From the NCBI RefSeq assembly GCF_000371805.1, contig NZ_AQUK01000001.1, positions 310,001 through 374,000 on the forward strand: a stretch of DNA of 64,000 nt, written 5' to 3'. This stretch comes from Methanocaldococcus villosus KIN24-T80. Its GTDB lineage: Archaea > AGJL01 > Methanococci > Methanococcales > Methanocaldococcaceae. Made by a program: the position numbers and the translations under genes. Shown in pieces: positions 1 through 64,000 of the stretch. The notes under the pieces were generated by a model. The model worked only from the letters and a program-made list of their open reading frames with translations, did not search any database and was not told the origin of the DNA. How positions within the stretch are numbered: position 1 is the stretch's first letter; each line of letters starts with the position of its first letter.

Positions 1-2
1 TT

Positions 3-500
<498 letters not shown>

Positions 501-522
501 AAATATATTTTTTGTGATAAGT

Positions 523-921
523 ATGTTATTTACCTACACAGTTAGGAGTAAAAAAAGGGAAGAATTAATAGACATTACCAACCTTTTATTAGATGCTATA
601 AAAAGATCAGGGGTAAATGAAGGTTTTGCTATTATCTACGCTCCACATACTACTGCAGCCATAACAATTAATGAAAATGCTGATCCAACAGTCAAAGGAG
701 ATATTATTAACTACTTATCTAAATTAATACCTAAAAACTACAATTATAAGCATTTAGAAGGAAATTCAGATGCACATATAAAAAGTTCTATTATTGGATG
801 TTCAGAGATGATAATAATAAAAGATGGAAAGCCTATATTAGGCACATGGCAGGGTTTATTTTTTGCAGAATTTGATGGACCAAGAGAAAGAAAAGTTTAT
901 ATAAAAATTTTTGAAGGGTGA
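523..921 (+). CDS. YjbQ/UPF0047 family protein
   Basis: A 132-residue protein of the YjbQ (UPF0047) family. Members show weak thiamine-phosphate synthase activity in bacteria, but the true role is unsettled. The family signature is visible as YAPHTTAAITINENADP near residues 40-57 and HLEGNSDAHIKSS near 85-97, with conserved His residues thought to bind a ligand. The start is the ATG at 523: GTGAT at 514-518 is the ribosome binding site and should not be read as a GTG start. The flavoprotein gene begins within a few bases of the stop, so the two are probably cotranscribed. Confidence 0.85.
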   Translation: MLFTYTVRSKKREELIDITNLLLDAIKRSGVNEGFAIIYAPHTTAAITINENADPTVKGDIINYLSKLIPKNYNYKHLEGNSDAHIKSSIIGCSEMIIIKDGKPILGTWQGLFFAEFDGPRERKVYIKIFEG

Positions 922-925
922 AATT

Positions 926-1501
926 TTGATATTAGGTATAAGTGGTAGTCCTAGAGAAGGAAATACAAGTTTTTTAGTAAAAGAAGCTTTAAAAGCTGCT
1001 GCTAATGAAGGGTTTGATACAGAATTTATAAGTTTAGCTAAAAAAGAAATGAATCCATGCATAGCTTGTAATGTTTGTAAAGAGACAGGTCAGTGTCAAA
1101 TAATAGATGATGTAGAGGATATATTAAATAAAATGAGAGAGGCAGATGGTATTATTATAGGCTCTCCAGTTTATTTTGGAGGAGTTTCAGCTCAATTAAA
1201 AATACTTATGGATAGGTCAAGGCCTCTTAGATATGGTTTTCAGCTAAAAAATAAAGTTGGTGGAGCTATAGCTGTAGGAGCTTCAAGAAATGGTGGTCAA
1301 GAAACAACTATTCAGCAAATTCATAACTTTTTCTTGATACATTCTATGATTATTGTTGGGGATGCTGAACCTACAGCACATTATGGAGGTACTGGAGTAG
1401 GTAAAGATCCTGAAGATTGTAAAAATGATGATATAGGTTTAGAAACTGCAAGAAATCTTGGAAGAAAAGTTGCTGAAGTTGTAAAATTAATTAAGAGATG
1501 A
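926..1501 (+). CDS. Iron-sulfur flavoprotein (Isf / NADPH-dependent FMN reductase family)
   Basis: A flavodoxin-like protein of about 191 residues. The N-terminal GISGSPREGNTS loop binds FMN phosphate. The sequence CIACNVCKETGQC is a CX2CX2CX5C motif, the compact 4Fe-4S site of methanogen Isf proteins. GSPVYFGGVSAQLK is the second flavin-contacting loop. Isf proteins pass electrons between ferredoxin and acceptors, probably oxygen or peroxide; the partner here is unknown. I chose TTG at 926 because GGGTGA at 916-921 lies 4 bases before it. The upstream TTG at 911 would overlap yjbQ and lacks a ribosome site. Confidence 0.85.
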   Translation: MILGISGSPREGNTSFLVKEALKAAANEGFDTEFISLAKKEMNPCIACNVCKETGQCQIIDDVEDILNKMREADGIIIGSPVYFGGVSAQLKILMDRSRPLRYGFQLKNKVGGAIAVGASRNGGQETTIQQIHNFFLIHSMIIVGDAEPTAHYGGTGVGKDPEDCKNDDIGLETARNLGRKVAEVVKLIKR

Positions 1502-1529
1502 ACATATTTAAAATTATGAAATAGAAAAG

Positions 1530-1539
1530 TTTATATATA
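1530..1539 (+). promoter_or_regulatory. TATA box/BRE of the tRNA-Gly pair
   Basis: TTTATATATA preceded by a purine-rich GAAAAG (1524-1529) forms a strong archaeal BRE-TATA element. Its centre lies about 25 bases before about 1560, giving a short leader ahead of the first tRNA at 1573. No other gene could use it on this strand. Confidence 0.75.
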
Positions 1540-1572
1540 CCTTTTTAATATTATATATCTTGCTCATTAGGT

Positions 1573-1648
1573 GCGGCCTTGGTGTAGCCTGGTAACACAC
1601 GGGCCTGCCACGCCCGGACCCCGGGTTCAAATCCCGGAGGCCGCACCA
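1573..1648 (+). tRNA. tRNA-Gly(GCC)
   Basis: The acceptor stem GCGGCCT (1573-1579) pairs with AGGCCGC (1638-1644). The anticodon stem and loop CGGGC-CTGCCAC-GCCCG shows anticodon GCC, and the T arm is CCGGG-TTCAAAT-CCCGG. The discriminator A is at 1645 and CCA is encoded at 1646-1648. It reads glycine GGC and GGU codons. It is followed after 11 bases by a second tRNA-Gly, and both are probably processed from one transcript. Confidence 0.97.
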
Positions 1649-1659
1649 TTTTGTTAAGG

Positions 1660-1732
1660 GCGCCGGTGGTGTAGCCTGGTATCACTCTGGCCTTCCAAGC
1701 CAGCGACCCGGGTTCAAATCCCGGCCGGCGCA
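1660..1732 (+). tRNA. tRNA-Gly(TCC)
   Basis: The acceptor stem GCGCCGG (1660-1666) pairs with CCGGCGC (1725-1731). The loop CTTCCAA carries anticodon TCC, reading GGA and GGG. The T loop is TTCAAAT. The bases after discriminator A1732 are TCA, not CCA, so the tail must be added after transcription, unlike its neighbour. Confidence 0.97.
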
Positions 1733-1790
1733 TCATATTTATTTTTAGAACATTATATTAATAAAGTTAAATGCATAAATTTGTGAGATA

Positions 1791-3233
<1,443 letters not shown>

Positions 3234-4508
3234 TTATAAATCTCTTGGGTCTACTATTTCTCCTTTTACTGCACATGCTGCTGCTGTTATTGGGGATGCT
3301 AAATAAATTTCAGCTTTTAATGATCCTTGCCTACCTCTAAAATTCCTATTAGATGTTGAGACACACACTTCATAATCAGCAAGAACTCCATAAAGTGAGC
3401 CCATACAAGCAGAACATGAAGGGTTTGTTACAACACATCCATGCTTTAAAAACTTTTCTATTACTCCAGCTTTTAAAGCTTTTAAAAACTCTTCTCTTGA
3501 TGCAGGAGTTACAATAACTCTAACATTATCTGCTATTCCTCCATGTTTATCTATAAAATCAGCAGCCATTTTTAGGTCTTCAAATCTACCATTTGTACAT
3601 GATCCTATAAAGACCTGATCTATCTCTTTTCCAGCAACTTCTCTTACAGGTTTTACATTATCTACATTATGTGGGCAAGCTACAACAGGTTCTATTTTAT
3701 CAGCTTCTATGTCAATTATCTCTTCATATTCAGCATCTTCATCAGCTTTCACTACTTTAAATTCTCTTTCAGTACCATGTTTTTTCATGGCCTCTTTAAC
3801 ATAGTTTATAGTTTTTTCATCAGGCTCTATAATTCCTGTCTTACCACCCATCTCTATAGCCATGTTAGTCATTGTCATTCTTGAAGCTATAGACATATTC
3901 CTTACAGTTTCTCCTCCAAACTGACAGGCCTTATAAACAGCTCCATCTACTCCCATCTCACCTATTATATATAAAATTACATCCTTAGAGGTTACAAACT
4001 CTTTCAACTCTCCATTAATGTTAAAGTATATTGTTTCAGGAACTTTAAACCATAGTTCTCCTGTAGCAAAAACATGAGCCATGTCTGTACTTCCAATACC
4101 TGTAGCAAAAGCTCCAAAGGCTCCGTGTGTGCATGTGTGAGAATCTGCCCCTACTATGACCTCTCCAGGAGCTACAAAACCTTTTTCTGGTAAAACTTGA
4201 TGACAAACTCCTTCTCTTATATCATAGAAATATTTTATATTATGTTTTTTAACAAAATTTCTCATTAGTTTATGATTCTCAGCAGCTTTTATACTATCTG
4301 CAGGAACTTGATGGTCAAAAAGAATAACAATCCTTTCATTATCCCAAACTTTTTCTATATTATGCTCCCTAAGAACATTTACTGTTAATGGCCCAGTAAT
4401 ATCATGAACCATTGCTCTATCAATTTTAGCCATAACAATATCTCCAGGAGAAACCTCTTTTTTACCTGAAGCCCTTGCTAGTATTTTTTCAACAATTGTC
4501 ATACCCAT
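3234..4508 (-). CDS. leuC: 3-isopropylmalate dehydratase large subunit
   Basis: A 424-residue member of the aconitase family. The 4Fe-4S ligands are visible as Cys304 (GSCTNGR) and Cys365 and Cys368 (NPSCSACMG). Its start MGMTIVEKI and DREFD-free substrate loop resemble the methanogen LeuC paralog more than the homoaconitase paralog HacA used for coenzyme B, but these are close relatives and the choice rests on memory of the two M. jannaschii proteins. LeuC isomerises 2- to 3-isopropylmalate with the small subunit LeuD, which is not in this window. The ATG follows GGTGAG. Confidence 0.85.
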
Positions 4509-4546
4509 TTATCTCACCAAGATTATTTATAGGTTAATTTATAGAT

Positions 4547-5179
4547 TTATAGGTTATAAATATTAAACCTCCCTTCCCTTGCAAATCCTATTAATGTTAT
4601 ATCTCTCTCTTTAGCTAATTTAATAGCTTTATCTGTAGCAGGAGACTTTGATATTATCACTTTTATCCCTGAGTTTGCTGCTTTCTTGACAATACTTTTA
4701 AAAATCCTGCCACTAAATTTAAGGATAATATTGTTATAGTTATTTAAATAAGCATAACCTATAACTTTATCTACAGCACATGACCTACTTATATCTTCTA
4801 TGAGTGTTATAAACTTTCCATTATTGTTAAAAATACTTGCCCAATGAAAACATCCTGTTAATTTCCAATATTTTAACTCTAAATTATAATTTATAACCCT
4901 TTTTATAACATCTATGTTAGGTTTTTTAATACACAAATCTCTAATCTTTTTGCTACCAAAAACTAATATTTTTTCATTATCAACTAAAACTTTATCTATC
5001 TCATTAACATAACCCTCACTTATAGCATGCCCTATAGCAAATTCTTTTATATGAGAAGGGGATATTGAGAATGTGCCTATAAATTTATTATTAATAAAAA
5101 GCTCATACTCCTCTTCAATAGCAATAATATCCTCTTCTTTATTTAAATTGCTATTTATTATTTTAATTTTTGTTATCAT
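4547..5179 (-). CDS. fdhD: FdhD family sulfurtransferase, diverged
   Basis: FdhD hands sulfur to the molybdenum or tungsten cofactor of formate dehydrogenase. Family landmarks can be followed in order: the HIKEFAIGHAISEGY region, LTGCFHWA, IEDISRSCAVDKVIGYA, FSGRIFKSIVKKAA and the C-terminal TLIGFAREGRFNIYNL. Several landmarks are changed. The usual GRHNAVDK is SRSCAVDK, and the catalytic CxxC is reduced to one Cys in RDLCIKK. The length of 210 residues is on the short side. No formate dehydrogenase gene is in the window. The promoter is shared with the divergent RNA at 5229. Confidence 0.8.
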   Translation of the reverse strand: MITKIKIINSNLNKEEDIIAIEEEYELFINNKFIGTFSISPSHIKEFAIGHAISEGYVNEIDKVLVDNEKILVFGSKKIRDLCIKKPNIDVIKRVINYNLELKYWKLTGCFHWASIFNNNGKFITLIEDISRSCAVDKVIGYAYLNNYNNIILKFSGRIFKSIVKKAANSGIKVIISKSPATDKAIKLAKERDITLIGFAREGRFNIYNL

Positions 5180-5197
5180 AATTTCCCATTAGTAAAG

Positions 5198-5210
5198 TAT
5201 ATATATAAAA
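5198..5210 (+). promoter_or_regulatory. TATA element between fdhD and the SECIS-like RNA
   Basis: GTATATATATAAA lies 25-30 bases before the GC-rich RNA at 5229 on the plus strand. Read on the minus strand as TTTATATATATAC it lies about 25 bases before the fdhD start at 5179. It may drive both; fdhD would then be nearly leaderless. Confidence 0.55.
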
Positions 5211-5228
5211 TTTGGATATATTAAACAT

Positions 5229-5324
5229 CGGGGTGGGCGTGCAACGCTAACCATCTTTGGGGTATCCTACATCTACACACGTCCTCTGCTGGGAGGGAAC
5301 CCGAAAGGGACCTCCCAGCATAGG
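5229..5324 (+). ncRNA. Candidate small RNA carrying a SECIS-like hairpin
   Basis: A GC-rich island in AT-rich surroundings. A 10-bp stem TGCTGGGAGG (5287-5296) with CCTCCCAGCA (5311-5320) encloses an internal loop of GAA (5297-5299) against A (5310), then CCC/GGG closed by a GAAA tetraloop. This GAA-opposite-A core above and below short GC stems is the archaeal SECIS design and matches the fruA SECIS in this window. A second helix GGGCGTG (5235-5241) with CACGTCC (5278-5284) precedes it. A TATA box lies about 25 bases upstream and a T-rich tract follows at 5325-5336. The plus strand 5180-5320 contains no TGA, so no selenoprotein frame lies upstream. Confidence 0.65.
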
Positions 5325-5362
5325 TTTTTATTTTTTAATAGTATATATTCATACATATAAAT

Positions 5363-6487
5363 TTATAAAATCTCTTTTATAAGCTTTAAACCCAAACTTA
5401 AACCTAAAGACTTTAAAACTTTTAAAGCAATTATACTCTGTTTTTCCATATCCCCATATTTGTTTATATAATCAACAAGATCACTATCTTTTATTCTCTT
5501 TATTATCTCATCTATTGTCTCATTACCCATTTTTAAAAATAGTTTTCTAATCATTAATGATGTTTTTAACTCCTCTCCAAATTCCTTTCTCCATTCTTTA
5601 TCATACCTTCTTAAATCTCCACTACCATTTAAATACTCATTTATTACCCTACCTGCAATTCTTCCACCTAAAGAACCATAATATATCCCCCCACCACTCA
5701 ATGGTTTTACATGACAGGCAGAATCTCCTACCAATAATATGTTATCCTTAACAGTCTTTTTTAAATACCCAATAGGTAATGCTCCAACAGAAAATTCTAC
5801 AATAGAAGTGTTTTTGAACATCTCACTTTTATTATTTATAAATTTTAATAATTTATTATATCCTCCACCTTTATCTAATAATCCCACCCTAACCCTATCC
5901 TCCTCTAATGGTATTATCCAAACAAAAAAATTTTCAGAATATCTTTTATCTAAAAAAATATGGACAAAATCATCATCAATATTTTTAACATTAACCATCT
6001 CAAATTGGCATGCAGATAGCACCTCTCTACCTTTTAATAACCCTAACTTCATTCCTGTCCTAGCTCTTACACCTTCAGCAGAGACAATAACTTCAGGTTG
6101 AATTTCTATAACTTCTCCCCCATGTTTTATAATAACCTTATTTTCCTCCACTTCAGCATAAGATTTTAAAAGAATATCACACTTTTTAGCAGCTTTTATA
6201 GCAATATCTTTATCCATAACTTTTCTTTCCATTACATAAGCCATATCTTTTTCACTTTCAATTTTTAAAGTATTTTTAATTGTATGTATATATGCTCCTC
6301 TAACTTTATTAACAACTCCTTTAGGTTTTTCTAAAGATTCATAACACTTCTTACTAATAATCCCTGCACACTGTAAAGGAAAGCCAATACTCTGATGCTC
6401 TTCAACAATTAATACATCTCCTTTAATTTCCTTAGCTGTTATATTTCCTATAATACCTCCACCAATAACAACAACATCATATTCCAT
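5363..6487 (-). CDS. Geranylgeranyl reductase family flavoprotein
   Basis: A 374-residue FAD enzyme. The dinucleotide fold is GGGIIG at residues 9-14, and the second FAD motif is [31 protein letters not shown] near residue 37 carries the Cys common in archaeal members. Family members saturate the isoprenoid chains of archaeal membrane lipids, or of quinones and dolichols; which substrate applies here cannot be read. Its start overlaps trmY by 11 bases, and it ends the operon that begins with the PhoU-like regulator. Confidence 0.85.
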
Positions 6488-7088
6488 ACTCTAACCTATC
6501 TAAAATATTATGTATTATAACAATACAGTGATTGGCATGTAATTCTAAAGGAGATAGTGAAATTTTAATAGCCTTATCTTCTAAAAATTCTTCATCCTCT
6601 TTAGTTAATCCAATGTGATCTCCTAAAATAAAAACAGGATTTTTTATCTTAACCTCATAAACATCTTTTCCATTTTTATGTAAATAATAAATATTTTTTC
6701 CTTCATTAATCTTCTCTAATACTAAATCTTTAAAATCAATTCTCCTTACATAAATTCCAGGGGTTGATTCATTCCAATATTTTTTCTCCTCTTCAGATAA
6801 CTCTTCAAATTTTTTTATAGCCTTTTTTATAAATATAGCTATATTCCTCTCATCTGGGGAAACTTTTTTTAATTCATTTCCAACAAACTTTATAGCTATT
6901 GGTGGATTTGGAGGACCATATAAGATAGAATAGAAAATAACATCCCTTCTTATATCATGTGAGAGAAAGAGAGAATCACTTACACATCTACAAACTAAAT
7001 CTAACCTCCCACAACTCCCAGGCAAGTCTTTTAAATTTATGTTTGAGGAGGTTATTGTTTTATTTGCCTTAAAAATAAATTCTCTCAT
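6477..7088 (-). CDS. trmY: tRNA (pseudouridine54-N1)-methyltransferase TrmY
   Basis: A SPOUT-class methyltransferase of 203 residues that converts pseudouridine 54 in the T loop of archaeal tRNAs to N1-methylpseudouridine. Visible family features are the start [11 protein letters not shown], the segment [13 protein letters not shown], the knot motif FILGDHIGL and the C-terminal [13 protein letters not shown] that binds S-adenosylmethionine. It overlaps the upstream regulator by 4 bases (ATGA) and the downstream reductase by 11, indicating translational coupling in one operon. Confidence 0.92.
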
Positions 7089-7930
7089 GCTCTACATCTC
7101 CTTAATCTTTCAGGTATTGAACTTTTTGGGATGTTATGATATGCTTCCAAAGCTGTATCAACTATATTAACACACCTATCCCCAAATCTTTCTATATCCT
7201 TTAAAAACATTCCAAACTGAATGTAAAAGTTTATATCATCTTTTTTGTTTTTTAAAACAAGATCTAATAGTTTATCTAATCTTCTATGTAATTCTTCTTC
7301 TAGTCTGTATATTTTTGTTTCTTTCTTTTTAGTTTTAACTACCTCAAAAGCTTCTTTTAGCATCTCCCTTAATATATTAAATATTTTTTCCACTTCATCC
7401 TCTATAGTCTCATCTAATTTTAGGCCATTAACAATTTCTTCAGCTATGTTAGCTAGATAATCACCTAATCTCTCTAAATTAGAGGCTATAATAATGAAAG
7501 CATTAGCATAAGATTCTGGCAAGTATTTAATAGAACTAATCTTTAATAACATTTTTACTTCTTCTTCCATCTTATTTAAAGCATAATCTTTCAATATAAC
7601 CTCTTCAGCTATTTTTTTATTATTCTCTTTTAAAGCCTTATAAACAGAATCTAACTCATTTAATAAAACTCTCTCCATGTTTTCTAAAATCTCAATAATA
7701 TTTTTCATAACATAAAATTCATCAAAATCTAAATTTATTTTATGTAGTTTTTTTAAATCTACAACATATGGATGCTTTACAACCCCTTCATCTATTAATG
7801 GTTTTAAAAGCTTTGCTACATATCTCCTACTTATTCCCAATTTTTCAGCAATCTCATCTTGTGTTTCTGGTTCTTCTTCAATAATTACTTTTATTATCCC
7901 AGCTAATGTTGCTGATTTTCCTCTTAACAT
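7085..7930 (-). CDS. HTH-PhoU domain regulator
   Basis: A 281-residue protein. Residues 1-55 form a winged helix-turn-helix ([24 protein letters not shown]). Residues about 70-270 form a PhoU-like helical bundle with the repeated signatures [15 protein letters not shown] and [14 protein letters not shown], whose acidic residues bind metal in PhoU. Fusions of this kind are seen in archaea and are expected to regulate phosphate transport genes, though none lies here. An inverted repeat at 7998-8016 just upstream could be its own operator. It is first in an operon with trmY. Confidence 0.85.
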
Positions 7931-7997
7931 TTTATCCCCTAAAATTCCTATTTTATGATTACTAGGGATGTTTTCATATATAAATATTTAACAAAAT

Positions 7998-8016
7998 CTT
8001 AAATACCAAATTTAAG
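7998..8016. promoter_or_regulatory. Inverted repeat, candidate operator
   Basis: CTTAAAT (7998-8004) and ATTTAAG (8010-8016) are exact reverse complements around ACCAA, with further partial symmetry outside. The repeat sits between the divergent HTH-PhoU gene and the nucleotidyltransferase gene. It lies just upstream of a minus-strand TATA element near 7977-7990. A binding site for the HTH-PhoU protein is an inference. Confidence 0.4.
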
Positions 8017-8051
8017 AATTTTCAACAATAACAATAAAATGGGTTTTGAGT

Positions 8052-9059
8052 ATGAAAATAAGAACTTTTATAGAAACTGTTGAAGGAATGTACTTTGCAG
8101 TTGTTAGCTATGTCCATCCAAAAGATAGGATAATAGCATTCTTGAGGTATGTTCCTTATGAATATGTAGATATTCCTGTTGATAAGAGTAATATAAGAGA
8201 AATTAATGGAAAAAAATATGTAAAAATGGCAGACAGTGATTTAGCTTATAAATTTTTAAGGGAGAAATTTAGTGAATACTTATTTTATGATGAAGTAAAT
8301 GATATCCTTATCCATGCTGTTCCAAATGATAGGATAAAAAATATTTTAAAACCAGAAGATAGATTAAAAGAGATTTTAGAAAATAGTAGGAATGCTTTAG
8401 AGGAGAAGTGTAGAAAGTTAGCAATAATTTTAGAGGATTATGGTGTTAATTTAAATAAAGCTGGAGTTACAGGGTCTCTTTTATTAAAACTAAATAATCC
8501 TAACTCTGACATAGATTTTGTTGTTTATGGGGAAGAATTTAATAAGGCAAGAATGGCTTTAAAAGAGGCCATAGAAGATGGAAAAATAGAAGCTCTAACA
8601 TTAGAATTTTGGAAAAAAGCTTATGAGAAAAGAATAAAAGATAATAGTTTAACCTTTGAAGAGTTTATTTTCCATGAAAAAAGGAAATACAATAGAGGGG
8701 TTATAGATGGAACAATGTTTGATTTGTTATTTGTTAGAGATAGAGTTGATGAAAAATATGGAGAAAAGAGGTATAAAGGATTAGGATACATTTCTATAGA
8801 AGGAAAGGTTTTAGATGATAAATTAATCTTTGACAGCCCTGCTGTTTATAAAATTGAATGTTATAATGATAAAGAAATTAAAGAACTCTGTTCTTTCACA
8901 CACACTTATGCAGGACAGTGTTTTAAAGGAGAAGAATTTATAGCAAGAGGAAAATTGGAAGAAGTAATAACTAAGAAAGGAAATTATAAAAGAGTTGTTG
9001 TAGGAACAAAAAGAGAGGCTTACAATGAATATATAAAGGTGAAAAGATGCCTACAGTAA
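8052..9059 (+). CDS. Predicted nucleotidyltransferase
   Basis: A 335-residue protein with a polymerase-beta-type nucleotidyltransferase core: TGSLLLKL (140-147) followed by NSDIDFVVYG, with the metal-binding DxD at residues 153-155. The first 100 residues are a separate domain I do not recognise. The C-terminal HTYAGQCFKGEEFIARGKLEEV looks like a small beta barrel. No function is known to me. Its 3' end overlaps pheT by 13 bases, a tight coupling that suggests a role around tRNA or translation. ATG at 8052 was chosen over TTG at 8046; neither has a good ribosome site. Confidence 0.7.
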   Translation: MKIRTFIETVEGMYFAVVSYVHPKDRIIAFLRYVPYEYVDIPVDKSNIREINGKKYVKMADSDLAYKFLREKFSEYLFYDEVNDILIHAVPNDRIKNILKPEDRLKEILENSRNALEEKCRKLAIILEDYGVNLNKAGVTGSLLLKLNNPNSDIDFVVYGEEFNKARMALKEAIEDGKIEALTLEFWKKAYEKRIKDNSLTFEEFIFHEKRKYNRGVIDGTMFDLLFVRDRVDEKYGEKRYKGLGYISIEGKVLDDKLIFDSPAVYKIECYNDKEIKELCSFTHTYAGQCFKGEEFIARGKLEEVITKKGNYKRVVVGTKREAYNEYIKVKRCLQ

Positions 9060-10669
9060 ATGTCAAAAAATATGACTTAGAAAGGCTAGTTAATATGCCT
9101 TTAGATGATAAATTTATAGAAGATAAGTTTCCAATGATGGGTGTAGAAGTAGAAGAGATTAGGGAAGAGGAAGGTGAGAAATTAATATCTTTTTCTGTCA
9201 ATCCAAATAGACCTGATTATTTAAGTGTTGAAGGGTTAGCAAGAGGTTTTAGAGGATTTATTGGTATTGATCCAGGGATGAGTAAATATGATGTTGAGAA
9301 AAGTGATGTGAAACTCTATGTTGAAAATGTAAAAACAAGGCCTTATATAGCTATGGCATTAATAAAAGGGATAGTTATTGATAACTATGTTTTAGAGAGT
9401 ATAATAAATCTTCAGGAAAAACTTCATTGGGTTATAGGAAGGGATAGAAAAAAAGTAGCTATTGGAATTCATGATTTTGATAAAGTAAAACCTCCATTTT
9501 ATTATAAAGAAGTTGATAATATCTCATTTGTTCCATTAGGATATAATGAAGAAATGAGTGCTGAAGAAATATTAGAGAAACATGAAAAAGGAATAAAATA
9601 TAGACATTTGATTAAGGGCAAGTATCCTATAATTTTAGACAGTGAAGGGAATGTTTTATCATTTCCTCCAATAATAAACAGTGAATTAACAAGGGTGACT
9701 GAAAGAACAAGGAATCTATTAATAGATGTTACTGGGACTGATAAGGTTGCTGTTGAGAAAACATTAAATATATTAGTAACAGCATTAGCTGAAAGAAAAT
9801 ATAGCAAGATTCATAGTGTTGAGGTCATTGGAAAAGAAAGAGAAATTTATCCAAAGCTGAAAGAAGAAACAATTGTGGTAAATCCTGATTATATTAATAA
9901 AATTTTAGGAACAAAGCTACAGCCAGGAATTATGATAAATTATCTAAGAAGGGCTAAGTTAGATGCAGTATTTAGTGAAAATAAGCTTATTGTTTATATT
10001 CCTCCATATAGAGTAGATATCTTCAGTGAGGTTGATATTGCAGAGGAAATTGCTATAGCATATGGATATGATAAATTTAAAGGAGTTTATCCAGAAATTG
10101 CTACAATAGGGGAGTTGGATAAATTAGAAAAGAGATGTGATTTTATAAGAGAAATTATGATAGGTTTAGGATTTTATGAAGTTATTAATTTAATACTAAC
10201 CAATGAAAAAGTGTTATTTGAGAAAATGAAATTAAAAGGAGATTATATAGAAGTGTTAAAACCAGCTTCTATAGAGCATAGGATTTTAAGAACCTCCATT
10301 CTACCATTAATTATGGAAACCTTAAAAATTAATGAACATAAAGAATTACCAATAAAAATTTTTGAAATAGGAGATTGTGTTATATTAGATGGGAATAGAG
10401 TAAGGGAAATTAAAAAAATAGCTGGAGCAATAATGAGTAATGAAACAAACTACAGTGAAATAAAAAGTCATGTTGAAGCTCTTTTAAGAGAGTTAAGGAT
10501 AGATTATGAAATAGATAGATATGATCATCCATCATTTATTAAGGGTAGGTGTGCTAAAATAATAAAAGATAAAAGAGTAATTGGCTACTTTGGAGAAATC
10601 GATCCAGAGGTTTTGACCAATTTTGATTTAGAATTTCCAGTGTCTGCTTTTGAACTTCTTATAGAATAG
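9047..10669 (+). CDS. pheT: Phenylalanine--tRNA ligase beta subunit
   Basis: A 540-residue archaeal-type PheRS beta chain. It starts with PTVNVKKYDLERL and has the B3/B4 editing region, whose NPNRPDYLSVEGLARG segment is typical. The B5 domain contains YIPPYRVDIFSEVDIAEEIAIAYGYD, and a catalytic-like core ends near PVSAFELLIE. The alpha subunit gene pheS is not in the window. The start overlaps the nucleotidyltransferase gene. The archaeal form is shorter than the bacterial one because it lacks the OB fold and anticodon-binding ends, which fits here. Confidence 0.95.
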   Translation: MPTVNVKKYDLERLVNMPLDDKFIEDKFPMMGVEVEEIREEEGEKLISFSVNPNRPDYLSVEGLARGFRGFIGIDPGMSKYDVEKSDVKLYVENVKTRPYIAMALIKGIVIDNYVLESIINLQEKLHWVIGRDRKKVAIGIHDFDKVKPPFYYKEVDNISFVPLGYNEEMSAEEILEKHEKGIKYRHLIKGKYPIILDSEGNVLSFPPIINSELTRVTERTRNLLIDVTGTDKVAVEKTLNILVTALAERKYSKIHSVEVIGKEREIYPKLKEETIVVNPDYINKILGTKLQPGIMINYLRRAKLDAVFSENKLIVYIPPYRVDIFSEVDIAEEIAIAYGYDKFKGVYPEIATIGELDKLEKRCDFIREIMIGLGFYEVINLILTNEKVLFEKMKLKGDYIEVLKPASIEHRILRTSILPLIMETLKINEHKELPIKIFEIGDCVILDGNRVREIKKIAGAIMSNETNYSEIKSHVEALLRELRIDYEIDRYDHPSFIKGRCAKIIKDKRVIGYFGEIDPEVLTNFDLEFPVSAFELLIE

Positions 10670-10754
10670 ATTTTTACATATTTTAAGAATAATTTTTCAT
10701 AGTAAATTATTTATATTAGTTTAGTAAAGTATATATTCCAAAACCTATATTAAA

Positions 10755-10790
10755 GAATATGCATTTATTCTAATATTTTTTGAATAGAAT
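10755..10790. promoter_or_regulatory. Dyads upstream of the ArsR gene
   Basis: GAATA (10755-10759) mirrors TATTC (10766-10770), and ATTCTA (10767-10772) mirrors TAGAAT (10785-10790). These overlapping dyads lie between the likely TATA region (about 10732) and the ArsR start at 10805, where an autorepressor site would be expected. Confidence 0.35.
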
Positions 10791-10804
10791 TTAAAGGTGA
10801 TAGA

Positions 10805-11074
10805 ATGGAAAAATACGAGAGGGCTGCAGAGGTTTTTAAAGCTTTTGGAGACCCAACAAGGTTAATGATATTAAAACTATTAGCAGAAAATGGAAGTATG
10901 TGTGTTTGTAAGATCATAGAAGAATTAAAAAAACCACAGCCTACTATTTCCCACCATCTAAATATTTTAAAGAAAGCAGGAATAGTTAGAGCAAGAAAAG
11001 AGGGAACTTGGAACTTCTATTATATAACAAATGATAAGGTTAAAGAGATAATTAAATTAGTAGATGAGTTATAG
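10805..11074 (+). CDS. ArsR family metal-type transcriptional regulator
   Basis: An 89-residue winged helix protein. AFGDPTRLMILKLL opens the fold, and the recognition helix is KPQPTISHHLNILKKAGIV. The pair MCVCKI in the third helix matches the CxC metal site of ArsR/SmtB repressors that sense arsenite, cadmium or lead. The target gene is unknown: no transporter follows, only a GTPase gene 63 bases on. ATG at 10805 follows GGTGATAGA. Dyads in the 135-base upstream gap suggest self-regulation. Confidence 0.88.
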   Translation: MEKYERAAEVFKAFGDPTRLMILKLLAENGSMCVCKIIEELKKPQPTISHHLNILKKAGIVRARKEGTWNFYYITNDKVKEIIKLVDEL

Positions 11075-11137
11075 GGTTAGCTTTTTTTAAAATTAATCTT
11101 AAATTTTAAATTCTTACTCTTTTTTAGGTGATCATAA

Positions 11138-12238
11138 TTGAATGTTGAAGAAGAAATTAGAAGAATAGAGGAAGAATTGAGGAGAACTCCTTATAATAAA
11201 GCTACACAAAAACATATAGCTAGATTGAAAGCTAAATTAGCAAAACTTAGAGAGCAGGCACAGGGAAGAAAAAGTGGGGGTGGAGGAAAAGGTTATGCTG
11301 TTAAAAAAAGTGGAGACGCCACAGCAGCTTTTGTGGGATTTCCTTCAGTAGGGAAATCTACTCTTCTAAACAAGTTAACCAATGCTAAGTCTGAAGTAGG
11401 GGCATATGCTTTCACAACATTAACTATTGTTCCTGGAATTTTAGAATATAAAGGGGCAAAAATTCAACTCTTAGATGCCCCTGGAATTATAGCAGGAGCT
11501 TCAGCTGGAAAAGGGAGAGGTACAGAGGTTTTATCAGCTGTTAGATCAGCTGATTTAATTTTACTAACAGTAGATATCTTTACCTTAGACCACCTCCCTA
11601 TAATTGAAAAAGAACTTTATAATGTAGGTATTAGGTTAGATCAAAAACCGCCAGATGTAAAAATAAAAATTAAAGATAGAGGAGGAATTTCTGTAAATTC
11701 TACTGTTCCTTTAGATATAGATGAAGATGAGATTAGAGCTATTTTAAATGAGTATAAGATACACAATGCTGATGTTATTATTAGAGAACCCATAACTGTA
11801 GAACAATTTATAGATGTTGTTACAGGTAATAGGGTTTATATACCATCTTTAGTTGTGGTTAATAAGATAGATTTAGCTGATGAAAATTACATAAAATATA
11901 TTGAAGAGCGGCTAAGAGAATTTGGGAAGGATTATGTGCTTGTTTCAGGTAATAAGGGTATTAATTTAGATCTATTAAAAGAGAAAATTTATAATAAATT
12001 AGGGTTTATAAAAATATATTTAAAACCACAGGGTAAAAAGCCAGATTTTGATGAACCTTTAATAATGAGAAAAGGAGCTACTGTTAAAGATGTTTGTGAA
12101 AAACTTCATAGAGATTTTGTTAAAAACTTCAGATATGCATTAGTTTGGGGAAAATCTGTTAAGCACCCTGGACAAAGGGTTGGATTAGATCATAAGTTAG
12201 AGGATGAGGATATATTAACTATTGTTATAAAAAGATAA
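11138..12238 (+). CDS. DRG family GTP-binding protein with TGS domain
   Basis: A 366-residue developmentally regulated GTP-binding (DRG) protein, linked to ribosomes and translation in archaea and eukaryotes. The N-terminal helix is charged. G1 is GFPSVGKST (67-75), G3 is DAPG, G4 is NKID (around 247), and the C-terminal TGS domain (about 290-366) contains the VKHPGQRVGLDHKLEDEDIL segment. The start is TTG at 11138 with AGGTGATC spaced correctly before it; no ATG is available in frame. It ends one base before a convergent AAA gene. Confidence 0.92.
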   Translation: MNVEEEIRRIEEELRRTPYNKATQKHIARLKAKLAKLREQAQGRKSGGGGKGYAVKKSGDATAAFVGFPSVGKSTLLNKLTNAKSEVGAYAFTTLTIVPGILEYKGAKIQLLDAPGIIAGASAGKGRGTEVLSAVRSADLILLTVDIFTLDHLPIIEKELYNVGIRLDQKPPDVKIKIKDRGGISVNSTVPLDIDEDEIRAILNEYKIHNADVIIREPITVEQFIDVVTGNRVYIPSLVVVNKIDLADENYIKYIEERLREFGKDYVLVSGNKGINLDLLKEKIYNKLGFIKIYLKPQGKKPDFDEPLIMRKGATVKDVCEKLHRDFVKNFRYALVWGKSVKHPGQRVGLDHKLEDEDILTIVIKR

Positions 12239-12239
12239 T

Positions 12240-13367
12240 TTAAATATATAAATGATGAGGAGCTTCTTTTCTTTTCTCTAATATCTTTTTTAAAGCCCAT
12301 TCTAAGTCTTCTTTACTAACATAATTCCTATCTTCCAAAATAGCCCTATGTAAAGCTGGTTTTAAGAACTTTTCTTTAATATCTCTACCACTGAAACCTT
12401 TTGTTTTATCAACAAACTCTTTTAAATTAGCTTTAACAGGTATTGGCATCTTTTTAGCATATAGCTCCATTATTTTTAATCTCTCTTCATCATTTGGTAA
12501 TTTAAACTCTATTTCTTCCTCAAATCTACTTCTTAAAGCAGGATCTAACATTGATGGATTATTGGTAGCTCCAATAGTAACTACACCTTCATGTTCTTTT
12601 ATTCCATCTAATTCAGTTAATAGTGCATTAACAACTTCAGATACATCTCCTCTTAAAGACTGATATTCCCTACTTAACCCTATAGCATCCAATTCATCTA
12701 TAAATATAATGCATGGAGCTGATTCAGAAGCTTTCTGATAAAGTTCCCTTATCATCTTAGCAGCATCACCAACATGCTCCCCTATCAACTCTGGAGCTTT
12801 GACCAATAAGAAAGAGGAATTTGTTTCAGTAGCTAATGCTCTAGCCATTAATGTTTTTCCAGTTCCTGGTGGGCCATAGAAAAGTATATTTTTAGGAGCC
12901 CATTCTCCAAAGAGTTTTGGATTCTCTAAATATTTCATAATAATCTTACATTTCTTTTTAGCTTCCTCCTGCCCTATTATCTCATCAAATCTTGCTTTTT
13001 TAAAGTGTGTTCTAATAATCTTTTTTGGTGTTTGCAATTTAAAAACTGTTTCACTTGTAATCATACCTCCTTCTTTTGGATAAGTTGAAACTACTTTAAA
13101 TGCATAGTCAGGTAAGATAGAGTTATCAAATAGATAATCCCCTTCTTTAACAATCTCTCCTATCCACTGGTCTCTTGCATAGATATTAAATAAAACTGGA
13201 TCATCCGTGGTGACTCTAACATTTTCATTACTGACTTTAATTGGAAATCCTACAGGTTCTAAAACAACTAATTTTAGAGATGGAATGGGGTCTTCATAAG
13301 TTTTGATTTTAGAAAAAGATTTTATTTTTAAAGGATTGATACTTATTTTACTCACATCTCTCACCAA
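12240..13367 (-). CDS. AAA ATPase of the AMA/proteasome-regulatory type
   Basis: A 375-residue single-AAA protein. Walker A is GPPGTGKT (165-172), Walker B is IFIDELDA (221-228), and the second region of homology GATNNPSMLDPALRSRF carries the arginine finger. The first 120 residues form a beta-rich domain and lack the long coiled coil and OB pair of the proteasome-activating nucleotidase PAN. This matches the AMA group known from Archaeoglobus and methanogens, which form unfolding hexamers. The C terminus HHLYI could dock on the 20S proteasome like the HbYX tail; that is inference. It is divergent from a membrane protease gene. Confidence 0.82.
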   Translation of the reverse strand: MVRDVSKISINPLKIKSFSKIKTYEDPIPSLKLVVLEPVGFPIKVSNENVRVTTDDPVLFNIYARDQWIGEIVKEGDYLFDNSILPDYAFKVVSTYPKEGGMITSETVFKLQTPKKIIRTHFKKARFDEIIGQEEAKKKCKIIMKYLENPKLFGEWAPKNILFYGPPGTGKTLMARALATETNSSFLLVKAPELIGEHVGDAAKMIRELYQKASESAPCIIFIDELDAIGLSREYQSLRGDVSEVVNALLTELDGIKEHEGVVTIGATNNPSMLDPALRSRFEEEIEFKLPNDEERLKIMELYAKKMPIPVKANLKEFVDKTKGFSGRDIKEKFLKPALHRAILEDRNYVSKEDLEWALKKILEKRKEAPHHLYI

Positions 13368-13464
13368 ATAAAAATTAATTATTTAGGGTTAATTTATATA
13401 TCTACAATGAGATATTAATAACTTTCTAATACATATATAAAAATATATCGATAAGGTTGAAAAC

Positions 13465-14295
13465 ATGAGTCTTGACTTGTTTTTCTTCCTACTCTTCATG
13501 TTCCTTTTCTTATATCCAGAGTTGATGTGGAGATATAGAATAGTGAGAAGGTTAAAATGTATAAAAGATTTAGAAAGAGAGAGGAAAAGTAGAGTAATTG
13601 CTATGATTCATAGGCAGGAAGTATTATCATTTTTAGGAATTCCTATTTATAAATATATAACTATAGAGGATAGTGAAGAGATACTTAGGGCAATAAGATT
13701 AACTCCTGAAGATATGCCTATAGATCTAATCATCCACACCCCAGGAGGAATAGCATTAGCAGCTGAGCAGATAGCTTTAGCATTAAAAGAGCATCCTGCT
13801 GAGACAAGGGTTATTATTCCTCACTATGCTATGAGTGGAGGAACATTAATAGCATTAGCAGCAGATAAAATCATAATGGATAAAAATGCTGTCCTTGGGC
13901 CAGTTGATCCTCAACTTGGACAGTATCCTGCAGTTTCTATCTTAGAAGCATACTGTATGAAAGGAGAAAAGCTTAATGATGAAACTTTAATATTAGTTGA
14001 TATTGCTAGAAAAGCTATTAAACAGATGGAAGAGTTCGTATATAATTTATTAAAAGATAAATATGGAGAAGAGAAAGCTAAAAAAATAGCTAAAATATTA
14101 TCTAATGGGAAATGGACACATGACTATCCTTTAACTGTACAAAAATTAAAAGAAATTGGAATTGAAGTAGATACAAATGTTCCAAAAAAGGTTTATGAAC
14201 TCTTAGATCTATATCCACAACCAAGAGGAGCAAAACCATCTGTTTATTATATCCCTATCCCATATAAAAAAGAGGGGAATAATGAAAAAGATTAA
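13465..14295 (+). CDS. SDH family ClpP-class serine protease, membrane anchored
   Basis: A 276-residue protein with an N-terminal membrane segment (residues 4-18). A crotonase/ClpP-fold domain follows: [10 protein letters not shown] (86-95) supplies the oxyanion loop, Ser124 in AMSGGT is the likely nucleophile, and GPVDPQLG (145-152) is typical. SDH proteases (serine dehydrogenase proteinase family) are widespread in archaea and may degrade membrane proteins. The next gene overlaps by 14 bases. An AAA ATPase is divergently placed across a 97-base gap with TATA elements for both directions. Confidence 0.82.
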
Positions 14296-14608
14296 AATTG
14301 GAGAGTTAGAGTTTGAAGTAATAATAGCTGATAATATTATAAAAAGGGCATTGGGTTTAATGTTAAGAGATATTAAAGATAAGGCTATGCTATTTTTATA
14401 TAAAAGAAGAAAAGTGTCTATCCATACATTTTTTATGTTCTACCCAATAGATGTAGTTTTTATTGATAATTATAGAGTTGTTGATGCTGTTAGATTAAAT
14501 CCTTGGAGCTACTATAAATCAAAAGAGTATTCAACAGCAATGTTAGAATATAAGTGTAGGGAAATTGAACCAAAAAAATTAATAGGAGAAATAGTTATTT
14601 TTTATTAA
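14282..14608 (+). CDS. DUF192 family protein
   Basis: A 108-residue DUF192 protein. The family hallmarks are [24 protein letters not shown] and the closing beta strands. Its function is unknown; the beta-clip fold suggests a small-molecule or protein-binding role. It overlaps the SDH protease gene by 14 bases and so is translated with it, and it converges on the flavoprotein gene, sharing 14 bases at the 3' ends. Bacterial members usually carry a signal peptide; this one does not. Confidence 0.8.
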
Positions 14609-15143
14609 GATGCTCTAATATCACTTTCTCAATATCTTCTACATTATCTATAACATATATCCCATCCATTTCTCTAAGCTTATTGACATTTTCTACATCT
14701 TCTTTTCTAATGTAAAGCTTTAATTTCTTACCTCCAGGAATTATAGTTTCTATCTCCCCAACTCTATTATCTGGGGGAAAAATATAAACAGGAACTTTAG
14801 CTTTAACTGCCTGAGCTACAGAGTTTGTTATTAATGTATCAGCAATACAGTGAGCAATTTTAGCCACAGTATTAGCAGTAGCTGGAGCTACTATAAAGAG
14901 GTCATATTTTCCAGTTTGTAATTTTCCAGGTAAAAATGGAGCATTTGCATCTACTTCAACTCTCACATCATAAAACTCGTCTTTTAAAAGATCCCAAAGT
15001 TTATACCACTTTAAAACAACTTTCCCACTTTTTGATGTATATACATCAATATCTAAATTATATTTATTTTTTAGTTTTATCATAAGATTTACTACCTCTT
15101 CTATCTTATCTCCACAACCAGTTATTCCCCATGCAATTTTCAT
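14595..15143 (-). CDS. Archaeoflavoprotein AfpA / dihydromethanopterin reductase-like
   Basis: A flavoprotein-fold protein of about 182 residues in the family of AfpA and DmrX. The FMN-binding pattern is [14 protein letters not shown] at the N terminus, with [25 protein letters not shown] in the middle. Family members pass electrons from ferredoxin to partners, including one that reduces dihydromethanopterin. The start is the ATG at 15143; GGTGAT before it contains a GTG that would falsely add four residues (start at 15155). It is convergent with the DUF192 gene. Confidence 0.82.
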
Positions 15144-15215
15144 ATCTATCACCAAAAATTTTAAAACATAAATTAAGATATCTTAAGCTTACATAAATAA
15201 GTTTAGGTGAAGAAA

Positions 15216-17858
15216 ATGAAAGTAAAACTATTTGAAGATTTGGGATTTAAAAGGCAAAAGTGTGAAAAGTGTGGAAAGTATTTTTGGAGTATTGAAGAAA
15301 AGGATATTTGTGATGACTGTGATAAATATTCTTTTATTGGTAAAAAGGTGACTAAAAAATCTTTTGATTATGATGAGATGGTTAAGGAGTTTATAAAATT
15401 TTTTGAAGAACATGGTCATAGACATATAAAAAGAGCTCCTGTTGTAGCAAGAAGATGGAGAGATGATATATTATTAACAATTGCTTCAATTGCTGTTTTT
15501 CAACCATGGGTTACTAAAGGGCTTATTAAACCAAAGGCTAACCCTTTAGTAATAGCTCAACCATGTATAAGATTAAATGATATTGATAATGTAGGTAGAA
15601 CAGGAAGGCACTTAACATGCTTTACCATGGGAGGCCATCATGCATTTAACACCCCTGAAAACTACATTTATTGGCAGGATGAAACAGTTGAACTTTGTTA
15701 TAAATTTTTTAAAAGATTAGGTATAGATGAGAAAAAAATAATATTTGTTGAAAGTTGGTGGGAAGGAGGAGGAAATGCTGGACCATGTTTTGAAGTATTA
15801 ACTCATGGTGTTGAATTAGCTACATTAGTTTTTATGCAATATGAAAAGATTGAGAATGATTATAAAGAAATTCCTTTAAAAATAGTTGATACAGGATATG
15901 GAATAGAGAGATTTGTTTGGATTTCACAAGGAAAGGAAACAATATATGATGCAATATTTGGAAATATAGTTGAGAAATTGAAAAAGGAGGTAGGGGTTGA
16001 GGAGATAGAAAGAGGGATATTAAAAAATATAACTGAACTTTCTGGAATTATGGATATAAGTGATGCTAAGGATCTTAGAGAGTTAAGAAAAAAGGTAGCT
16101 GAAAAAGTAGGAATGGATGTAGAGGAGTTAACAAGATTGTTAGAGCCATATGAAAATATATATGCTATTGCTGATCATACAAGAGCTTTAGCATTTATGC
16201 TTGGGGATGGGATAGTTCCTTCTAATGTTCAAGAGGGGTATTTAGTTAGAATGTTGATAAGAAAAACACTAAGACATATGGATAAGCTTAACTTATCTTT
16301 ACCAATAACTGAAATAGTTAGAATGCAACTCAACAGTTTAAAATCCCTATATCCAGAGCTTTTAGAGATGGAAGATTACATTATGGATGTTTTACAAATT
16401 GAGGAGAGAAGATATAGAGAGACTCTGAAAAGGGGAGAGGGAATAGTTAGAAGATTGTTAAAGAAAAAAGATATTTCTTTAGATGATCTAATTGAACTTT
16501 ATGATAGCCATGGATTGCCTGTAGAAATTGCTAAAGAGATATTAAATAAATATGGGAAAGATATTGATATCCCTGACAACTTTTACACACTAATAGCAGA
16601 AAGACATGAACATAAGAAAATAGAAAAGAAAAAAGAAAAACTGCCTGAAGTTGATGTTCAAGAGACTGAGCTATTATTTTATAAATATCCAAATGATAAA
16701 GAGTTTGAAGCAGAGATATTAAAAATTGTTGATAATTATGTGATACTTGATAGAACACTTTTCTATCCAGAAGGAGGAGGACAAAAGGCAGATAAAGGAA
16801 AAATAATAAAAGGAGATAAGGAATATGAAGTTATAGATGTTAAAAAGGAAAATAATATTGTATATCATAAACTTAAATCTGTTGAAGGATTAAAAGAGGG
16901 AGATAAAGTTAAGGGGGTTATTGATTTTGAAAGAAGATTAACATTAATGAGGCATCATACAGCAACACATATTGTTAATGCCGCATGTCAAAGAGTTTTG
17001 GGCAAGCATGTTTATCAAGCTGGATCAGATGTTGATGTTGATAAAGCAAGGTTAGATATTACACACTATAAAAGAATTAGCAAAGAAGAGTTAAAAGAAA
17101 TAGAAAAGTTAGCCAATGAAATTGTTCTAGGTAATTATAAAGTTGAATCAGTATTTATGGATAGAAATGAGGCTGAAGAGAAGTTTGGATTTAGAATATA
17201 TCAAGGTGGTGTAGTTCCAGGAGATGTGTTAAGAATTGTGATGATCAAAAATGATGAGCTAATAGATGTCCAAGCATGTGGTGGAACACACTGCCAAAAT
17301 ACTGGAGAAGTTGGAATGATAAAGATTATAAAAACTGAAAGAATTCAGGATGGTGTTGAAAGATTAATTTATGTCTCTGGTTTAAGAGCTTTAGAGTATG
17401 CTAACACTTTAGAAGATATATTAGATAAAAGCTCTAAAATATTAAGATGTTCTTATGAAGATTTACCAAAATCTTTAGAAAAAATATTTGAAGAAAACAA
17501 AGAGCTGAATAAAAAATTAGAAGAGATGAGAGAGAAATTAGCTGAACTAAAAAAATATGAGTTGTTAGATAAATTTGAAAAAATTGGAGATTATGAAGTT
17601 TTAATTGAGTGTGTTGATGCCGAACCAAAAGACTTGTTAAGCTTAGCTGACAACTTAGCTATTGGAAATAGAATAGTTATTTTAACAAATAATAAAGGCT
17701 TTATACTATGTAAAAGAGGGGAAAAAGTTGATGTTAGTATGAATGAATTAATTAAGGCTATAGCCAAAGGAGGAGGAAAGGAACATTTAGCACAGGGAAG
17801 ATGTGAGAGAAAATTAGAGGAAATAAAAGAGATAGTTAAGAAATTTTTAAAAGAGTAA
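15216..17858 (+). CDS. alaS: Alanine--tRNA ligase
   Basis: An 880-residue archaeal-type AlaRS. It begins with a zinc-ribbon-like segment [20 protein letters not shown] (residues 16-35), absent from bacteria. The class II core contains [15 protein letters not shown] and GNAGPCFEV. The editing domain has [13 protein letters not shown] and CGGTHC, which bind zinc and clear mischarged Ser or Gly. The C-terminal part holds a coiled coil and the C-Ala domain ending near [12 protein letters not shown]. The ATG at 15216 follows AGGTGA; GTG at 15207 is part of that site. Confidence 0.96.
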
Positions 17859-17892
17859 AATTTATTTTTTAATTTTAAAATAATTTAATTTT

Positions 17893-18357
17893 ATGATAGT
17901 TGAAATAGATGGATATTTTATTGGTTTAAAGTTTAAAGATGATTATTTAGTAGCCAATACTATCCCTTTAAAATCTAAACCCAAAGGTTTTGGAGAACTT
18001 TCTGATGAATATTTAGATATAGCAGAGATTATATTAAAGCTCTATTTTGCTAAAATGTCAGATAAAGAGGCTAGGAAGAAGGTTAAGCACAAATTGTTAG
18101 TTAGCCCATTTATAAAGAAGGTTTTAATATTTATAACAAATATTCCTATGGGAAAAACTGTAACTTATGGGGATGTGGCAAAAGCATTAAACACTTCTCC
18201 AAGAGCTGTAGGAAGGGCTCTAAATAAAAACCCTCTACCTCTTTTATACCCATGTCATAGAGTTGTAGCAAAAGATTCTTTAGGAGGGTATGCATATGGC
18301 TTAGAAGAGAAGAAGGTGATATTAGATAGAGAGATAAAAAATTTTAAATATAAATAA
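17893..18357 (+). CDS. ogt: Methylated-DNA--protein-cysteine methyltransferase
   Basis: A 154-residue suicide repair protein that removes alkyl groups from O6 of guanine onto its own cysteine. The active site is PCHRVV with Cys121. The recognition helix is SPRAVGRALNKNPLP, and the C-terminal motif GGYAYGLEEKKVILDRE follows. It is compact, as in hyperthermophilic archaea. It lies 34 bases after alaS and may be cotranscribed. The ATG lacks a clear ribosome site. Confidence 0.93.
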   Translation: MIVEIDGYFIGLKFKDDYLVANTIPLKSKPKGFGELSDEYLDIAEIILKLYFAKMSDKEARKKVKHKLLVSPFIKKVLIFITNIPMGKTVTYGDVAKALNTSPRAVGRALNKNPLPLLYPCHRVVAKDSLGGYAYGLEEKKVILDREIKNFKYK

Positions 18358-18382
18358 AGATAAATCTATATAATGTGAGATT

Positions 18383-18796
18383 ATGCTTGGATATTTTTAT
18401 ATCATTTTAGGGGTGATTATTGTTGCCATTGAATCTATAATCCCTGGGTTGTATTTTCCCGCCATTGGGATAGCTTTAATTGTTTATGGTATTTTGTTAA
18501 TTCTTTTCCCAAATCCAATATTTGATGTTATTTCAGCAATTTTAGCAGGGGTTATTACAGCAATTATTCTTTATTACTTTGTCTATTCTGTGAAAGTAAA
18601 TGTAAAGGTTGGTGTTGAGGGGTATGTGGGTAAAAGAGGAAGAGCAGTAGAGGATTTTAAAGAAGGATATGGAAGGGTTGAAATAGAGAACCAAACTTGG
18701 TTAGCTAAAAGTGAAGATGAAATAAAGAAAGGAGATAAAATAGAAGTTATTGGTTATGAAGGGGTTCATTTAATTGTTAAGAAGGTGACAAAATGA
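18383..18796 (+). CDS. NfeD-like membrane protein
   Basis: A 137-residue protein with three membrane segments (about 1-20, 24-44 and 48-70) and a C-terminal OB-fold domain ([13 protein letters not shown] to VHLIVKKV), the short NfeD form. NfeD proteins work with stomatins in membrane domains and their quality control. The stomatin gene overlaps its stop by 4 bases, so the pair is translationally coupled. The associated serine protease of long NfeD proteins is missing here. Confidence 0.87.
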
Positions 18797-19602
18797 TAAT
18801 ATTTTGGATTATTTTAGGAATATTAGTTTTAATTATTATAACAAGGAGTATAGTTGTAGTTAAACAGTATGAAGGGGGTTTAATATTTAGACTAGGGAAA
18901 GTTGCTGGAAGATTAATACCTGGTATTAATTTTATTATCCCATTTATAGATGTTGTGCAAAAGGTAGATTTAAGAACAAGAGTAGTTGATATCCCCCCAC
19001 AAGAAATGATAACAAAAGATAATGCTGTTGTTAGAGTTGATGCTGTTGTTTATTATAGAGTTATAGATGTCATTAAAGCTCTTTTAGAAGTAGAAGATTA
19101 TGAATATGCTATTATTAACTTAGCTCAAACCACTTTAAGGGCAATAATAGGCAGTATGGAATTGGATGAAGTGTTAAATAAGAGGGAATATATAAACTCA
19201 AAATTATTAGAAATATTAGATAAAGAAACAGACCCTTGGGGAGTTAGAATAGAGAAGGTTGAAGTTAAAGAGATTGACCCTCCACAAGATATAAAAGAGG
19301 CTATGGCTCAACAGATGAAAGCTGAGAGATTAAAGAGAGCTAAGATATTAGAAGCTGAAGGAGAAAAACAGAGTAGAATATTAAAAGCTCAAGGAATTGC
19401 TGAAAGTCTAAAAATAGAAGCTGAAGGTAAAGCAAAAGCTATTCAAATAGTTGCTGAAGCTGCTAGAAACTATTTTAAAGAAGAAGCTCAATTGTATAAG
19501 GCATTAGAAGTAGCAAATAATGTATTAAAAGAAAATAGTAAATATATTATCTCTGAAAATGTCTTAGATTTAGCAAAAAATATTATTAAAAAAAGAGATT
19601 AA
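18793..19602 (+). CDS. Stomatin/SPFH domain protein
   Basis: A 269-residue band-7 protein: an N-terminal membrane anchor (1-18), an SPFH domain ([15 protein letters not shown] to [12 protein letters not shown]), and then a long Ala/Glu/Lys coiled coil (about 175-240: [21 protein letters not shown]). It should form large membrane rings with NfeD, encoded just before it. It converges on the substrate-binding lipoprotein gene with a 4-base overlap of ends. Confidence 0.92.
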
Positions 19603-20744
19603 GATTTAATTTCATTGTAAGCATTGAAATCAAATATTACTTCTTTAGCTTTTTCATCAGAAACATCTTTTAACATATTTTTCATTAATCCTTGGTTATT
19701 CATAGCTTTTACAAATTCTAATATTCCTGGTAAGAATGTTTCAATTCTCCAATCATATTTAATATATTTAACAGATTCTTTTTCAACATTCTCATCTACT
19801 CCTAACCACTTTGTTGAAGCCTCTGCAGCAAGATCCCTATTTTTGTTTATTTCTTCAGTAGCATATCTCAATAGTTTAGCAAAAGTTATAATAGCATCTC
19901 TTTTCTCTTTTAGAGATTTTTCTGAAGCTACAACACAGCAACATGGATGGTTTTTCCAAGTACCTCCATTAGATTTTGGTAAATCTTGACTATAAACTAT
20001 TGCTTTTCCTACACCTTTACTCTTTAAAATCTCTGGCATTGGTTCCCAAGCTATAACAGCATCCAACTGTTTTTGAGACAGCATTTGTGGCATTGATCCT
20101 TGTCCTTTACAATTAACTAACAATACCATTGCCTTTTCATTAGGATTTTCAGTATAGCTAATTCCTGAAGCTTTTAAGGCATCTTTTATCATAACATATT
20201 GAATAGATGTTGGCAGCGGATGTCCTATTTTAACTTGCTTACCCTCTTTATATTGCTCCTTTATCCAATTAACAAACTCTTGCCAATTATTTGCAGGTAT
20301 ATCCTTTCTAACTACTACTGCTGAACCTTCTCCTTGTAAGCACATTATGATCTTTCCATTACATCCCTTATCAATATAGAATACTGCAGGAGGTACTCCA
20401 TTTAAACCAATATCTAGCTTCCCTTGAGCTAGTAAGTTCATTATGTCTGCTCCACCAGTTTTTATTAGATAAAGTTCAATATCTGCTATCTTCTTATCAT
20501 TTTTATACAATTCATACTTTTTTTTAGGTTCAACTTCTTTTAAATAAATACCATATTTTTTGAAGATTTCTGGATGATAGCATGCCACAAATAGGGCTGC
20601 ATGGTGGTCAGTAGGTAGGTAACCAACAGAGATTTTAACCACTCCATTGTTTTCTTCTACAACTTTTTTTTCCTGACACCCTGCTAAAGCTATTGCTGCA
20701 CTGACAAATAAGAGGCTAATTAAAATTACCATAGTTTTTCTCAT
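19599..20744 (-). CDS. ABC transporter substrate-binding lipoprotein (nitrate/sulfonate/taurine-like)
   Basis: A 381-residue secreted protein with a lipoprotein signal peptide, hydrophobic residues 5-20 and lipobox LAGC with Cys23. The mature part has the NMT1/SsuA-like fold: [15 protein letters not shown] at the front, [20 protein letters not shown], and a hinge near AVIAWEPMP. Ligands of the family include sulfonates, nitrate, bicarbonate and pyrimidine precursors; which applies here is open. An unusual CCC run lies in HPCCCVVAS. No permease or ATPase gene accompanies it. Confidence 0.82.
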
Positions 20745-20860
20745 GATATCACCAATATATCATTAAGATAAATCCTTATATAAAAATTTTTATTTTTTTA
20801 ATAATTATTAACCTATAAAGGAAACCAATGTTGTTGTTTTTTCTATACACAACTCCAAAA

Positions 20861-20873
20861 AGTATATATATAT
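20861..20873 (+). promoter_or_regulatory. TATA box of tRNA-Leu
   Basis: AGTATATATATAT lies about 35-43 bases before the mature 5' end at 20904, which leaves a leader of roughly 10-15 bases. It is the only such element in the gap after the lipoprotein gene on this strand. Confidence 0.65.
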
Positions 20874-20903
20874 CTATTTTCTATTTTATAGAATGCTTAA
20901 GGT

Positions 20904-20991
20904 GCAGGGGTCGCCAAGCCTGGCCAAAGGCGCCGGACTTAAGATCCGGTCCCGTAGGGGTTCGTGGGTTCAAATCCCACCCCCTGCACCA
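20904..20991 (+). tRNA. tRNA-Leu(TAA)
   Basis: The acceptor GCAGGGG (20904-20910) pairs with CCCCTGC (20981-20987). The anticodon arm CCGGA-CTTAAGA-TCCGG shows TAA. The long variable arm (around TCCCGTAGGGGTTC) is the class II feature of leucine tRNA. The T arm is GTGGG-TTCAAAT-CCCAC, and CCA is encoded at 20989-20991. Confidence 0.97.
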
Positions 20992-21098
20992 TTTTTTATT
21001 TTAGACAATAATATTCATAAATTTAAATATATGATAGAAAATTTTTAATCTCTTTTTTAACTATTTTAAATATTAAAGTTTTATGTTCTGGTGAAGCT

Positions 21099-22285
21099 AT
21101 GGATCTATTAGAGAAATTATTAAAAGGAGAGATAAAGCCATATATGCTAGAAAAATATGTTGATGCTAAAAAAGCTACTGAAATTAGGAGAAAGTTTATT
21201 GAGATAAGGACTAATACAAAGTTAGAGCATGTAGCTAAGTATAGTATTAATGAAGAAATGGCAATGAAAAAAAATATAGAAAACATGATTGGAGCTATCC
21301 AAATACCTCTTGGATATGCTGGGCCAATAAAGATTAATGGAGAATATGCTAATGGTTATTATTACATCCCTTTAGCTACAACAGAAGGAGCTTTAGTAGC
21401 TTCAGTAAATAGAGGATGTTCAGTTGTAACAAAGTGTGGAGGGGTTACAGTTAGGGTCATTGATGACAAGATGACAAGAGCACCATGCTTTAAAACATCT
21501 TCTGTTGTAGAAGCAATAGAGTTCAAAAAATGGCTAATAGATAATTTTAAGAAAATAAAAGAGATAGCAGAATCAACAACAAGACATGGAAAACTTATAA
21601 AAATAGATCCAATTTTAATAGTTGGAAGGTATGTATATCCAAGATTCTGCTTTAAGACTGGAGATGCAATGGGTATGAATATGGTAACTATTGCTGTTGA
21701 GAAAGTTTGTGAATATATTGAAAAAGAACTTAATATAAAAACCGTTTCTGTCAGTGGAAATGCCTGTGTAGATAAAAAGGCAAGTGGCATGAATTTGATA
21801 AATGGTAGAGGTAAAAGTGTGGTAGCTGAAGTATATTTAAAGAGGGAAGAAGTTGAAAAATATTTAAAAACTACACCTGAAGCTATAGCTGAAGTAAATA
21901 GATTAAAAAATTATATAGGCTCAGCTATTAGCAACAGTATAGGTTTTAATGCACACTATGCAAATATTGTTGGGGCAATATTTTTAGCTACAGGGCAGGA
22001 TGAAGCTCATATAGTTGAAGGCTCTTTAGGAATAACAGTGGCTGAACCTGAAAATGGAGGGCTTTATTTTTCAGTAACACTACCTGATTTACCTGTTGGA
22101 ACAGTAGGGGGAGGAACAAGAGTGGAGACACAAAAAGAGTGTTTAGAAATGCTTGGATGTTATGGAGATAACAAAGCTTTAAAATTTGCTGAAATTGTAG
22201 CTGCAGCAGTTTTAGCTGGTGAGTTATCTTTATTAGGTGCATTAGCAGCAGGACATTTGGGTAAAGCACATCAACAGTTAGGTAG

Positions 22286-22289
<4 letters not shown>
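21099..22289 (+). CDS. hmgA: Hydroxymethylglutaryl-CoA reductase (NADPH), class I
   Basis: A 396-residue enzyme that makes mevalonate for archaeal isoprenoid lipids. The catalytic Glu96 is in TTEGALVAS, the cofactor motif is GDAMGMNM, GTVGGGT lies near the C-terminal third, and His391 in GHLGKAH is the class I catalytic histidine. It lacks the membrane anchor of eukaryotic forms. ATG at 21099 follows GGTGA. The membrane protein gene after it overlaps by four bases (ATGA). Confidence 0.96.
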
Positions 22290-23586
<1,297 letters not shown>

Positions 23587-23601
23587 ATTTGGTGAGAGTA
23601 A

Positions 23602-23943
23602 ATGCCTAATTATCATGTGACACTACAAGCTGCATATATAGTGAGAAATGTTGATGATGTAGAGGATGCTATTAATATAGCTATATCACAGATAGGTAAG
23701 ACTTTAAACAAAGCTGGAATGAATTATGTTGATATAGATGTGGGTTTAACAGTTTGTCCAAAATGTGGGGAATTGATAGATTGTGTATTAGTTGTAGCAA
23801 GAACAGCTTTAGTGGGAGTGTTATTATCAATGAAAGTTTTTAATGCTGAAAATCAGGAACATGCTATAAGAATAGCTAAAGCTACAATAGGAAAAGTTTT
23901 AAAAGATATTCCATTAGAGCCTGTAGAAGTTGTAGAAATCTAA
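23602..23943 (+). CDS. UPF0212/DUF555 family protein
   Basis: A 113-residue archaeal protein of unknown function. The family features are the start [16 protein letters not shown], a [10 protein letters not shown] zinc-like motif near residues 51-60, and a C-terminal alpha/beta stretch ending [10 protein letters not shown]. The cysteines suggest metal binding. It ends with a four-base overlap against the convergent CBS gene. Confidence 0.78.
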
Positions 23944-24323
23944 TCTAATAATTCTGAAAATAATTTAATTATATCTTTTGATGATAAAACACCAACTATA
24001 ACTTCTTCACATGAAGATTTCACATATAGATGGTGTATTTTATTTTCAGCCATAATTTCTACTGCTTTTTCTAAAGGAGTTTCTGGATTAACAGTTATAA
24101 CTTTTGTAGTCATTATTTCCTCTGCAGTTTTTTCTAAGTCTTTATAATGCTTTAAAATATCAGTATCTGTTATAACTCCCCAATACTGATGCCCATCTGA
24201 AACCACAACAGAAGAAATGTTATGTTTTGCCATAATTTTTATTATATCTTTAAGTTTAGCCTCTAAAGGAACTTCTACAACTCCTTTTACCATTACATCT
24301 CTTACTAAATATTTTGATATCAT
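23940..24323 (-). CDS. Two-CBS-domain protein
   Basis: A 127-residue protein made of a CBS pair: [16 protein letters not shown] to [10 protein letters not shown], and [16 protein letters not shown] to [10 protein letters not shown]. Such pairs bind adenosine nucleotides and act as energy sensors; the partner is unknown. The ATG follows GGGGGAGGG. It is the last gene of the minus-strand group starting at hemL, separated from the zinc-ribbon gene by 96 bases that hold a C/D box RNA. Confidence 0.85.
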
Positions 24324-24347
24324 TTTTTCCCTCCCCCTATATAAAGT

Positions 24348-24413
24348 CCCTCTCAGTTAGTGCCGATTTCATCATTAAAAAATTCAGTGGGGGTAACTTT
24401 CATCATTGAGGGG
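24348..24413 (-). ncRNA. C/D box sRNA (2'-O-methylation guide)
   Basis: On the minus strand the order is exact: terminal stem CCCTC (24412-24408), C box ATGATGA (24406-24400), a 12-nt guide (24399-24388), D' CTGA (24387-24384), an 8-nt spacer, C' ATGATGA (24375-24369), a 12-nt guide (24368-24357), D CTGA (24356-24353), and GAGGG (24352-24348) closing the stem. The fifth base before each D box predicts methylation at the G after UGGG in UGGGGGUAACUU and at the U after UUAG in UUAGUGCCGAUU of the targets, probably rRNA. It sits in the 96-base gap before the CBS gene. Confidence 0.9.
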
Positions 24414-24419
24414 TTGTTC

Positions 24420-24608
24420 TTATTTTAAAAATATAGTAATTATATAATATAATAATATTAACACAACTATTCCCAAAAACATATATTGTGTTCTCATCAT
24501 AGCCTTTCTTTTCTTTAAATATTCAATTCTACACTTATCAGAGCAGAAAACTTTATCTGGTGGAATAGAGATTCCACAATTTAAACAGTGTCTATGTGGT
24601 TCAATCAT
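24420..24608 (-). CDS. Small zinc-ribbon membrane protein (DUF2116-like)
   Basis: A 62-residue protein. An N-terminal zinc ribbon, HCLNCGISIPPDKVFCSDKC (residues 7-26), has CxxC and CxxxC halves. One membrane segment (about 43-60) follows. It is like the DUF2116 group of archaeal zinc-ribbon proteins; the function is unknown. Its start overlaps the UMP kinase stop by four bases, so it is translated with pyrH. Confidence 0.75.
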   Translation of the reverse strand: MIEPHRHCLNCGISIPPDKVFCSDKCRIEYLKKRKAMMRTQYMFLGIVVLILLYYIITIFLK

Positions 24609-25279
24609 TCTATCACAGTTCCATTAATTTTTCCAATTATAGCATTTAATAAATTTTCTGGCTCTCCTTTAACAATAATTGTCCTTATTCTTGCTCTCTC
24701 TATTATCTTTGCAGCTAATGGATCCACTACACTGGAGCTACCAGCTTCAGATGAAGCTTTTAAAGCTATCTCAAAGAGTTCTTTAAATGAGAGCTTATTA
24801 TATTTTTTAGCATCTTTATATTTTTTAGGATCTTTGTCATAAACTCCATCAACATTTGTGGCTATAACCAATAAATCTGCTTTTATATATTCTGCCAACA
24901 TAGCTGATACTGCATCAGTTGTATGGCCTGGATGTGTTCCACCCATAACTGGAATTTTGTTTAATTTTAATATTAATTCTGCCTCTTCAAAATTTTTAGG
25001 AATAGATTTAATAGCATACTCTCCTAAAGCTGAAATAATTAGCATAGCATTTAATCTTGTAGCTTCTATTCCAATAGCATCACAGAAGCTATTATCAGCA
25101 TTAAATTGCTTAGCAGCTTTTATATATTCTCTAGCCGTCCTTCCACCACCAACAACTACTGCAACTTCATGACCTTCATCTTTAATTTTTTTTAAGATAT
25201 TTGAAATTGCTTTTATCTTTTCAACATCTATATTGTTTGGAGCTAATATAGAACCCCCAATATCAAAAACTATTCTCAT
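24605..25279 (-). CDS. pyrH: Uridylate kinase, archaeal type
   Basis: A 224-residue amino acid kinase family protein that phosphorylates UMP. Visible motifs are FDIGGSILAP at the start, VVVGGGRTAREYI, GGTHPGHTTDAVSA for UMP binding, TNVDGVYDKDPKK and AGSSSVVDPLAAKII. These place it in the archaeal UMP kinase branch and not with isopentenyl phosphate kinase, which shares the fold. It follows hemL by four bases. Confidence 0.92.
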   Translation of the reverse strand: MRIVFDIGGSILAPNNIDVEKIKAISNILKKIKDEGHEVAVVVGGGRTAREYIKAAKQFNADNSFCDAIGIEATRLNAMLIISALGEYAIKSIPKNFEEAELILKLNKIPVMGGTHPGHTTDAVSAMLAEYIKADLLVIATNVDGVYDKDPKKYKDAKKYNKLSFKELFEIALKASSEAGSSSVVDPLAAKIIERARIRTIIVKGEPENLLNAIIGKINGTVIE

Positions 25280-25283
25280 AATT

Positions 25284-26549
25284 TCACTCTTTCAATTTTT
25301 TAAATACCTCTTCTAACACATTTATTGTTTTTTCTAAAGCTTCACCATGTTTTATACATGTAAAACAGCATTCAAACTGAGATGGTGGAATAAAAACTCC
25401 CCTCTTTAATAATTCATAGAAATAATTCATAAACATTTTTATGTCACTCTTTTTAGCAATATCATAATTTATAACATCTTCCTTATTAAAGTAGATTTGA
25501 AACATAGAGCCAATATTATAAACTCTTGCTTCTATATTATATTTTTCTATTAAATCTCTTAAAGTATTAGCTAATGTTTCAGCAAATTTGAATGTCTTTT
25601 TATAAAATTCATCATCTAACTGCTTCAATGTAGCTATTCCTGCAGTCACTGAAACAGGATTACCATTAAATGTTCCAGCTTGATACACTTTTCCTAATGG
25701 GGAAAAATTATTCATAATTTCTTCTTTTCCTGCTATAGCCCCTATTGGATAACCTCCTCCTAAGATTTTTCCTAATGTTGTTATGTCTGGAATTACATTA
25801 AAATATTCTTGTGCTCCTCCTCTTGCCAGTCTAAAACCAGTTATTACTTCATCAAATATTAGTAATATTCCCTCTTCTTCTGTTATTTCTCTTAAAAATT
25901 TTAAAAAACCATTTTTTGGTAGAATACATCCAACATTAGCCATTACTGGTTCAACCATAATACATGCTATTTCATCTTTATTCTCTTTTATAGCCTTTTC
26001 CACTGCATCTTCATCATTGAATGGAACTAAAATAGTGTTTTTAACAGTTTCTTCAGGAATTCCTAAAGAATTTGGAGCCCCATGAGTTAAAGCTCCACTA
26101 CCACTTTTTACTAAAACATAATCATGTGCTCCATGATATGCTCCATCAAATTTTATAATCTTTTTTCTTCCAGTGTAACCTCTTGCTAACCTAATAGCTG
26201 ACATTGTAGCCTCAGTTCCTGAATTAACAAATCTTACCTTTTCAGCTGATGGAACATAAGAAACTACAAGTTTAGCTAACTCTATTTCTTTTTCTGTAGG
26301 GCATCCAAATGTAGAACCTTTTCTTATTTGCTCTATTACCTCTTTAATAACTATTTCATTACAATGACCTAATACTAGAGGACCATAAGCTAAACAATAA
26401 TCAATATATTTATTACCATCAACATCATAAATATAACATCCTTCACCTCTATCAACAAAAAAAGGATATGGTTCAAAATATCTAACAGGGCTATTAACTC
26501 CACCAACTAAGTATTTTTTTGCTTCTTCAAATAACTCTTTAGATTTCAT
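25284..26549 (-). CDS. hemL: Glutamate-1-semialdehyde 2,1-aminomutase
   Basis: A 421-residue PLP enzyme of fold type I that makes 5-aminolevulinate for tetrapyrroles, including F430 and cobamides. GVNSPVR lies near residue 17, [17 protein letters not shown] binds the cofactor, FDEVITGFR supplies the Asp, and the PLP lysine is in [14 protein letters not shown]. It is first of a minus-strand group with pyrH, the zinc-ribbon gene and the CBS gene. The CRISPR array begins about 57 bases upstream of its start. Confidence 0.95.
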
Positions 26550-26606
26550 GAACCCACCTATATTCTCAATGTGTTTTTATTATTATTTAAAATTTTATAT
26601 TTATTT

Positions 26607-27160
26607 TTAACTCTCCTTGTTTTAATGGATGAGCGATTCAAACATAGTCCTACCCATATTTTGACCGTTTGTGTACAGTTTCCATCCTTGTTTTAATGGA
26701 TAAGCGATTCAAACAGTTTTAGAGATGACACAATGAACAGGGATAGAGGTTTCCATCCTTGTTTTAATGGATAAGCGATTCAAACGATAATATCAGTTAG
26801 TTATCCAGACTTCTTAAAGATGTTTCCATCCTTGTTTTAATGGATAAGCGATTCAAACATTATGTGGCTAGAATGAATAAAATAGCAATAGAAACAAATA
26901 ATATGTTTCCATCCTTGTTTTAATGGATAAGCGATTCAAACAAGCAAAGACGCAGCTGAGAAGTTAGAATCCAAAATGTTTCCATCCTTGTTTTAATGGA
27001 TAAGCGATTCAAACAGGATATGGATTATTTATATGAGTTTTATTACCATGGTTTCCATCCTTGTTTTAATGGATGAGCGATTCAAACATATAATAAAAAG
27101 ATCATTATTGAAAATTGTTGAAAGTTTCCATCCTTGTTTTAATGGATGAGCGATTCAAAC
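26607..27160 (-). CRISPR. CRISPR array, 8 repeats and 7 spacers, leader on the right
   Basis: The 37-bp repeats start at 26607, 26678, 26749, 26822, 26905, 26978, 27051 and 27124. Read on the minus strand they begin GTTTGAATCGC and end AAGGATGGAAAC, giving an ATGGAAAC handle of the type I style. The leftmost repeat has lost about the last eight bases of that orientation, as leader-distal repeats often do. Repeats 1, 7 and 8 read GATGAGCG where 2-6 read GATAAGCG (plus strand). Spacers are 34, 34, 36, 46, 36, 36 and 36 bases. No cas gene lies in the window. Confidence 0.97.
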
Positions 27161-27590
27161 CCTATGCAACCACTAATTATATTCGCCAAAACTCCTATAT
27201 AAACCTTTCTTTTTCAACTAGAATTTTCTTACTGCCCAATTATTAAAACCTTTATAAAGTTAAGAAAGATTATGCAAATTATTTATAAATATAACGCACA
27301 ACTGTATCATAAAATATAAACAATTATAACTTATCTAACTAAAATAAAAACAAACTAAACATAAAACCATAAAAATAAAAATAAATAACAAAAATAATTA
27401 AAAAATCTCAATTTTAATTAGAAAAAATCATTATTACTTTTCACTAATTTTCTCATACAAATTTTAACAAGAGGATATATAAAGGCAAGAAAAGTTAATT
27501 AGAAAAATTGATATAGTTATTAAAAATCTTTATATATAGTTTATATATTTAAATGTAGATAAACTCTAAAAAATTTTTAAGGTCAAAATT
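27161..27590 (-). promoter_or_regulatory. CRISPR leader and gene-free region
   Basis: This 430-base AT-rich stretch has no credible gene. On the minus strand TTTATATA (27203-27196) preceded by GAAAGG gives a promoter about 25 bases before about 27172, just ahead of the first repeat at 27160. On the plus strand TTTATATATA (27529-27538) is placed to drive cobY at 27591. The part between, roughly 27240-27480, is nearly all A and T and I see nothing further in it. Confidence 0.7.
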
Positions 27591-28148
27591 ATGGATGCAT
27601 TAGTAATGGCTGGTGGTAAAGGAAAGAGATTAGGAGGTCTAGAAAAACCATTAATAAAAATAAATAAGAAACATCTTATTGACTATATAATTTCTGCTTT
27701 AAATGAATCTAAGATAAAAAATATATATGTAGCTACTTCACCATATACACAGAGAACTAAAGAATATTTAAAAAAACATTATAAAAACATTTTTATAATA
27801 GAAACTCCTGGAAATGGATATATAGAAGATTTAAATTATTGTATAAAATATTTTAAAGAACCATTCTTAACTGTTTGCTCAGACATAATAAATCTAAATT
27901 CTAAGCTCATAAATGATATAATAGACTATTATAGAAAAAGTGATGTAGAGGCTCTAAATGTTATGATACCAAAAGATATATACCCTAACCCACATCTATG
28001 TTATGAGAATTTAGTTCCTGCAGGAATAAATATTGTTTCTCCTAAAAAAGGCTATCAAAAAGAAGGAATCTATATAACAAAAAAATTAATCTTTAACATT
28101 AATACAAAGGAAGATTTATTATTAGCTAAAAAGCTTTTTGAGAGGTAA
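27591..28148 (+). CDS. cobY: GTP:adenosylcobinamide-phosphate guanylyltransferase
   Basis: A 185-residue nucleotidyltransferase that activates cobinamide phosphate with GTP in archaeal cobamide synthesis, replacing bacterial CobU. The N-terminal MAGGKGKRLGGLEKPL binds GTP and LTVCSDIINL carries the metal-binding Asp. The C-terminal NINTKEDLLLAKKLF is common in the family. The PRC-barrel gene follows after five bases. Confidence 0.9.
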   Translation: MDALVMAGGKGKRLGGLEKPLIKINKKHLIDYIISALNESKIKNIYVATSPYTQRTKEYLKKHYKNIFIIETPGNGYIEDLNYCIKYFKEPFLTVCSDIINLNSKLINDIIDYYRKSDVEALNVMIPKDIYPNPHLCYENLVPAGINIVSPKKGYQKEGIYITKKLIFNINTKEDLLLAKKLFER

Positions 28149-28153
28149 TATAT

Positions 28154-28420
28154 ATGAAAAAGCTTCCTGCTAAAATAATATTTGGAAAGAATATTGTAGG
28201 AAACCTTGGGAGTGTTTTAGGTAGAGTAGTTGATATAGTTTTTGATGAGAAAATAGGAAAGATAGTTTCTTTAGAAGTAGAGCCAGAAGAGGGTAGTCCA
28301 ATAGATATAGCTGATGGAAAAAATGTTTTTATTCCATATAAAGCTGTAATAGCTATAAAAGATGTTGTTGTAATAGATGAGAAATATCTGACCCAAGCAT
28401 ATATAAAGCCTGTTGAATAA
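28154..28420 (+). CDS. PRC-barrel domain protein
   Basis: An 88-residue single PRC-barrel domain, with GNLGSVLGRVVDIVFDEKIGKIVSLEVEP and a C-terminal strand VVVIDEKYL. Such small barrels occur in archaeal RNA metabolism and in the recently described archaeal division factors (CdpB family); which of these applies cannot be told from sequence alone. It is placed between cobY and a regulator gene on the same strand. Confidence 0.8.
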   Translation: MKKLPAKIIFGKNIVGNLGSVLGRVVDIVFDEKIGKIVSLEVEPEEGSPIDIADGKNVFIPYKAVIAIKDVVVIDEKYLTQAYIKPVE

Positions 28421-28421
28421 T

Positions 28422-29198
28422 ATGAAAGCTGATATTATTCTAAAAGACAAAGATAAATTTGTAACATCAAATCAAATCTTGTTACTTTTAGCTTTATATA
28501 AAACAAAGTCTCAAAATTCTGCTGCAAAATTGTTAAATATTTCTCCATCTTCATTTAATATACAATTAAAGAGGTTAGAAAAGAAACTTGGATTTAAACT
28601 ATATTACTCTTCTCCAAATGGTACTGTGTTAACAGAAAAGGCTATAAATTTATTAGAAGAATATTTAATAAAAAAAAGTAGATTAGAAAGTGAGAGATTT
28701 ACAGTTTCAGGATATATTTCTGGAGAATTGGCTAAAAAATTATTTGATGATCCTATTATAACATCCTTTAATAATGCCATAAAACTATTAAAAATGGATC
28801 TTGTTGATATTCTTGGTTTGGATGATAGCTATTGGCTATATAGGTTAGAAGATGATAGATTTTTAAAGAGTGAAGTAGGGAATAAAAAAATAGATATTAT
28901 ACACACTTATGAAGACCATTTTGTTATGGTGTATAAAGAAGAGTTTAATTATAAAAACCTTATTGGGATAAGATATAGCCCACATAGAATTTTATATAAT
29001 ATATTAAAGAGTAATAATATAAATTTTAGAGTTAGAATAAGAGTTAATAATCCATTTAAAGCTATTGAATTAGTTAATAAAGGGTATAGTTTATTTTTAA
29101 ATGAATCCTTAATTAAATATGCGGAAGGTTTAAATATAGAATATCCTAAATTTTATGAGAAAACAATACATACCATTACATTTATAAAACTTTATTAG
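28422..29198 (+). CDS. LysR/ModE-like transcriptional regulator
   Basis: A 258-residue protein. Residues about 15-75 form a LysR/ModE-type winged helix (SQNSAAKLLNISPSSFNIQLKRLEKKLGFKLYY). A 170-residue effector part contains SGYISGELAKKLFDDP and IIHTYEDHFVMVYKEEF, a degenerate periplasmic-binding-like fold. The effector is unknown. ATG at 28422 follows a weak site; TTG at 28413 would overlap the PRC gene. A LysR-type regulator (HrsM) represses selenium-free hydrogenases in Methanococcus; equivalence here is only a guess prompted by nearby fru genes. Confidence 0.72.
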   Translation: MKADIILKDKDKFVTSNQILLLLALYKTKSQNSAAKLLNISPSSFNIQLKRLEKKLGFKLYYSSPNGTVLTEKAINLLEEYLIKKSRLESERFTVSGYISGELAKKLFDDPIITSFNNAIKLLKMDLVDILGLDDSYWLYRLEDDRFLKSEVGNKKIDIIHTYEDHFVMVYKEEFNYKNLIGIRYSPHRILYNILKSNNINFRVRIRVNNPFKAIELVNKGYSLFLNESLIKYAEGLNIEYPKFYEKTIHTITFIKLY

Positions 29199-29208
29199 GT
29201 GAAACATT

Positions 29209-29601
29209 ATGAGTGTTTGGCAAGGTAGAAGTAGAAGAAAACCTTCTGGAGGAATGTATAAAAAAGCTAGAAAAAAGAGAAAATATGAAATGGGAAGAGA
29301 GCCTATAGAGACACATGTTTGTAGTGAAGGAATGAAGTTAAAGATAGTTAGAGTTAGGGGAGGAAATAGAAAGGTAAAAGTTGTTAGAACAGCTTATGCA
29401 AATGTTATTGATCCTGAAACAAATATAGCTAAAAAAGTAAAAATAATAACAGTAAAAGAAAACCAAGCAAATATACACTATGTTAGAAGAAATGTTATAA
29501 CAAAAGGAGCTATTATTGAAACTGAATTAGGATTAGCAAAAGTAACTTCAAGACCTGGGCAAGATGGAACAGTTAATGCTGTTTTAATAAAAGAGAATTA
29601 A
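29209..29601 (+). CDS. rps8e: Ribosomal protein S8e
   Basis: A 130-residue small-subunit protein found only in archaea and eukaryotes. The basic start [14 protein letters not shown] and the RKYEMGREP segment are diagnostic, with the beta-rich body to [10 protein letters not shown]. It stands alone, away from the main ribosomal operon at 55.6-64 kb. ATG follows GGTGAAACATT. It converges with fruB, ends overlapping by four bases. Confidence 0.95.
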
Positions 29602-30446
29602 TGTGGAACTGGTAAATTAAGCTCTTTTCTATGCTCTATTTCTTTACTATTCTTATCTTTTTTAGTTTTAGCTAATTTTATAACAAGATCTAAACCTGGC
29701 TTAACCTCTTCTATTGGCTTTATTTCTAAGTAACCATCTTCCACCATTTTATTAAAGAATTCTTCTCCTTTTTTAGTTCTAATAAATACTGTACTCCATC
29801 CATCAGGGCTACCTACTGATCCTGTGGAGATATCTGCTAACTCAGCTGTATAATCTAAACAGACATGACAGGATGTTTGTTCATATGGATGAGTTTCTTT
29901 TAACTTTATAGCTTTTGTTTCTCCCCATCTTGTATAAACCCAGAACTTACCTTTTCCAATATCTAATTTAACAACATCATCCATCTTCACATTACAATGC
30001 TCCTCAACAATTAATTTTAAACCTTCATATGGGAAGTTCTCCATACAGAATATACCAATAATTAAAGCAATTTTATCAGCTACATGTCTAAAGCCTAAAG
30101 GATATTTTATAAGCTTTCTAACTGCTCTAACTTGACAAGGTGTCCCAACTACCCCTATTTTTTCACATCCATATTCCCTTGCAGCAGATTTCAAAACAGA
30201 TATATTAGGGCAAACACTATATTTTGTCCCTGCTGCTTCTAAAACTTCTTCAACAGTTGTAGCTACTTTAGGGTAAGGCATAAACCCATCTTTTTTGTCT
30301 GCAACTATAACCCCATCTAATAAATTGTTCTCTAAACCATATATAAAAGCTGTTGAAACAATCCCCCCATCTTGGGACTTTTTTAAAACTTCTTTTAATT
30401 TAGATCTTGCTGAAACAACTTTTATATATTTTCCAAGCTCGCTCAT
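29598..30446 (-). CDS. fruB: F420-reducing hydrogenase beta subunit
   Basis: A 282-residue FrhB-type iron-sulfur flavoprotein that reduces coenzyme F420 at its FAD with electrons from Fru[17 protein letters not shown] near residue 25, [12 protein letters not shown] and [22 protein letters not shown] with cluster cysteines match the FrhB/FdhB family. It is last in the A-D-G-B operon, separated from fruG by a single base. The related FdhB of formate dehydrogenase is excluded by the operon. Confidence 0.93.
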
Positions 30447-30447
30447 G

Positions 30448-31125
30448 TTATTCCCCCTCTATATTTTCCAAGAACTTTGGATATCTAATCCTTGGACATT
30501 GGAAAGAACATACTCCACATTTTATACATGTCTCTTTAATTACAGGCCTGCCATCTATCATCTCTATAGCTCTTGTTGGACAGGAGGCTGCACATGTTCC
30601 ACAGCCCATACACAGATCTTTATTAACAACCTCAGTTATCAAATCACATCCACATGCTTTTGTTTTCTTATCAACAAATAAGGAAAGGTAATCTACATCA
30701 TTATTCAATAAGGCTAAAATCACATTATATATTATATCAGGACTTGGAGGGCAACCAGGAATAGAAAGGTCCACATTTATAACCTCTGATAATGGAGTAA
30801 AGGCATTATGTACTGGTTTTGGCTTTTGGTTTCCTTTACAAAATCTTGTTATTCCTCCTGTAACAGCACAAGATCCAAGGGCTATAACAATCTTAGCTCT
30901 CTCCCTAACCTCCTTAGCAACTTCCAATGAGTGATGATCATCTAAACAAACAGCTCCTTCAACTATAGCTATATCACATTCAGGAATTTCTCTAACATCC
31001 ATTAATGTCTGAGAATAAACTAATTCAACCTTATCTAAAACTTCAAGTAACCTTTCATACAAATCTGTTAATGAAACTAAACATCCACAACAGCTACAAA
31101 GTTGTACATGGGCTATTTTAACCAT
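30448..31125 (-). CDS. fruG: F420-reducing hydrogenase gamma (small) subunit
   Basis: A 225-residue small NiFe-hydrogenase subunit. The proximal cluster ligands start with CSCCGC near residue 10 and continue in LGSCAVTGG and [12 protein letters not shown]. Two ferredoxin-type clusters follow: [13 protein letters not shown] and [13 protein letters not shown] in the last 60 residues. It links the NiFe site of FruA to FruB. Its start overlaps fruD by 13 bases. Confidence 0.95.
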
Positions 31126-31607
31126 TTTTTCACCTCTTCAATAACAAGATCACAAGCTCTATCTATAGCATCCTCTACCTCCTTAGAAAGCCCAATATGA
31201 ACATCTGGTTCAGAAATATATTTAGCTTGGCAGCCAATAACCTTTACTTCTATACCTTTTTTAGACAGCTCTTTTAATTTCTCAGCTAATGGATAATTAT
31301 GGATATCAATTCTATCATATCTAACATCTGGGAGCTCTTCTAAGGATAATATCTTCAACTCCCCAGGTTTTAATCCATAGTCAATTACATCCACTAATAA
31401 AACTTTTTTCACTTTAGATTCTTCATCTATTAAAGATAGAACATGTGAAGCGGCACAGCCAGCATCCAATATAGCTATTCTATCATCATTAATTTTCTCT
31501 TTTAACTTTTCAATAACATGATAGGCAAAACCATCATCAGCAAATAAAATATTTCCACAGCCAATAATTAAAATTTCTTTTTGTAAATATGAAGGATTTA
31601 AATCCAT
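31113..31607 (-). CDS. fruD: F420-hydrogenase maturation protease
   Basis: A 164-residue HybD/HycI-type endopeptidase that clips the large subunit after nickel insertion. [20 protein letters not shown] carries the Asp that senses nickel, and [13 protein letters not shown] the second metal-binding Asp. It is preceded by AGAGGGAG. The 49-base gap to fruA is almost filled by the SECIS hairpin, so ribosomes starting here must work next to that structure. Confidence 0.92.
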
Positions 31608-31622
31608 TTTCTCCCTCTAAAA

Positions 31623-31655
31623 CCCCAGGGTCCCTTTTTAGGGTTCCCCTTGGGG
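31623..31655 (-). promoter_or_regulatory. SECIS element of fruA (3' untranslated region)
   Basis: On the minus strand, directly after the fruA stop: CCCCA (31655-31651) pairs with TGGGG (31627-31623), A31650 is bulged, and GGG pairs with CCC. An internal loop of GAA (31646-31644) faces A31631, and CCC/GGG is closed by the loop TAAAAA. GAA opposite A between GC stems is the conserved archaeal SECIS core that directs Sec insertion at UGA. Confidence 0.9.
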
Positions 31656-31656
31656 C

Positions 31657-32865
31657 TTATAACATTCTTTTTTCAATAACTCTGTTATCTTCTTTAACTA
31701 TTATATGGGTTGCACATGAAGCTCATATGTCATAAGCTCTCATAATTACTTCAGCATACTGGTGAGGATAGCCTTCAATAGCTTTTTCAACTACTGGGAA
31801 GTTCCAAGTGGAAGCTGCTGTTATTGAATATCTCTTTATTTTTCCATCTTTGGTTGTTTCAGCCATGTGAACATTTGTTCCTCTTGGAGCTTCATGTATT
31901 CCAATTCCAAATCCTTCTTTGTATTCAATCTCTGCCCTTGTTTTTCCATTTATATTAACTTCATCTAATATTTCATAAGCTCTATAAACTGCTCCAAAAT
32001 TCTCTTTTGCTCTTGCTATGTTAATATCTAAAGCACTTTTTGGCTTGAATTTTCCAAATGTAATCATTCTTGCTCTAGGCCCTACTTCAACAGGACTACC
32101 ATTATATAAAGGTATCATAACAGATGTTTCTAAGCCAATCTCATTTCCATAATATCTCTGTGGAGGGATTTCAATAAATTGATCCCAATCTATTTTCTCC
32201 CTATCTCCATAAGTTGGTGATGTTGCTAAAAATGGACAGTTGTGCATTCCTAAGTTAGGAATACCACTCTCTTCCAAAAATCTCTCAACTAATGGAACAT
32301 ACTTTTCATAAAGCTCATATGCCAACTTTTCATATTCTCTTAAACCATAATAGATCTTAGCTTTAGCCCTTTCAGTAATATTATTTCTAACCCCTCCAAC
32401 AACTAAATTTGGAGGATGTATTCCTTCTCCACCAACTATATCAACTATCATTTGTCCAATTTTTCTCATTTTTTGGATGATTTTTATTAACTCAATTTTT
32501 AATTCTTCTTCACCCTCTTTAATAAAGTCATCAAGTGTTAATAAATGGTGTAATGGATGTGAATGCATCCTATTTCCTAAACCTATTAGCTCCCTCAAAA
32601 GTAACCCATCTTTTGGAACTTCACAGTTTAATGCATTTTCTATAGCTTCACATGAAGCAATACCATGGGTAGCTTGACATATTCCACATATTCTCATAAC
32701 AGCAATAGGAGCAAATTCTATAGGTTTTCCCCTTAACATGGATTCAAATCCTCTAACAGGTGTTGTATTAATGTAATAAGCCCTTTTAACAATCTCTCCT
32801 TCAACTTCCAATATCAACTTTGAATGTCCTTCATGCCTTGTAGTTGGACTTAGTTCAATTCTCAT
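31657..32865 (-). CDS. fruA: F420-reducing hydrogenase alpha subunit, selenoprotein
   Basis: The large NiFe subunit, 402 residues when UGA is read as selenocysteine. The N-terminal NiFe ligands are RICGICQATH. The C-terminal motif normally reads DPCxxCxxH; here it is DI-U-ASCATH, with TGA at 31723-31725 in frame, then 21 further residues to TAA at 31657-31659. A normal gene finder would stop at 31723 and lose the active-site end. The 21-residue tail after CATH includes the protease cleavage region for FruD. ATG at 32865 follows GTGATC; GTG at 32874 is an artefact of that site. Confidence 0.95.
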
Positions 32866-32992
32866 GATGATCACTTTTAAGAATTTTTAAGGTTATAAAT
32901 ATAATTTTAATTTAGCAAATTTATTCTAATATCTCTTTAAAAAAATTAATAAACTAAATTAAATCCTTAAATATGCTAAATGGTTATAGAAA

Positions 32993-33032
32993 TTTCTTAT
33001 TTTTTATTAAATCTATTTTTAAAAATAAGAAA
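32993..33032. repeat. AT-rich inverted repeat between fruA and the OsmC-like gene
   Basis: TTTCTTATTTTT (32993-33004) is the exact reverse complement of AAAAATAAGAAA (33021-33032), with 16 bases between. It lies in the 279-base divergent gap, which otherwise holds only TATA-like elements near 32890-32905 (fruA) and 33103-33116 (OsmC-like). It could be an operator or form a hairpin; arms made mostly of A and T weaken the case. Confidence 0.45.
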
Positions 33033-33144
33033 CTTTTAATAATATTCATCAAAATATTTAAAAATTTTTAAAAAATATTAGAATTAATCAATTAATCGAA
33101 AATTATAAATATATAATGTGCTAACATAATTATGGTGATAAAAA

Positions 33145-33684
33145 ATGGAAGAGATCTGTAAAGAAATAGCACCAAAGATAATGCCAATAATGTTACCAAA
33201 AGCTTTAGAGAATTTTTTAATGAAAATTCCTGAAAAGGAGAGAGATAAACTTATTATGGATATTGTAGATATTATTGTTTCAAAGACAGATAATCAAGAG
33301 ATTTCAAGTAAGTTTGTTAAGGAGTTTGAATCAATATTAAATATTAAAGGGTTAAAAATACATTCAAGAGGAGGAAAAGGAGCTATAAAAGAGAAAATTT
33401 CTCCAATGGATACATTTTTATCTGGCTTATGTGGGTGTATAGCTATAGCAGTAGGAAATACTTTATTAGAAAAAAATATTGAAGCTGATATCAATGTTAA
33501 AGGATCTGTAGAAAAAAATTTTGAAAAAGGATGTATTGAAAAGATAAAATTGGATATTTATGTTAAACCTAAAAAAGATGTAAATAAAGAAGAGTTAAAA
33601 ACTCTTGTATTAAAAGGTTCTAATAAGTGTTTAATCTCTAATTCCTTAAAATGTGAAGTAATTAAAAATGTTATAATAGAGTAG
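33145..33684 (+). CDS. OsmC family protein
   Basis: A 179-residue protein. The second half is OsmC-like: SPMDTFLSGLCGCIAIAVGNTLLEKNIEADINVKG, then beta strands and a second Cys pair near the C terminus (CLISNSLKC). OsmC relatives reduce organic peroxides with paired cysteines or bind small molecules. The first 65 residues form an extra helical region I do not recognise. The ferredoxin gene follows by eight bases and may supply electrons; that is inference. ATG at 33145 follows GGTGATAAAAA. Confidence 0.75.
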   Translation: MEEICKEIAPKIMPIMLPKALENFLMKIPEKERDKLIMDIVDIIVSKTDNQEISSKFVKEFESILNIKGLKIHSRGGKGAIKEKISPMDTFLSGLCGCIAIAVGNTLLEKNIEADINVKGSVEKNFEKGCIEKIKLDIYVKPKKDVNKEELKTLVLKGSNKCLISNSLKCEVIKNVIIE

Positions 33685-33692
33685 GTGGAAAA

Positions 33693-34064
33693 ATGGAGGA
33701 CATTCCTGTAATTGGAAAAGATAAATTAGGAAGAGTTATTAGAGATTGGTCAGTAAAACCATGGTTTGGAATAGATAGGAAAGATATTAAATGGTATCCA
33801 GAAATTAATTATGAAAAATGTATTGGATGTGGTCTCTGTTTCTTAACTTGTGCAAATAGGGTAGTGTTTGATTGGGATGAAGAGAAAAAAAGGCCTATAG
33901 TGGCAAGACCTTACAACTGTGTTGTAGCATGTACCACCTGTAAAACCCTATGTCCAGTGGATGCTATAGAATTTCCAAAAAAAGAATATATTCAAAATAT
34001 CATAAAAGAATATAAGATTTTAGCAAAAATAAAAGAGAAATTAAAAGAAGCTGGATTAATTTAA
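33693..34064 (+). CDS. Ferredoxin with two 4Fe-4S sites
   Basis: A 123-residue iron-sulfur protein. The first site is CIGCGLCFLTC and the second CVVACTTCKTLCP, whose first spacing is CX3C and not the usual CX2C. About 40 residues precede the first cluster and a helical tail follows the second. It lies in an operon with the OsmC-like gene and has no dedicated enzyme beside it. It was found next to the fru hydrogenase, but on the opposite strand. Confidence 0.85.
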   Translation: MEDIPVIGKDKLGRVIRDWSVKPWFGIDRKDIKWYPEINYEKCIGCGLCFLTCANRVVFDWDEEKKRPIVARPYNCVVACTTCKTLCPVDAIEFPKKEYIQNIIKEYKILAKIKEKLKEAGLI

Positions 34065-34069
34065 ATATA

Positions 34070-35374
34070 CTATCCACTTAAATAAACAAATCTCAAAGCA
34101 AATATTGCTGCTAAGATATAAACCAACCAGTGGACTTCTTTAGCCCTTCCAGTGAAGATTTTTAATATTGGATATGTTATAAATCCTAAAGCTAAACCAG
34201 TAGCTATACTAAATGTCAAAGGAATTGTTAATATTGTTATAAAAGCTGGAATAGATTCAGTATAATCATCAAAATTAATATTTTTTATAGCTTTCATCAT
34301 TAAAGCTCCAACAATAACTAAAGCTGAAGCTGTAGCATATGTAGGGATAGCTTTAACCAAGGGGTAAAAGAAGAGAGATAATAAAAATAATAAAGCTACA
34401 ACAACTGAAACAAATCCTGTTTTTCCACCCATTGCAATTCCAGAAGCAGATTCTATATATGTTGTTACTGTTGATGTCCCTAATAGAGATCCTAAAACTG
34501 TTCCTGTAGCATCAGACATTAAAGCTTTTTCTACTCTTGGCAACTTTCCATCTTTATCTAAATATCCTGCCTGTGATGAGAGAGCACTCAGTGTTCCTAT
34601 AGTATCAAACATATCAACAAAGAAGAATGACATCACAATTGTTAATAATCCCAAATTTAAAGCACCAAATATATCAAGTTTTAAAAATGTTGGCTCTATT
34701 GAGGGGGGTAATGAAACAATCCCACTAGGAAATTGTGAAATTCCAAAAATCATTCCAATTAAAGAGGTTATTATAATTCCAATAAGTATTCCACCAATAA
34801 CATTTCTACTAACTAAGATTGATGTTAGAAATATGCCAAATAAAGATAATAAAGGTTCAGGATTTAATATATTACCCAAAGTTACTAAAGTTGCTTTACT
34901 TTCTACAATTATTCCAGCATTTTTTAGACCAATAAAAGCTATAAACAGTCCAATTCCAACAGCAGTTCCATATTTTATTGCATTAGGGATGACATTAAAA
35001 ATCCATGTTCTTACTTTTGTAAGTGTTAAAATAATAAATAGTATTCCTGATATAAAAACAGCCCCTAATGCCACCCTCCAATCAATGCCCATACCCAAGC
35101 ATACACCATATGTAAAATAAGCATTTAATCCCATCCCTGGAGCCAAAGCAAATGGATATTTTGCATATAAACCCATGATCAATGTTGCTATTGCTGAAGC
35201 TATACAAGTTGCTACCATAACTGCTCCAAAATCCATCCCTGTTTGGCTTAATATTTGTGGATTTACAAAGATTATATATGCCATCGTCATAAATGTTGTT
35301 ATCCCTGCTAAGATTTCTATTTTTATATTTGTCCCATACTTTTTAAATTCAAAATAGTCTTCTATAATCTTCAT
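34070..35374 (-). CDS. AzgA family purine permease
   Basis: A 434-residue membrane protein of the NCS2/AzgA group with about 12-14 segments. ILAGITTFMTMAYIIFVNP opens the protein, the nucleobase-binding loops include FALAPGMGLNAYFTY and FFFVDMFDTIGTL, and GTSTVTTYIESASGIAMGGKTGF is the family signature. It imports adenine, guanine or hypoxanthine with protons. Its start overlaps the stop of the radical SAM gene by four bases. Confidence 0.9.
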   Translation of the reverse strand: MKIIEDYFEFKKYGTNIKIEILAGITTFMTMAYIIFVNPQILSQTGMDFGAVMVATCIASAIATLIMGLYAKYPFALAPGMGLNAYFTYGVCLGMGIDWRVALGAVFISGILFIILTLTKVRTWIFNVIPNAIKYGTAVGIGLFIAFIGLKNAGIIVESKATLVTLGNILNPEPLLSLFGIFLTSILVSRNVIGGILIGIIITSLIGMIFGISQFPSGIVSLPPSIEPTFLKLDIFGALNLGLLTIVMSFFFVDMFDTIGTLSALSSQAGYLDKDGKLPRVEKALMSDATGTVLGSLLGTSTVTTYIESASGIAMGGKTGFVSVVVALLFLLSLFFYPLVKAIPTYATASALVIVGALMMKAIKNINFDDYTESIPAFITILTIPLTFSIATGLALGFITYPILKIFTGRAKEVHWLVYILAAIFALRFVYLSG

Positions 35375-36873
35375 ATAACCACCTTACCAGTTATTGATCT
35401 CCTTCCATAATCAATAACTTCAACATCAACAAACTCTCTCAATCTTACATTATCTTTAATCCCTACTAATATAGGATAACTACCAAACTGTCTTCCATAA
35501 TATAAATTATCTTTTTTTATTTCTATAAACACATCTTTCAACACAGTACCTTTTGGTAAAATTCTTTTTAACATTTTGTTATCAATGTCATTTCTTATTT
35601 TCTCTTTAAACCATAAAAATAATTTCTTTCTTTTTTCAGCTTTTTTTAAGTCTTTTAATGTTATATCAGTTCCAAAAAATGGAACAACTTGTCTTATATT
35701 AATCCTTCTTAACATTAATCCTCTATCATATATTTCCTTTAAATATTGGTAATTAATATTAAATGTTTCCTTCCTCTCTCCCTTTAATCCAAATAATAAA
35801 TTTATCCCAGGTAATAAGTAAGGTAATCCATTCTCTCCTCTTTTGCCCCCAATTTTATTTAATATTTCAACAGCTTTTATAACATCTTCAGGATAAGCAT
35901 TTAAATTGTTTGCTTTTATAACCTTCTCATCAAAACTCTCCACTCCAAAAGCAGCAACATTTCCAGGTGTGCAGTATTTAACTAAAATCTTTGTAACTTC
36001 AACTGACTCTTCATAGTTAGCTATCACATATGGGTTTGCATTATCAATGTGTAGTACCTTTGGATTTAGAGAGTTTAATCCTCTAAATAACCTTTCAATA
36101 GCTTCAACATTTGGTTTAGGGTTATCAAAATCATGGGCTTTATATGAATATATACATGGTTGTCTCCCAATTCTAAAATATCTTACCCCCTCTTTCATTA
36201 ATGCTTTTACTTCATCTATAATATCTTTCTCTTCCCTAAATTCAGGCAATCCATACCTTCTTGGTTCTACACAGAAAGAACATCCACCACAAACTGCCCT
36301 ATGACAACCTCTATAGGTTTCAATTTCAGCTATTATATATGGATATTCTGGATGCTGTTTAACTACTTTAGCCCCTCTTATAGCAAATTCCCTTAATTCA
36401 CTATAATTTCTCATCCTTTCTTCATCTACTTTTTCTAACCCAAATTCTAAAAAATCTTTTATAACAGCATCTACATCTCCCTCAATAACAATGTCAAAAA
36501 AATCTTTATATTTTTTTTCATCTTCAATTTTCCCTCCAATCTGAGATGAACCAAATTTTGTTGCTGCAGGACCGGCTAAAATTTTTATTCCATTATATTT
36601 ATATAATATAGAAACAAACTCTTTCAATGTTGCAGGATTTGCTCTTAAATATTTTCCTGGAGTGTGAAATCCACATATGGCTATAATTATATTATATTTA
36701 TCTAAATTAAACTTGCCTCTAATGTTTCTAAACTTATCTATTGTGGTGTAATCTGTTTCTACACCAAATTTATCTAAAACTCCATAAGCATATCTTGGAT
36801 AAATACCTATATATGGTGGAACTCCCAATCCTGCCGGTTCATCAGTGTAACCATCAATTATTAATGCTCTCAT
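35371..36873 (-). CDS. Radical SAM protein with C-terminal TRAM-like domain
   Basis: A 500-residue protein. The first 150 residues resemble a cobalamin-binding or Rossmann region (GPAATKFGSSQIGG). The cluster-binding stretch is CHRAVCGGCSFC, with extra Cys residues around the radical SAM CX3CX2C theme. The centre is a radical SAM barrel (AFGVESFDEKVIKANN). The C-terminal 60 residues (FVDVEVIDYGRRSITGKVV) look like a TRAM domain, which binds RNA in methylthiotransferases. The substrate is unknown, possibly RNA. An sRNA lies antisense to its leader. Confidence 0.75.
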   Translation of the reverse strand: MRALIIDGYTDEPAGLGVPPYIGIYPRYAYGVLDKFGVETDYTTIDKFRNIRGKFNLDKYNIIIAICGFHTPGKYLRANPATLKEFVSILYKYNGIKILAGPAATKFGSSQIGGKIEDEKKYKDFFDIVIEGDVDAVIKDFLEFGLEKVDEERMRNYSELREFAIRGAKVVKQHPEYPYIIAEIETYRGCHRAVCGGCSFCVEPRRYGLPEFREEKDIIDEVKALMKEGVRYFRIGRQPCIYSYKAHDFDNPKPNVEAIERLFRGLNSLNPKVLHIDNANPYVIANYEESVEVTKILVKYCTPGNVAAFGVESFDEKVIKANNLNAYPEDVIKAVEILNKIGGKRGENGLPYLLPGINLLFGLKGERKETFNINYQYLKEIYDRGLMLRRINIRQVVPFFGTDITLKDLKKAEKRKKLFLWFKEKIRNDIDNKMLKRILPKGTVLKDVFIEIKKDNLYYGRQFGSYPILVGIKDNVRLREFVDVEVIDYGRRSITGKVVI

Positions 36874-36874
36874 G

Positions 36875-36938
36875 TTATCCCAATGATGATAAATTTTATC
36901 TGACAGTAATGATGAACCGTATGAGCTCTGAGGGATAA
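36875..36938 (+). ncRNA. C/D box sRNA (2'-O-methylation guide)
   Basis: Plus strand order: terminal stem TTATCCC (36875-36881), C box ATGATGA (36883-36889), a 10-nt guide of A and T only (36890-36899), D' CTGA (36900-36903), a 5-nt spacer, C' ATGATGA (36909-36915), a 12-nt guide (36916-36927), D CTGA (36928-36931), and GGGATAA (36932-36938) closing a 7-bp stem. The D guide predicts methylation of the C before AUACGGU in a target AGCUCAUACGGU. The D' guide is short and weak and may be inactive. The gene is antisense to the radical SAM leader. Confidence 0.9.
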
Positions 36939-37004
36939 GATCAAATTTATTACATAATAGTATTAAATGATTATTCTCACCAATTCTTAGAATCCCAAAA
37001 TAAA

Positions 37005-37021
37005 ACCGAAAAGTTTAAATA
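37005..37021 (+). promoter_or_regulatory. BRE-TATA promoter of the histone gene
   Basis: ACCGAAAAG followed by TTTAAATA (37014-37021) is close to the ideal methanogen promoter. Transcription would begin near 37042, leaving a leader of about 24 bases with TGAGGTGATAAG before the ATG at 37066. Confidence 0.75.
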
Positions 37022-37065
37022 AAGGATTTTAAAAAATAGTTTATAAAGATTTTTGAGGTGATAAG

Positions 37066-37269
37066 ATGGGAGAGCTTCCAATTGCACCATTTGAAAGAAT
37101 ACTAAAAAAGGCTGGAGCAGAGAGAGTAAGTAGAGCTGCAGCAGAGTATTTAGCTGAAGCTATAGAGGAGCTGGCATTAGAGATAGCTAAAGAAGCTGTT
37201 GAATTAGCAAAACATGCAAAAAGAAAGACTGTTAAAGTTGAAGATATAAAATTAGCTTTAAAAAAATAA
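37066..37269 (+). CDS. Archaeal histone
   Basis: A 67-residue histone-fold protein (HMf family) that dimerises and wraps DNA. It starts [21 protein letters not shown] and ends with the [15 protein letters not shown] helix. There are no tails. A strong promoter and a good ribosome site suggest high expression. It converges on a coiled-coil regulator gene, 2 bases apart. Confidence 0.95.
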
Positions 37270-37271
37270 TT

Positions 37272-37763
37272 TTATTTTAGCTCATTTAAAGCTTTTTCTA
37301 ATAATTCTTTAACCTTTTCTATTTTCTCTTTTAATGATTCATTTTCATTTTTCAAGTTCTCTAATTTTTCTTCTAACTGCTTAATAATTTCTAATTTTTC
37401 ACTGAGTTCTTCTCTTCTTGATACTGCTTCTAAGAACTTCTCAACTTCTTCTATACTTAATTCTCCTCTTTTTAACATTTCATAAGTTTCTAAAATTAAT
37501 TTTCCTGCTTTTGTTTCTCCTTTTAAATGTTTTCTTATTGTTTGCTCTGTTCTACCAAGCTCATCAGCTATTTCTTTTATTGTATAACCTGCTTTCTCTC
37601 TTGCTAAAGCACCTGCAGCTATAGCAAGTGAATCTACCCATGTAACTTTTTCAACAGGGTCTTTTATTAATTCTAATATCTCAGGTCTAAATAGAGTACC
37701 TAATATTAATATGTGCTCTAATTTATCTATCTCTGTCTTAGATGTTGGCACCAATGGAATCAT
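37272..37763 (-). CDS. HTH and coiled-coil protein, probable regulator
   Basis: A 163-residue protein. Residues about 45-95 contain a helix-turn-helix (YTIKEIADELGRTEQTIRKHLKGETKAG), and residues 105-163 form a long acidic-basic coiled coil (LEEKLENLKNENESLKEKIEK). It starts MIPLVPTSKTEIDKLEHI and occurs, as I recall, as a conserved archaeal regulator of unknown target. ATG follows GGTGATAAT. It is divergent from korC. Confidence 0.7.
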   Translation of the reverse strand: MIPLVPTSKTEIDKLEHILILGTLFRPEILELIKDPVEKVTWVDSLAIAAGALAREKAGYTIKEIADELGRTEQTIRKHLKGETKAGKLILETYEMLKRGELSIEEVEKFLEAVSRREELSEKLEIIKQLEEKLENLKNENESLKEKIEKVKELLEKALNELK

Positions 37764-37838
37764 ATTATCACCTACATATTATTTTATATAATTAATCTTA
37801 TTAATAAATGTATTTAAAAATTGTGAAAAGTGATAGTA

Positions 37839-38384
37839 ATGAGAAGAGAGATTAGACTTTCTGGATTTGGAGGGCAAGGTATTATATTAGCAGGGGTAAT
37901 ATTAGGAAAAGCAGCAGCACTTTATGATAATAAAGAAGCTGTGCAAACACAATCTTATGGACCTGAGGCAAGAGGAGGGTATAGTAAATCTGAGGTTGTA
38001 ATATCTGATGAGCCTATAGATTATCCAAAAGTTATAAAACCTGATATCCTTGTATGCATGTCACAGCAAGCATATGATAAATATAAAGATGATATTAAAG
38101 AGAATGGAACTCTAATTGTAGATGAGGATTTAGTTTCTTTAAATGAGCTACCAAAGGTTAAAGTTAATATTTATAAAATTCCATTTACAAGAATAGCTTC
38201 TGAAAAAATAGGGCTACCAATTGTAGCAAACATTGTTATGCTTGGTTCATTGGTTAGAATAACAAACATTGTTAGTAAAGAAGCTATGGAAAAAGCTATT
38301 TTAAATAGTGTTCCTAAAGGTACTGAAGAAAAAAACTTATTGGCATTTAAATTAGGATATGAAGTAGCAGGGGATGTACATTGA
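37839..38384 (+). CDS. korC: 2-oxoglutarate:ferredoxin oxidoreductase gamma subunit
   Basis: A 181-residue gamma subunit of a 2-oxoacid:ferredoxin oxidoreductase. IRLSGFGGQGIILAGVILGKAA and TQSYGPEARGGYSKSEVVIS are the CoA-binding signatures, most like 2-oxoglutarate enzymes. The alpha, beta and delta subunits are not here, so this gene is detached from its partners. ATG at 37839 follows GTGAT; GTG at 37830 is part of that site. carS starts at its stop (TTGA overlap). Confidence 0.85.
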   Translation: MRREIRLSGFGGQGIILAGVILGKAAALYDNKEAVQTQSYGPEARGGYSKSEVVISDEPIDYPKVIKPDILVCMSQQAYDKYKDDIKENGTLIVDEDLVSLNELPKVKVNIYKIPFTRIASEKIGLPIVANIVMLGSLVRITNIVSKEAMEKAILNSVPKGTEEKNLLAFKLGYEVAGDVH

Positions 38385-38893
38385 AGAATATAATAATATC
38401 ATCAATTTGGTACATTCTACCAGCCTATGTAGCTAATGCCTCTGCCTGTATATTTGGAGGAGGTAGTCCATTAGATAACAATGCATACTTTTTTGATGGT
38501 AAGAGAATTTTAGGTGATGGGGTTACATATAGAGGTTGTTTTTTTGGAATACTTTTTGGAACTTTAACAGGAATTATTCAAAGTATTATCCATTATATTT
38601 ATTTTAAAAACTTTACAACTGATTATATAATTTTAGCATTTTTATTATCCTTTGGAGCCATATTTGGTGATGCTGTTGGTAGTTTTATAAAGAGAAGAAT
38701 AAATATAGAGAGAGGGAAACCTGCTCCCTTATTAGATCAGTTAGATTTTGTTATTTTTGCTATAATTTTTGGAAGTATTATAAAACCAATAAGTTTTGAA
38801 GAGATTACAGTTATATTAATATTAACTGTATTTATCCATATATTAGGAAATGTTATAGCTTATTTGTTAAAGATAAAAGATGTTTGGTGGTAA
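38381..38893 (+). CDS. carS: CDP-archaeol synthase
   Basis: A 170-residue membrane enzyme that activates the unsaturated diether phospholipid precursor with CTP. About five membrane segments are visible. The DUF46/CTP-transferase motifs are LPAYVANASACIFGGGSPLD, ILGDGVTYRG and FGAIFGDAVGSFIKRR, followed by PLLDQLDFVIFA. The start is TTG at 38381, overlapping the korC stop. Together with hmgA and the geranylgeranyl reductase-like gene it covers three points of ether lipid synthesis in this window. Confidence 0.9.
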   Translation: MKNIIISSIWYILPAYVANASACIFGGGSPLDNNAYFFDGKRILGDGVTYRGCFFGILFGTLTGIIQSIIHYIYFKNFTTDYIILAFLLSFGAIFGDAVGSFIKRRINIERGKPAPLLDQLDFVIFAIIFGSIIKPISFEEITVILILTVFIHILGNVIAYLLKIKDVWW

Positions 38894-38896
38894 ATA

Positions 38897-39373
38897 ATGA
38901 TAACAATAGATTTAGAGCTAAAAGACAGACCAGGGGAGTTGTTGAAAATATTAACACCAATAGCTAAAGCAGGGGCTAATATAATTTCTATAATTCACTC
39001 AAGAGAAGAAAAGAGAGGGGGTAAAGTTCCAGTAAGGATTGTTATTGATGCTGAAGAGGAAAAAGTTGAAAAGATTGTTGAAGAATTAAAGAAAATAGCT
39101 ACACTAAAAAAAGTTGATGGTAGGGATAAAAAAGTGTATCTGGATATTGTTGTTATAGGGCATGTAGTAGATACTGATGTAAGAGATACAATAGATAGAA
39201 TTAATGAAATTGGATTGGTTGAAGATCTCGATTTAATCATGCCACATCCTGAAAAGGAATCATCAGCTATAATGAGGATCACAGTTGATAAAGATAAAAT
39301 AGATGATCTCTTTTATTTATTTGAAAAATTGGAAAAGGAAAAAGGTTTATTGTTTATAAAATCAATAATCTAA
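38897..39373 (+). CDS. ACT-domain protein, likely regulator of homoserine dehydrogenase
   Basis: A 158-residue protein with two ACT domains: [25 protein letters not shown] at the front and [23 protein letters not shown] in the second half. ACT domains bind amino acids. The next gene, 11 bases on, encodes homoserine dehydrogenase without a regulatory domain, so this is probably its separate allosteric subunit for threonine feedback. This arrangement is known in archaea. Confidence 0.85.
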
Positions 39374-39384
39374 AGGTGGTAATA

Positions 39385-40389
39385 TTGAGAATAATTATTA
39401 TTGGATTTGGGGTTATTGGTAGAGGATTGGCAAAAGTTCTTTATAAAAAGAGAGAATTTTTAAGAAAAAATTATGGAGATTTTAATGTAGTAGCTATTGC
39501 TGATAGATCAGGAGCCATTATAGGAGAGGATATAGATTTAAAAAGAGCGATAGAGGTTAAGGAAAAGAGTGGAAAAATTATAAACTACCCTGGAATAGAA
39601 AAGAGTAGTTTAGAAGTTATTAAAGATGTTGATGCTGATGTAGTTGTTGAAGTTACCCCATCTAACTTAGACACAGGAGAGCCAGCAAGAACCCATATAA
39701 TAGAGAGTTTTAAACATGGAAAACATGTTGTTACAGCTAATAAAGGACCATTAGCATTATATTTTAAAGAACTTATGGAAACAGCAAAAAGATACAATAA
39801 AATTTTTAAATTTGAAGCATCTGTTGGAGGAGCAATGCCAATAATTAATTTAGCCAAAGAAACTTTAGCCGGGAATAAGATTATATCTATAAGGGGTATA
39901 TTAAATGGTACAACAAACTACATTTTAACAAAAATGGAGGAAGGATTAGATTTTGAGACAGTGTTAAAAGAAGCTAAAGAACTAGGAATAGCTGAAACTA
40001 ATCCATATCAAGATATTTCTGGATTAGATACTGCTGCTAAAATTGTTATTTTAGCTAATGCAATAATGGGACTTAACAAAACTATAAAAGATGTCAAAGT
40101 TAGAGGTATAGAAAAGATAACTCCTGAAGCTTTATTTTTAGCTAATAAAAGAGGATACACAATAAAATTAATTGGTGAAATTGTTAATGGTTATTTGATA
40201 GTTGAGCCAAAATTGATTCCTATAAACAGCCCTTTGAATGTTAAAGGAACATTAAATGTTGCTATGTTTGAAACTGATTTAGCTAAAGAAGTCGTTGTTG
40301 TAGGTAGGGGTGCAGGAGCTGAAGAAACTGCATCAGCTATATTAAGTGATCTTATAAGTATAAAGAAGATGATTGAAAATGAAAGCTAA
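39385..40389 (+). CDS. hom: Homoserine dehydrogenase
   Basis: A 334-residue enzyme that reduces aspartate semialdehyde to homoserine for threonine and methionine. The NAD(P) site is [13 protein letters not shown] at the N terminus, TANKGPLAL is typical, and the catalytic region is [17 protein letters not shown] with [17 protein letters not shown]. It lacks the C-terminal ACT domain. Start TTG at 39385 follows AGGTGG; GTG at 39376 lies inside that site. The DUF2115 gene starts within its end. Confidence 0.93.
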
Positions 40390-40855
40390 AGAATTACTGA
40401 AAAAACTTAAAGAAAAAGCTGAAAATTTTAGTATTTATGATATTATAGCTATAAAATGCTTCATTGAAAAAGATGCTAAATATTTGCCAGAAAAATATAA
40501 AGAAGATTATATCAATGCTATGATAAAATATTATATTGACACGCTTAATGAAATAAAAAGTAAGGAGATTTGTGAAGATTATGAGATAGATGAAAAAAAG
40601 TTAAATGAATTAATCAATAGAATTGAGAGTTTTAAAAAATATAATTCTGAAGAAGAGAAGAAGTTTATAGAATTATCAAAAATTATTTGCCCATATCTTT
40701 TATTTATAGCTAAAAAACCATTTCATCCTGAGTATCTAATCTTTCCTGGTGGGTTAAAAATAATAAAAGACAATAATATTTACTACTGTCCAGTTAAAGA
40801 AAAGCAACTAAATGAATATTCTTTATGTGAATTTTGTGTAGCTAAACCTATTTAA
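40379..40855 (+). CDS. DUF2115 (UPF0305) family protein
   Basis: A protein of about 158 residues in the methanogen family DUF2115/UPF0305, function unknown. The C-terminal signature is [20 protein letters not shown] followed by YYCPVKEKQ and LCEFCVAKP. Three cysteines there could bind metal. The body is helical and charged. It overlaps hom at its start and converges with the aCPSF1 gene over 8 bases at its end. Confidence 0.75.
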
Positions 40856-42752
40856 CTCTAATAGCATCTAAATTGTTAGGGGCATAAGTCTGTTTTTTAA
40901 ATAACCTTCTAACAGTTTCTGAGAAATCTATACATTTACTTTCTTCTCCATGTACCATTATAACCTTTTCTGGAGAAGGTTTAACTTTTCTAATATATTT
41001 TATTAATTGTTTTCTATCACTATGTCCAGAAAAACCTTCTATTGTATATACTGAAAGATTCACAGGGATGGATTTTGTCTTTCCATTTCTTGTAACTATT
41101 GGTATTTCTTTCCACCCTCTCTGTATTTTCCTACCTAATGTTCCTTCAGCTTGATAACCTACAAATATAATAGCATTCTTTTCATCTGGAGCAAGATTTT
41201 TAAAATATTCTAAACTAGGCCCTCCTGTTAGCATTCCAGATGTTGCTAAAATTATACAAGGTTCATCACTATCTATAATATTCCTTCTTTCATTTGTACT
41301 ACCAACTCTCTTAAACACATCAGATAAGAATGGATTATCTCCTTCATGGAATATTTTTTGTCTAATCTCTTTTGAAAGATATTCAGGATATGCTGTGTGT
41401 ATGGCAGTAGCTTCCCATATCATACCATCTAAATAAACTGGAGCATTAAATATTCCTTGATTATACCCTTCCTCTAAAACCAACATTAATTCTTGAGCCC
41501 TACCAACACCAAATACTGGGATTAGAACTTTTCCATTCTTGTCTATTGTTTCACTTACAACTTTTAATAACTCCCTTTCAGCTTCTTCTCTACTTGGCAG
41601 AACATCATCATAACCTCCATATGTAGATTCTATTATCAGTGTTTCTAACCTTGGGAATTGGCATACAGCAGGTTCTAAAAGTCTTGAAGGTTCAAACTTT
41701 ATATCTCCTGTATATGCTAAATTATACAACCCTTCACCAAAGTGAAGATGGGCTATTGCTGATCCTAACACATGACCAGCATTGTGAAGAGTTAATTTTA
41801 TAGTAGGGCTTATATCTGTTGTTACTCCATAATCTATAGGTATTGTGTGTTTAACACATGTTTTTATATCTTTTGCAGAGTATGGAAGAGGTTTTCCCTC
41901 TTTCATAGCTATATCTAGATAATCTTTCTGTAGTAATGTCATTAAGTCTCTTGTAGGTCTTGTACAATATACAGGCCCATCATATCCATATCTAAACAAT
42001 CCAGGTACAAAACCACAGTGATCAAGATGGGCATGTGTTATGATCACAGCATCTAGGTCTTCTATAGAAAACTCTGGAGCTTCAAAATGGGGAAAGGTTT
42101 TATCATCATAAGCAACATTTATTCCACAGTCAAGCAAAACCCTTGTATCTGGAGTTTGAACTAATAAACATGATCTTCCAACTTCTCTAGCCCCTCCTAA
42201 AAAAGACACTCTTATCCAATAATCTCCTTTAATAACTACATCCCTATGAATTCTTCTACCAATTCTTCTTAATATCTCTTTAACCTCATCTCTCTCCCTA
42301 TAGAGTGTAGCCCTAATAGCTTTTATTGTTTCTGATTGAATTGGAGGCACTCTAACTGGCTTTGGAGCCCATTTTATAGCTTTTTTTATTTCTTCTAATG
42401 TTTTTCCTTCTTTTCCTATAACTAAACCAGGTTTTTTTGATTCTATAATAACTTCTCCAGTGTTTGGATCAAAAACACAATTTACTATTCCTGCATCTTC
42501 AGGAACAATTTCTAAAATTTTTTTCTTAGCTAGTTCTGGTTCTAATAAAACAGAAGGGTCTGGTCTTACACTAATTCTTTTTCTTAAGTCTTTAGCTAAT
42601 TTTTTTACAATCTCATTAGTAAAAACTTCTGGATTTTTAACATAAATAACTAATTCTGGTCCTTCAAACTGAACATCAATAATTTTAGCTTCTTTTGGAG
42701 ATCGTTTTATAATTTCCTTCTTTAAGTTTTCTAAAATCTCTTCAGCTGACAA
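40848..42752 (-). CDS. Transcription termination/3'-end processing factor aCPSF1 (FttA)
   Basis: A 634-residue archaeal CPSF73 homolog. Residues 1-145 hold two KH domains (PGLVIGKEGKTLEEIKKAI). The metallo-beta-lactamase core has HAHLDHCG as the zinc motif, and the beta-CASP part ends with GFSGHSDRKQLIKYI and VMVHGEESKCIDF. The protein cleaves nascent RNA at U-rich tracts and terminates transcription, consistent with the T-rich gene ends seen here. psmB lies upstream on the same strand, separated by 94 bases. Confidence 0.95.
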   Translation of the reverse strand: MSAEEILENLKKEIIKRSPKEAKIIDVQFEGPELVIYVKNPEVFTNEIVKKLAKDLRKRISVRPDPSVLLEPELAKKKILEIVPEDAGIVNCVFDPNTGEVIIESKKPGLVIGKEGKTLEEIKKAIKWAPKPVRVPPIQSETIKAIRATLYRERDEVKEILRRIGRRIHRDVVIKGDYWIRVSFLGGAREVGRSCLLVQTPDTRVLLDCGINVAYDDKTFPHFEAPEFSIEDLDAVIITHAHLDHCGFVPGLFRYGYDGPVYCTRPTRDLMTLLQKDYLDIAMKEGKPLPYSAKDIKTCVKHTIPIDYGVTTDISPTIKLTLHNAGHVLGSAIAHLHFGEGLYNLAYTGDIKFEPSRLLEPAVCQFPRLETLIIESTYGGYDDVLPSREEAERELLKVVSETIDKNGKVLIPVFGVGRAQELMLVLEEGYNQGIFNAPVYLDGMIWEATAIHTAYPEYLSKEIRQKIFHEGDNPFLSDVFKRVGSTNERRNIIDSDEPCIILATSGMLTGGPSLEYFKNLAPDEKNAIIFVGYQAEGTLGRKIQRGWKEIPIVTRNGKTKSIPVNLSVYTIEGFSGHSDRKQLIKYIRKVKPSPEKVIMVHGEESKCIDFSETVRRLFKKQTYAPNNLDAIRVK

Positions 42753-42846
42753 TATAATCCCCCCTTGATTTTATAAATTTAAATATACTTAAATAAAAAT
42801 TAAAGCTAGTAATGAAAAATAGTCTTGAAAAATAAAAATAATATAA

Positions 42847-43485
42847 TTACTTCTTCTTAGATCTTCTTTTTTTGATTATACAATTTATTTCTTCATCTTC
42901 TAATATTTTAACTCCATCTTTTGAAACTATTGCTAAATTTATTCCATTTCCTGAAAAAGTATCTCTTTCCATTGCTGATTTGAGGGCTTTTATAGCAAGT
43001 TTTATTCCATCTTCAACTTTCATATTTCTATCATATTCTGCTTCTAAAACTCCATATGCTACAGGAGAACCAGAACCTGTTGCTGTAAATGTCTTTTCTT
43101 CACTCATTCCTCCAAGAGGGTCTAAGGTAAATATTTTTGGCCCTTCATTAAGATCATAACCACCAATAATGAGTTGGGTTAAAAAAGGGAAATATCTACT
43201 TGAGTGTAATATATTTGCTAATAATGTAGCACATGCTAATGGGCTTATATTTCTTCCTGTTCTCATCTTATACAATCTTGTTTCAGCTGTTAATAGCCTA
43301 ACTAAAGCTTGAGCATCCCCTACAGATCCTGCTACTGTTAGAGCTATATAATCATCTATTTTATACAATTTTCTTGCTTCTTTATCAGCAACTAAGTTAC
43401 CCATAGAAGCTCTTTTATCCGTTGCAAGGATAACAGCATCATCACAAATTAAACCAACAGTTGTGGTACCTTTCATAATTTCCAT
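42847..43485 (-). CDS. psmB: Proteasome beta subunit
   Basis: A 212-residue precursor of the 20S core protease. A short propeptide MEIMKG is removed to expose the catalytic Thr7 in [11 protein letters not shown]; Lys39 in ATDKRASMG completes the site. The rest is a standard beta fold, ending in a lysine- and arginine-rich tail KKRRSKKK. The alpha subunit is elsewhere. ATG at 43485 follows GGTGAAAAA. Confidence 0.95.
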
Positions 43486-43551
43486 TTTTTCACCAAAGAA
43501 TAAAATAAATAAAAAATAGTTTTATATGGTTTAATTATACAAACCCAATAT

Positions 43552-44421
43552 TTATAAACTTTTTGTTATATTCCTTACAAGCTCTTTTAGGTATTTTGGT
43601 GTAGATAAAAATATAGCCTTATGAACTTCTTCATCATAATATTTTGTTTTAATTTCTTTTAAAGCTTCTCTTATTTTATTTTCATCCACATCTAATGGGT
43701 TATATTTTTTAGAAGCTAATGTAAAACTCCAAAATCCACTGGGATAAGAGGGCATAGGATAGCTGTAAGGCATAATTATCTTAAATCCAGATTCCTTTAA
43801 ATATTTACATATATTCTCAATCAATTTTAAATCATAAAGAGGGCTTTCAGATTGTTGAACCATTAAACCATCATCTTTTAAACATTTATAAACATTCTTA
43901 TAAAATTCCTTTTCAAATAATCCCTTAGCAGGACCTACAGGATCTGGACAATCTACTATGATGACATCATATTTCTTATCTGTTTCAGCAACATATTTTA
44001 TACCATCAGCTATAATTATATTAACCTTTTCATTATCCATCTCACAGCTAAGATTTGGAAGATATTTTCTACAAGCCTCTATAACCTTTTCATCTAATTC
44101 AACAAAATCTACTCTTTCAACCTTCTTATGTTTAACAACTTCTCTAACAGTTCCTCCATCCCCTCCTCCTATAACAAGAACATCTTTAGGATTTGGATGT
44201 GTAAATAGGGGGATGTGAGAGATGAGTTCATGATATATAAATTCATCCCTTTCTGTTGTTTGGAATGTATTGTCTAAAATTAAAACTCTTCCAAAATCAT
44301 AAGTTTCTATAATTGCTATTTCCTGGTATTTTGATTTTTCTAAATATAAAACCTCTTTTACTCTCATAGATAGAGAAATGTTCTCATTGTGATACTCAGT
44401 GAACCATAAATTAAATTTCAC
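43552..44421 (-). CDS. speE: Polyamine aminopropyltransferase (spermidine synthase)
   Basis: A roughly 289-residue class I methyltransferase-fold enzyme that moves aminopropyl from decarboxylated SAM to agmatine or putrescine. [36 protein letters not shown] and [10 protein letters not shown] are the substrate and cofactor motifs. In hyperthermophilic archaea agmatine is the expected acceptor, which fits the adjacent arginine decarboxylase. The start is probably GTG at 44421, with GGTGAT four bases before; ATG at 44427 is possible. Its start overlaps speD. Confidence 0.92.
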
Positions 44422-44782
44422 TAGCATCACCTAATCTTATCCCTCTTTTTAGATCTAATATTTCAACATGTCTTGGTTTTAAATATTCTTTTATTACAGG
44501 TAGAGCTTTTGCAGGTTCTACATGAGAGCCACAGGTGAATATATCCATAGCAGCATAACCAAGTTCTGGCCATGTGTGTATAGATATATGACTCTCTGCT
44601 AAAACAGCCACTCCAGTAGCCCCTTGTGGAGAAAATTTATGGGTTTTAACACATATTAATGTAGCCCCGCAAGCTTTAACACTATCTACTAACATCTTCT
44701 CTATTCCTTCTATATCATCTAAAGCTTTTTCATCACACCCCCATAGCTCTAATATTAAATGTTTCCCTAAGAATTTTAACAT
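44411..44782 (-). CDS. speD: S-adenosylmethionine decarboxylase proenzyme
   Basis: A 123-residue pyruvoyl enzyme. It cleaves itself between Glu63 and Ser64 in [13 protein letters not shown], where Ser64 becomes the pyruvoyl group; catalytic Cys and His residues follow in DIFTCGSH. The product, decarboxylated SAM, feeds speE. ATG at 44782 follows GGTGATAAG; the longer open frame upstream to 44833 lies inside pdaD and is not used. Confidence 0.94.
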
Positions 44783-44787
44783 TCTTA

Positions 44788-45291
44788 TCACCTCTTGCTT
44801 TTGTACCATAAAGCTGCAGCAGCAAATGCACAACCAATTCTTTCTACTTCATGTTCAACAGCTATACTTTCTATCCTCTTTATATCCCAACCTCTTTCTT
44901 CAAAACCAATTTTTGCCATTTCTCTAACTCTCTCTTCAGCCTCTTTTTTAGAACAAACTCCTTCATATTCCATTATTAAACCACATTTCTCATCATCCTT
45001 AGGAATAGCTACACTAACAGCAGCAGCAATAACTTCTCCAGGGTTTTTACTAATTATATATCCATAAGCTGTAGGCACAAGAGCTCCCATAGGTAGTTTT
45101 GGCAAGGGAACAATTTCAGCCTTTGGAGGCATAATACTACTAATTCTAATTAAATTTACATTCCCTATCCCAGCCTTTAATAAGGCATTATCAAAAGCAT
45201 TAAGCTCTGTTTTTCCCTCACTAGCTCCAGCTACTAAAGACACAGTATTTGGCAATTTAAAAAGATTAGGTGAAATAATGTCAATATTCAT
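44788..45291 (-). CDS. pdaD: Pyruvoyl-dependent arginine decarboxylase
   Basis: A 167-residue proenzyme that turns arginine into agmatine. Self-cleavage occurs between Ser51 and Ser52 in [23 protein letters not shown] and [17 protein letters not shown] are typical of the family. It starts the polyamine operon pdaD-speD-speE, five bases before speD, so two self-processing pyruvoyl enzymes are encoded side by side. ATG at 45291 follows GGTGATGAGCAA. Confidence 0.94.
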
Positions 45292-45482
45292 TTGCTCATC
45301 ACCTATTTTTTAGTGTTTTTCTAAATTTTTGTTAGTATTTAAATATTAAAAATAGAAATTTGTTAGGTTAGTTATAGATAACTCATATATAAATTATTCG
45401 GTAATTAGGAATAAGAAGAATTATTGTTATTTTTGAAAGAAAATAGATATAAATTTTTATTTTTCATAAAAAAGTTTATTTT

Positions 45483-46163
45483 TTAATTTAAAAATTCTTT
45501 TTCTTTCAAAATAGTTTCTACTGTCTCTCTTAAATATTCATCTTTTCCTATAACTCCAAACGGATAAACAAATACTTTATTATCAATATTTATCCTTGGA
45601 TATTCTGGTTCTATAATAACATCCTCTAAAAGACATCTCTTTAAATAATTTGCTGTTTTTGTTACATTCATTAATTTTGGTGGCTTATATGGAGGATTGT
45701 TCTTTAAAAAATCCCATCTTGTGCCATAATAAACTATATAGTCAGGATTAAATAGTAAAATAACTTCTCCATGTATCTCCAATACCAAAGTCCAAGAAAA
45801 CACCCCTCTAGTAAAACCTAATAACCTACCAAGGTAAGAGGTTTTTGGATTTTCATAAAACACTTTTAAAGTTCTTCCTACAATTCTTGAAAGGGCTTCT
45901 TTTATATGAATATTTTTTGGATTTGTGGGTAGGGAAGTTTTTGGAATAACATTTATAGGTATGCAATTTAATGGTTTTACCATATGTAATGCTAACAGAG
46001 GGTAAAAATAGACTTGATCCTTTTTATTTTTCATTACTATTCCTTCTAAAGGACTATTAAAATCAGCTTTTATAATTTTTCCTCTATATGTATTAAAAGA
46101 TTTATTTAGAGTAAATTCCCCAATCATGTCTTTCCTTAAAGCATGTTTTGGTTTCAACTTCAA
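45483..46163 (-). CDS. Hypothetical protein
   Basis: A 226-residue protein I do not recognise. It is basic and beta-rich, with no membrane segment or signal peptide. Notable stretches are SPLEGIVMKNKKDQVYF, YLGRLLGFTRGVFSWTLVLEI, where a PRC-barrel-like strand pattern is possible, and FNPDYIVYYGTRWDFLKNNPP. It lies between ftr and pdaD on the same strand, with a 191-base AT-rich gap before pdaD that shows only TATA-like elements. Confidence 0.7.
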   Translation of the reverse strand: MKLKPKHALRKDMIGEFTLNKSFNTYRGKIIKADFNSPLEGIVMKNKKDQVYFYPLLALHMVKPLNCIPINVIPKTSLPTNPKNIHIKEALSRIVGRTLKVFYENPKTSYLGRLLGFTRGVFSWTLVLEIHGEVILLFNPDYIVYYGTRWDFLKNNPPYKPPKLMNVTKTANYLKRCLLEDVIIEPEYPRINIDNKVFVYPFGVIGKDEYLRETVETILKEKEFLN

Positions 46164-46187
46164 TACCTCCTTAAAAATTTAAAATTT

Positions 46188-47087
46188 TTATTCAAAGAGC
46201 TCTCTTAATTTTATTTGATATTTTCCTAACTTACCTTCATAGTTTCCTGCGGTAATCTTTTTTACTCCTTTAATTTTTGTAGCTGCCAATATTCCCCTTC
46301 TCATACCTTCTTTTACAGCTTCTTCAGAAATCCCATTAATAACTATTTCATAAACTCCATTAACATCTTCTGGCAAGTCAGTTTCTATCTTACCTTTTAG
46401 GGTTGGGCACATCTTATGATTTGTTGTAGCAACCATAAACTTATATTTTGGATTGCTTGCTCCTACTTTACTACCTGAAGCTACAATTCCCCCAGGGAAT
46501 GGTGTTATAACACCATCTACATTTTTTATGGCATCAACAGCAGCTTCAGCAGCTAATAAAGCTGTTGCATTTGTATCTGCCAATATAAAGAAGTTACCTC
46601 CAGCTATTCCTTTTTTAATACCAAATGTGGATTCAGTTATAAACTCTCCTCCCATGATTGGGATCTTATAAACTTTCCTTCCATACATTTCAGCTTTTTC
46701 TTCAAACCCATCTCCAAAGAATTTTAATTTAAATCCTACTTTAACTTTCTCATCAGCATCTTCCATAGCATCAAATACAGCAGTGGTTGGGCAGGTTAGA
46801 ACACACTGTCCAATTCTCTCAAGCATCTGTTCTTCTAAACCTTTCTTTTTAGGATGACATATTTGAATTATAAATCCTGGTCTTCCATCAGGTGTTTTTG
46901 AAGGTGGGACATATTTCTCTATACCTGCCTCTGCAGGACACATAATAACTGATGTTCCAAAGCCTGTAGCTTCAGTTGCAGCTATTTTTGCCCATCTCTT
47001 TGTAGCTGCTGTTATTAAAATCCTTGATACCCATATTGGAAAAGCTTCAGCAAATGTATCTTCTATATACACTCCATTTATTTCCAT
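46188..47087 (-). CDS. ftr: Formylmethanofuran--tetrahydromethanopterin formyltransferase
   Basis: The second step of CO2-reducing methanogenesis: it moves the formyl group from methanofuran to tetrahydromethanopterin in the cytoplasm. The protein has about 299 residues, normal for Ftr. [19 protein letters not shown] opens it, [19 protein letters not shown] is the conserved core, and [28 protein letters not shown] closes it. ATG at 47087 follows GGTGATAAG; the upstream ATG at 47108 is not needed. It is a marker of a methanogen. Confidence 0.96.
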
Positions 47088-47146
47088 CTTATCACCTAAA
47101 AATTTCAATAATTAATATTATTAGGAGTTATATTATTAATATCTTA

Positions 47147-47437
47147 TTATTTTAACTCCTCTAATAGTGTGTCACACATTTTAATAATATCCTTTAATGC
47201 CTCTTTTAAAACCTCTAAAGGATCCCTACCACCTTCAGTTATAACTGTTATTACTGGATTTGAAATATATCTTCCTGTTTCAGGATCTAAAAGTGGATGT
47301 TCTATGCTATAAGAAGCCATTTTTACTCCTTCTTTTGTTAATAATATATCTTTCAATAAATTTGGTAATGAGTGGTCTTCTCCTATTAACTCTATCTCTA
47401 TTAAATTATCTTTCCTCTCCAATATCTTTATCTCCAT
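47147..47437 (-). CDS. rpoL: RNA polymerase subunit Rpo11 (RpoL)
   Basis: A 96-residue subunit equivalent to eukaryotic Rpb11, pairing with Rpo3 in polymerase assembly. LIGEDHSLPNLLKDILLTKEGV and SYSIEHPLLDPETGRYIS NP-type segments are diagnostic. Its start lies inside the end of the upstream DUF2067 gene, a 32-base overlap in another frame, which implies translational coupling. Confidence 0.94.
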   Translation of the reverse strand: MEIKILERKDNLIEIELIGEDHSLPNLLKDILLTKEGVKMASYSIEHPLLDPETGRYISNPVITVITEGGRDPLEVLKEALKDIIKMCDTLLEELK

Positions 47438-48029
47438 TTATATCCCCTAAAAAATATTTTTTAGCTAAATTTATATCTTTATTTAATACAACCTTACCCT
47501 CTTCCTCTCTAAAAAATCCTTCTCTTAAAGCTTCTTCTACAACCTCTTCAGGAGATTTCTTTTTAATATAGCTAACCATTATAACTAAATTTTTCACAGG
47601 TTTTGAACCAAGGTTTGAGAATCTAATACTTTCAGAGATTTCATGTAAAGATTTCAATATATTTTCAAAAGTTTTAAGATTGACATCAGTTTTTAGAATA
47701 TTTTCATCTTTTAAATACTTAACTTTATAACCAAGATATTTTAAAGTTTCAGCTATAAGATCTTTATTTACAGGATATTTCAATTCAGATAATATATAAG
47801 TGTAAAATCCTTCTTTATCTTTATTATATTTCCTCTTAATCTTTTCTAATATTGCCCTAACAGTTCTATAATTTTCTTCTAGTGATTCATTATCATATCC
47901 AAAAACATCTATCTTTAATCTATTTCCCTTAGATTCTAAAATACAGTCAATTTTGGCTTTCTCCAGAACTTTGCATATTTCCAAAAGTTCATCATCACAG
48001 CTAACTTTAACAAAAAAACTTTTTTTCAT
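47406..48029 (-). CDS. DUF2067-like protein
   Basis: A 207-residue protein of an archaeal family of unknown function (DUF2067 by pattern). It starts KKSFFVKVSCDDELLEIC, and its alternating helices and strands suggest ferredoxin-like repeats. The C-terminal KSPEEVVEEALREGFFREEEGKV segment looks like a small helical domain. It is coupled to rpoL by overlap, so a role near transcription is possible but unproven. Confidence 0.65.
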   Translation of the reverse strand: MKKSFFVKVSCDDELLEICKVLEKAKIDCILESKGNRLKIDVFGYDNESLEENYRTVRAILEKIKRKYNKDKEGFYTYILSELKYPVNKDLIAETLKYLGYKVKYLKDENILKTDVNLKTFENILKSLHEISESIRFSNLGSKPVKNLVIMVSYIKKKSPEEVVEEALREGFFREEEGKVVLNKDINLAKKYFLGDINGDKDIGEER

Positions 48030-48044
48030 AACATCTCACCAAAA

Positions 48045-48470
48045 TTACTTCAATCTCTCCAAAATAATAGCAGGACAGATTTTTTTAATACCCTTAATTT
48101 TACCAATCTTGTTGAAAAGTATCTCTTTTAATTCACTACCATCTCTTGCCCAAATTTCAGTCATAATCATATGATCTCCTGTAGATGTGAATACTTTTTT
48201 AACTTCTTCAAACTTACAAAGCTCTTTTGCAACATCTAAAACATCCTGTGGATCTGTATCAAAACCTGTTAGAGCTATGACATTATATCCTATCTTAGCA
48301 GGTTCTATTACAACAGTATAACCCTTTATTATTCCATTTTCTTCCATTTTTTTAATCCTTTTTCTTATTGAACTTTCACTTGTGTTAAGCTCTTTAGCAA
48401 TTTCTGTAAATGGCTTTCTGGCATCTTTCATCAATATTTCTAATATCTTTCTATCTTTTTCATCTAACAT
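48045..48470 (-). CDS. Lrp/AsnC family transcriptional regulator
   Basis: A 141-residue Lrp-type protein. The winged helix (residues 1-50) reads [34 protein letters not shown], and a RAM/ACT-like domain follows ([22 protein letters not shown] to [10 protein letters not shown]). Related M. jannaschii proteins Ptr1 and Ptr2 activate or repress transcription; I cannot tell which paralog this is. It lies upstream of the DUF2067-rpoL pair by 15 bases. Confidence 0.9.
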
Positions 48471-48502
48471 AGTATCACAATAATTAATAAAAAAATTTAA
48501 TA

Positions 48503-49366
48503 TTAAAATTTTTTACAAACATTATCTCCGACATTAACCCCTAAATGGTCAGCAACAGGTTTACATTTAGCTTTTAAAATAAAGTATATTGGTTTATCTA
48601 ACTTATATTCTGTTAAACTCTCATAATTCCCCATACCTTTGGAAATGATAATATCAGCTTTATTAAAGTGGTCTAAGAATTCTCTTGAGCATTCTTCTAA
48701 AATTACCCCTATAACATCAGAACCTGTTGTTATCACATTTTCAATCCCTGCAATTTTAGCATCCTCTAAAGTAGCATCATTTAAAATAGGCTCACCTTTA
48801 ACAACAGCTACAACATTTTTTCCATAGCTTTTTATCTCATCTATTAATAATTTATCAAAAACAATCTCTCCAGCATTGTCACATATATAAAGGACGTTAT
48901 TTATTTTATTATTCTTTAGATCTTCCATTAAATTTAATGTGTGATCTATCTTTAATCCCTCATCTAAAGTCTTTTTTAGCATCTCTTCAACATTTATATC
49001 TTTACTGTAAGCTCCATAATCAATAACATTCCCTGCTATTGATAAAATAATCTTTCTCTTTAACCTTTCTAAGTCATTATCAACATTACAAAACTCTTTA
49101 GCATATTTGAGGTATTTTAAAGCTACATCATTTGCTTTCTCTTTAAGTCTTTTATATGGATCTTTACAACCACTAATCTTTTTTAAATACCTATGAACTA
49201 CAGTCCCCATCCATGCAGGAACAGTTGAAGGAGAATAAACTTCTTGAATAACTTTTAAAGTTTCTTTTATTAAATAAAACTGTTTTTCCTCAATATCAGT
49301 AATCTCTTTTGATGCATCAACTACTTGCCTAACAATACAAATAGCACACTCAGGTTTTATTTTCAA
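48503..49366 (-). CDS. DUF89/ARMT1-like metal-dependent phosphatase
   Basis: A 287-residue member of the DUF89 damage-control phosphatase family, archaeal subgroup. The metal site is in [30 protein letters not shown] supplies a second Asp, and [11 protein letters not shown] is the third motif. An N-terminal [12 protein letters not shown] stretch carries two Cys. Family members hydrolyse harmful sugar phosphates in vitro; the natural substrate is not known. Confidence 0.82.
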
Positions 49367-49436
49367 GCTTTCACCCTAAAGGTTTAATAGTTTTATATTT
49401 CTAACTAAATAATAATTTTATGTTGGTGGTGATATA

Positions 49437-49676
49437 ATGTGTTTAGCAATACCTTGTAAAGTGATAGATATTATAGAAGAAGATGGAGAAAAATATGCTA
49501 TAGCAGAATATAAAGGAGTAAAACAAAAAGCCAAGCTAACACTATTAGAAGATGTAAAAATAGGAGATTATATCTTAATTCATACGGGATATGCTATTGA
49601 GAAGTTAAGTGAAGAAGAAGCAAAACTAAGTTTAGAAGCTTGGGAGGAATTATTTAAAGCTTTAGAAGAAGAATAA
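49437..49676 (+). CDS. hypC: Hydrogenase assembly chaperone HypC
   Basis: A 79-residue HypC/HupF protein. The invariant start MCLAIPCKV has Cys2, which carries the Fe(CN)2CO unit during NiFe cofactor assembly, and [18 protein letters not shown] is the second signature. It would serve FruA and other hydrogenases of this organism. ATG at 49437 follows GGTGGTGAT. Other hyp genes are not in the window. Confidence 0.95.
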
Positions 49677-49679
49677 TTT

Positions 49680-49871
49680 TTATTCTTCTGGTTCAACTTT
49701 TACAGCTCCTGTTGGGCACACATCTTCACAAACTCCACAGTAGGAGCAATCTTCTTCTCTTGCAACTACTACTTTATCCCCTTCTATTTCAAAAACTTCC
49801 ATTGGGCAATTGTTGTAACACTCTGCACACTCTGCTCCTCTACAGATGCTGTAATCTATAGTAACTCCCAA
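49680..49871 (-). CDS. Ferredoxin, two 4Fe-4S
   Basis: A 63-residue ferredoxin. The second cluster is a normal CSYCGVCEDVCP. The first is CRGAECAECYNNCP, where a CX4C spacing replaces the usual CX2C before CX2CX3CP. The start is TTG at 49871 with GGAGG before it; no ATG is in reach. It is convergent with hypC, 3 bases apart, and divergent from the pyrophosphatase gene. Confidence 0.9.
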   Translation of the reverse strand: MGVTIDYSICRGAECAECYNNCPMEVFEIEGDKVVVAREEDCSYCGVCEDVCPTGAVKVEPEE

Positions 49872-49964
49872 ATATACCCCCTCCTAAAATTTTTAATGAA
49901 AAGATTATTGTGTAGTTAATGTATATAAATGTTTCTAAGTTATTAAATAATAGAAGGTGATAAA

Positions 49965-50888
49965 ATGAGATATGTTGTAGGCCATAAGAATCCTGATACA
50001 GATAGTATAGCATCAGCTATAGTCTTAGCCTATTTCTTAGATTGTTATCCAGCAAGATTGGGAAATTTGAATCCTGAAACTGAGTTTGTTTTAAGAAAGT
50101 TTGGAATAATGGAGCCAGAGTTAATAGAGAGTGCTAAAGGTAAAGAGCTTATATTAGTTGATCACTCCGAAAAATCTCAAAGCTTGGATGATTTGGATGA
50201 GGGAAAGCTTTTGGCTATCATTGATCACCATAAAGTAGGTTTAACAACAGTTGAGCCCATACTATACTATGCAAAACCTGTAGGGTCAACAGCTACAATT
50301 ATAGCTGAACTATACTTTAAAAAATGCTTAGATCTTATAGGAGGAAAAAATAAGGAATTGAAACCAGATTTAGCAGGATTATTGCTTTCAGCTATTATTT
50401 CAGATACAGTACTATTTAAATCTCCAACCACTACAGAACTTGATAAAGAAATGGCTAAAAAGCTAGCTGAGATAGCTGGGATAGAAGATATTGAGAAATT
50501 TGGTTTAGAAATATTGAAAGCAAAATCTTCTGTAAGTAAGCTTTCTGCTAATGAAATAATAAATATGGACTTTAAAGATTATGAATTTAATGGAAAGAAA
50601 GTGGGTGTGGGGCAAGTAGAAGTTATTGATATAAGTGAAATAGAAGATAAAAAAGAGGAAATATATAAACTATTGAAAGAAAAATTAGAAAAAGAGGGTT
50701 ATGATCTAATTGTTTTCATGATTACAGATATTATGAAAGAAGGCTCTGAAATGTTAATTATTGGAAATAAAGAGATGTTTGAAAAAGCATTTAATATAAA
50801 ATTAGATGGAGATAGTATATTTTTAGAAGGAGTCATGTCAAGAAAAAAACAAGTTATTCCTCCATTGGAAAGAGCTTATAAGGGATAA
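49965..50888 (+). CDS. ppaC: Manganese-dependent inorganic pyrophosphatase
   Basis: A 307-residue family II pyrophosphatase (DHH fold). VGHKNPDTDSIASAI binds metal, LVDHSEKSQ and IIDHHKVG follow, SDTVLFKSPTTT is typical, and the C-terminal DHHA2 domain ends with SRKKQVIPPLERAY for phosphate binding. There is no CBS insertion. ATG follows GGTGATAAA. Two small unknown genes follow on the same strand. Confidence 0.95.
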   Translation: MRYVVGHKNPDTDSIASAIVLAYFLDCYPARLGNLNPETEFVLRKFGIMEPELIESAKGKELILVDHSEKSQSLDDLDEGKLLAIIDHHKVGLTTVEPILYYAKPVGSTATIIAELYFKKCLDLIGGKNKELKPDLAGLLLSAIISDTVLFKSPTTTELDKEMAKKLAEIAGIEDIEKFGLEILKAKSSVSKLSANEIINMDFKDYEFNGKKVGVGQVEVIDISEIEDKKEEIYKLLKEKLEKEGYDLIVFMITDIMKEGSEMLIIGNKEMFEKAFNIKLDGDSIFLEGVMSRKKQVIPPLERAYKG

Positions 50889-50889
50889 G

Positions 50890-51129
50890 ATGGACTATTC
50901 TTTTATAAAACCTATTTTTAGAGAAAAAATAATAGATATAGATAAAGGATCTTTAAAAACTAAAAGAAAATTTGCTTTCTTATTAGAAAAGGGTGATGTT
51001 TTATTAGAAAAGAGAGAATTTTATGCAAATGATGAAGTTGAAGTTGTTGATAACTATCAAATAACAGACTCTAATAGACCAAAAGAGAAAATTAAACTAT
51101 ATATTATAGAGGATATTATAAAGGAGTGA
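50890..51129 (+). CDS. Hypothetical small protein
   Basis: A 79-residue protein I do not recognise. It is charged and strand-rich (FLLEKGDVLLEKREFYANDEVEVVD), with no cysteines, membrane segment or known motif. It begins one base after ppaC and overlaps the next gene's leader, so it is very likely translated in that operon. Confidence 0.6.
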   Translation: MDYSFIKPIFREKIIDIDKGSLKTKRKFAFLLEKGDVLLEKREFYANDEVEVVDNYQITDSNRPKEKIKLYIIEDIIKE

Positions 51130-51134
51130 TATTT

Positions 51135-51410
51135 ATGGATATTGAAGGAAAATGTTGTACAATACATACATTTGGTGGAATAATTTTTGGTTATTTAGCA
51201 AACTACATTTATCTTATGGGATTAGGAATTTTCAGTGGAATAGTTACACTGTTATTTCTATTTTTTGGTGCTGTCATATTTGGCCATATAACAGCTAAAA
51301 TTTTTGGAGAAAAATGTTTAAATCAAAAACAGTGGTTTAGTTGTGGATTGTTGCCCTTTTACTTAGTAGCTATAATAGTTTGGATTCTAAAATACAACAA
51401 TATTATTTAA
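51135..51410 (+). CDS. Small membrane protein, unknown
   Basis: A 91-residue protein with three predicted membrane segments (about residues 10-28, 30-50 and 68-86). CCTIHTFGG near the start and CLNQKQWFSCG between segments carry cysteines. I do not know a function. ATG at 51135 follows GAGTGATATTT; GTG at 51126 is part of that site. It is third after ppaC and converges on purF with a four-base overlap. Confidence 0.6.
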   Translation: MDIEGKCCTIHTFGGIIFGYLANYIYLMGLGIFSGIVTLLFLFFGAVIFGHITAKIFGEKCLNQKQWFSCGLLPFYLVAIIVWILKYNNII

Positions 51411-52819
51411 TTTTCTCTAATAATAACTTTTTCAAAATCTATTTTTGTTGGATATTTTCCTGTTAAGCAAGCTAAACATAAATCTTTTCTACCAATAGCT
51501 TTTATTAATCCTTCTAATGATATATAGCCAACAGAATCTGCTCCAATTATTTTAGCTATCTCCTCTTCACTCTTATCAACAGCTATCAATTCAGATTTTC
51601 TACTCATGTCAATTCCATAATAACATGGGGAGATTATCTTAGGTGATCCTATCCTAAAATGTACTTCCTTAGCTCCTGCTTTTCTAACTATTTCAATTAT
51701 TCTTTTTGATGTAGTCCCTCTAACTATACTATCATCTACAAGCACAATACTCTTATCTTTTAAAACACTCTTTACTGGGCTAAGCTTTAATCTTACTGCT
51801 AATTCTCTTTCATTCTGTGAAGGAAGGATGAATGATCTACCCACATATCTATTTTTTATCAGCCCTTCATAATATGGAATCTTAGACTCTTCAGCATAAC
51901 CTAAAGCAAATGTAATTCCTGAATCTGGTACTGGGGAGACAATATCTGCAGATGCAGGTTTTTCTCTTGCTAAAGTTTTTCCTATTTTCTTTCTAACTTT
52001 GTAGACACTTATACCATCAATAGTAGAGTCTGGTCGAGAGAAATAAACATATTCAAACATGCATGTTGTTGCTCCTCTATATATAATAGGAACATTTATA
52101 TCAAAATAGTCATTAAAATCACTTTCTTTAAATTTATAGCTGTTTATTTCACCATCTTTTATTTCTAAAATTTCACCAGGTTTTATATCTCTTATAAAAT
52201 CTGCATCTAATGTAGTTAATGCACAGTCTTCAGAAGAAATATAAATAAAATCCTCATCTCTCCCTAAACAAAGTGGTTTAAACCCATAAGGATCTCTAGC
52301 AGCAATTAATGAGTCATTAAACATGATTAATAAAGAGTATGAGCCTACTAGCATATCTAATGTGTTTTTTACAGCCTCTATTTTATCATCAGTCTTTATT
52401 AACTCTCTAACAAGTAGTTGAGCTATAACTTCAGAATCTGTGGAAGAAATAAAAATATGTCCTCTCTTTTCAAGTTCTTTCCTTAACTCTTCAGAATTAA
52501 CTATATCCCCATTATGGGCTATAGCTATATATCCAAATGAGCTCTTGACTATAAATGGTTGACAATTCTCCACTCTCTTACCACCTGTTGTAGAGTACCT
52601 AACATGCCCTATACCCATAAAACCAATGAGATTTTGTAAAATCTTATTATTGAATACTTCAGCAACTAGCCCAAGATCTTTGTGATAATAAATATTTTTT
52701 CCATCTGTTGTAGCAATTCCTGCTCCCTCCTGTCCCCTATGTTGTAGTGCAAATAACCCATAATATAACCTTTTAGCAACATTCTTTTCATCAGAATAGG
52801 CCCCAAATATACCACACAT
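51407..52819 (-). CDS. purF: Amidophosphoribosyltransferase
   Basis: The first committed enzyme of purine synthesis, 470 residues. Cys2 in MCGIFGAYS is the glutaminase nucleophile, seen here with no propeptide. The PRPP site is IVLVDDSIVRGTTSKR. Cluster-type cysteines remain near the C terminus in DLCLACLTGKYP, as in Fe-S forms. The FetB-like gene lies 12 bases upstream on the same strand. Confidence 0.96.
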   Translation of the reverse strand: MCGIFGAYSDEKNVAKRLYYGLFALQHRGQEGAGIATTDGKNIYYHKDLGLVAEVFNNKILQNLIGFMGIGHVRYSTTGGKRVENCQPFIVKSSFGYIAIAHNGDIVNSEELRKELEKRGHIFISSTDSEVIAQLLVRELIKTDDKIEAVKNTLDMLVGSYSLLIMFNDSLIAARDPYGFKPLCLGRDEDFIYISSEDCALTTLDADFIRDIKPGEILEIKDGEINSYKFKESDFNDYFDINVPIIYRGATTCMFEYVYFSRPDSTIDGISVYKVRKKIGKTLAREKPASADIVSPVPDSGITFALGYAEESKIPYYEGLIKNRYVGRSFILPSQNERELAVRLKLSPVKSVLKDKSIVLVDDSIVRGTTSKRIIEIVRKAGAKEVHFRIGSPKIISPCYYGIDMSRKSELIAVDKSEEEIAKIIGADSVGYISLEGLIKAIGRKDLCLACLTGKYPTKIDFEKVIIREN

Positions 52820-52831
52820 TAACTACCACCT

Positions 52832-53548
52832 TCAGACTTTAGCAAGGTCTTTATGCATAAGGTAACAGATGGATATAGAAACTACTAAGGATGAATATAT
52901 AATCATCCACATAATTACAACTTGTATCTTTGCAGCATATAGAGGATCAGCTCCTGCTAATATTAACCCTACCATAGCCCCAGGTATAAAAATTATCCCT
53001 ACAGACTTTGTTCTGTTTATTTGTGGTATTAAAGCTATTCTTATAGCAGTTCTAATAAATGGCTTTAAGGCTATTATCTCTCTAGCTCCTAAAGCTATAT
53101 ATCCTAAAAAAACTTCTTTTTCTGTTTTTACTTTATCTATTAATGTTTCTAATGTTTGATGAGCTGTATTCATGGAGTTTCCTATAACCATTCCTGCTAA
53201 TGGAATTATTTGAGAAGGTGTTAAAGACACTGTTTTCGAGATTATAAGGAAAAATAAAACTGTTGTAGTTGTCAAAATATATGATAAAAAAAGTGATAAG
53301 AATAGCTTACTTTTATTTTTTATTTTTACCTCTTTACTGACTAAATATGAAGCTGCAGATATCATTAAAGTAAGTAGTAAAAAGGAGAAGAGTATACCCA
53401 ATGAGAATATAATCTTCAAAGTTAGCCCTAAAATAATTAGTTGAATTAAAGCTAAGATAGAAACTAAAATTATCTCCTTTTCCAAACCTATTTTTTCAAT
53501 ATATGATATAATAGCAGATATGACTATAAATAAAAAGTTATATAACAT
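52832..53548 (-). CDS. FetB/UPF0014 family permease
   Basis: A 238-residue membrane protein with about seven segments. The family signatures are IPLAGMVIGNSMNTAHQTLETL and PFIRTAIRIALIPQINRTKSVGIIFIPGAMVGLILAG. FetB works with the ATPase FetA in bacterial iron homeostasis, but no ATPase gene is nearby, so the protein may act alone or with a distant partner. Confidence 0.82.
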   Translation of the reverse strand: MLYNFLFIVISAIISYIEKIGLEKEIILVSILALIQLIILGLTLKIIFSLGILFSFLLLTLMISAASYLVSKEVKIKNKSKLFLSLFLSYILTTTTVLFFLIISKTVSLTPSQIIPLAGMVIGNSMNTAHQTLETLIDKVKTEKEVFLGYIALGAREIIALKPFIRTAIRIALIPQINRTKSVGIIFIPGAMVGLILAGADPLYAAKIQVVIMWMIIYSSLVVSISICYLMHKDLAKV

Positions 53549-53570
53549 TTGATCACCAGTTTAATTTATT

Positions 53571-54350
53571 ATGTGGGAAATAACATTTAATGGGATAACA
53601 TACAATTGTATGAGATGTGCATACTGCTGTTCCTGTAAAGGTTGGAGGATATATTTAAATTATTTTGACCTTATAAAACTTAAAGATTACAATTATGCTA
53701 TTGAAAGATGTGAAGGGTTTTTTAACTATAGGTTGAAAGTTAATGAAAAAGGTTGTATATTATTAAAAGATAATTTATGTAGAGTTCATATAGAAAAAGG
53801 TTTAGAATACAAACCATTGATGTGCTTAATCTTTCCATTCAGTTGCATGGTTAAGTGGGATGGAACTCCTTTATTAATAATAAAACATTATTGTAATGGA
53901 ATTAAAAAAGGTAAAATTGACAAAAAAATTGTAAAAAAGGCCATTGAATATATAAAAGAGCTTTATTTTGATAAATTTGATAATTTCTTAAAAGAAAATA
54001 TGGAATATAGTAGTAAAACATATTTTGATGAGAAGAATAGAATAACTTGGGAATATAGGGAAGAGTTGGGGAGATATTTATTTAACTCGAAGAACTTTGA
54101 TGAGTTAGGGGAGAAGATCAAAGAGATATTTAACATTGATATAAATTTAAAAAGACATCATGATGAAGAGGAGATAATAAGATATCTATTAGAGCTAAAT
54201 AGAAGAGAACATTTTAGAAAGCTAACTTTTAAAGATGAGGTTAATATATTACTAAAAATAGCAAATTATTTAACAAAGTTTAAAAATGTTTTAGAAGGGG
54301 AAAAAGAGATAGATAAAATGTTATTTATCTACCAAAAGCTCTATCTATAA
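53571..54350 (+). CDS. YkgJ family cysteine cluster protein
   Basis: A 259-residue protein of the CxxCxxCC (YkgJ) family: CMRCAYCCSCKGWRIYL near residue 13, then CRVHIEKGLEYKPLMCLIFPFSC, which together should bind a metal or iron-sulfur centre. The last 120 residues are helical and specific to this group. The function is unknown. It is convergent with cfbA, sharing 26 bases at the 3' ends. Confidence 0.8.
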   Translation: MWEITFNGITYNCMRCAYCCSCKGWRIYLNYFDLIKLKDYNYAIERCEGFFNYRLKVNEKGCILLKDNLCRVHIEKGLEYKPLMCLIFPFSCMVKWDGTPLLIIKHYCNGIKKGKIDKKIVKKAIEYIKELYFDKFDNFLKENMEYSSKTYFDEKNRITWEYREELGRYLFNSKNFDELGEKIKEIFNIDINLKRHHDEEEIIRYLLELNRREHFRKLTFKDEVNILLKIANYLTKFKNVLEGEKEIDKMLFIYQKLYL

Positions 54351-54732
54351 TAATCTCAACTAATCTATCATCAGCCCCTATGGGCTCCCTATATATTATT
54401 TCAACATCTTCTGGAATTTCAACATGTTCATGATCATGATGGTGATGATGGCTATCATTCTCATCTAATTCTTTCAATCCTAATAAGTGTGGAATATCTT
54501 TTAATGTATGTGTCCCATGGGCTAAAAAGACTGGGACTACTATTATCCTTTTAGCACCCATTTCTATAACCTTTTTTAATGCTTGTGGAATGGTGGGTTC
54601 ATTAAATTCCATCATCCCTATCTCCACTATTGGAAATAAATTCCTCTCCCTAATTTTTTCAGCTATCTTTTCCATAAGCTCTTTGCTGTATGGGTACCTA
54701 CTTCCATGCCCTACTAATATTAAAGCCTCCAA
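54325..54732 (-). CDS. cfbA: Sirohydrochlorin cobalto/nickelochelatase
   Basis: A small chelatase of 135 residues (CbiXS type) that inserts nickel for coenzyme F430, or cobalt for cobamides. The metal-binding His9 is in LVGHGSR and His72 in VFLAHGTHT. A histidine-rich run (residues 95-103, HHHHHDHEH) probably stores metal. TTG at 54732 is chosen because GGTGAT lies four bases before it, and the family starts MEAL; ATG at 54738 overlaps that site. The longer open frame to 54921 would run across the mobB promoter. Confidence 0.92.
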   Translation of the reverse strand: MEALILVGHGSRYPYSKELMEKIAEKIRERNLFPIVEIGMMEFNEPTIPQALKKVIEMGAKRIIVVPVFLAHGTHTLKDIPHLLGLKELDENDSHHHHHDHEHVEIPEDVEIIYREPIGADDRLVEIIIDRAFGR

Positions 54733-54791
54733 CAACATCACCTTATTAATATTTTTCCAAATAGATTTCATAAAAATTATTATATATATCT

Positions 54792-54806
54792 TACCATTAT
54801 ATGGTA
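54792..54806. promoter_or_regulatory. Perfect palindrome in the cfbA-mobB divergent region
   Basis: TACCAT-TAT-ATGGTA is symmetric with 6-base arms. It lies just after a TATA element (about 54775-54789) and near the expected mobB start of transcription, 14 bases before the mobB ATG. A repressor site for a metal or cofactor regulator is plausible but not shown. Confidence 0.45.
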
Positions 54807-54819
54807 GCACTGTGATAAT

Positions 54820-55518
54820 ATGAGAGTTATTGGTGTCATAGGTTATAAGAACTCTGGTAAGACTAAGCTTATAGAAGATATTATAAGCAACTGGGATAAA
54901 AAAATAGCTGTGATAAAACATACAATAGATGATATTGATTTAAAGGGTAAAGATAGTTATAGATTTAGAGATGCTGGAGCAAAAATATCTATTATATCTT
55001 CTGATAAAGAAACAGTTTTTTTCTTAAATAAATTAAATTTAGATGAAATTTTAGGAATTTTGATGGGATATGATATTGATTTTGTTATAATAGAAGGTTT
55101 TAAAGATGAGTTAAAAAAACTTAATATTCCAAAAATAGTTTTATTAAAAAATGGTGATGATAAGTTAATAGATGAACAAACAGCTTATGTTATTAAAGGA
55201 GATTATAATATTGATGAAGTAATAAAAATTATTGAAGAAAAGGCTATAATTCCTTCAATGAATTTGAACTGTGGTCACTGTGGATATAATTGTGAAACTT
55301 TTGTTAAAGCTCTATGTAAAAATGAAGTAAAATGGGATCAATGTGTTTTATCAAATGGAATAAAAATTATTGTAGATAATAAAATTATTCCTACTGTTCC
55401 ATTTGTATCAAAGATTATTGGTAGAAGTTTAATAGCTATGTTAGAGTGTTTGAAAGGTGTTAATAAGCCAAAACATGTAAAAATTATTATTGATACAAAA
55501 AAATTAAAAAATATTTAG
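54820..55518 (+). CDS. mobB: Molybdopterin-guanine dinucleotide biosynthesis protein MobB, with C-terminal Cys domain
   Basis: A 232-residue protein. Residues 1-150 are the MobB P-loop GTPase: GYKNSGKTKLIE (8-19), KHTIDDIDLKGKDSYRFRDAGA, and FVIIEGFKDE. The last 80 residues form an extra domain with CGHCGYNC, then CKNEVKWDQC, a likely iron-sulfur or zinc site. MobB assists attachment of GMP to the tungsten or molybdenum cofactor used by formylmethanofuran and formate dehydrogenases. ATG follows GTGATA. Confidence 0.87.
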   Translation: MRVIGVIGYKNSGKTKLIEDIISNWDKKIAVIKHTIDDIDLKGKDSYRFRDAGAKISIISSDKETVFFLNKLNLDEILGILMGYDIDFVIIEGFKDELKKLNIPKIVLLKNGDDKLIDEQTAYVIKGDYNIDEVIKIIEEKAIIPSMNLNCGHCGYNCETFVKALCKNEVKWDQCVLSNGIKIIVDNKIIPTVPFVSKIIGRSLIAMLECLKGVNKPKHVKIIIDTKKLKNI

Positions 55519-55540
55519 ATTTATAAATAATAGTAAAAAA

Positions 55541-55549
55541 GTTTAAATA
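55541..55549 (+). promoter_or_regulatory. Promoter of the SUI1-ribosomal operon
   Basis: TTTAAATA (55542-55549) preceded by AAAAAAG. It lies about 25-30 bases before a start near 55573, with AGGGGTCC before the SUI1 ATG at 55601. It marks the left end of the translation operon. Confidence 0.65.
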
Positions 55550-55600
55550 CCAAAATTTTATTATTTAGTTTAAAACCTCTTTAACATTAGGGGTCCAATA

Positions 55601-55909
55601 ATGCCAGAGATTTGCCCAAAATGTGGACTACCAAAAGAGTTATGTGTTTGTGAGGAAATAGCAAAAGAAGAACAAAAAATTAAGATATCTGTAGCAAAGA
55701 GAAGATATGGAAAGTTAATGACCATTATTGAAGGTTTTGATACAAGTGTTATAAATCTAAAAGATCTTGCCAAAAAATTAAAAGATATGTGTGCCTGTGG
55801 AGGGACAGTTAAAGGAAACACAATAGAGTTACAAGGAGATCACAGAAAGAAAGTTGCTGAAATCCTTGTTAAAATGGGATTTTCAAAGGACTCTATTGAA
55901 ATTAGGTAA
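55601..55909 (+). CDS. Translation initiation factor SUI1/aIF1
   Basis: A 102-residue eIF1 homolog that checks start codon selection on the small subunit. An N-terminal zinc-like motif [13 protein letters not shown] precedes the SUI1 fold: [25 protein letters not shown] with KLKD before it, and [19 protein letters not shown]. It is the first gene here of the operon that continues into rnp1 and the ribosomal proteins. Confidence 0.95.
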
Positions 55910-55938
55910 TTTCTTTTCTCTCACTAAATAATAAAATT

Positions 55939-55976
55939 GGGGACGTGGATGCCCTCTACGGGCACACCCCGTCCCC
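55939..55976 (+). promoter_or_regulatory. GC-rich hairpin in the rnp1 leader
   Basis: GGGGACG (55939-55945) pairs with CGTCCCC (55970-55976), and inside TGCCC (55950-55954) pairs with GGGCA (55960-55964) around the loop TCTAC, with an asymmetric internal loop. The ribosome site GTGAT begins directly after the stem. It lies between SUI1 and rnp1 and is far richer in G and C than the surroundings, so a structured, possibly regulatory, leader is likely. Confidence 0.65.
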
Positions 55977-55984
55977 GTGATAAA

Positions 55985-56269
55985 ATGAACCCGAAAGACA
56001 TTTTAAGACATGAGCTTATTGGTTTAAAAGTTGAAATTGTACATGCCAAAAATAAATCTATGATAGGAATTAAAGGAAAAGTTGTTGATGAGACAAGAAA
56101 GACTTTAATAATTGAAAAAGATTCTGGGAAAGAAGTAGTAATTCCAAAAGATATTGCCATATTTTTATTTCATTTGGACAACTGTAAGGTTAAAGTTGAT
56201 GGAAGATTATTAATTGGAAGACCTGAGGAAAGATTAAAGAAAAAAATAAAAATTCTCTATCCATACTAA
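55985..56269 (+). CDS. rnp1: RNase P protein component 1 (Rpp29 homolog)
   Basis: A 94-residue Sm-like protein of archaeal RNase P. DILRHELIGLKVEIVHAKNKSMIGIKGKVVDETRKTL is the fold signature, with KLDN-type region LDNCKVKVDGRLLIGRPEERL near the end. ATG at 55985 follows GTGATAAA; an upstream in-frame start at 55937 would translate the leader hairpin and is rejected. It sits inside the ribosomal operon, as usual in archaea. Confidence 0.94.
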   Translation: MNPKDILRHELIGLKVEIVHAKNKSMIGIKGKVVDETRKTLIIEKDSGKEVVIPKDIAIFLFHLDNCKVKVDGRLLIGRPEERLKKKIKILYPY

Positions 56270-56281
56270 GAGCTTTTTTAA

Positions 56282-56298
56282 CCGTTAAAGTTATATAT
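56282..56298 (+). promoter_or_regulatory. Internal promoter before S17
   Basis: CCGTTAAAG then TTATATAT (56291-56298), a good BRE-TATA match, lies about 50 bases before the S17 ATG at 56342. The T-rich stretch just before it (56274-56279) could end the upstream transcript. The ribosomal block may thus be transcribed from here as well as from 55542. Confidence 0.6.
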
Positions 56299-56341
56299 GC
56301 TAATTTTTATTTATTAAGCCACAAACTATAGAGGGGATAAT

Positions 56342-56692
56342 ATGGCAAGGAATATAGGGATAAAAGTTAAAGCTCCAGAAGTAGAGTGTAATGATGAAAA
56401 CTGTCCATTTCATGGAACTCTACCAGTAAGAGGGCAGAGTTTTGTAGGAGTAGTTGTCAGTGACAAGATGCAAAAAACTGTTGTAGTTAAAAGAGAATAT
56501 TTACACTACCTAAAAAAATATGAAAGATATGAAAAAAGAAGTTCCAAACTTCATGCCCATAACCCACCATGTATAAATGCTAAGGTTGGAGATATTGTTA
56601 GAATTATGGAATGTAGGCCTATAAGTAAGACAAAATCATTTGTAGTTGTTGAAAAGCTAGGGAATATTAAAGATATTAAGGGTGAAGAATAA
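56342..56692 (+). CDS. rps17: Ribosomal protein S17 (uS17)
   Basis: A 116-residue 16S rRNA-binding protein of archaeal type. [10 protein letters not shown] near the start is an archaeal extension, and [18 protein letters not shown] is the OB-fold signature, followed by [18 protein letters not shown]. Its stop overlaps the L14 start by one base (TAATG). Confidence 0.96.
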
Positions 56693-57090
56693 TGAAAGCT
56701 ATTGCCTCAAAACCTGTCAGAGGGTTGCCTGTTGGAGCTAGATGTGTATGTGCTGATAATACAGGAGCTAAAGAAGTAGAAATAATAGCTGTTAGGGGAT
56801 ACAAAGGAGTTATGAGAAGATTGCCATCAGCAGGAGTAGGAGATATGGTTATAGTTACAGTAAAAAAAGGAACTCCAGAAATGAGAAAGCAAGTATTACC
56901 AGCTGTTATTATAAGACAAAGAAAAGAAATTAGAAGACCTGATGGAACAAGAGTTAAGTTCTTTGATAATGCTGTAGTTATTGTAACTCCTGATGGAAAT
57001 CCAAAAGGATCAGATATAAAAGGACCTGTAGCAAAAGAAGCTGCTGAAAGATGGCCAGGGATAGCAAGAATTGCTAAAATAATTATCTAA
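56692..57090 (+). CDS. rpl14: Ribosomal protein L14 (uL14)
   Basis: A 132-residue large-subunit protein at the subunit interface. [24 protein letters not shown] and [26 protein letters not shown] are family signatures. The start is fused to the S17 stop, so translation is coupled. Confidence 0.96.
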
Positions 57091-57100
57091 GGTGATTAAT

Positions 57101-57463
57101 ATGGCTTTTACAAAATCAAAACAGCCAAGAAAACAAAGAAAAGCTTTATTTAATGCTCCATTGCATTTAAGAAGGAAAGTTATGAGTGCTATGTTATCAA
57201 AAGAGTTAAAAGAAAAGTATGGAAAAAATGCATTGCCTGTTAGAAAAGGAGATGTTGTTAGAATAATGAGAGGGGATTATAAAGGACTTGAAGGAGAAGT
57301 TGTTAAAGTGGATTTAAAAAGATATAGAATATTTGTTGAAGGAGCTACATTAAAAAAGCAAAATGGAACTGAGGTATATTACCCAATACATCCATCAAAT
57401 GTTATGATTGTTAAGCTCTATGACAAAGATGAAAGAAGATTTAAACATATAAAAAAGGAATAA
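57101..57463 (+). CDS. rpl24: Ribosomal protein L24 (uL24)
   Basis: A 120-residue protein with a basic N terminus ([22 protein letters not shown]) and the KOW motif [28 protein letters not shown] at 57101 follows AGGTGATTA; the GTG at 57092 is part of the ribosome site. Confidence 0.96.
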
Positions 57464-57472
57464 GGTGAAATA

Positions 57473-58207
57473 ATGGCTAAAAAAGGTCCAAAAAGACATT
57501 TAAAAAGATTGGCTGCACCAGTAAGATGGGAACTACCAAGAAAAGTACACAAATTTACTGTTAGGCCTTTACCTGGAGCTCATCCAATGGATGAATCCTT
57601 GCCATTGCTATTAATAATTAGAGATGTTTTAAAATATGCAGATAATGCAAGAGAAGCTAAAAAAATAATAAAAATGGGTAAAGTGTTAGTTGATGGTAGA
57701 GTTAGAAAAGAAGAGAAACTCCCAGTAGGATTTATGGATGTTGTGTCTTTACCAGATGCTAATGAGAATTATAGGGTATTGTTTGATAGAAAAGGAAGAA
57801 TTAAACTAAAACCAACAGAAAATCCAGATGTTAAGTTATGTAAAATAAAGAACAAAACTGTTGTTAAAGGAGGGCATATACAACTCAATTTACATGATGG
57901 AAGAAATATTTTAATTAGAGTAAAAGACCCTACAAATCCAGTAGAGGATGTTTATAAAACATCTGATACCTTATTAATAACAATCCCTGACCAAGAGATA
58001 AAAGCTCATATTCCATTTGAGGTAGGTAAATTAGCTTACATTACAGGAGGTAAACACGTTGGAGAAATTGCAAGAATTGTTGACATTGAAAGAAGAGGAA
58101 TATATCCAGATATAATTACTTTAGAAACTGAAGATGGAGAGAAATTTAAGACAGTAAAGGATTATGTTTTTGTTATTGGAGATGAAAATCCAATAATTAA
58201 ATTATAA
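57473..58207 (+). CDS. rps4e: Ribosomal protein S4e
   Basis: A 244-residue archaeal and eukaryotic protein. GPKRHLKRLAAPVRW at the start, an S4 RNA-binding domain around ILIRDVLKYADNAREAKKII (as LLIIRDVLKY), and a KOW domain near VGKLAYITGGKHVGEIARIV are visible. It is specific to the archaeal form of this operon. Confidence 0.96.
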   Translation: MAKKGPKRHLKRLAAPVRWELPRKVHKFTVRPLPGAHPMDESLPLLLIIRDVLKYADNAREAKKIIKMGKVLVDGRVRKEEKLPVGFMDVVSLPDANENYRVLFDRKGRIKLKPTENPDVKLCKIKNKTVVKGGHIQLNLHDGRNILIRVKDPTNPVEDVYKTSDTLLITIPDQEIKAHIPFEVGKLAYITGGKHVGEIARIVDIERRGIYPDIITLETEDGEKFKTVKDYVFVIGDENPIIKL

Positions 58208-58217
58208 GGTGGAAATA

Positions 58218-58778
58218 ATGAGTTTTGAAGAACTTTGGGAAAAACAGCCAATGTTAAGGCCAAGAATAGAAAAGGTTGTTGTTAATTTTGGAGTTGGAGA
58301 AAGTGGAGATAGGTTAGTTAAAGGAGAAAAGGTTATTCAAGAACTAACAGGACAAAAACCAATAAAAACTAGGGCAAAACAAACAAATCCTACATTTGGA
58401 ATTAGAAAAAAATTACCTATAGGATTAAAAGTTACTTTAAGAGGTAAAAGAGCTGAAGAATTTTTAAGAAATGCATTTGAGGCTTTTAAAAAGGAAGGAA
58501 AAAAATTGTATGATTATTCTTTTGATGAATATGGTAACTTTTCCTTTGGTATTCATGAACATATTGACTTTCCTGGGCAGAAATATGATCCTATGATTGG
58601 AGTTTTTGGAATGGATGTTTGTGTTACTTTAGAAAGACCAGGATTTAGAGTTAAAAGAAGAAAAAGATGTAAAGCTAAGATTCCAAGAAGGCACAGATTA
58701 ACAAAAGAAGAGGCTATAGAATTTATAGAAAAAACTTTTGGAATTAAAGTAGAAAGATGGGAAGAGGAGGTGGAATAA
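58218..58778 (+). CDS. rpl5: Ribosomal protein L5 (uL5)
   Basis: A 186-residue 5S rRNA-binding protein. [39 protein letters not shown] and [15 protein letters not shown] are diagnostic. ATG at 58218 follows AGGTGGAAATA. Its TAA shares a base with the S14 start. Confidence 0.96.
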
Positions 58779-58939
58779 TGGCTAAAAAACCTTGGAAAAA
58801 GAAATATGGTTATGGAGTAAGACCATGTGAAAGATGTGGTCATGTAGGATTTGGATTAATAAGAAAATATGGTTTAAATCTATGTAGGCAATGTTTTAGA
58901 GAAGTTGCTCACAAATTAGGATTTAAGAAACTAGATTAA
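58778..58939 (+). CDS. rps14: Ribosomal protein S14 (uS14), zinc form
   Basis: A 53-residue protein with four zinc ligands in [16 protein letters not shown] and [13 protein letters not shown] at 58778 follows GGAGGTGG and overlaps the L5 stop; the longer frame from 58757 would lie within L5. Confidence 0.96.
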
Positions 58940-58961
58940 ACACTTTTTTAAGGTGATAAAT

Positions 58962-59354
58962 ATGAGTTTAATGGACCCTTTAGCCAATGCTCTAAATCAC
59001 TTATCCAACTGTGAGAAAGTTGGGAAAAAAGTAGCTTATATTAAACCAGCTTCTAAGCTAATAGGAAGAGTTTTAAAAGTTATGCAGGATTATGGATATA
59101 TTGGACAGTTTGAATTTATAGATGATGGTAAAGCAGGAGTTTTTAAAGTAGAACTTATAGGAAAAATAAACAAGTGTGGGGCAATAAAACCAAGATTTCC
59201 TGTTAAAAAAATGGGTTATGAAAAGTTTGAAAAGAGATATTTACCAGCAAGAGATTTTGGAATACTAATAGTTTCAACAACACAGGGAGTAATGAGTCAT
59301 GAAGAAGCTAAGAAAAAGGGATTAGGAGGAAGATTATTAGCTTATGTATTCTAA
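58962..59354 (+). CDS. rps8: Ribosomal protein S8 (uS8)
   Basis: A 130-residue 16S rRNA-binding protein. [15 protein letters not shown] and [35 protein letters not shown] ends are typical. ATG at 58962 follows AGGTGATAA; GTG at 58953 belongs to that site. Confidence 0.96.
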
Positions 59355-59363
59355 GGTGATATT

Positions 59364-59918
59364 ATGCCAGTAGCAGCTTATTTAGAAGAGAGAATTAAAA
59401 TTCCTGAAAATGTTGAAGTTGAAATTAATGGTAATGAAGTTATAGTTAGATGTGGAAACAAAGAGTTAAGAAGAGTTTTTACAACACCTAATAACAACAT
59501 TTTCATAAAAAAAGAGGGCAATGAGATTGTTATCTATTGCCACTATCCTAGAAGAAAAGATAAAGCAATGTTAGGAACTATTAGAGCTCATATAAATAAC
59601 ATGATTAAAGGAGTTACTGAAGGATTCACTTACAAATTAAAGATAAGATATGCCCACTTCCCAATGAAGGTTTATGTTAAAGATAATGAAGTAATAATAG
59701 AAAACTTTTTAGGAGAAAAACACCCAAGAAGAGCAAAAATATTGGATGGAGTAACAGTTAAAATTCAAGGAGAAGATGTCATAGTTACAGGGATAGATAA
59801 AGAGAAAGTAGGTCAAACTGCTGCTAATATTGAACAAGCTACAAAAATAAAAGATAGAGATCCAAGAGTTTTCCAAGATGGTATATATATTGTTGAAAAG
59901 GCTGGAAAGCCAATTTAA
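59364..59918 (+). CDS. rpl6: Ribosomal protein L6 (uL6)
   Basis: A 184-residue protein with two similar alpha/beta domains. [25 protein letters not shown] opens the first and [20 protein letters not shown] is in the second. ATG follows AGGTGATAT. Confidence 0.96.
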
Positions 59919-59931
59919 ATAAGGTGAAATT

Positions 59932-60378
59932 ATGGACAGGTTGTTAAGATTAAGATTTAAACTTAAGAGAAAAAAACCTGACTTTATAAGAACCGAAGCT
60001 CATAGACATAAAAGATTAGGAGAAAAGTGGAGAAGACCTAGAGGTAGGCATAATAAAATGAGATTAAAGTGGAAAGAAAAACCAAAAGTTGTTAGTATAG
60101 GTTACAGATCTCCTAAAGCTGTAAGAGGATTACATCCAAGTGGTTATGAAGATGTTTTAGTTTATAATGTTAAAGATCTTGAAAAGATAAATCCTGAAAA
60201 ACAGGCTATAAGAATAGCTTCATCTGTAGGAATGAGAAAGAAAATAGAAATTATTAAAAAAGCTAAGGAATTGGGAATTAAGATATTAAATATATCTGAA
60301 GAAAAACAGGAAGAGTTATTAAAATCATTAAAAGGTGGAAATAATGAACCTAACAGTACAGAGGAGGTTAGCAGCTAA
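59932..60378 (+). CDS. rpl32e: Ribosomal protein L32e
   Basis: A 148-residue archaeal and eukaryotic protein. [27 protein letters not shown] and [22 protein letters not shown] are typical. The last 35 bases overlap the L19e gene in another frame. Confidence 0.95.
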
Positions 60379-60790
60379 GATATTAAAATGTGGATTAGAT
60401 AGAGTTTGGATAGATCCTGAACATATAGAAGATGTAAAAATGGCAATGACAAGGGATGATATTAGGGCTTTGATAAAAAAAGGAATCATAAAAAAATTAC
60501 AAAAAAAAGGTATTAGTAATGTAAGAGTAAAAAAATTAAAAGAACAGAAAAAGAAAGGGAGAAGAAGAGGGCCTGGATCAAGAAGAGGGGCTAAAGGAGC
60601 AAGAACTCCACAAAAAGAGAGATGGATGGCTACCATAAGAGCTTTAAGAAAAACATTAAAACATCTTAGAGATGAAGGTAAAATAGACACAAAAACATAT
60701 AGAAAATTATACAGGATGGCAAAAGGAGGAGCATTTAGAAGTAGAGCTCACCTATTCTTATATATGAAAGAGCATGAGATTTTAAAATAA
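60344..60790 (+). CDS. rpl19e: Ribosomal protein L19e
   Basis: A 148-residue helical protein. [24 protein letters not shown] opens it and the basic middle [23 protein letters not shown] is typical. ATG at 60344 follows AGGTGGAAATA inside the end of L32e, an unusual depth of overlap that implies coupling. Confidence 0.95.
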
Positions 60791-60810
60791 AAATTTTTTA
60801 AGGTGGAAAC

Positions 60811-61398
60811 ATGGCTCATGGACCAACATACAGAGTAAAATTTAGAAGAAGAAGAGAAGCTAAAACAGATTATAGAAAAAGATTAAAACTTCTACTGTCA
60901 AGAAAACCTAGATTAGTTGCTAGAAAAACACTAAACCACTGTATAGCCCAAATTATAGAATATGATGAAAAAGGAGATAGAACTGTTGTCTCAGCACATT
61001 CAAAAGAGTTAGAGAAGTTAGGTTATAAAGGGCATACAGGTAACTTAGTTTCAGCATATTTAACAGGTTATTTATTAGGAAAAAAAGCCTTAAAAAAAGG
61101 TTACACAGAAGCTGTATTAGATATTGGATTACATAGAGCTACAAAAGGAGCTGCAGTTTTTGCTATATTAAAAGGAGCATTAGATGCTGGGTTAGATGTT
61201 CCACATGGAGAAGAAATTTTACCAGATGAAAGTAGAATAAGAGGGGAGCATATTAAAAATTATGCTCTAATACTAAAAGAAGAAGATCCTGAAAAATATA
61301 AAAGACAGTTTTCAAAATACTTAGAAAAAGGTTTAGAGCCAGAAAAATTACCAGAACATTTTGAAGAGATAAAAGCTAAAATAGATAGCTTATTCTAA
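60811..61398 (+). CDS. rpl18: Ribosomal protein L18 (uL18)
   Basis: A 195-residue archaeal-type 5S rRNA-binding protein. [22 protein letters not shown] and [31 protein letters not shown] are typical. It is longer at the C terminus than the bacterial form. ATG follows AGGTGGAAAC. Confidence 0.96.
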
Positions 61399-61408
61399 AG
61401 GTGGTAAA

Positions 61409-62062
61409 ATGAGATTTAATATAGATGAATGGGAACCAAAAACCACTGTAGGTAGAATGGTTAAAGAGGGAGAAATTACTGATATTGATTATATTCTAGA
61501 TAATAATCTACCAATATTAGAACCAGAGATTGTTGATGTATTACTACCAGACTTAGAAGAGCAGGTTTTAGATGTTAAACTTGTTCAAAGAATGCATAAG
61601 TCAGGTAGGAGGGCAAGATTTAGAGCAACAGTTGTTGTAGGAAATAAGAATGGTTATGTTGGTGTGGGAAAAGGGAAAGCTAAAGAAGTTGGGCCAGCTA
61701 TAAGAAAGGCTATAGCTCAAGCTAAGAAAAATATTATAAGAGTTAGAAGAGGTTGTGGATCTTGGGAGTGTGGATGTGGAACAGCTCATTCTGTTCCATA
61801 TAGAGGATATGGTAAGTGTGGAAGTACAGCAATTATCTTATTACCTGCACCAAAAGGAGTTGGCTTAGTTGCTGGAGATGTTGCTAAAGCTGTGTTAAGA
61901 TTAGCAGGAATTAAAGATGTTTGGACAAAAACATTTGGAGAAACAAGAACAACATATAATTTTGCCATGGCTACATTTGAAGCTTTAAAGAGTTTAAACT
62001 TTACAAGAACTATGGACAAACACAAAAAAGTTTTAGGTATAACTGAGGGTAGAGTATTCTAA
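61409..62062 (+). CDS. rps5: Ribosomal protein S5 (uS5)
   Basis: A 217-residue protein. [38 protein letters not shown] is the double-stranded RNA-binding signature. [25 protein letters not shown] carries several cysteines, as in archaeal S5. ATG follows AGGTGGTAA. Confidence 0.96.
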
Positions 62063-62084
62063 TTAAATTTTTAAGGTGAAAAAT

Positions 62085-62549
62085 ATGGCTTATGCTGTAA
62101 TTAGAGTGAGAGGTAGAATAGGAGTTAGAGGGGATATTGCTGACACTTTAAAAATGTTGAGGCTTCATAAAGTTAATCACTGTGTTATCATTCCCGAGAC
62201 TGATACTTATAAGGGAATGTTAAGAAAAGCTAAAGATTATATAACATGGGGAGAAATAAACAAAGAAACCTTAAAAAAATTGATTTTAAAGAGAGGAAGA
62301 TTACCTGGAAATAAGAGAGTAAATGAAGAAATAATAAAAGAATTAACTGGAATGGATATTGATGAATTATGTGAGAAAATCATTAATGGAGAAATAAAAA
62401 TCAAAGATCTTCCAATAAAGCCAGTTTTTAGGTTACACCCTCCAAAAAGAGGATGGGAAAGAAGAGGAATAAAAAAACATTTTAAAGAAGGAGGGGCTTT
62501 AGGATACAGAGGAGAAAAGATAAATGAATTATTGGAAAGGATGATGTAA
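62085..62549 (+). CDS. rpl30: Ribosomal protein L30 (uL30)
   Basis: A 154-residue archaeal-length L30. [32 protein letters not shown] and [23 protein letters not shown] are typical. ATG at 62085 follows AGGTGAAAA; GTG at 62076 is part of that site. Confidence 0.96.
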
Positions 62550-62559
62550 AGGTGAAATA

Positions 62560-62991
62560 ATGATTAGAAAGAGAAGAAAAGTCAAAAAGTACAGAGGGTC
62601 TAGAACCTGTGGAGGGGGAAGTCATAAAAAGAGAAGAGGAGCTGGAAACAGAGGAGGAAGAGGAATGTCTGGAGGATTTGACCATATGTGGACATGGGTT
62701 ATTAAATACGATCCTGAAAGATTTGGTAAATATGGTTTTTCAAGGCATCCATCATTAGTTAAGGATTATGAAACAATAAATGTTGGTGAGTTGGAAGAGC
62801 TAATTTTAAAGAATCCTGATAAATTTGAAAAAGAAGGGGAAAAATATATAGTAGATCTAACTAAATTGGGTTATGAGAAACTATTGGGAAGAGGAAAAAT
62901 TTCTATACCTGTAGTAGTTAAAGTTGTGGAAGTTTCAGAAAGAGCTAGGGAAAAAATAGAAGCTGCTGGTGGAGAGGTTGTTGAATTATAA
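62560..62991 (+). CDS. rpl15: Ribosomal protein L15 (uL15)
   Basis: A 143-residue protein. The glycine- and arginine-rich start KYRGSRTCGGGSHKKRRGAGNRGGRG is typical, and the C-terminal KISIPVVVKVVEVSERAREKIEAAGG completes it. The T-rich 63000-63014 follows and may hold a terminator. Confidence 0.96.
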   Translation: MIRKRRKVKKYRGSRTCGGGSHKKRRGAGNRGGRGMSGGFDHMWTWVIKYDPERFGKYGFSRHPSLVKDYETINVGELEELILKNPDKFEKEGEKYIVDLTKLGYEKLLGRGKISIPVVVKVVEVSERAREKIEAAGGEVVEL

Positions 62992-63135
62992 AATATTTTT
63001 ACTCTTTTTTTTATTTCTAATTTTTGAATTTAAAGAAGAAAAGAAAATTTTTTATAATAGCTATTTTTATGAACTTTTTTTGCAATTATTTAACATATTA
63101 AAATTAGAATTTGTAAAAACTATTAGGTGATAGAT

Positions 63136-64000
63136 TTGGAAAATATTATGAAAAGTCTCATCCCTATATTAGAAAAAATCCCTGATGTAGAATTACCATT
63201 AAGAGAGCCATCTTTCAAAGAAAAGCTTAAATGGACAGGTTTAGTTTTAGTATTGTATTTTATAATGGGAACTATAGATGTCTATACTGCCGGTGCTCAG
63301 ATTCCAGCTATATTTGAGTTTTGGCAGACAATAACAGCATCAAGGATTGGAACATTAATAACACTTGGTATTGGGCCAATAGTTACTGCAGGAATTATTA
63401 TGCAATTACTTGTTGGAGCTAAAATAATAAACATTGATCTATCTATTCCAGAAAACAGGGCACTTTTTCAGAGTACACAAAAATTTTTAGCAATACTTAT
63501 GTCATTTGTTGAAGCTACATTATTTGTTGGAACTGGGGCTTTTGGTTCGTTATCTCCATTAATTGCATTGTTAGTAATATTACAAATAGCCTTAGGTTCA
63601 ATAGTGTTAATTTACTTAGATGAGATAGTTTCTAAATATGGAATTGGTTCAGGTATAGGGTTATTTATAGCTGCAGGGGTTTCACAAACTATATTTGTTG
63701 GAGCTTTTGGACCTGAAGGTTATTTATGGAAGTTTTTCAGCTCATTATTACAAGGAGCTCCAAACATAGAATATATCTTACCAATATTAGGAACAATTAT
63801 TGTATTTTTAATGGTTGTCTACTCAGAATGTTTAAGGGTAGAGATTCCTTTAGCTCATGGGAGAATTAGAGGAGCTATAGCAAAATATCCTATAAAATTT
63901 GTATATGTGTCAAACATGCCTGTAATCTTGACAGCTGCATTATTTGCTAATATACAACTTTGGGGATTAGCTTTACAAAAGGTAGGTTTACCAATATTAG
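63136..64000 (+). CDS. secY: Protein translocase subunit SecY (3' end outside window)
   Basis: The first 288 residues of the Sec channel, cut by the right edge. The amphipathic start LIPILEKIPDVELPLREPSFKEKLKWT is followed by TM1 and the plug region DVYTAGAQIPAIFEFWQ. Several further segments follow, including GIGSGIGLFIAAGVSQ and IPLAHGRIRGAIAKYPIKFVYVSNMPVIL. It is nearly the M. jannaschii sequence as I recall it. TTG at 63136 is spaced properly from GGTGAT (63125-63130); ATG at 63148 matches the usual family start but lies 17 bases from that site. Confidence 0.93.
   Translation, partial: MENIMKSLIPILEKIPDVELPLREPSFKEKLKWTGLVLVLYFIMGTIDVYTAGAQIPAIFEFWQTITASRIGTLITLGIGPIVTAGIIMQLLVGAKIINIDLSIPENRALFQSTQKFLAILMSFVEATLFVGTGAFGSLSPLIALLVILQIALGSIVLIYLDEIVSKYGIGSGIGLFIAAGVSQTIFVGAFGPEGYLWKFFSSLLQGAPNIEYILPILGTIIVFLMVVYSECLRVEIPLAHGRIRGAIAKYPIKFVYVSNMPVILTAALFANIQLWGLALQKVGLPIL

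Follow-up and report, generated by a model that had tools for sequence, protein, structure and literature searches.

The window, by which we mean the whole 64-kb stretch of DNA analysed here, contains a gap of 183 nt between fdhD and a geranylgeranyl-reductase-like (GGR-like) gene, within which an RNA element lies on the plus strand. The features of the locus are as follows.

4547-5179, minus strand: fdhD, the left neighbour, outside the element; the name comes from the earlier reading and fits the sequence.
5196-5210, plus strand: TATA-like stretch AGTATATATATAAAA, about 30 nt 5' of the GGGG start of the element; candidate promoter.
5230-5320, plus strand: the whole RNA element, with a predicted transcript at about 5226-5335, roughly 95-105 nt.
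5287-5320, plus strand: SECIS hairpin, with a basal stem (5287-5296/5311-5320), GAA (5297-5299) opposite A (5310), an apical stem of CCC (5300-5302) and GGG (5307-5309), and the loop GAAA.
5321-5336, plus strand: T-rich end, a putative archaeal terminator judged from its composition; a T-rich end also lies 3' of the hairpin in relatives.
5363-6487, minus strand: GGR-like gene, the right neighbour, outside the element; named from a reading of its sequence.

An earlier note on this DNA had described a TATA box, a GC-rich segment and a T-rich end on the plus strand, and all three were found at these places. The segment 5230-5320 has a GC content of 59% against about 20% in its flanks, and only 12 of the 6,391 91-nt windows in the 64 kb reach this GC content. 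The TATA-like stretch, at a conserved spacing, and the T-rich end frame the element, and both the promoter and the transcript are predicted from them. The TATA-like stretch (5195-5215) is nearly symmetrical and could therefore double as the promoter of fdhD, driving the RNA on the plus strand and fdhD on the minus strand. In addition, the plus strand has no TGA from 5180 to 5320 and both neighbours are on the minus strand, in agreement with the earlier note. No credible match to the element was found with the Rfam covariance models at gathering or relaxed thresholds, and assignment to a known RNA family was rejected. Elsewhere in the window, a CRISPR array with DR7-type repeats is located at 26678-27160 on the minus strand.

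The hairpin, TGCTGGGAGG-GAA-CCC-GAAA-GGG-A-CCTCCCAGCA, has the archaeal GAA/A core between GC stems. The strict pattern of this core occurs only twice in the window, in the element and in the fruA SECIS at 31648 (-), which bears out the likeness between the two that had been pointed out before. A covariance model (R2) was built from SECIS hairpins of other genomes only, with the sequences of the window genome left out. The element is its second-best match genome-wide (E 3.7e-7), and the model retrieved seven elements from the window genome at E<=0.002, all of them SECIS, and none further up to E=1. The z-score of RNA folding for the element is -2.9. Conservation of the core in relatives, which the earlier note had made a condition, was found: the GAA, with both of its A residues, and the opposing A are invariant in 12 of the 12 aligned genomes, as is GGGAACC (alignment A5), and pairs of the basal stem are altered on both sides in the window genome relative to its relatives. 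According to this comparison of genomes, the hairpin has the structure of a SECIS. However, it does not lie in the UTR of an mRNA that it could serve in cis. Since there is no TGA nearby, both flanking genes are on the opposite strand, and the selenogenes discussed below are about 440 kb away, the element is SECIS-like, yet not a cis SECIS.

The earlier note had seen two helices in the GC-rich segment, the second of which is this hairpin. The first does not stand as a main feature: the internal pairing of the 5' half is weak, and its consensus pairs show no covariation and are broken in part. The internal helix obtained by energy folding was rejected as a functional structure because covariation is found in the intermolecular pairing and not there. 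What is conserved instead is a complementarity to two mRNAs, those of hdrA (heterodisulfide reductase subunit A) and fwuB (formylmethanofuran dehydrogenase subunit B). When the 111-nt element was compared with the window genome at E<=1, it matched only itself, hdrA (5e-6) and fwuB (0.035). Both of the latter matches are antisense, and both adjoin the 3' side of the in-frame Sec UGA. The 57 nt 5' of the SECIS contain two overlapping antisense guides, which are given below with target positions counted from the U of the UGA as 0.

5230-5236, plus strand: hdrA guide, helix B, GGGGTGG, pairing with hdrA UGA+35..+41.
5240-5262, plus strand: hdrA guide, helix A, TGCAACGCTAACCATCTTTGGGG, pairing with hdrA UGA+10..+32 and starting 7 nt 3' of the Sec codon.
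5258-5274, plus strand: proximal fwuB guide, TGGGGTATCCTACATCT, pairing with fwuB UGA+29..+45 in 17 contiguous pairs and overlapping the end of the hdrA guide.
5230-5243, plus strand: distal fwuB guide, GGGGTGGGCGTGCA, pairing with fwuB at about UGA+109..+122 and shared with hdrA helix B.

In the window genome (G000; the other G numbers are genomes of relatives), the hdrA duplex of helices A and B has 30 of 30 Watson-Crick pairs and a predicted energy of -63.4 kcal/mol. Compensatory double changes occur at UGA+14, +29, +32 and +41 (A-U to G-C, U-A to C-G, A-U to G-C and C-G to A-U), all of them in G010, which we take to be M. infernus, or in G002. The target codons show the strongest synonymous constraint among 560 sliding windows of hdrA within the genus, and the same place is unremarkable in the f2 genomes, which have no such guide (34 of 430 windows score no higher). 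The pairing reaches 29-30 of 30 in G000, G002, G010 and G011, the genomes without a cis hdrA SECIS. Drift to 27-28 of 30 is confined to genomes with an hdrA SECIS in cis, and most of these have a cis guide beside it as well.

Pairing of the proximal guide with fwuB starts 26 nt 3' of the Sec codon. Guide and target covary throughout the order (27 genomes), and at UGA+32 all four Watson-Crick pairs are seen (TA 19, CG 4, GC 2, AT 1). When guides were reassigned among genomes, pairing with the own target scored 468 against a permuted maximum of 447, and none of 5000 reassignments reached it; with the 16 distinct pairs alone, the values were 269 and 259. Because related sequences are not independent, we read these figures as strong evidence rather than as a formal probability. 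The distal fwuB guide makes 13 of 13 pairs in the window genome and in most of the genus, and is absent from the f2 genomes. No comparable complementarity to hdrA or fwuB was found in the flanks of the vhuD, vhuU, fruA and selD SECIS of the window genome. A chance antisense match was rejected on the genome-wide specificity, the proximity to the UGA, the covariation and the synonymous constraint. The earlier note had offered a trans-acting RNA that binds the Sec insertion machinery as one option. The guides beside the hdrA and fwuB Sec UGA codons, with their compensatory changes, support the trans-acting part, and binding of the machinery would follow from the SECIS core. In keeping its complementarity to distant mRNAs, with compensatory changes, the element resembles a trans-encoded antisense small RNA. 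As in a guide-flanked SECIS of the fdhA1 type, the antisense segments pair shortly 3' of the UGA; the SECIS and the UGA are, however, at separate loci in G000, G002 and G010.

An accounting of SECIS elements in the window genome points in the same direction. Eight selenogenes with UGA were found (hdrA, fwuB, vhuD, vhuU, fruA, fdhA, a HesB-like gene and selD), of which vhuU was identified through its SECIS and the order of the genes, and tRNA-Sec is present. A cis SECIS accompanies six of the eight, namely vhuU, vhuD, fruA, fdhA, the HesB-like gene and selD. The 3' regions of hdrA and fwuB contain none, and scanning the cluster without a filter gave the same result; the window genome has no detected Cys copy of either gene. 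Meanwhile, the only orphan SECIS of this genome is the free RNA element. Since hdrA and fwuB are without a SECIS of their own, the free RNA would serve both. The hdrA 3'UTR of the window genome retains a 30-nt AUGA/AGAU hairpin stub with no contiguous basal stem; the AUGA/AGAU motif is known from the hdrA SECIS of Methanococcales (PMC11227280). An AUGA-stem-GAU hairpin without the GAA/A core is likewise kept in the hdrA 3'UTR (L033:6632-6665; also in G002, G003, G010 and G011), where the cis SECIS has been lost.

The element is present in 13 of the 14 genomes of the genus and missing only from G003, an incomplete genome. Full-length BLAST matches have 77-86% identity, the 5' half is almost invariant in an alignment of 12 copies, and a pattern scan of the genome contigs returned only four loci, all attributable to genomes of the genus. 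In ten relatives the homologous element lies just 3' of fwuB, about 70 nt past the stop, and is the fwuB 3' SECIS; in nine of the relatives a TATA-like stretch stands at the same spacing within the short gap between the fwuB stop and the element. The view that the hairpin has no selenoprotein frame accordingly applies to this locus and not to the relatives in which it follows fwuB. In three genomes the element is free-standing, in three unrelated places: between fdhD and the GGR-like gene (G000), between rsmA and an aminotransferase gene (G010), and upstream of thi4 (G002). In all three, the guides and the GAA/A core are kept. A misassembly in the window genome is unlikely, because the element is apart from fwuB in G010 and G002 as well. 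The G004 copy (L039, G004:C207) follows a fwuB fragment and has neither the TATA-like stretch nor the beginning of the hdrA guide; its upstream sequence is unlike all others and may be a MAG join.

Outside the genus, the fwuB 3'UTR of many members of the order has the proximal guide to its own coding region and no hdrA guide. The element would thus have descended from a fwuB 3'UTR SECIS that was already positioned by a guide on its own coding region elsewhere in the order. The hdrA guide would have been gained in this genus, together with a promoter-like TATA stretch, and separation from fwuB into a gene of its own would have come afterwards. A tree of HdrA and FwuB does not distinguish a single from a repeated separation.

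On this evidence we propose, with a probability of roughly 0.78, that the element is the gene of a small RNA from which the hdrA and fwuB mRNAs receive the selenocysteine signal in trans. It probably also belongs to a new class of non-coding RNAs, guides that direct recoding in trans, here on two mRNAs, and would have evolved stepwise from a cis 3'UTR SECIS. We infer separate transcription and recruitment of the Sec machinery in trans. An RNA of about 100 nt would be transcribed from its own TATA box, and its 5' half would pair downstream of the UGA, starting at a distance of 7 nt on hdrA mRNA or of 26 nt on fwuB mRNA; since the two guides overlap, one mRNA would be paired at a time. The 3' half, a canonical archaeal SECIS by its features, would be anchored through a linker of 24 nt on hdrA (7 nt past the UGA) or 12 nt on fwuB (26 nt past the UGA). 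For a ribosome positioned at the UGA, these anchor points would be on the side where the mRNA enters. Pairing would place the SECIS beside that ribosome, where a SECIS-binding factor and aSelB would deliver Sec-tRNA, although we know of no SECIS-binding factor in archaea. In a reporter of M. maripaludis, guide flanks on a 5' SECIS were dispensable; they raised the activity per mRNA about two-fold and lowered the mRNA about three-fold (PMC11881835). In trans, there would be no other link between SECIS and mRNA, so the guide should matter far more than in this cis reporter.

The same reduction of mRNA by complementary flanks would also suit an antisense regulator, that is, an RNA that blocks elongation or triggers decay of the hdrA and fwuB mRNAs, for example when selenium is short, with the SECIS as a decoy or leftover. 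The pairing evidence fits such a role equally, and an antisense lncRNA is known to inhibit translation of human selenoprotein P (PMC8266573). However, the GAA/A core and the basal stem with its paired changes are kept in every genome, including the three with a free-standing copy, and in other genomes it is the fwuB SECIS itself that is homologous to the element. Moreover, repression would leave hdrA and fwuB without any evident SECIS. We therefore consider a regulator of this kind unlikely.

No less unlikely is an auxiliary role, in which the cis SECIS of vhuD (for hdrA) and of vhuU (for fwuB) drive insertion and the free RNA only boosts or times it. The genes hdrA, vhuD, vhuU and fwuB share one cluster, about 440 kb from the element, with two SECIS; the vhuD SECIS is about 1.9 kb downstream of the hdrA UGA and might serve hdrA, and the vhuU SECIS, upstream of fwuB, might in principle serve fwuB. 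An archaeal SECIS can function at a long distance or in a 5' position (PMC9622424; PMC11881835), and sharing of a SECIS has been suggested for hdrA-frhD (PMC11227280). Nevertheless, the flanks of these two SECIS contain no guide to hdrA or fwuB, and most genomes of the genus, in which the neighbours are the same, have one SECIS dedicated to hdrA and another to fwuB.

That the element is a decaying relic without function, either a displaced copy of the fwuB 3' SECIS or the leader of a lost fdhA, is very improbable. It has indeed left its ancestral place, and fdhD adjoins it in the window. However, both guides are fully paired, including compensated changes in the genomes with a free-standing element, the SECIS stem is changed on both sides, and three free copies in different places are intact. 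The derivation from a lost fdhA leader, put forward in the earlier note, was rejected: an intact fdhA is found at another place in the genome (G000:C1:230312), where it has a SECIS and a guide in its 5'UTR, and the homologue in relatives is the fwuB 3' SECIS. Finally, a minus-strand 5' leader of fdhD is hardly credible, for although fdhD is transcribed away from the element and the TATA stretch is nearly symmetrical, the reverse strand has no GAA/A core, fdhD is separated from the element by a TATA-like stretch on the minus strand, and the neighbours are different in G010 and G002.

The trans-acting SECIS RNA proposed here is accompanied by cis guides in the same order. The selD 3'UTR (L144-L158) opens with 14-22 nt that are perfectly or nearly perfectly complementary to selD from about 7-10 nt past the Sec UGA (for example CTGCCCAGCACCGAG, CTCCCCAGTGCTGAGC and CTCCCCAGTACTGAGC, which covary between species). 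The target, UGA+11..+28, covaries with the guide within the genus and in G016/G024; the remaining f2 genomes have no such guide, and their SECIS is usually only a short way past the stop codon. The hdrA 3'UTR of many genomes in both families (L037-L048, L090-L103) has a cis guide of 16-35 nt before the SECIS; its target lies within about UGA+28..+73 and, in the genus, borders directly on that of the trans RNA. Beside the 3' SECIS of the HesB-like selenogene of the window genome (G000:C1 about 825066, L138), we also observed an apparent guide to UGA+35..+53 of the same gene; it was not seen in G007, presumably M. jannaschii. The fdhA guide of the window genome lies in the 5'UTR and is antisense to fdhA itself, and guide flanks of fdhA have already been published (PMC11881835). 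Those of fwuB, hdrA, selD and the HesB-like gene were not described in the open-licence papers searched. These cases (fwuB, hdrA, selD, fdhA) suggest a possible general rule in thermophilic Methanococcales, by which a SECIS far from the UGA is brought there by an antisense guide.

If the proposal is true, a recoding signal need only be near the ribosome and not on the message. The archaeal mechanism, including the SECIS-binding factor and how a distant SECIS reaches the ribosome, could then be tested through a small RNA that can be tagged, used for pull-down and reprogrammed, and reprogrammed guides could put selenocysteine at chosen UGA codons in methanogen genetics.

No natural trans-acting SECIS is described in the open-licence papers searched, in which all natural SECIS act in cis; a trans-acting SECIS guide RNA is a kind that we did not find described in this literature, built from known parts. 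The element resembles the canonical archaeal 3'-UTR SECIS of fwuB and fruA in its GAA/A kink-turn-like motif, GC basal stem and short GC apical stem. In contrast to these, it is not on any selenoprotein mRNA of the window genome, and its targets are about 440 kb off. A proposal for viral mRNAs (PMC11510084) likewise holds that antisense pairing beside a UGA can supply a SECIS in trans. However, as described there, it concerns viral mRNAs that capture host mRNAs, with readthrough reporters, and includes no dedicated small RNA and no covariation between guide and target. The antisense lncRNA of human selenoprotein P (PMC8266573) is also a natural RNA complementary to a selenoprotein mRNA, but it is human, inhibits translation and is not described as a SECIS donor. 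The closest parallel in design is the fdhA1 5'-UTR SECIS of Peiter et al. (2025, PMC11881835), whose antisense flanks, conserved in Methanococcales and longer in thermophiles, would place the SECIS just 3' of the Sec UGA. That SECIS acts in cis on one target through two short flanks (7 and 10 nt in M. maripaludis), whereas the present element is a separate gene with two mRNA targets and overlapping guides of up to 30 bp.

Follow-up and report, generated by a model that had tools for sequence, protein, structure and literature searches.

A selenocysteine-type FruA gene and a predicted SECIS-bearing guide RNA in Methanocaldococcus villosus

A 2026 review describes all selenoprotein genes as having a selenocysteine (Sec) UGA and a downstream SECIS, and the canonical euryarchaeal SECIS, with its GAA/A kink-turn-like motif, as sitting on the mRNA of its own gene (PMC13188914). 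A second study states that the GAA/A motif is essential in the Methanococcus maripaludis SECIS and that the factor through which an archaeal SECIS communicates with the ribosome has yet to be identified (PMC11881835). The same study describes the fdhA1 SECIS, which lies in the 5′ UTR and is brought near its UGA by base-pairing in cis with the coding sequence. FruA hydrogenase subunits of the Sec type are already known: selenium labelling of the Methanocaldococcus jannaschii protein has been reported (Rother 2001, cited in PMC9622424), and two papers on FruA of M. jannaschii and Methanococcus describe a UGA at the nickel-ligand Cys, a 3′ SECIS, an FrhADGB set and Sec machinery (PMC9622424, PMC2933860). 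Another class to be compared here is that of the antisense guide RNAs (sRNAs, C/D and H/ACA RNAs), small RNAs that carry antisense segments to defined targets.

We analyzed a stretch of 64,000 nucleotides of the Methanocaldococcus villosus genome (the window; the genome is G000 below), which contains a fruA gene of this type and, about 26 kb away, a SECIS hairpin that has no selenoprotein gene beside it. The features are collected in Table 1.

Table 1. Features of the fru locus and of the predicted guide RNA, in window positions
Feature	Position	Strand	Basis
TATA-like box ~25 nt upstream of the RNA	5198..5210	+	by eye
Predicted free-standing SECIS guide RNA	5228..5321	+	covariance-model match, family conservation, fold
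Guide 1, 7 nt (5230-5236) and 23 nt (5240-5262) complementary to hdrA	5230..5262	+	complementarity
Guide 2, 17 nt complementary to fwdB, 5-nt overlap with guide 1	5258..5274	+	complementarity
SECIS hairpin of the RNA, GAA opposite A	5287..5320	+	model R1 and descriptor
fruB, frhB family	29598..30446	-	above curated cut-off
fruG, frhG family	30448..31125	-	above curated cut-off
fruD, maturation protease, frhD family	31113..31607	-	above curated cut-off
fruA SECIS hairpin, GAA opposite A	31621..31656	-	predicted fold and covariation
fruA Sec UGA codon, Sec381, nickel-ligand Cys position	31723..31725	-	TGA in 24/24 distinct loci
fruA CDS, one UGA read through, 402 aa	31657..32865	-	read-through translation, frhA equivalog, structure alignment

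Translated through its in-frame TGA, fruA reads MRIELSPTT...MRAYDI-U381-ASCATHIIVKEDNRVIEKRML up to a TAA at 31659-31657, as the initial annotation of this DNA had proposed from the letters. A standard ORF caller ends the gene at 31723, giving 383 aa from a GTG at 32874, so the gene is indeed cut short by ordinary calling. The read-through product matches the NCBIfam frhA equivalog over residues 2-401 with 608.9 bits against a cut-off of 392.5, and aligns nearly full-length with the solved FrhA chains 3zfs and 4ci0. Residue 381 stands opposite the Cys of RAYDPCLSCATH in 3zfs, which agrees with the earlier placement of the TGA at the first Cys of the C-terminal NiFe motif. The 4ci0 chain stops at SCATH, that is, at the His of the C-terminal motif, where the maturation cut is expected. 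It had also been claimed that stopping at the UGA would remove the nickel ligands and the maturation site; this stands for the two C-terminal ligands (Sec381 and Cys384) and for the maturation site, but the truncated protein would keep Cys60 and Cys63 in its N-terminal part. Genes fruD, fruG and fruB adjoin fruA on the same strand, the arrangement that marks a Fru hydrogenase set, and the reading of fruA as the gene of a Sec-type F420-reducing hydrogenase is thus confirmed as an observation on the DNA.

The codon is conserved beyond M. villosus. It is TGA in 14/14 Methanocaldococcaceae genomes examined and in 15/15 loci from named contigs, and as five contigs are common to both sets, these amount to 24 of 24 distinct loci, all of which also retain the tail past the UGA. 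Four Cys-type VhuA-like controls (L039, L045, L046 and L047) have TGT or TGC at the codon, and GAACC is absent 3′ of the stop in the sequence printed for these same four genes. The fruA gene of genome G003 (L033) has only 12 codons past the UGA compared with 21-24 in the other family genomes, and its tail after the motif His, IIVKKL, is very short for a maturation tail. A plasmid search with fruA gave no match.

The strongest local evidence for Sec in fruA, missed by the initial annotation, is the SECIS that begins directly 3′ of the stop codon, with the AA of the stop codon forming part of its lower stem in the predicted fold. In an alignment of 16 fru elements, of which 11 are distinct, pairing holds in 98.3% of cells, both sides have changed in 5 of the 11 pairs, and 0 of 500 shuffles attained the covariation score. 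The genome also encodes the machinery, for which a check had been proposed at the outset: all five genes sought are present, namely tRNA-Sec (73.9 bits, anticodon tca), SepSecS (pscS), PSTK (pscK), SelB and SelD. That the UGA is a genuine stop or an error, leaving FruA truncated or a pseudogene, is very improbable in our judgment, because the point in its favor, that standard gene calling ends there, is set against a TGA and following tail retained in every distinct locus, a covarying SECIS and a complete Sec machinery.

We consider the interpretation of FruA as a selenoprotein to be supported at the sequence level. In the decoding scheme established for relatives, the UGA would be read as Sec by means of Sec-tRNA, SelB and the SECIS just behind fruA, Sec381 would take the place of the Cys nickel ligand, and FruD would be expected to cleave FruA after His387. 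Nothing substantial distinguishes this FruA from those of relatives; here the SECIS starts at the stop codon and the tail is 15 aa long after His387. Some further features of the genome were observed along the way. The selD gene (L061) has an in-frame TGA of its own, and its 3′ SECIS has AAA in place of GAA, opposite A. The PSTK gene (C1:377697-378407) lies 3.7 kb past the right end of the window, and a short CRISPR array of seven CRISPR-DR7 repeats occupies window positions 26678-27160 on the minus strand.

The Rfam models SECIS_1 and SECIS_3 gave nothing useful, and since no Rfam model matched the fruA SECIS, we built a covariance model of our own (R1). It was made from 16 fru sequences out of 31 distinct elements, because MAFFT misaligned the 3′ halves of the fru and vhu SECIS, and it misses the vhuU and selD SECIS, a gap filled by a descriptor scan. 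R1 gave three matches in the entire genome (E up to 10): the fruA SECIS, one behind vhuD, and the plus-strand hairpin at the left of the window. The strict descriptor gave five matches in 164,002 bases on both strands, four of which are the SECIS of fruA, vhuD, vhuU and the free-standing RNA; it has false negatives, as it missed the SECIS of a Sec-type fwdB (L149).

The plus-strand hairpin forms the 3′ end of a predicted RNA of about 94 nt. It closes a G/C-rich stretch that folds better than its shuffles (z -3.27), and it has the GAA/A internal loop between stable stems, the three apical G-C pairs and the long basal stem of a canonical euryarchaeal SECIS. Its neighbors, an fdhD-like and a reductase-like gene (named by eye), lie on the opposite strand and neither is a selenoprotein gene. 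No TGA was seen between 5180 and 5287 on the plus strand, and an ordinary UTR SECIS was rejected for this hairpin, as there is no UGA gene upstream on that strand. Rfam gave no match to the RNA at gathering thresholds and only implausible ones at E up to 5. Searched with the DNA of window positions 5190-5345, all 14 family genomes gave a match at E up to 0.01. Thirteen of them have the RNA itself, with the GAA/A SECIS intact in each, while G008 (86% complete) has only a match in hdrA. The TATA-like box is absent from the RNA locus of G011.

A second, shorter match from the same search is antisense and lies inside hdrA, and the RNA carries segments complementary to two genes, hdrA and fwdB, just past their Sec UGAs (L101 5244 and 11126, respectively). 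Both genes are about 450 kb away from the RNA in G000. There, guide 1 is an exact complement of hdrA over 23 nt starting 8 nt past the UGA, with the additional 7-nt block, and guide 2 is an exact complement of fwdB over 17 nt starting 27 nt past the UGA. The regions past the UGAs of fruA, vhuD, vhuU and selD, taken as control targets in G000, reach a longest complement of 5-7 nt. Among the family genomes for which RNA and target could both be inspected, the complement is 21-23 nt long for hdrA (12/12) and 17-19 nt for fwdB (13/13). The predicted RNA-hdrA duplex has an energy of -63.4 kcal/mol, compared with a minimum of -33.8 in 300 shuffles. The RNA-fwdB duplex reaches -38.1 and the best of 300 shuffles -38.6, so for fwdB the energy alone is not decisive. 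The hdrA target also stands out in codon usage, with a G/C-ending value of 0.59 versus 0.21. Of 417 sliding windows, 3 have a value this high, and all of them overlap the target; its low codon variety is matched by 10 of 417, six of them overlapping it. For fwdB, the G/C-ending value is reached by 9 of 121 sliding windows, and codon variety is not significant (78 of 121 as low). Complementarity at fixed distances from the two UGAs is shown at the level of the letters, and a flank that can pair with the coding sequence close to the UGA is a feature shared with the fdhA1 SECIS.

Complementarity of this kind would suit any antisense RNA, and in the published reporter study, added complementary flanks cut reporter mRNA about threefold (PMC11881835). 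An antisense regulator that blocks or destabilizes the hdrA and fwdB mRNAs without donating a SECIS is nonetheless unlikely in our view, since the GAA/A SECIS is intact on the RNA in all 13 genomes, both targets are Sec genes with both sites just past the UGA, and fwdB lacks its own SECIS in the genomes with a detached RNA.

This last point comes from the arrangement of the RNA relative to its targets. Of 13 family genomes with fwdB data, 10 have the RNA module in the 3′ UTR of fwdB (G011 being in pieces), where pairing within one mRNA would be possible as in fdhA1. The cis arrangement is absent from the other three: fwdB is at C1:762768 in G000, the RNA of G003 lies 3.8 kb past fwdB beyond an oppositely oriented gene, and the RNA of G009 is on a different contig from fwdB. 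Within 500 nt after the fwdB stop no SECIS was found in any of these three genomes, and no cis SECIS candidate was seen downstream of fwdB in them.

The situation of hdrA is more varied. A general absence of a cis SECIS from hdrA was considered and rejected, as the descriptor finds a canonical one in 7/13 genomes, and a cis anchor of 24-28 nt occurs in six of the 13, all of them among these seven; G007 has the SECIS with a match of only 9 nt. Neither a descriptor SECIS nor a cis anchor was found for hdrA in G000, G003, G008, G009 and G013. In G004 there is a 12-nt anchor only and no descriptor match, since the first basal pair is, by eye, a C-A mismatch. Where hdrA has its own SECIS, the RNA would be redundant for this gene. 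The main caveat for hdrA is found in G000 itself, whose hdrA 3′ UTR retains a GAA-opposite-A hairpin with a poor basal stem, weak by the descriptor, that could still act in cis.

Two other observations concern the hdrA 3′ UTR. In six genomes (L104, L105, L106, L107, L112 and L113) it combines a cis SECIS with a 24-28 nt complement to hdrA itself from +36 past the UGA, directly adjoining the guide-1 site. In L093-L104 it has a hairpin of the GAUGA / (U)GA type, kink-turn-like by eye, which is retained behind hdrA even when the GAA/A SECIS has been lost.

The genomes with a detached RNA show changes on both sides of the proposed pairing. In G003, hdrA has CCG for CCA and GTC for GTT and fwdB has GAC for GAT, all synonymous, and the RNA has three changes that match these substitutions; owing to them, its match to the hdrA of G003 is 22 nt long and that to any other hdrA 14 nt. 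The hdrA of G009 has GCG for GCA and its RNA the matching change, and the fwdB sequence of this genome was predicted from the RNA as CAGGATTCAGGATACCCC before being seen and was then found to be so. In G000, G003 and G009, the match between the detached RNA and the fwdB of the same genome is 17, 18 and 19 nt long, respectively, compared with 15, 16 and 11 nt for the best other target among 26 genomes. Trans pairing of the RNA with hdrA and fwdB is strongly supported by these sequence comparisons.

The changes also bear on whether the detached RNA is only a relic of the fwdB 3′ UTR, with hdrA and fwdB recoded instead by the weak hdrA hairpin or, on a polycistronic mRNA that also includes vhuD and vhuU, by the SECIS of one of these two genes. 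The genes do adjoin, vhuD and vhuU carry SECIS elements, and in a reporter a SECIS is functional when placed ahead of the coding region (PMC11881835). We find this improbable, more so than antisense regulation, as a relic would not be expected to keep changes that match its own hdrA and fwdB in G000, G003 and G009, or to keep its SECIS intact.

What is established on the letters is thus the SECIS fold, the UGA-proximal complementarity and the matched trans changes in three genomes, and from these we infer a SECIS acting in trans. The RNA would be transcribed as one small molecule from its own TATA-like promoter, would bind the hdrA or fwdB mRNA to form a duplex just ahead of the ribosome, and would thereby deliver its SECIS, so that Sec would be inserted at the UGA of HdrA and of FwdB. 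Because the two guides overlap, a given RNA molecule would be able to pair with only one of the two mRNAs at once. In the fdhA1 test, the flanking complement was dispensable for recoding and had at most a two-fold effect after normalization (PMC11881835). We regard it as quite probable that both parts hold together, a Sec at the FruA UGA and a separate small RNA in the window that would supply a SECIS to the hdrA and fwdB mRNAs in trans.

A search across the order indicates where such an RNA may have come from. The model used (R2) is weak: at E up to 0.1 it matched 26/36 genomes, and some of its matches are just fruA SECIS, such as L137 in G008. Outside the genus, 12 loci have a guide-2-like element and a SECIS behind fwdB; the fwdB UGA was within reach in 11, and each of the 11 shows a match of 12-26 nt to its own coding sequence, including the matched anchor variants GAAATA, GAGATA, GAGGTA and GACGTA. 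For the guide 2-fwdB pairing over 26 genomes, 8 of 19 pair positions have standard pairs that differ on both sides. In 20/26 genomes no differing target has a longer complement than the genome's own fwdB, and in 7/26 the own complement is strictly the longest; in these counts many genomes share the same pair and kinship is uncorrected. The descriptor finds no SECIS in the four Cys-type fwdB-like genes (L150, L154, L155 and L158). From the self-matching fwdB anchors across the order and the lack of a SECIS in the Cys-type genes, the anchored cis SECIS of fwdB probably came before the detached RNA. The hdrA guide, the promoter-like box and detachment were seen only in the genus of the window in this survey. 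It seems fairly probable that Methanocaldococcus has a two-target trans guide RNA with a SECIS that would direct Sec insertion, and that it arose from a self-anchoring SECIS in the fwdB 3′ UTR, gained the hdrA guide and a promoter, and was detached in some lineages, including that of M. villosus. The second fwdB-like Sec gene of G011 (L152, C106) has a 3′ UTR whose start is complementary (~18 nt, by eye) to its own coding sequence past the UGA and is followed by a SECIS, another anchored cis SECIS.

Compared with the described systems, the hairpin of the free RNA is that of a canonical SECIS, but in G000, G003 and G009 it stands apart from the mRNA that it would serve, and as the defining cis feature was looked for and is absent, we class the RNA not as an ordinary SECIS but only as SECIS-like in its working. 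It resembles the fdhA1 SECIS in that pairing with the coding sequence would bring it near the UGA, but fdhA1 is a cis system of the 5′ UTR, whereas the element here is in the fwdB 3′ UTR in most genomes and, in G000, would act in trans with hdrA as a second target. Unlike the antisense guide RNAs, whose general layout it shares, its effector part is a SECIS, the predicted outcome is the recoding of a stop codon, and it has no credible Rfam match. No report of a trans SECIS or SECIS guide RNA was found in a partial coverage of the literature, which is weak evidence of absence, and the fwdB cis anchor was likewise not found in print in a limited search.

The free RNA is of interest because published accounts place each SECIS on the gene that depends on it; if a guide RNA provided one in trans, a stop codon would be recoded in a new way. 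If our reading is true, this would be the first known stop-codon recoding signal delivered in trans by an RNA guide, the way in which a distant SECIS reaches its UGA would become directly testable as proximity through pairing, and Sec insertion that can be programmed by a guide is suggested. It also serves as a warning that Sec genes without a 3′ SECIS are not to be written off as pseudogenes.
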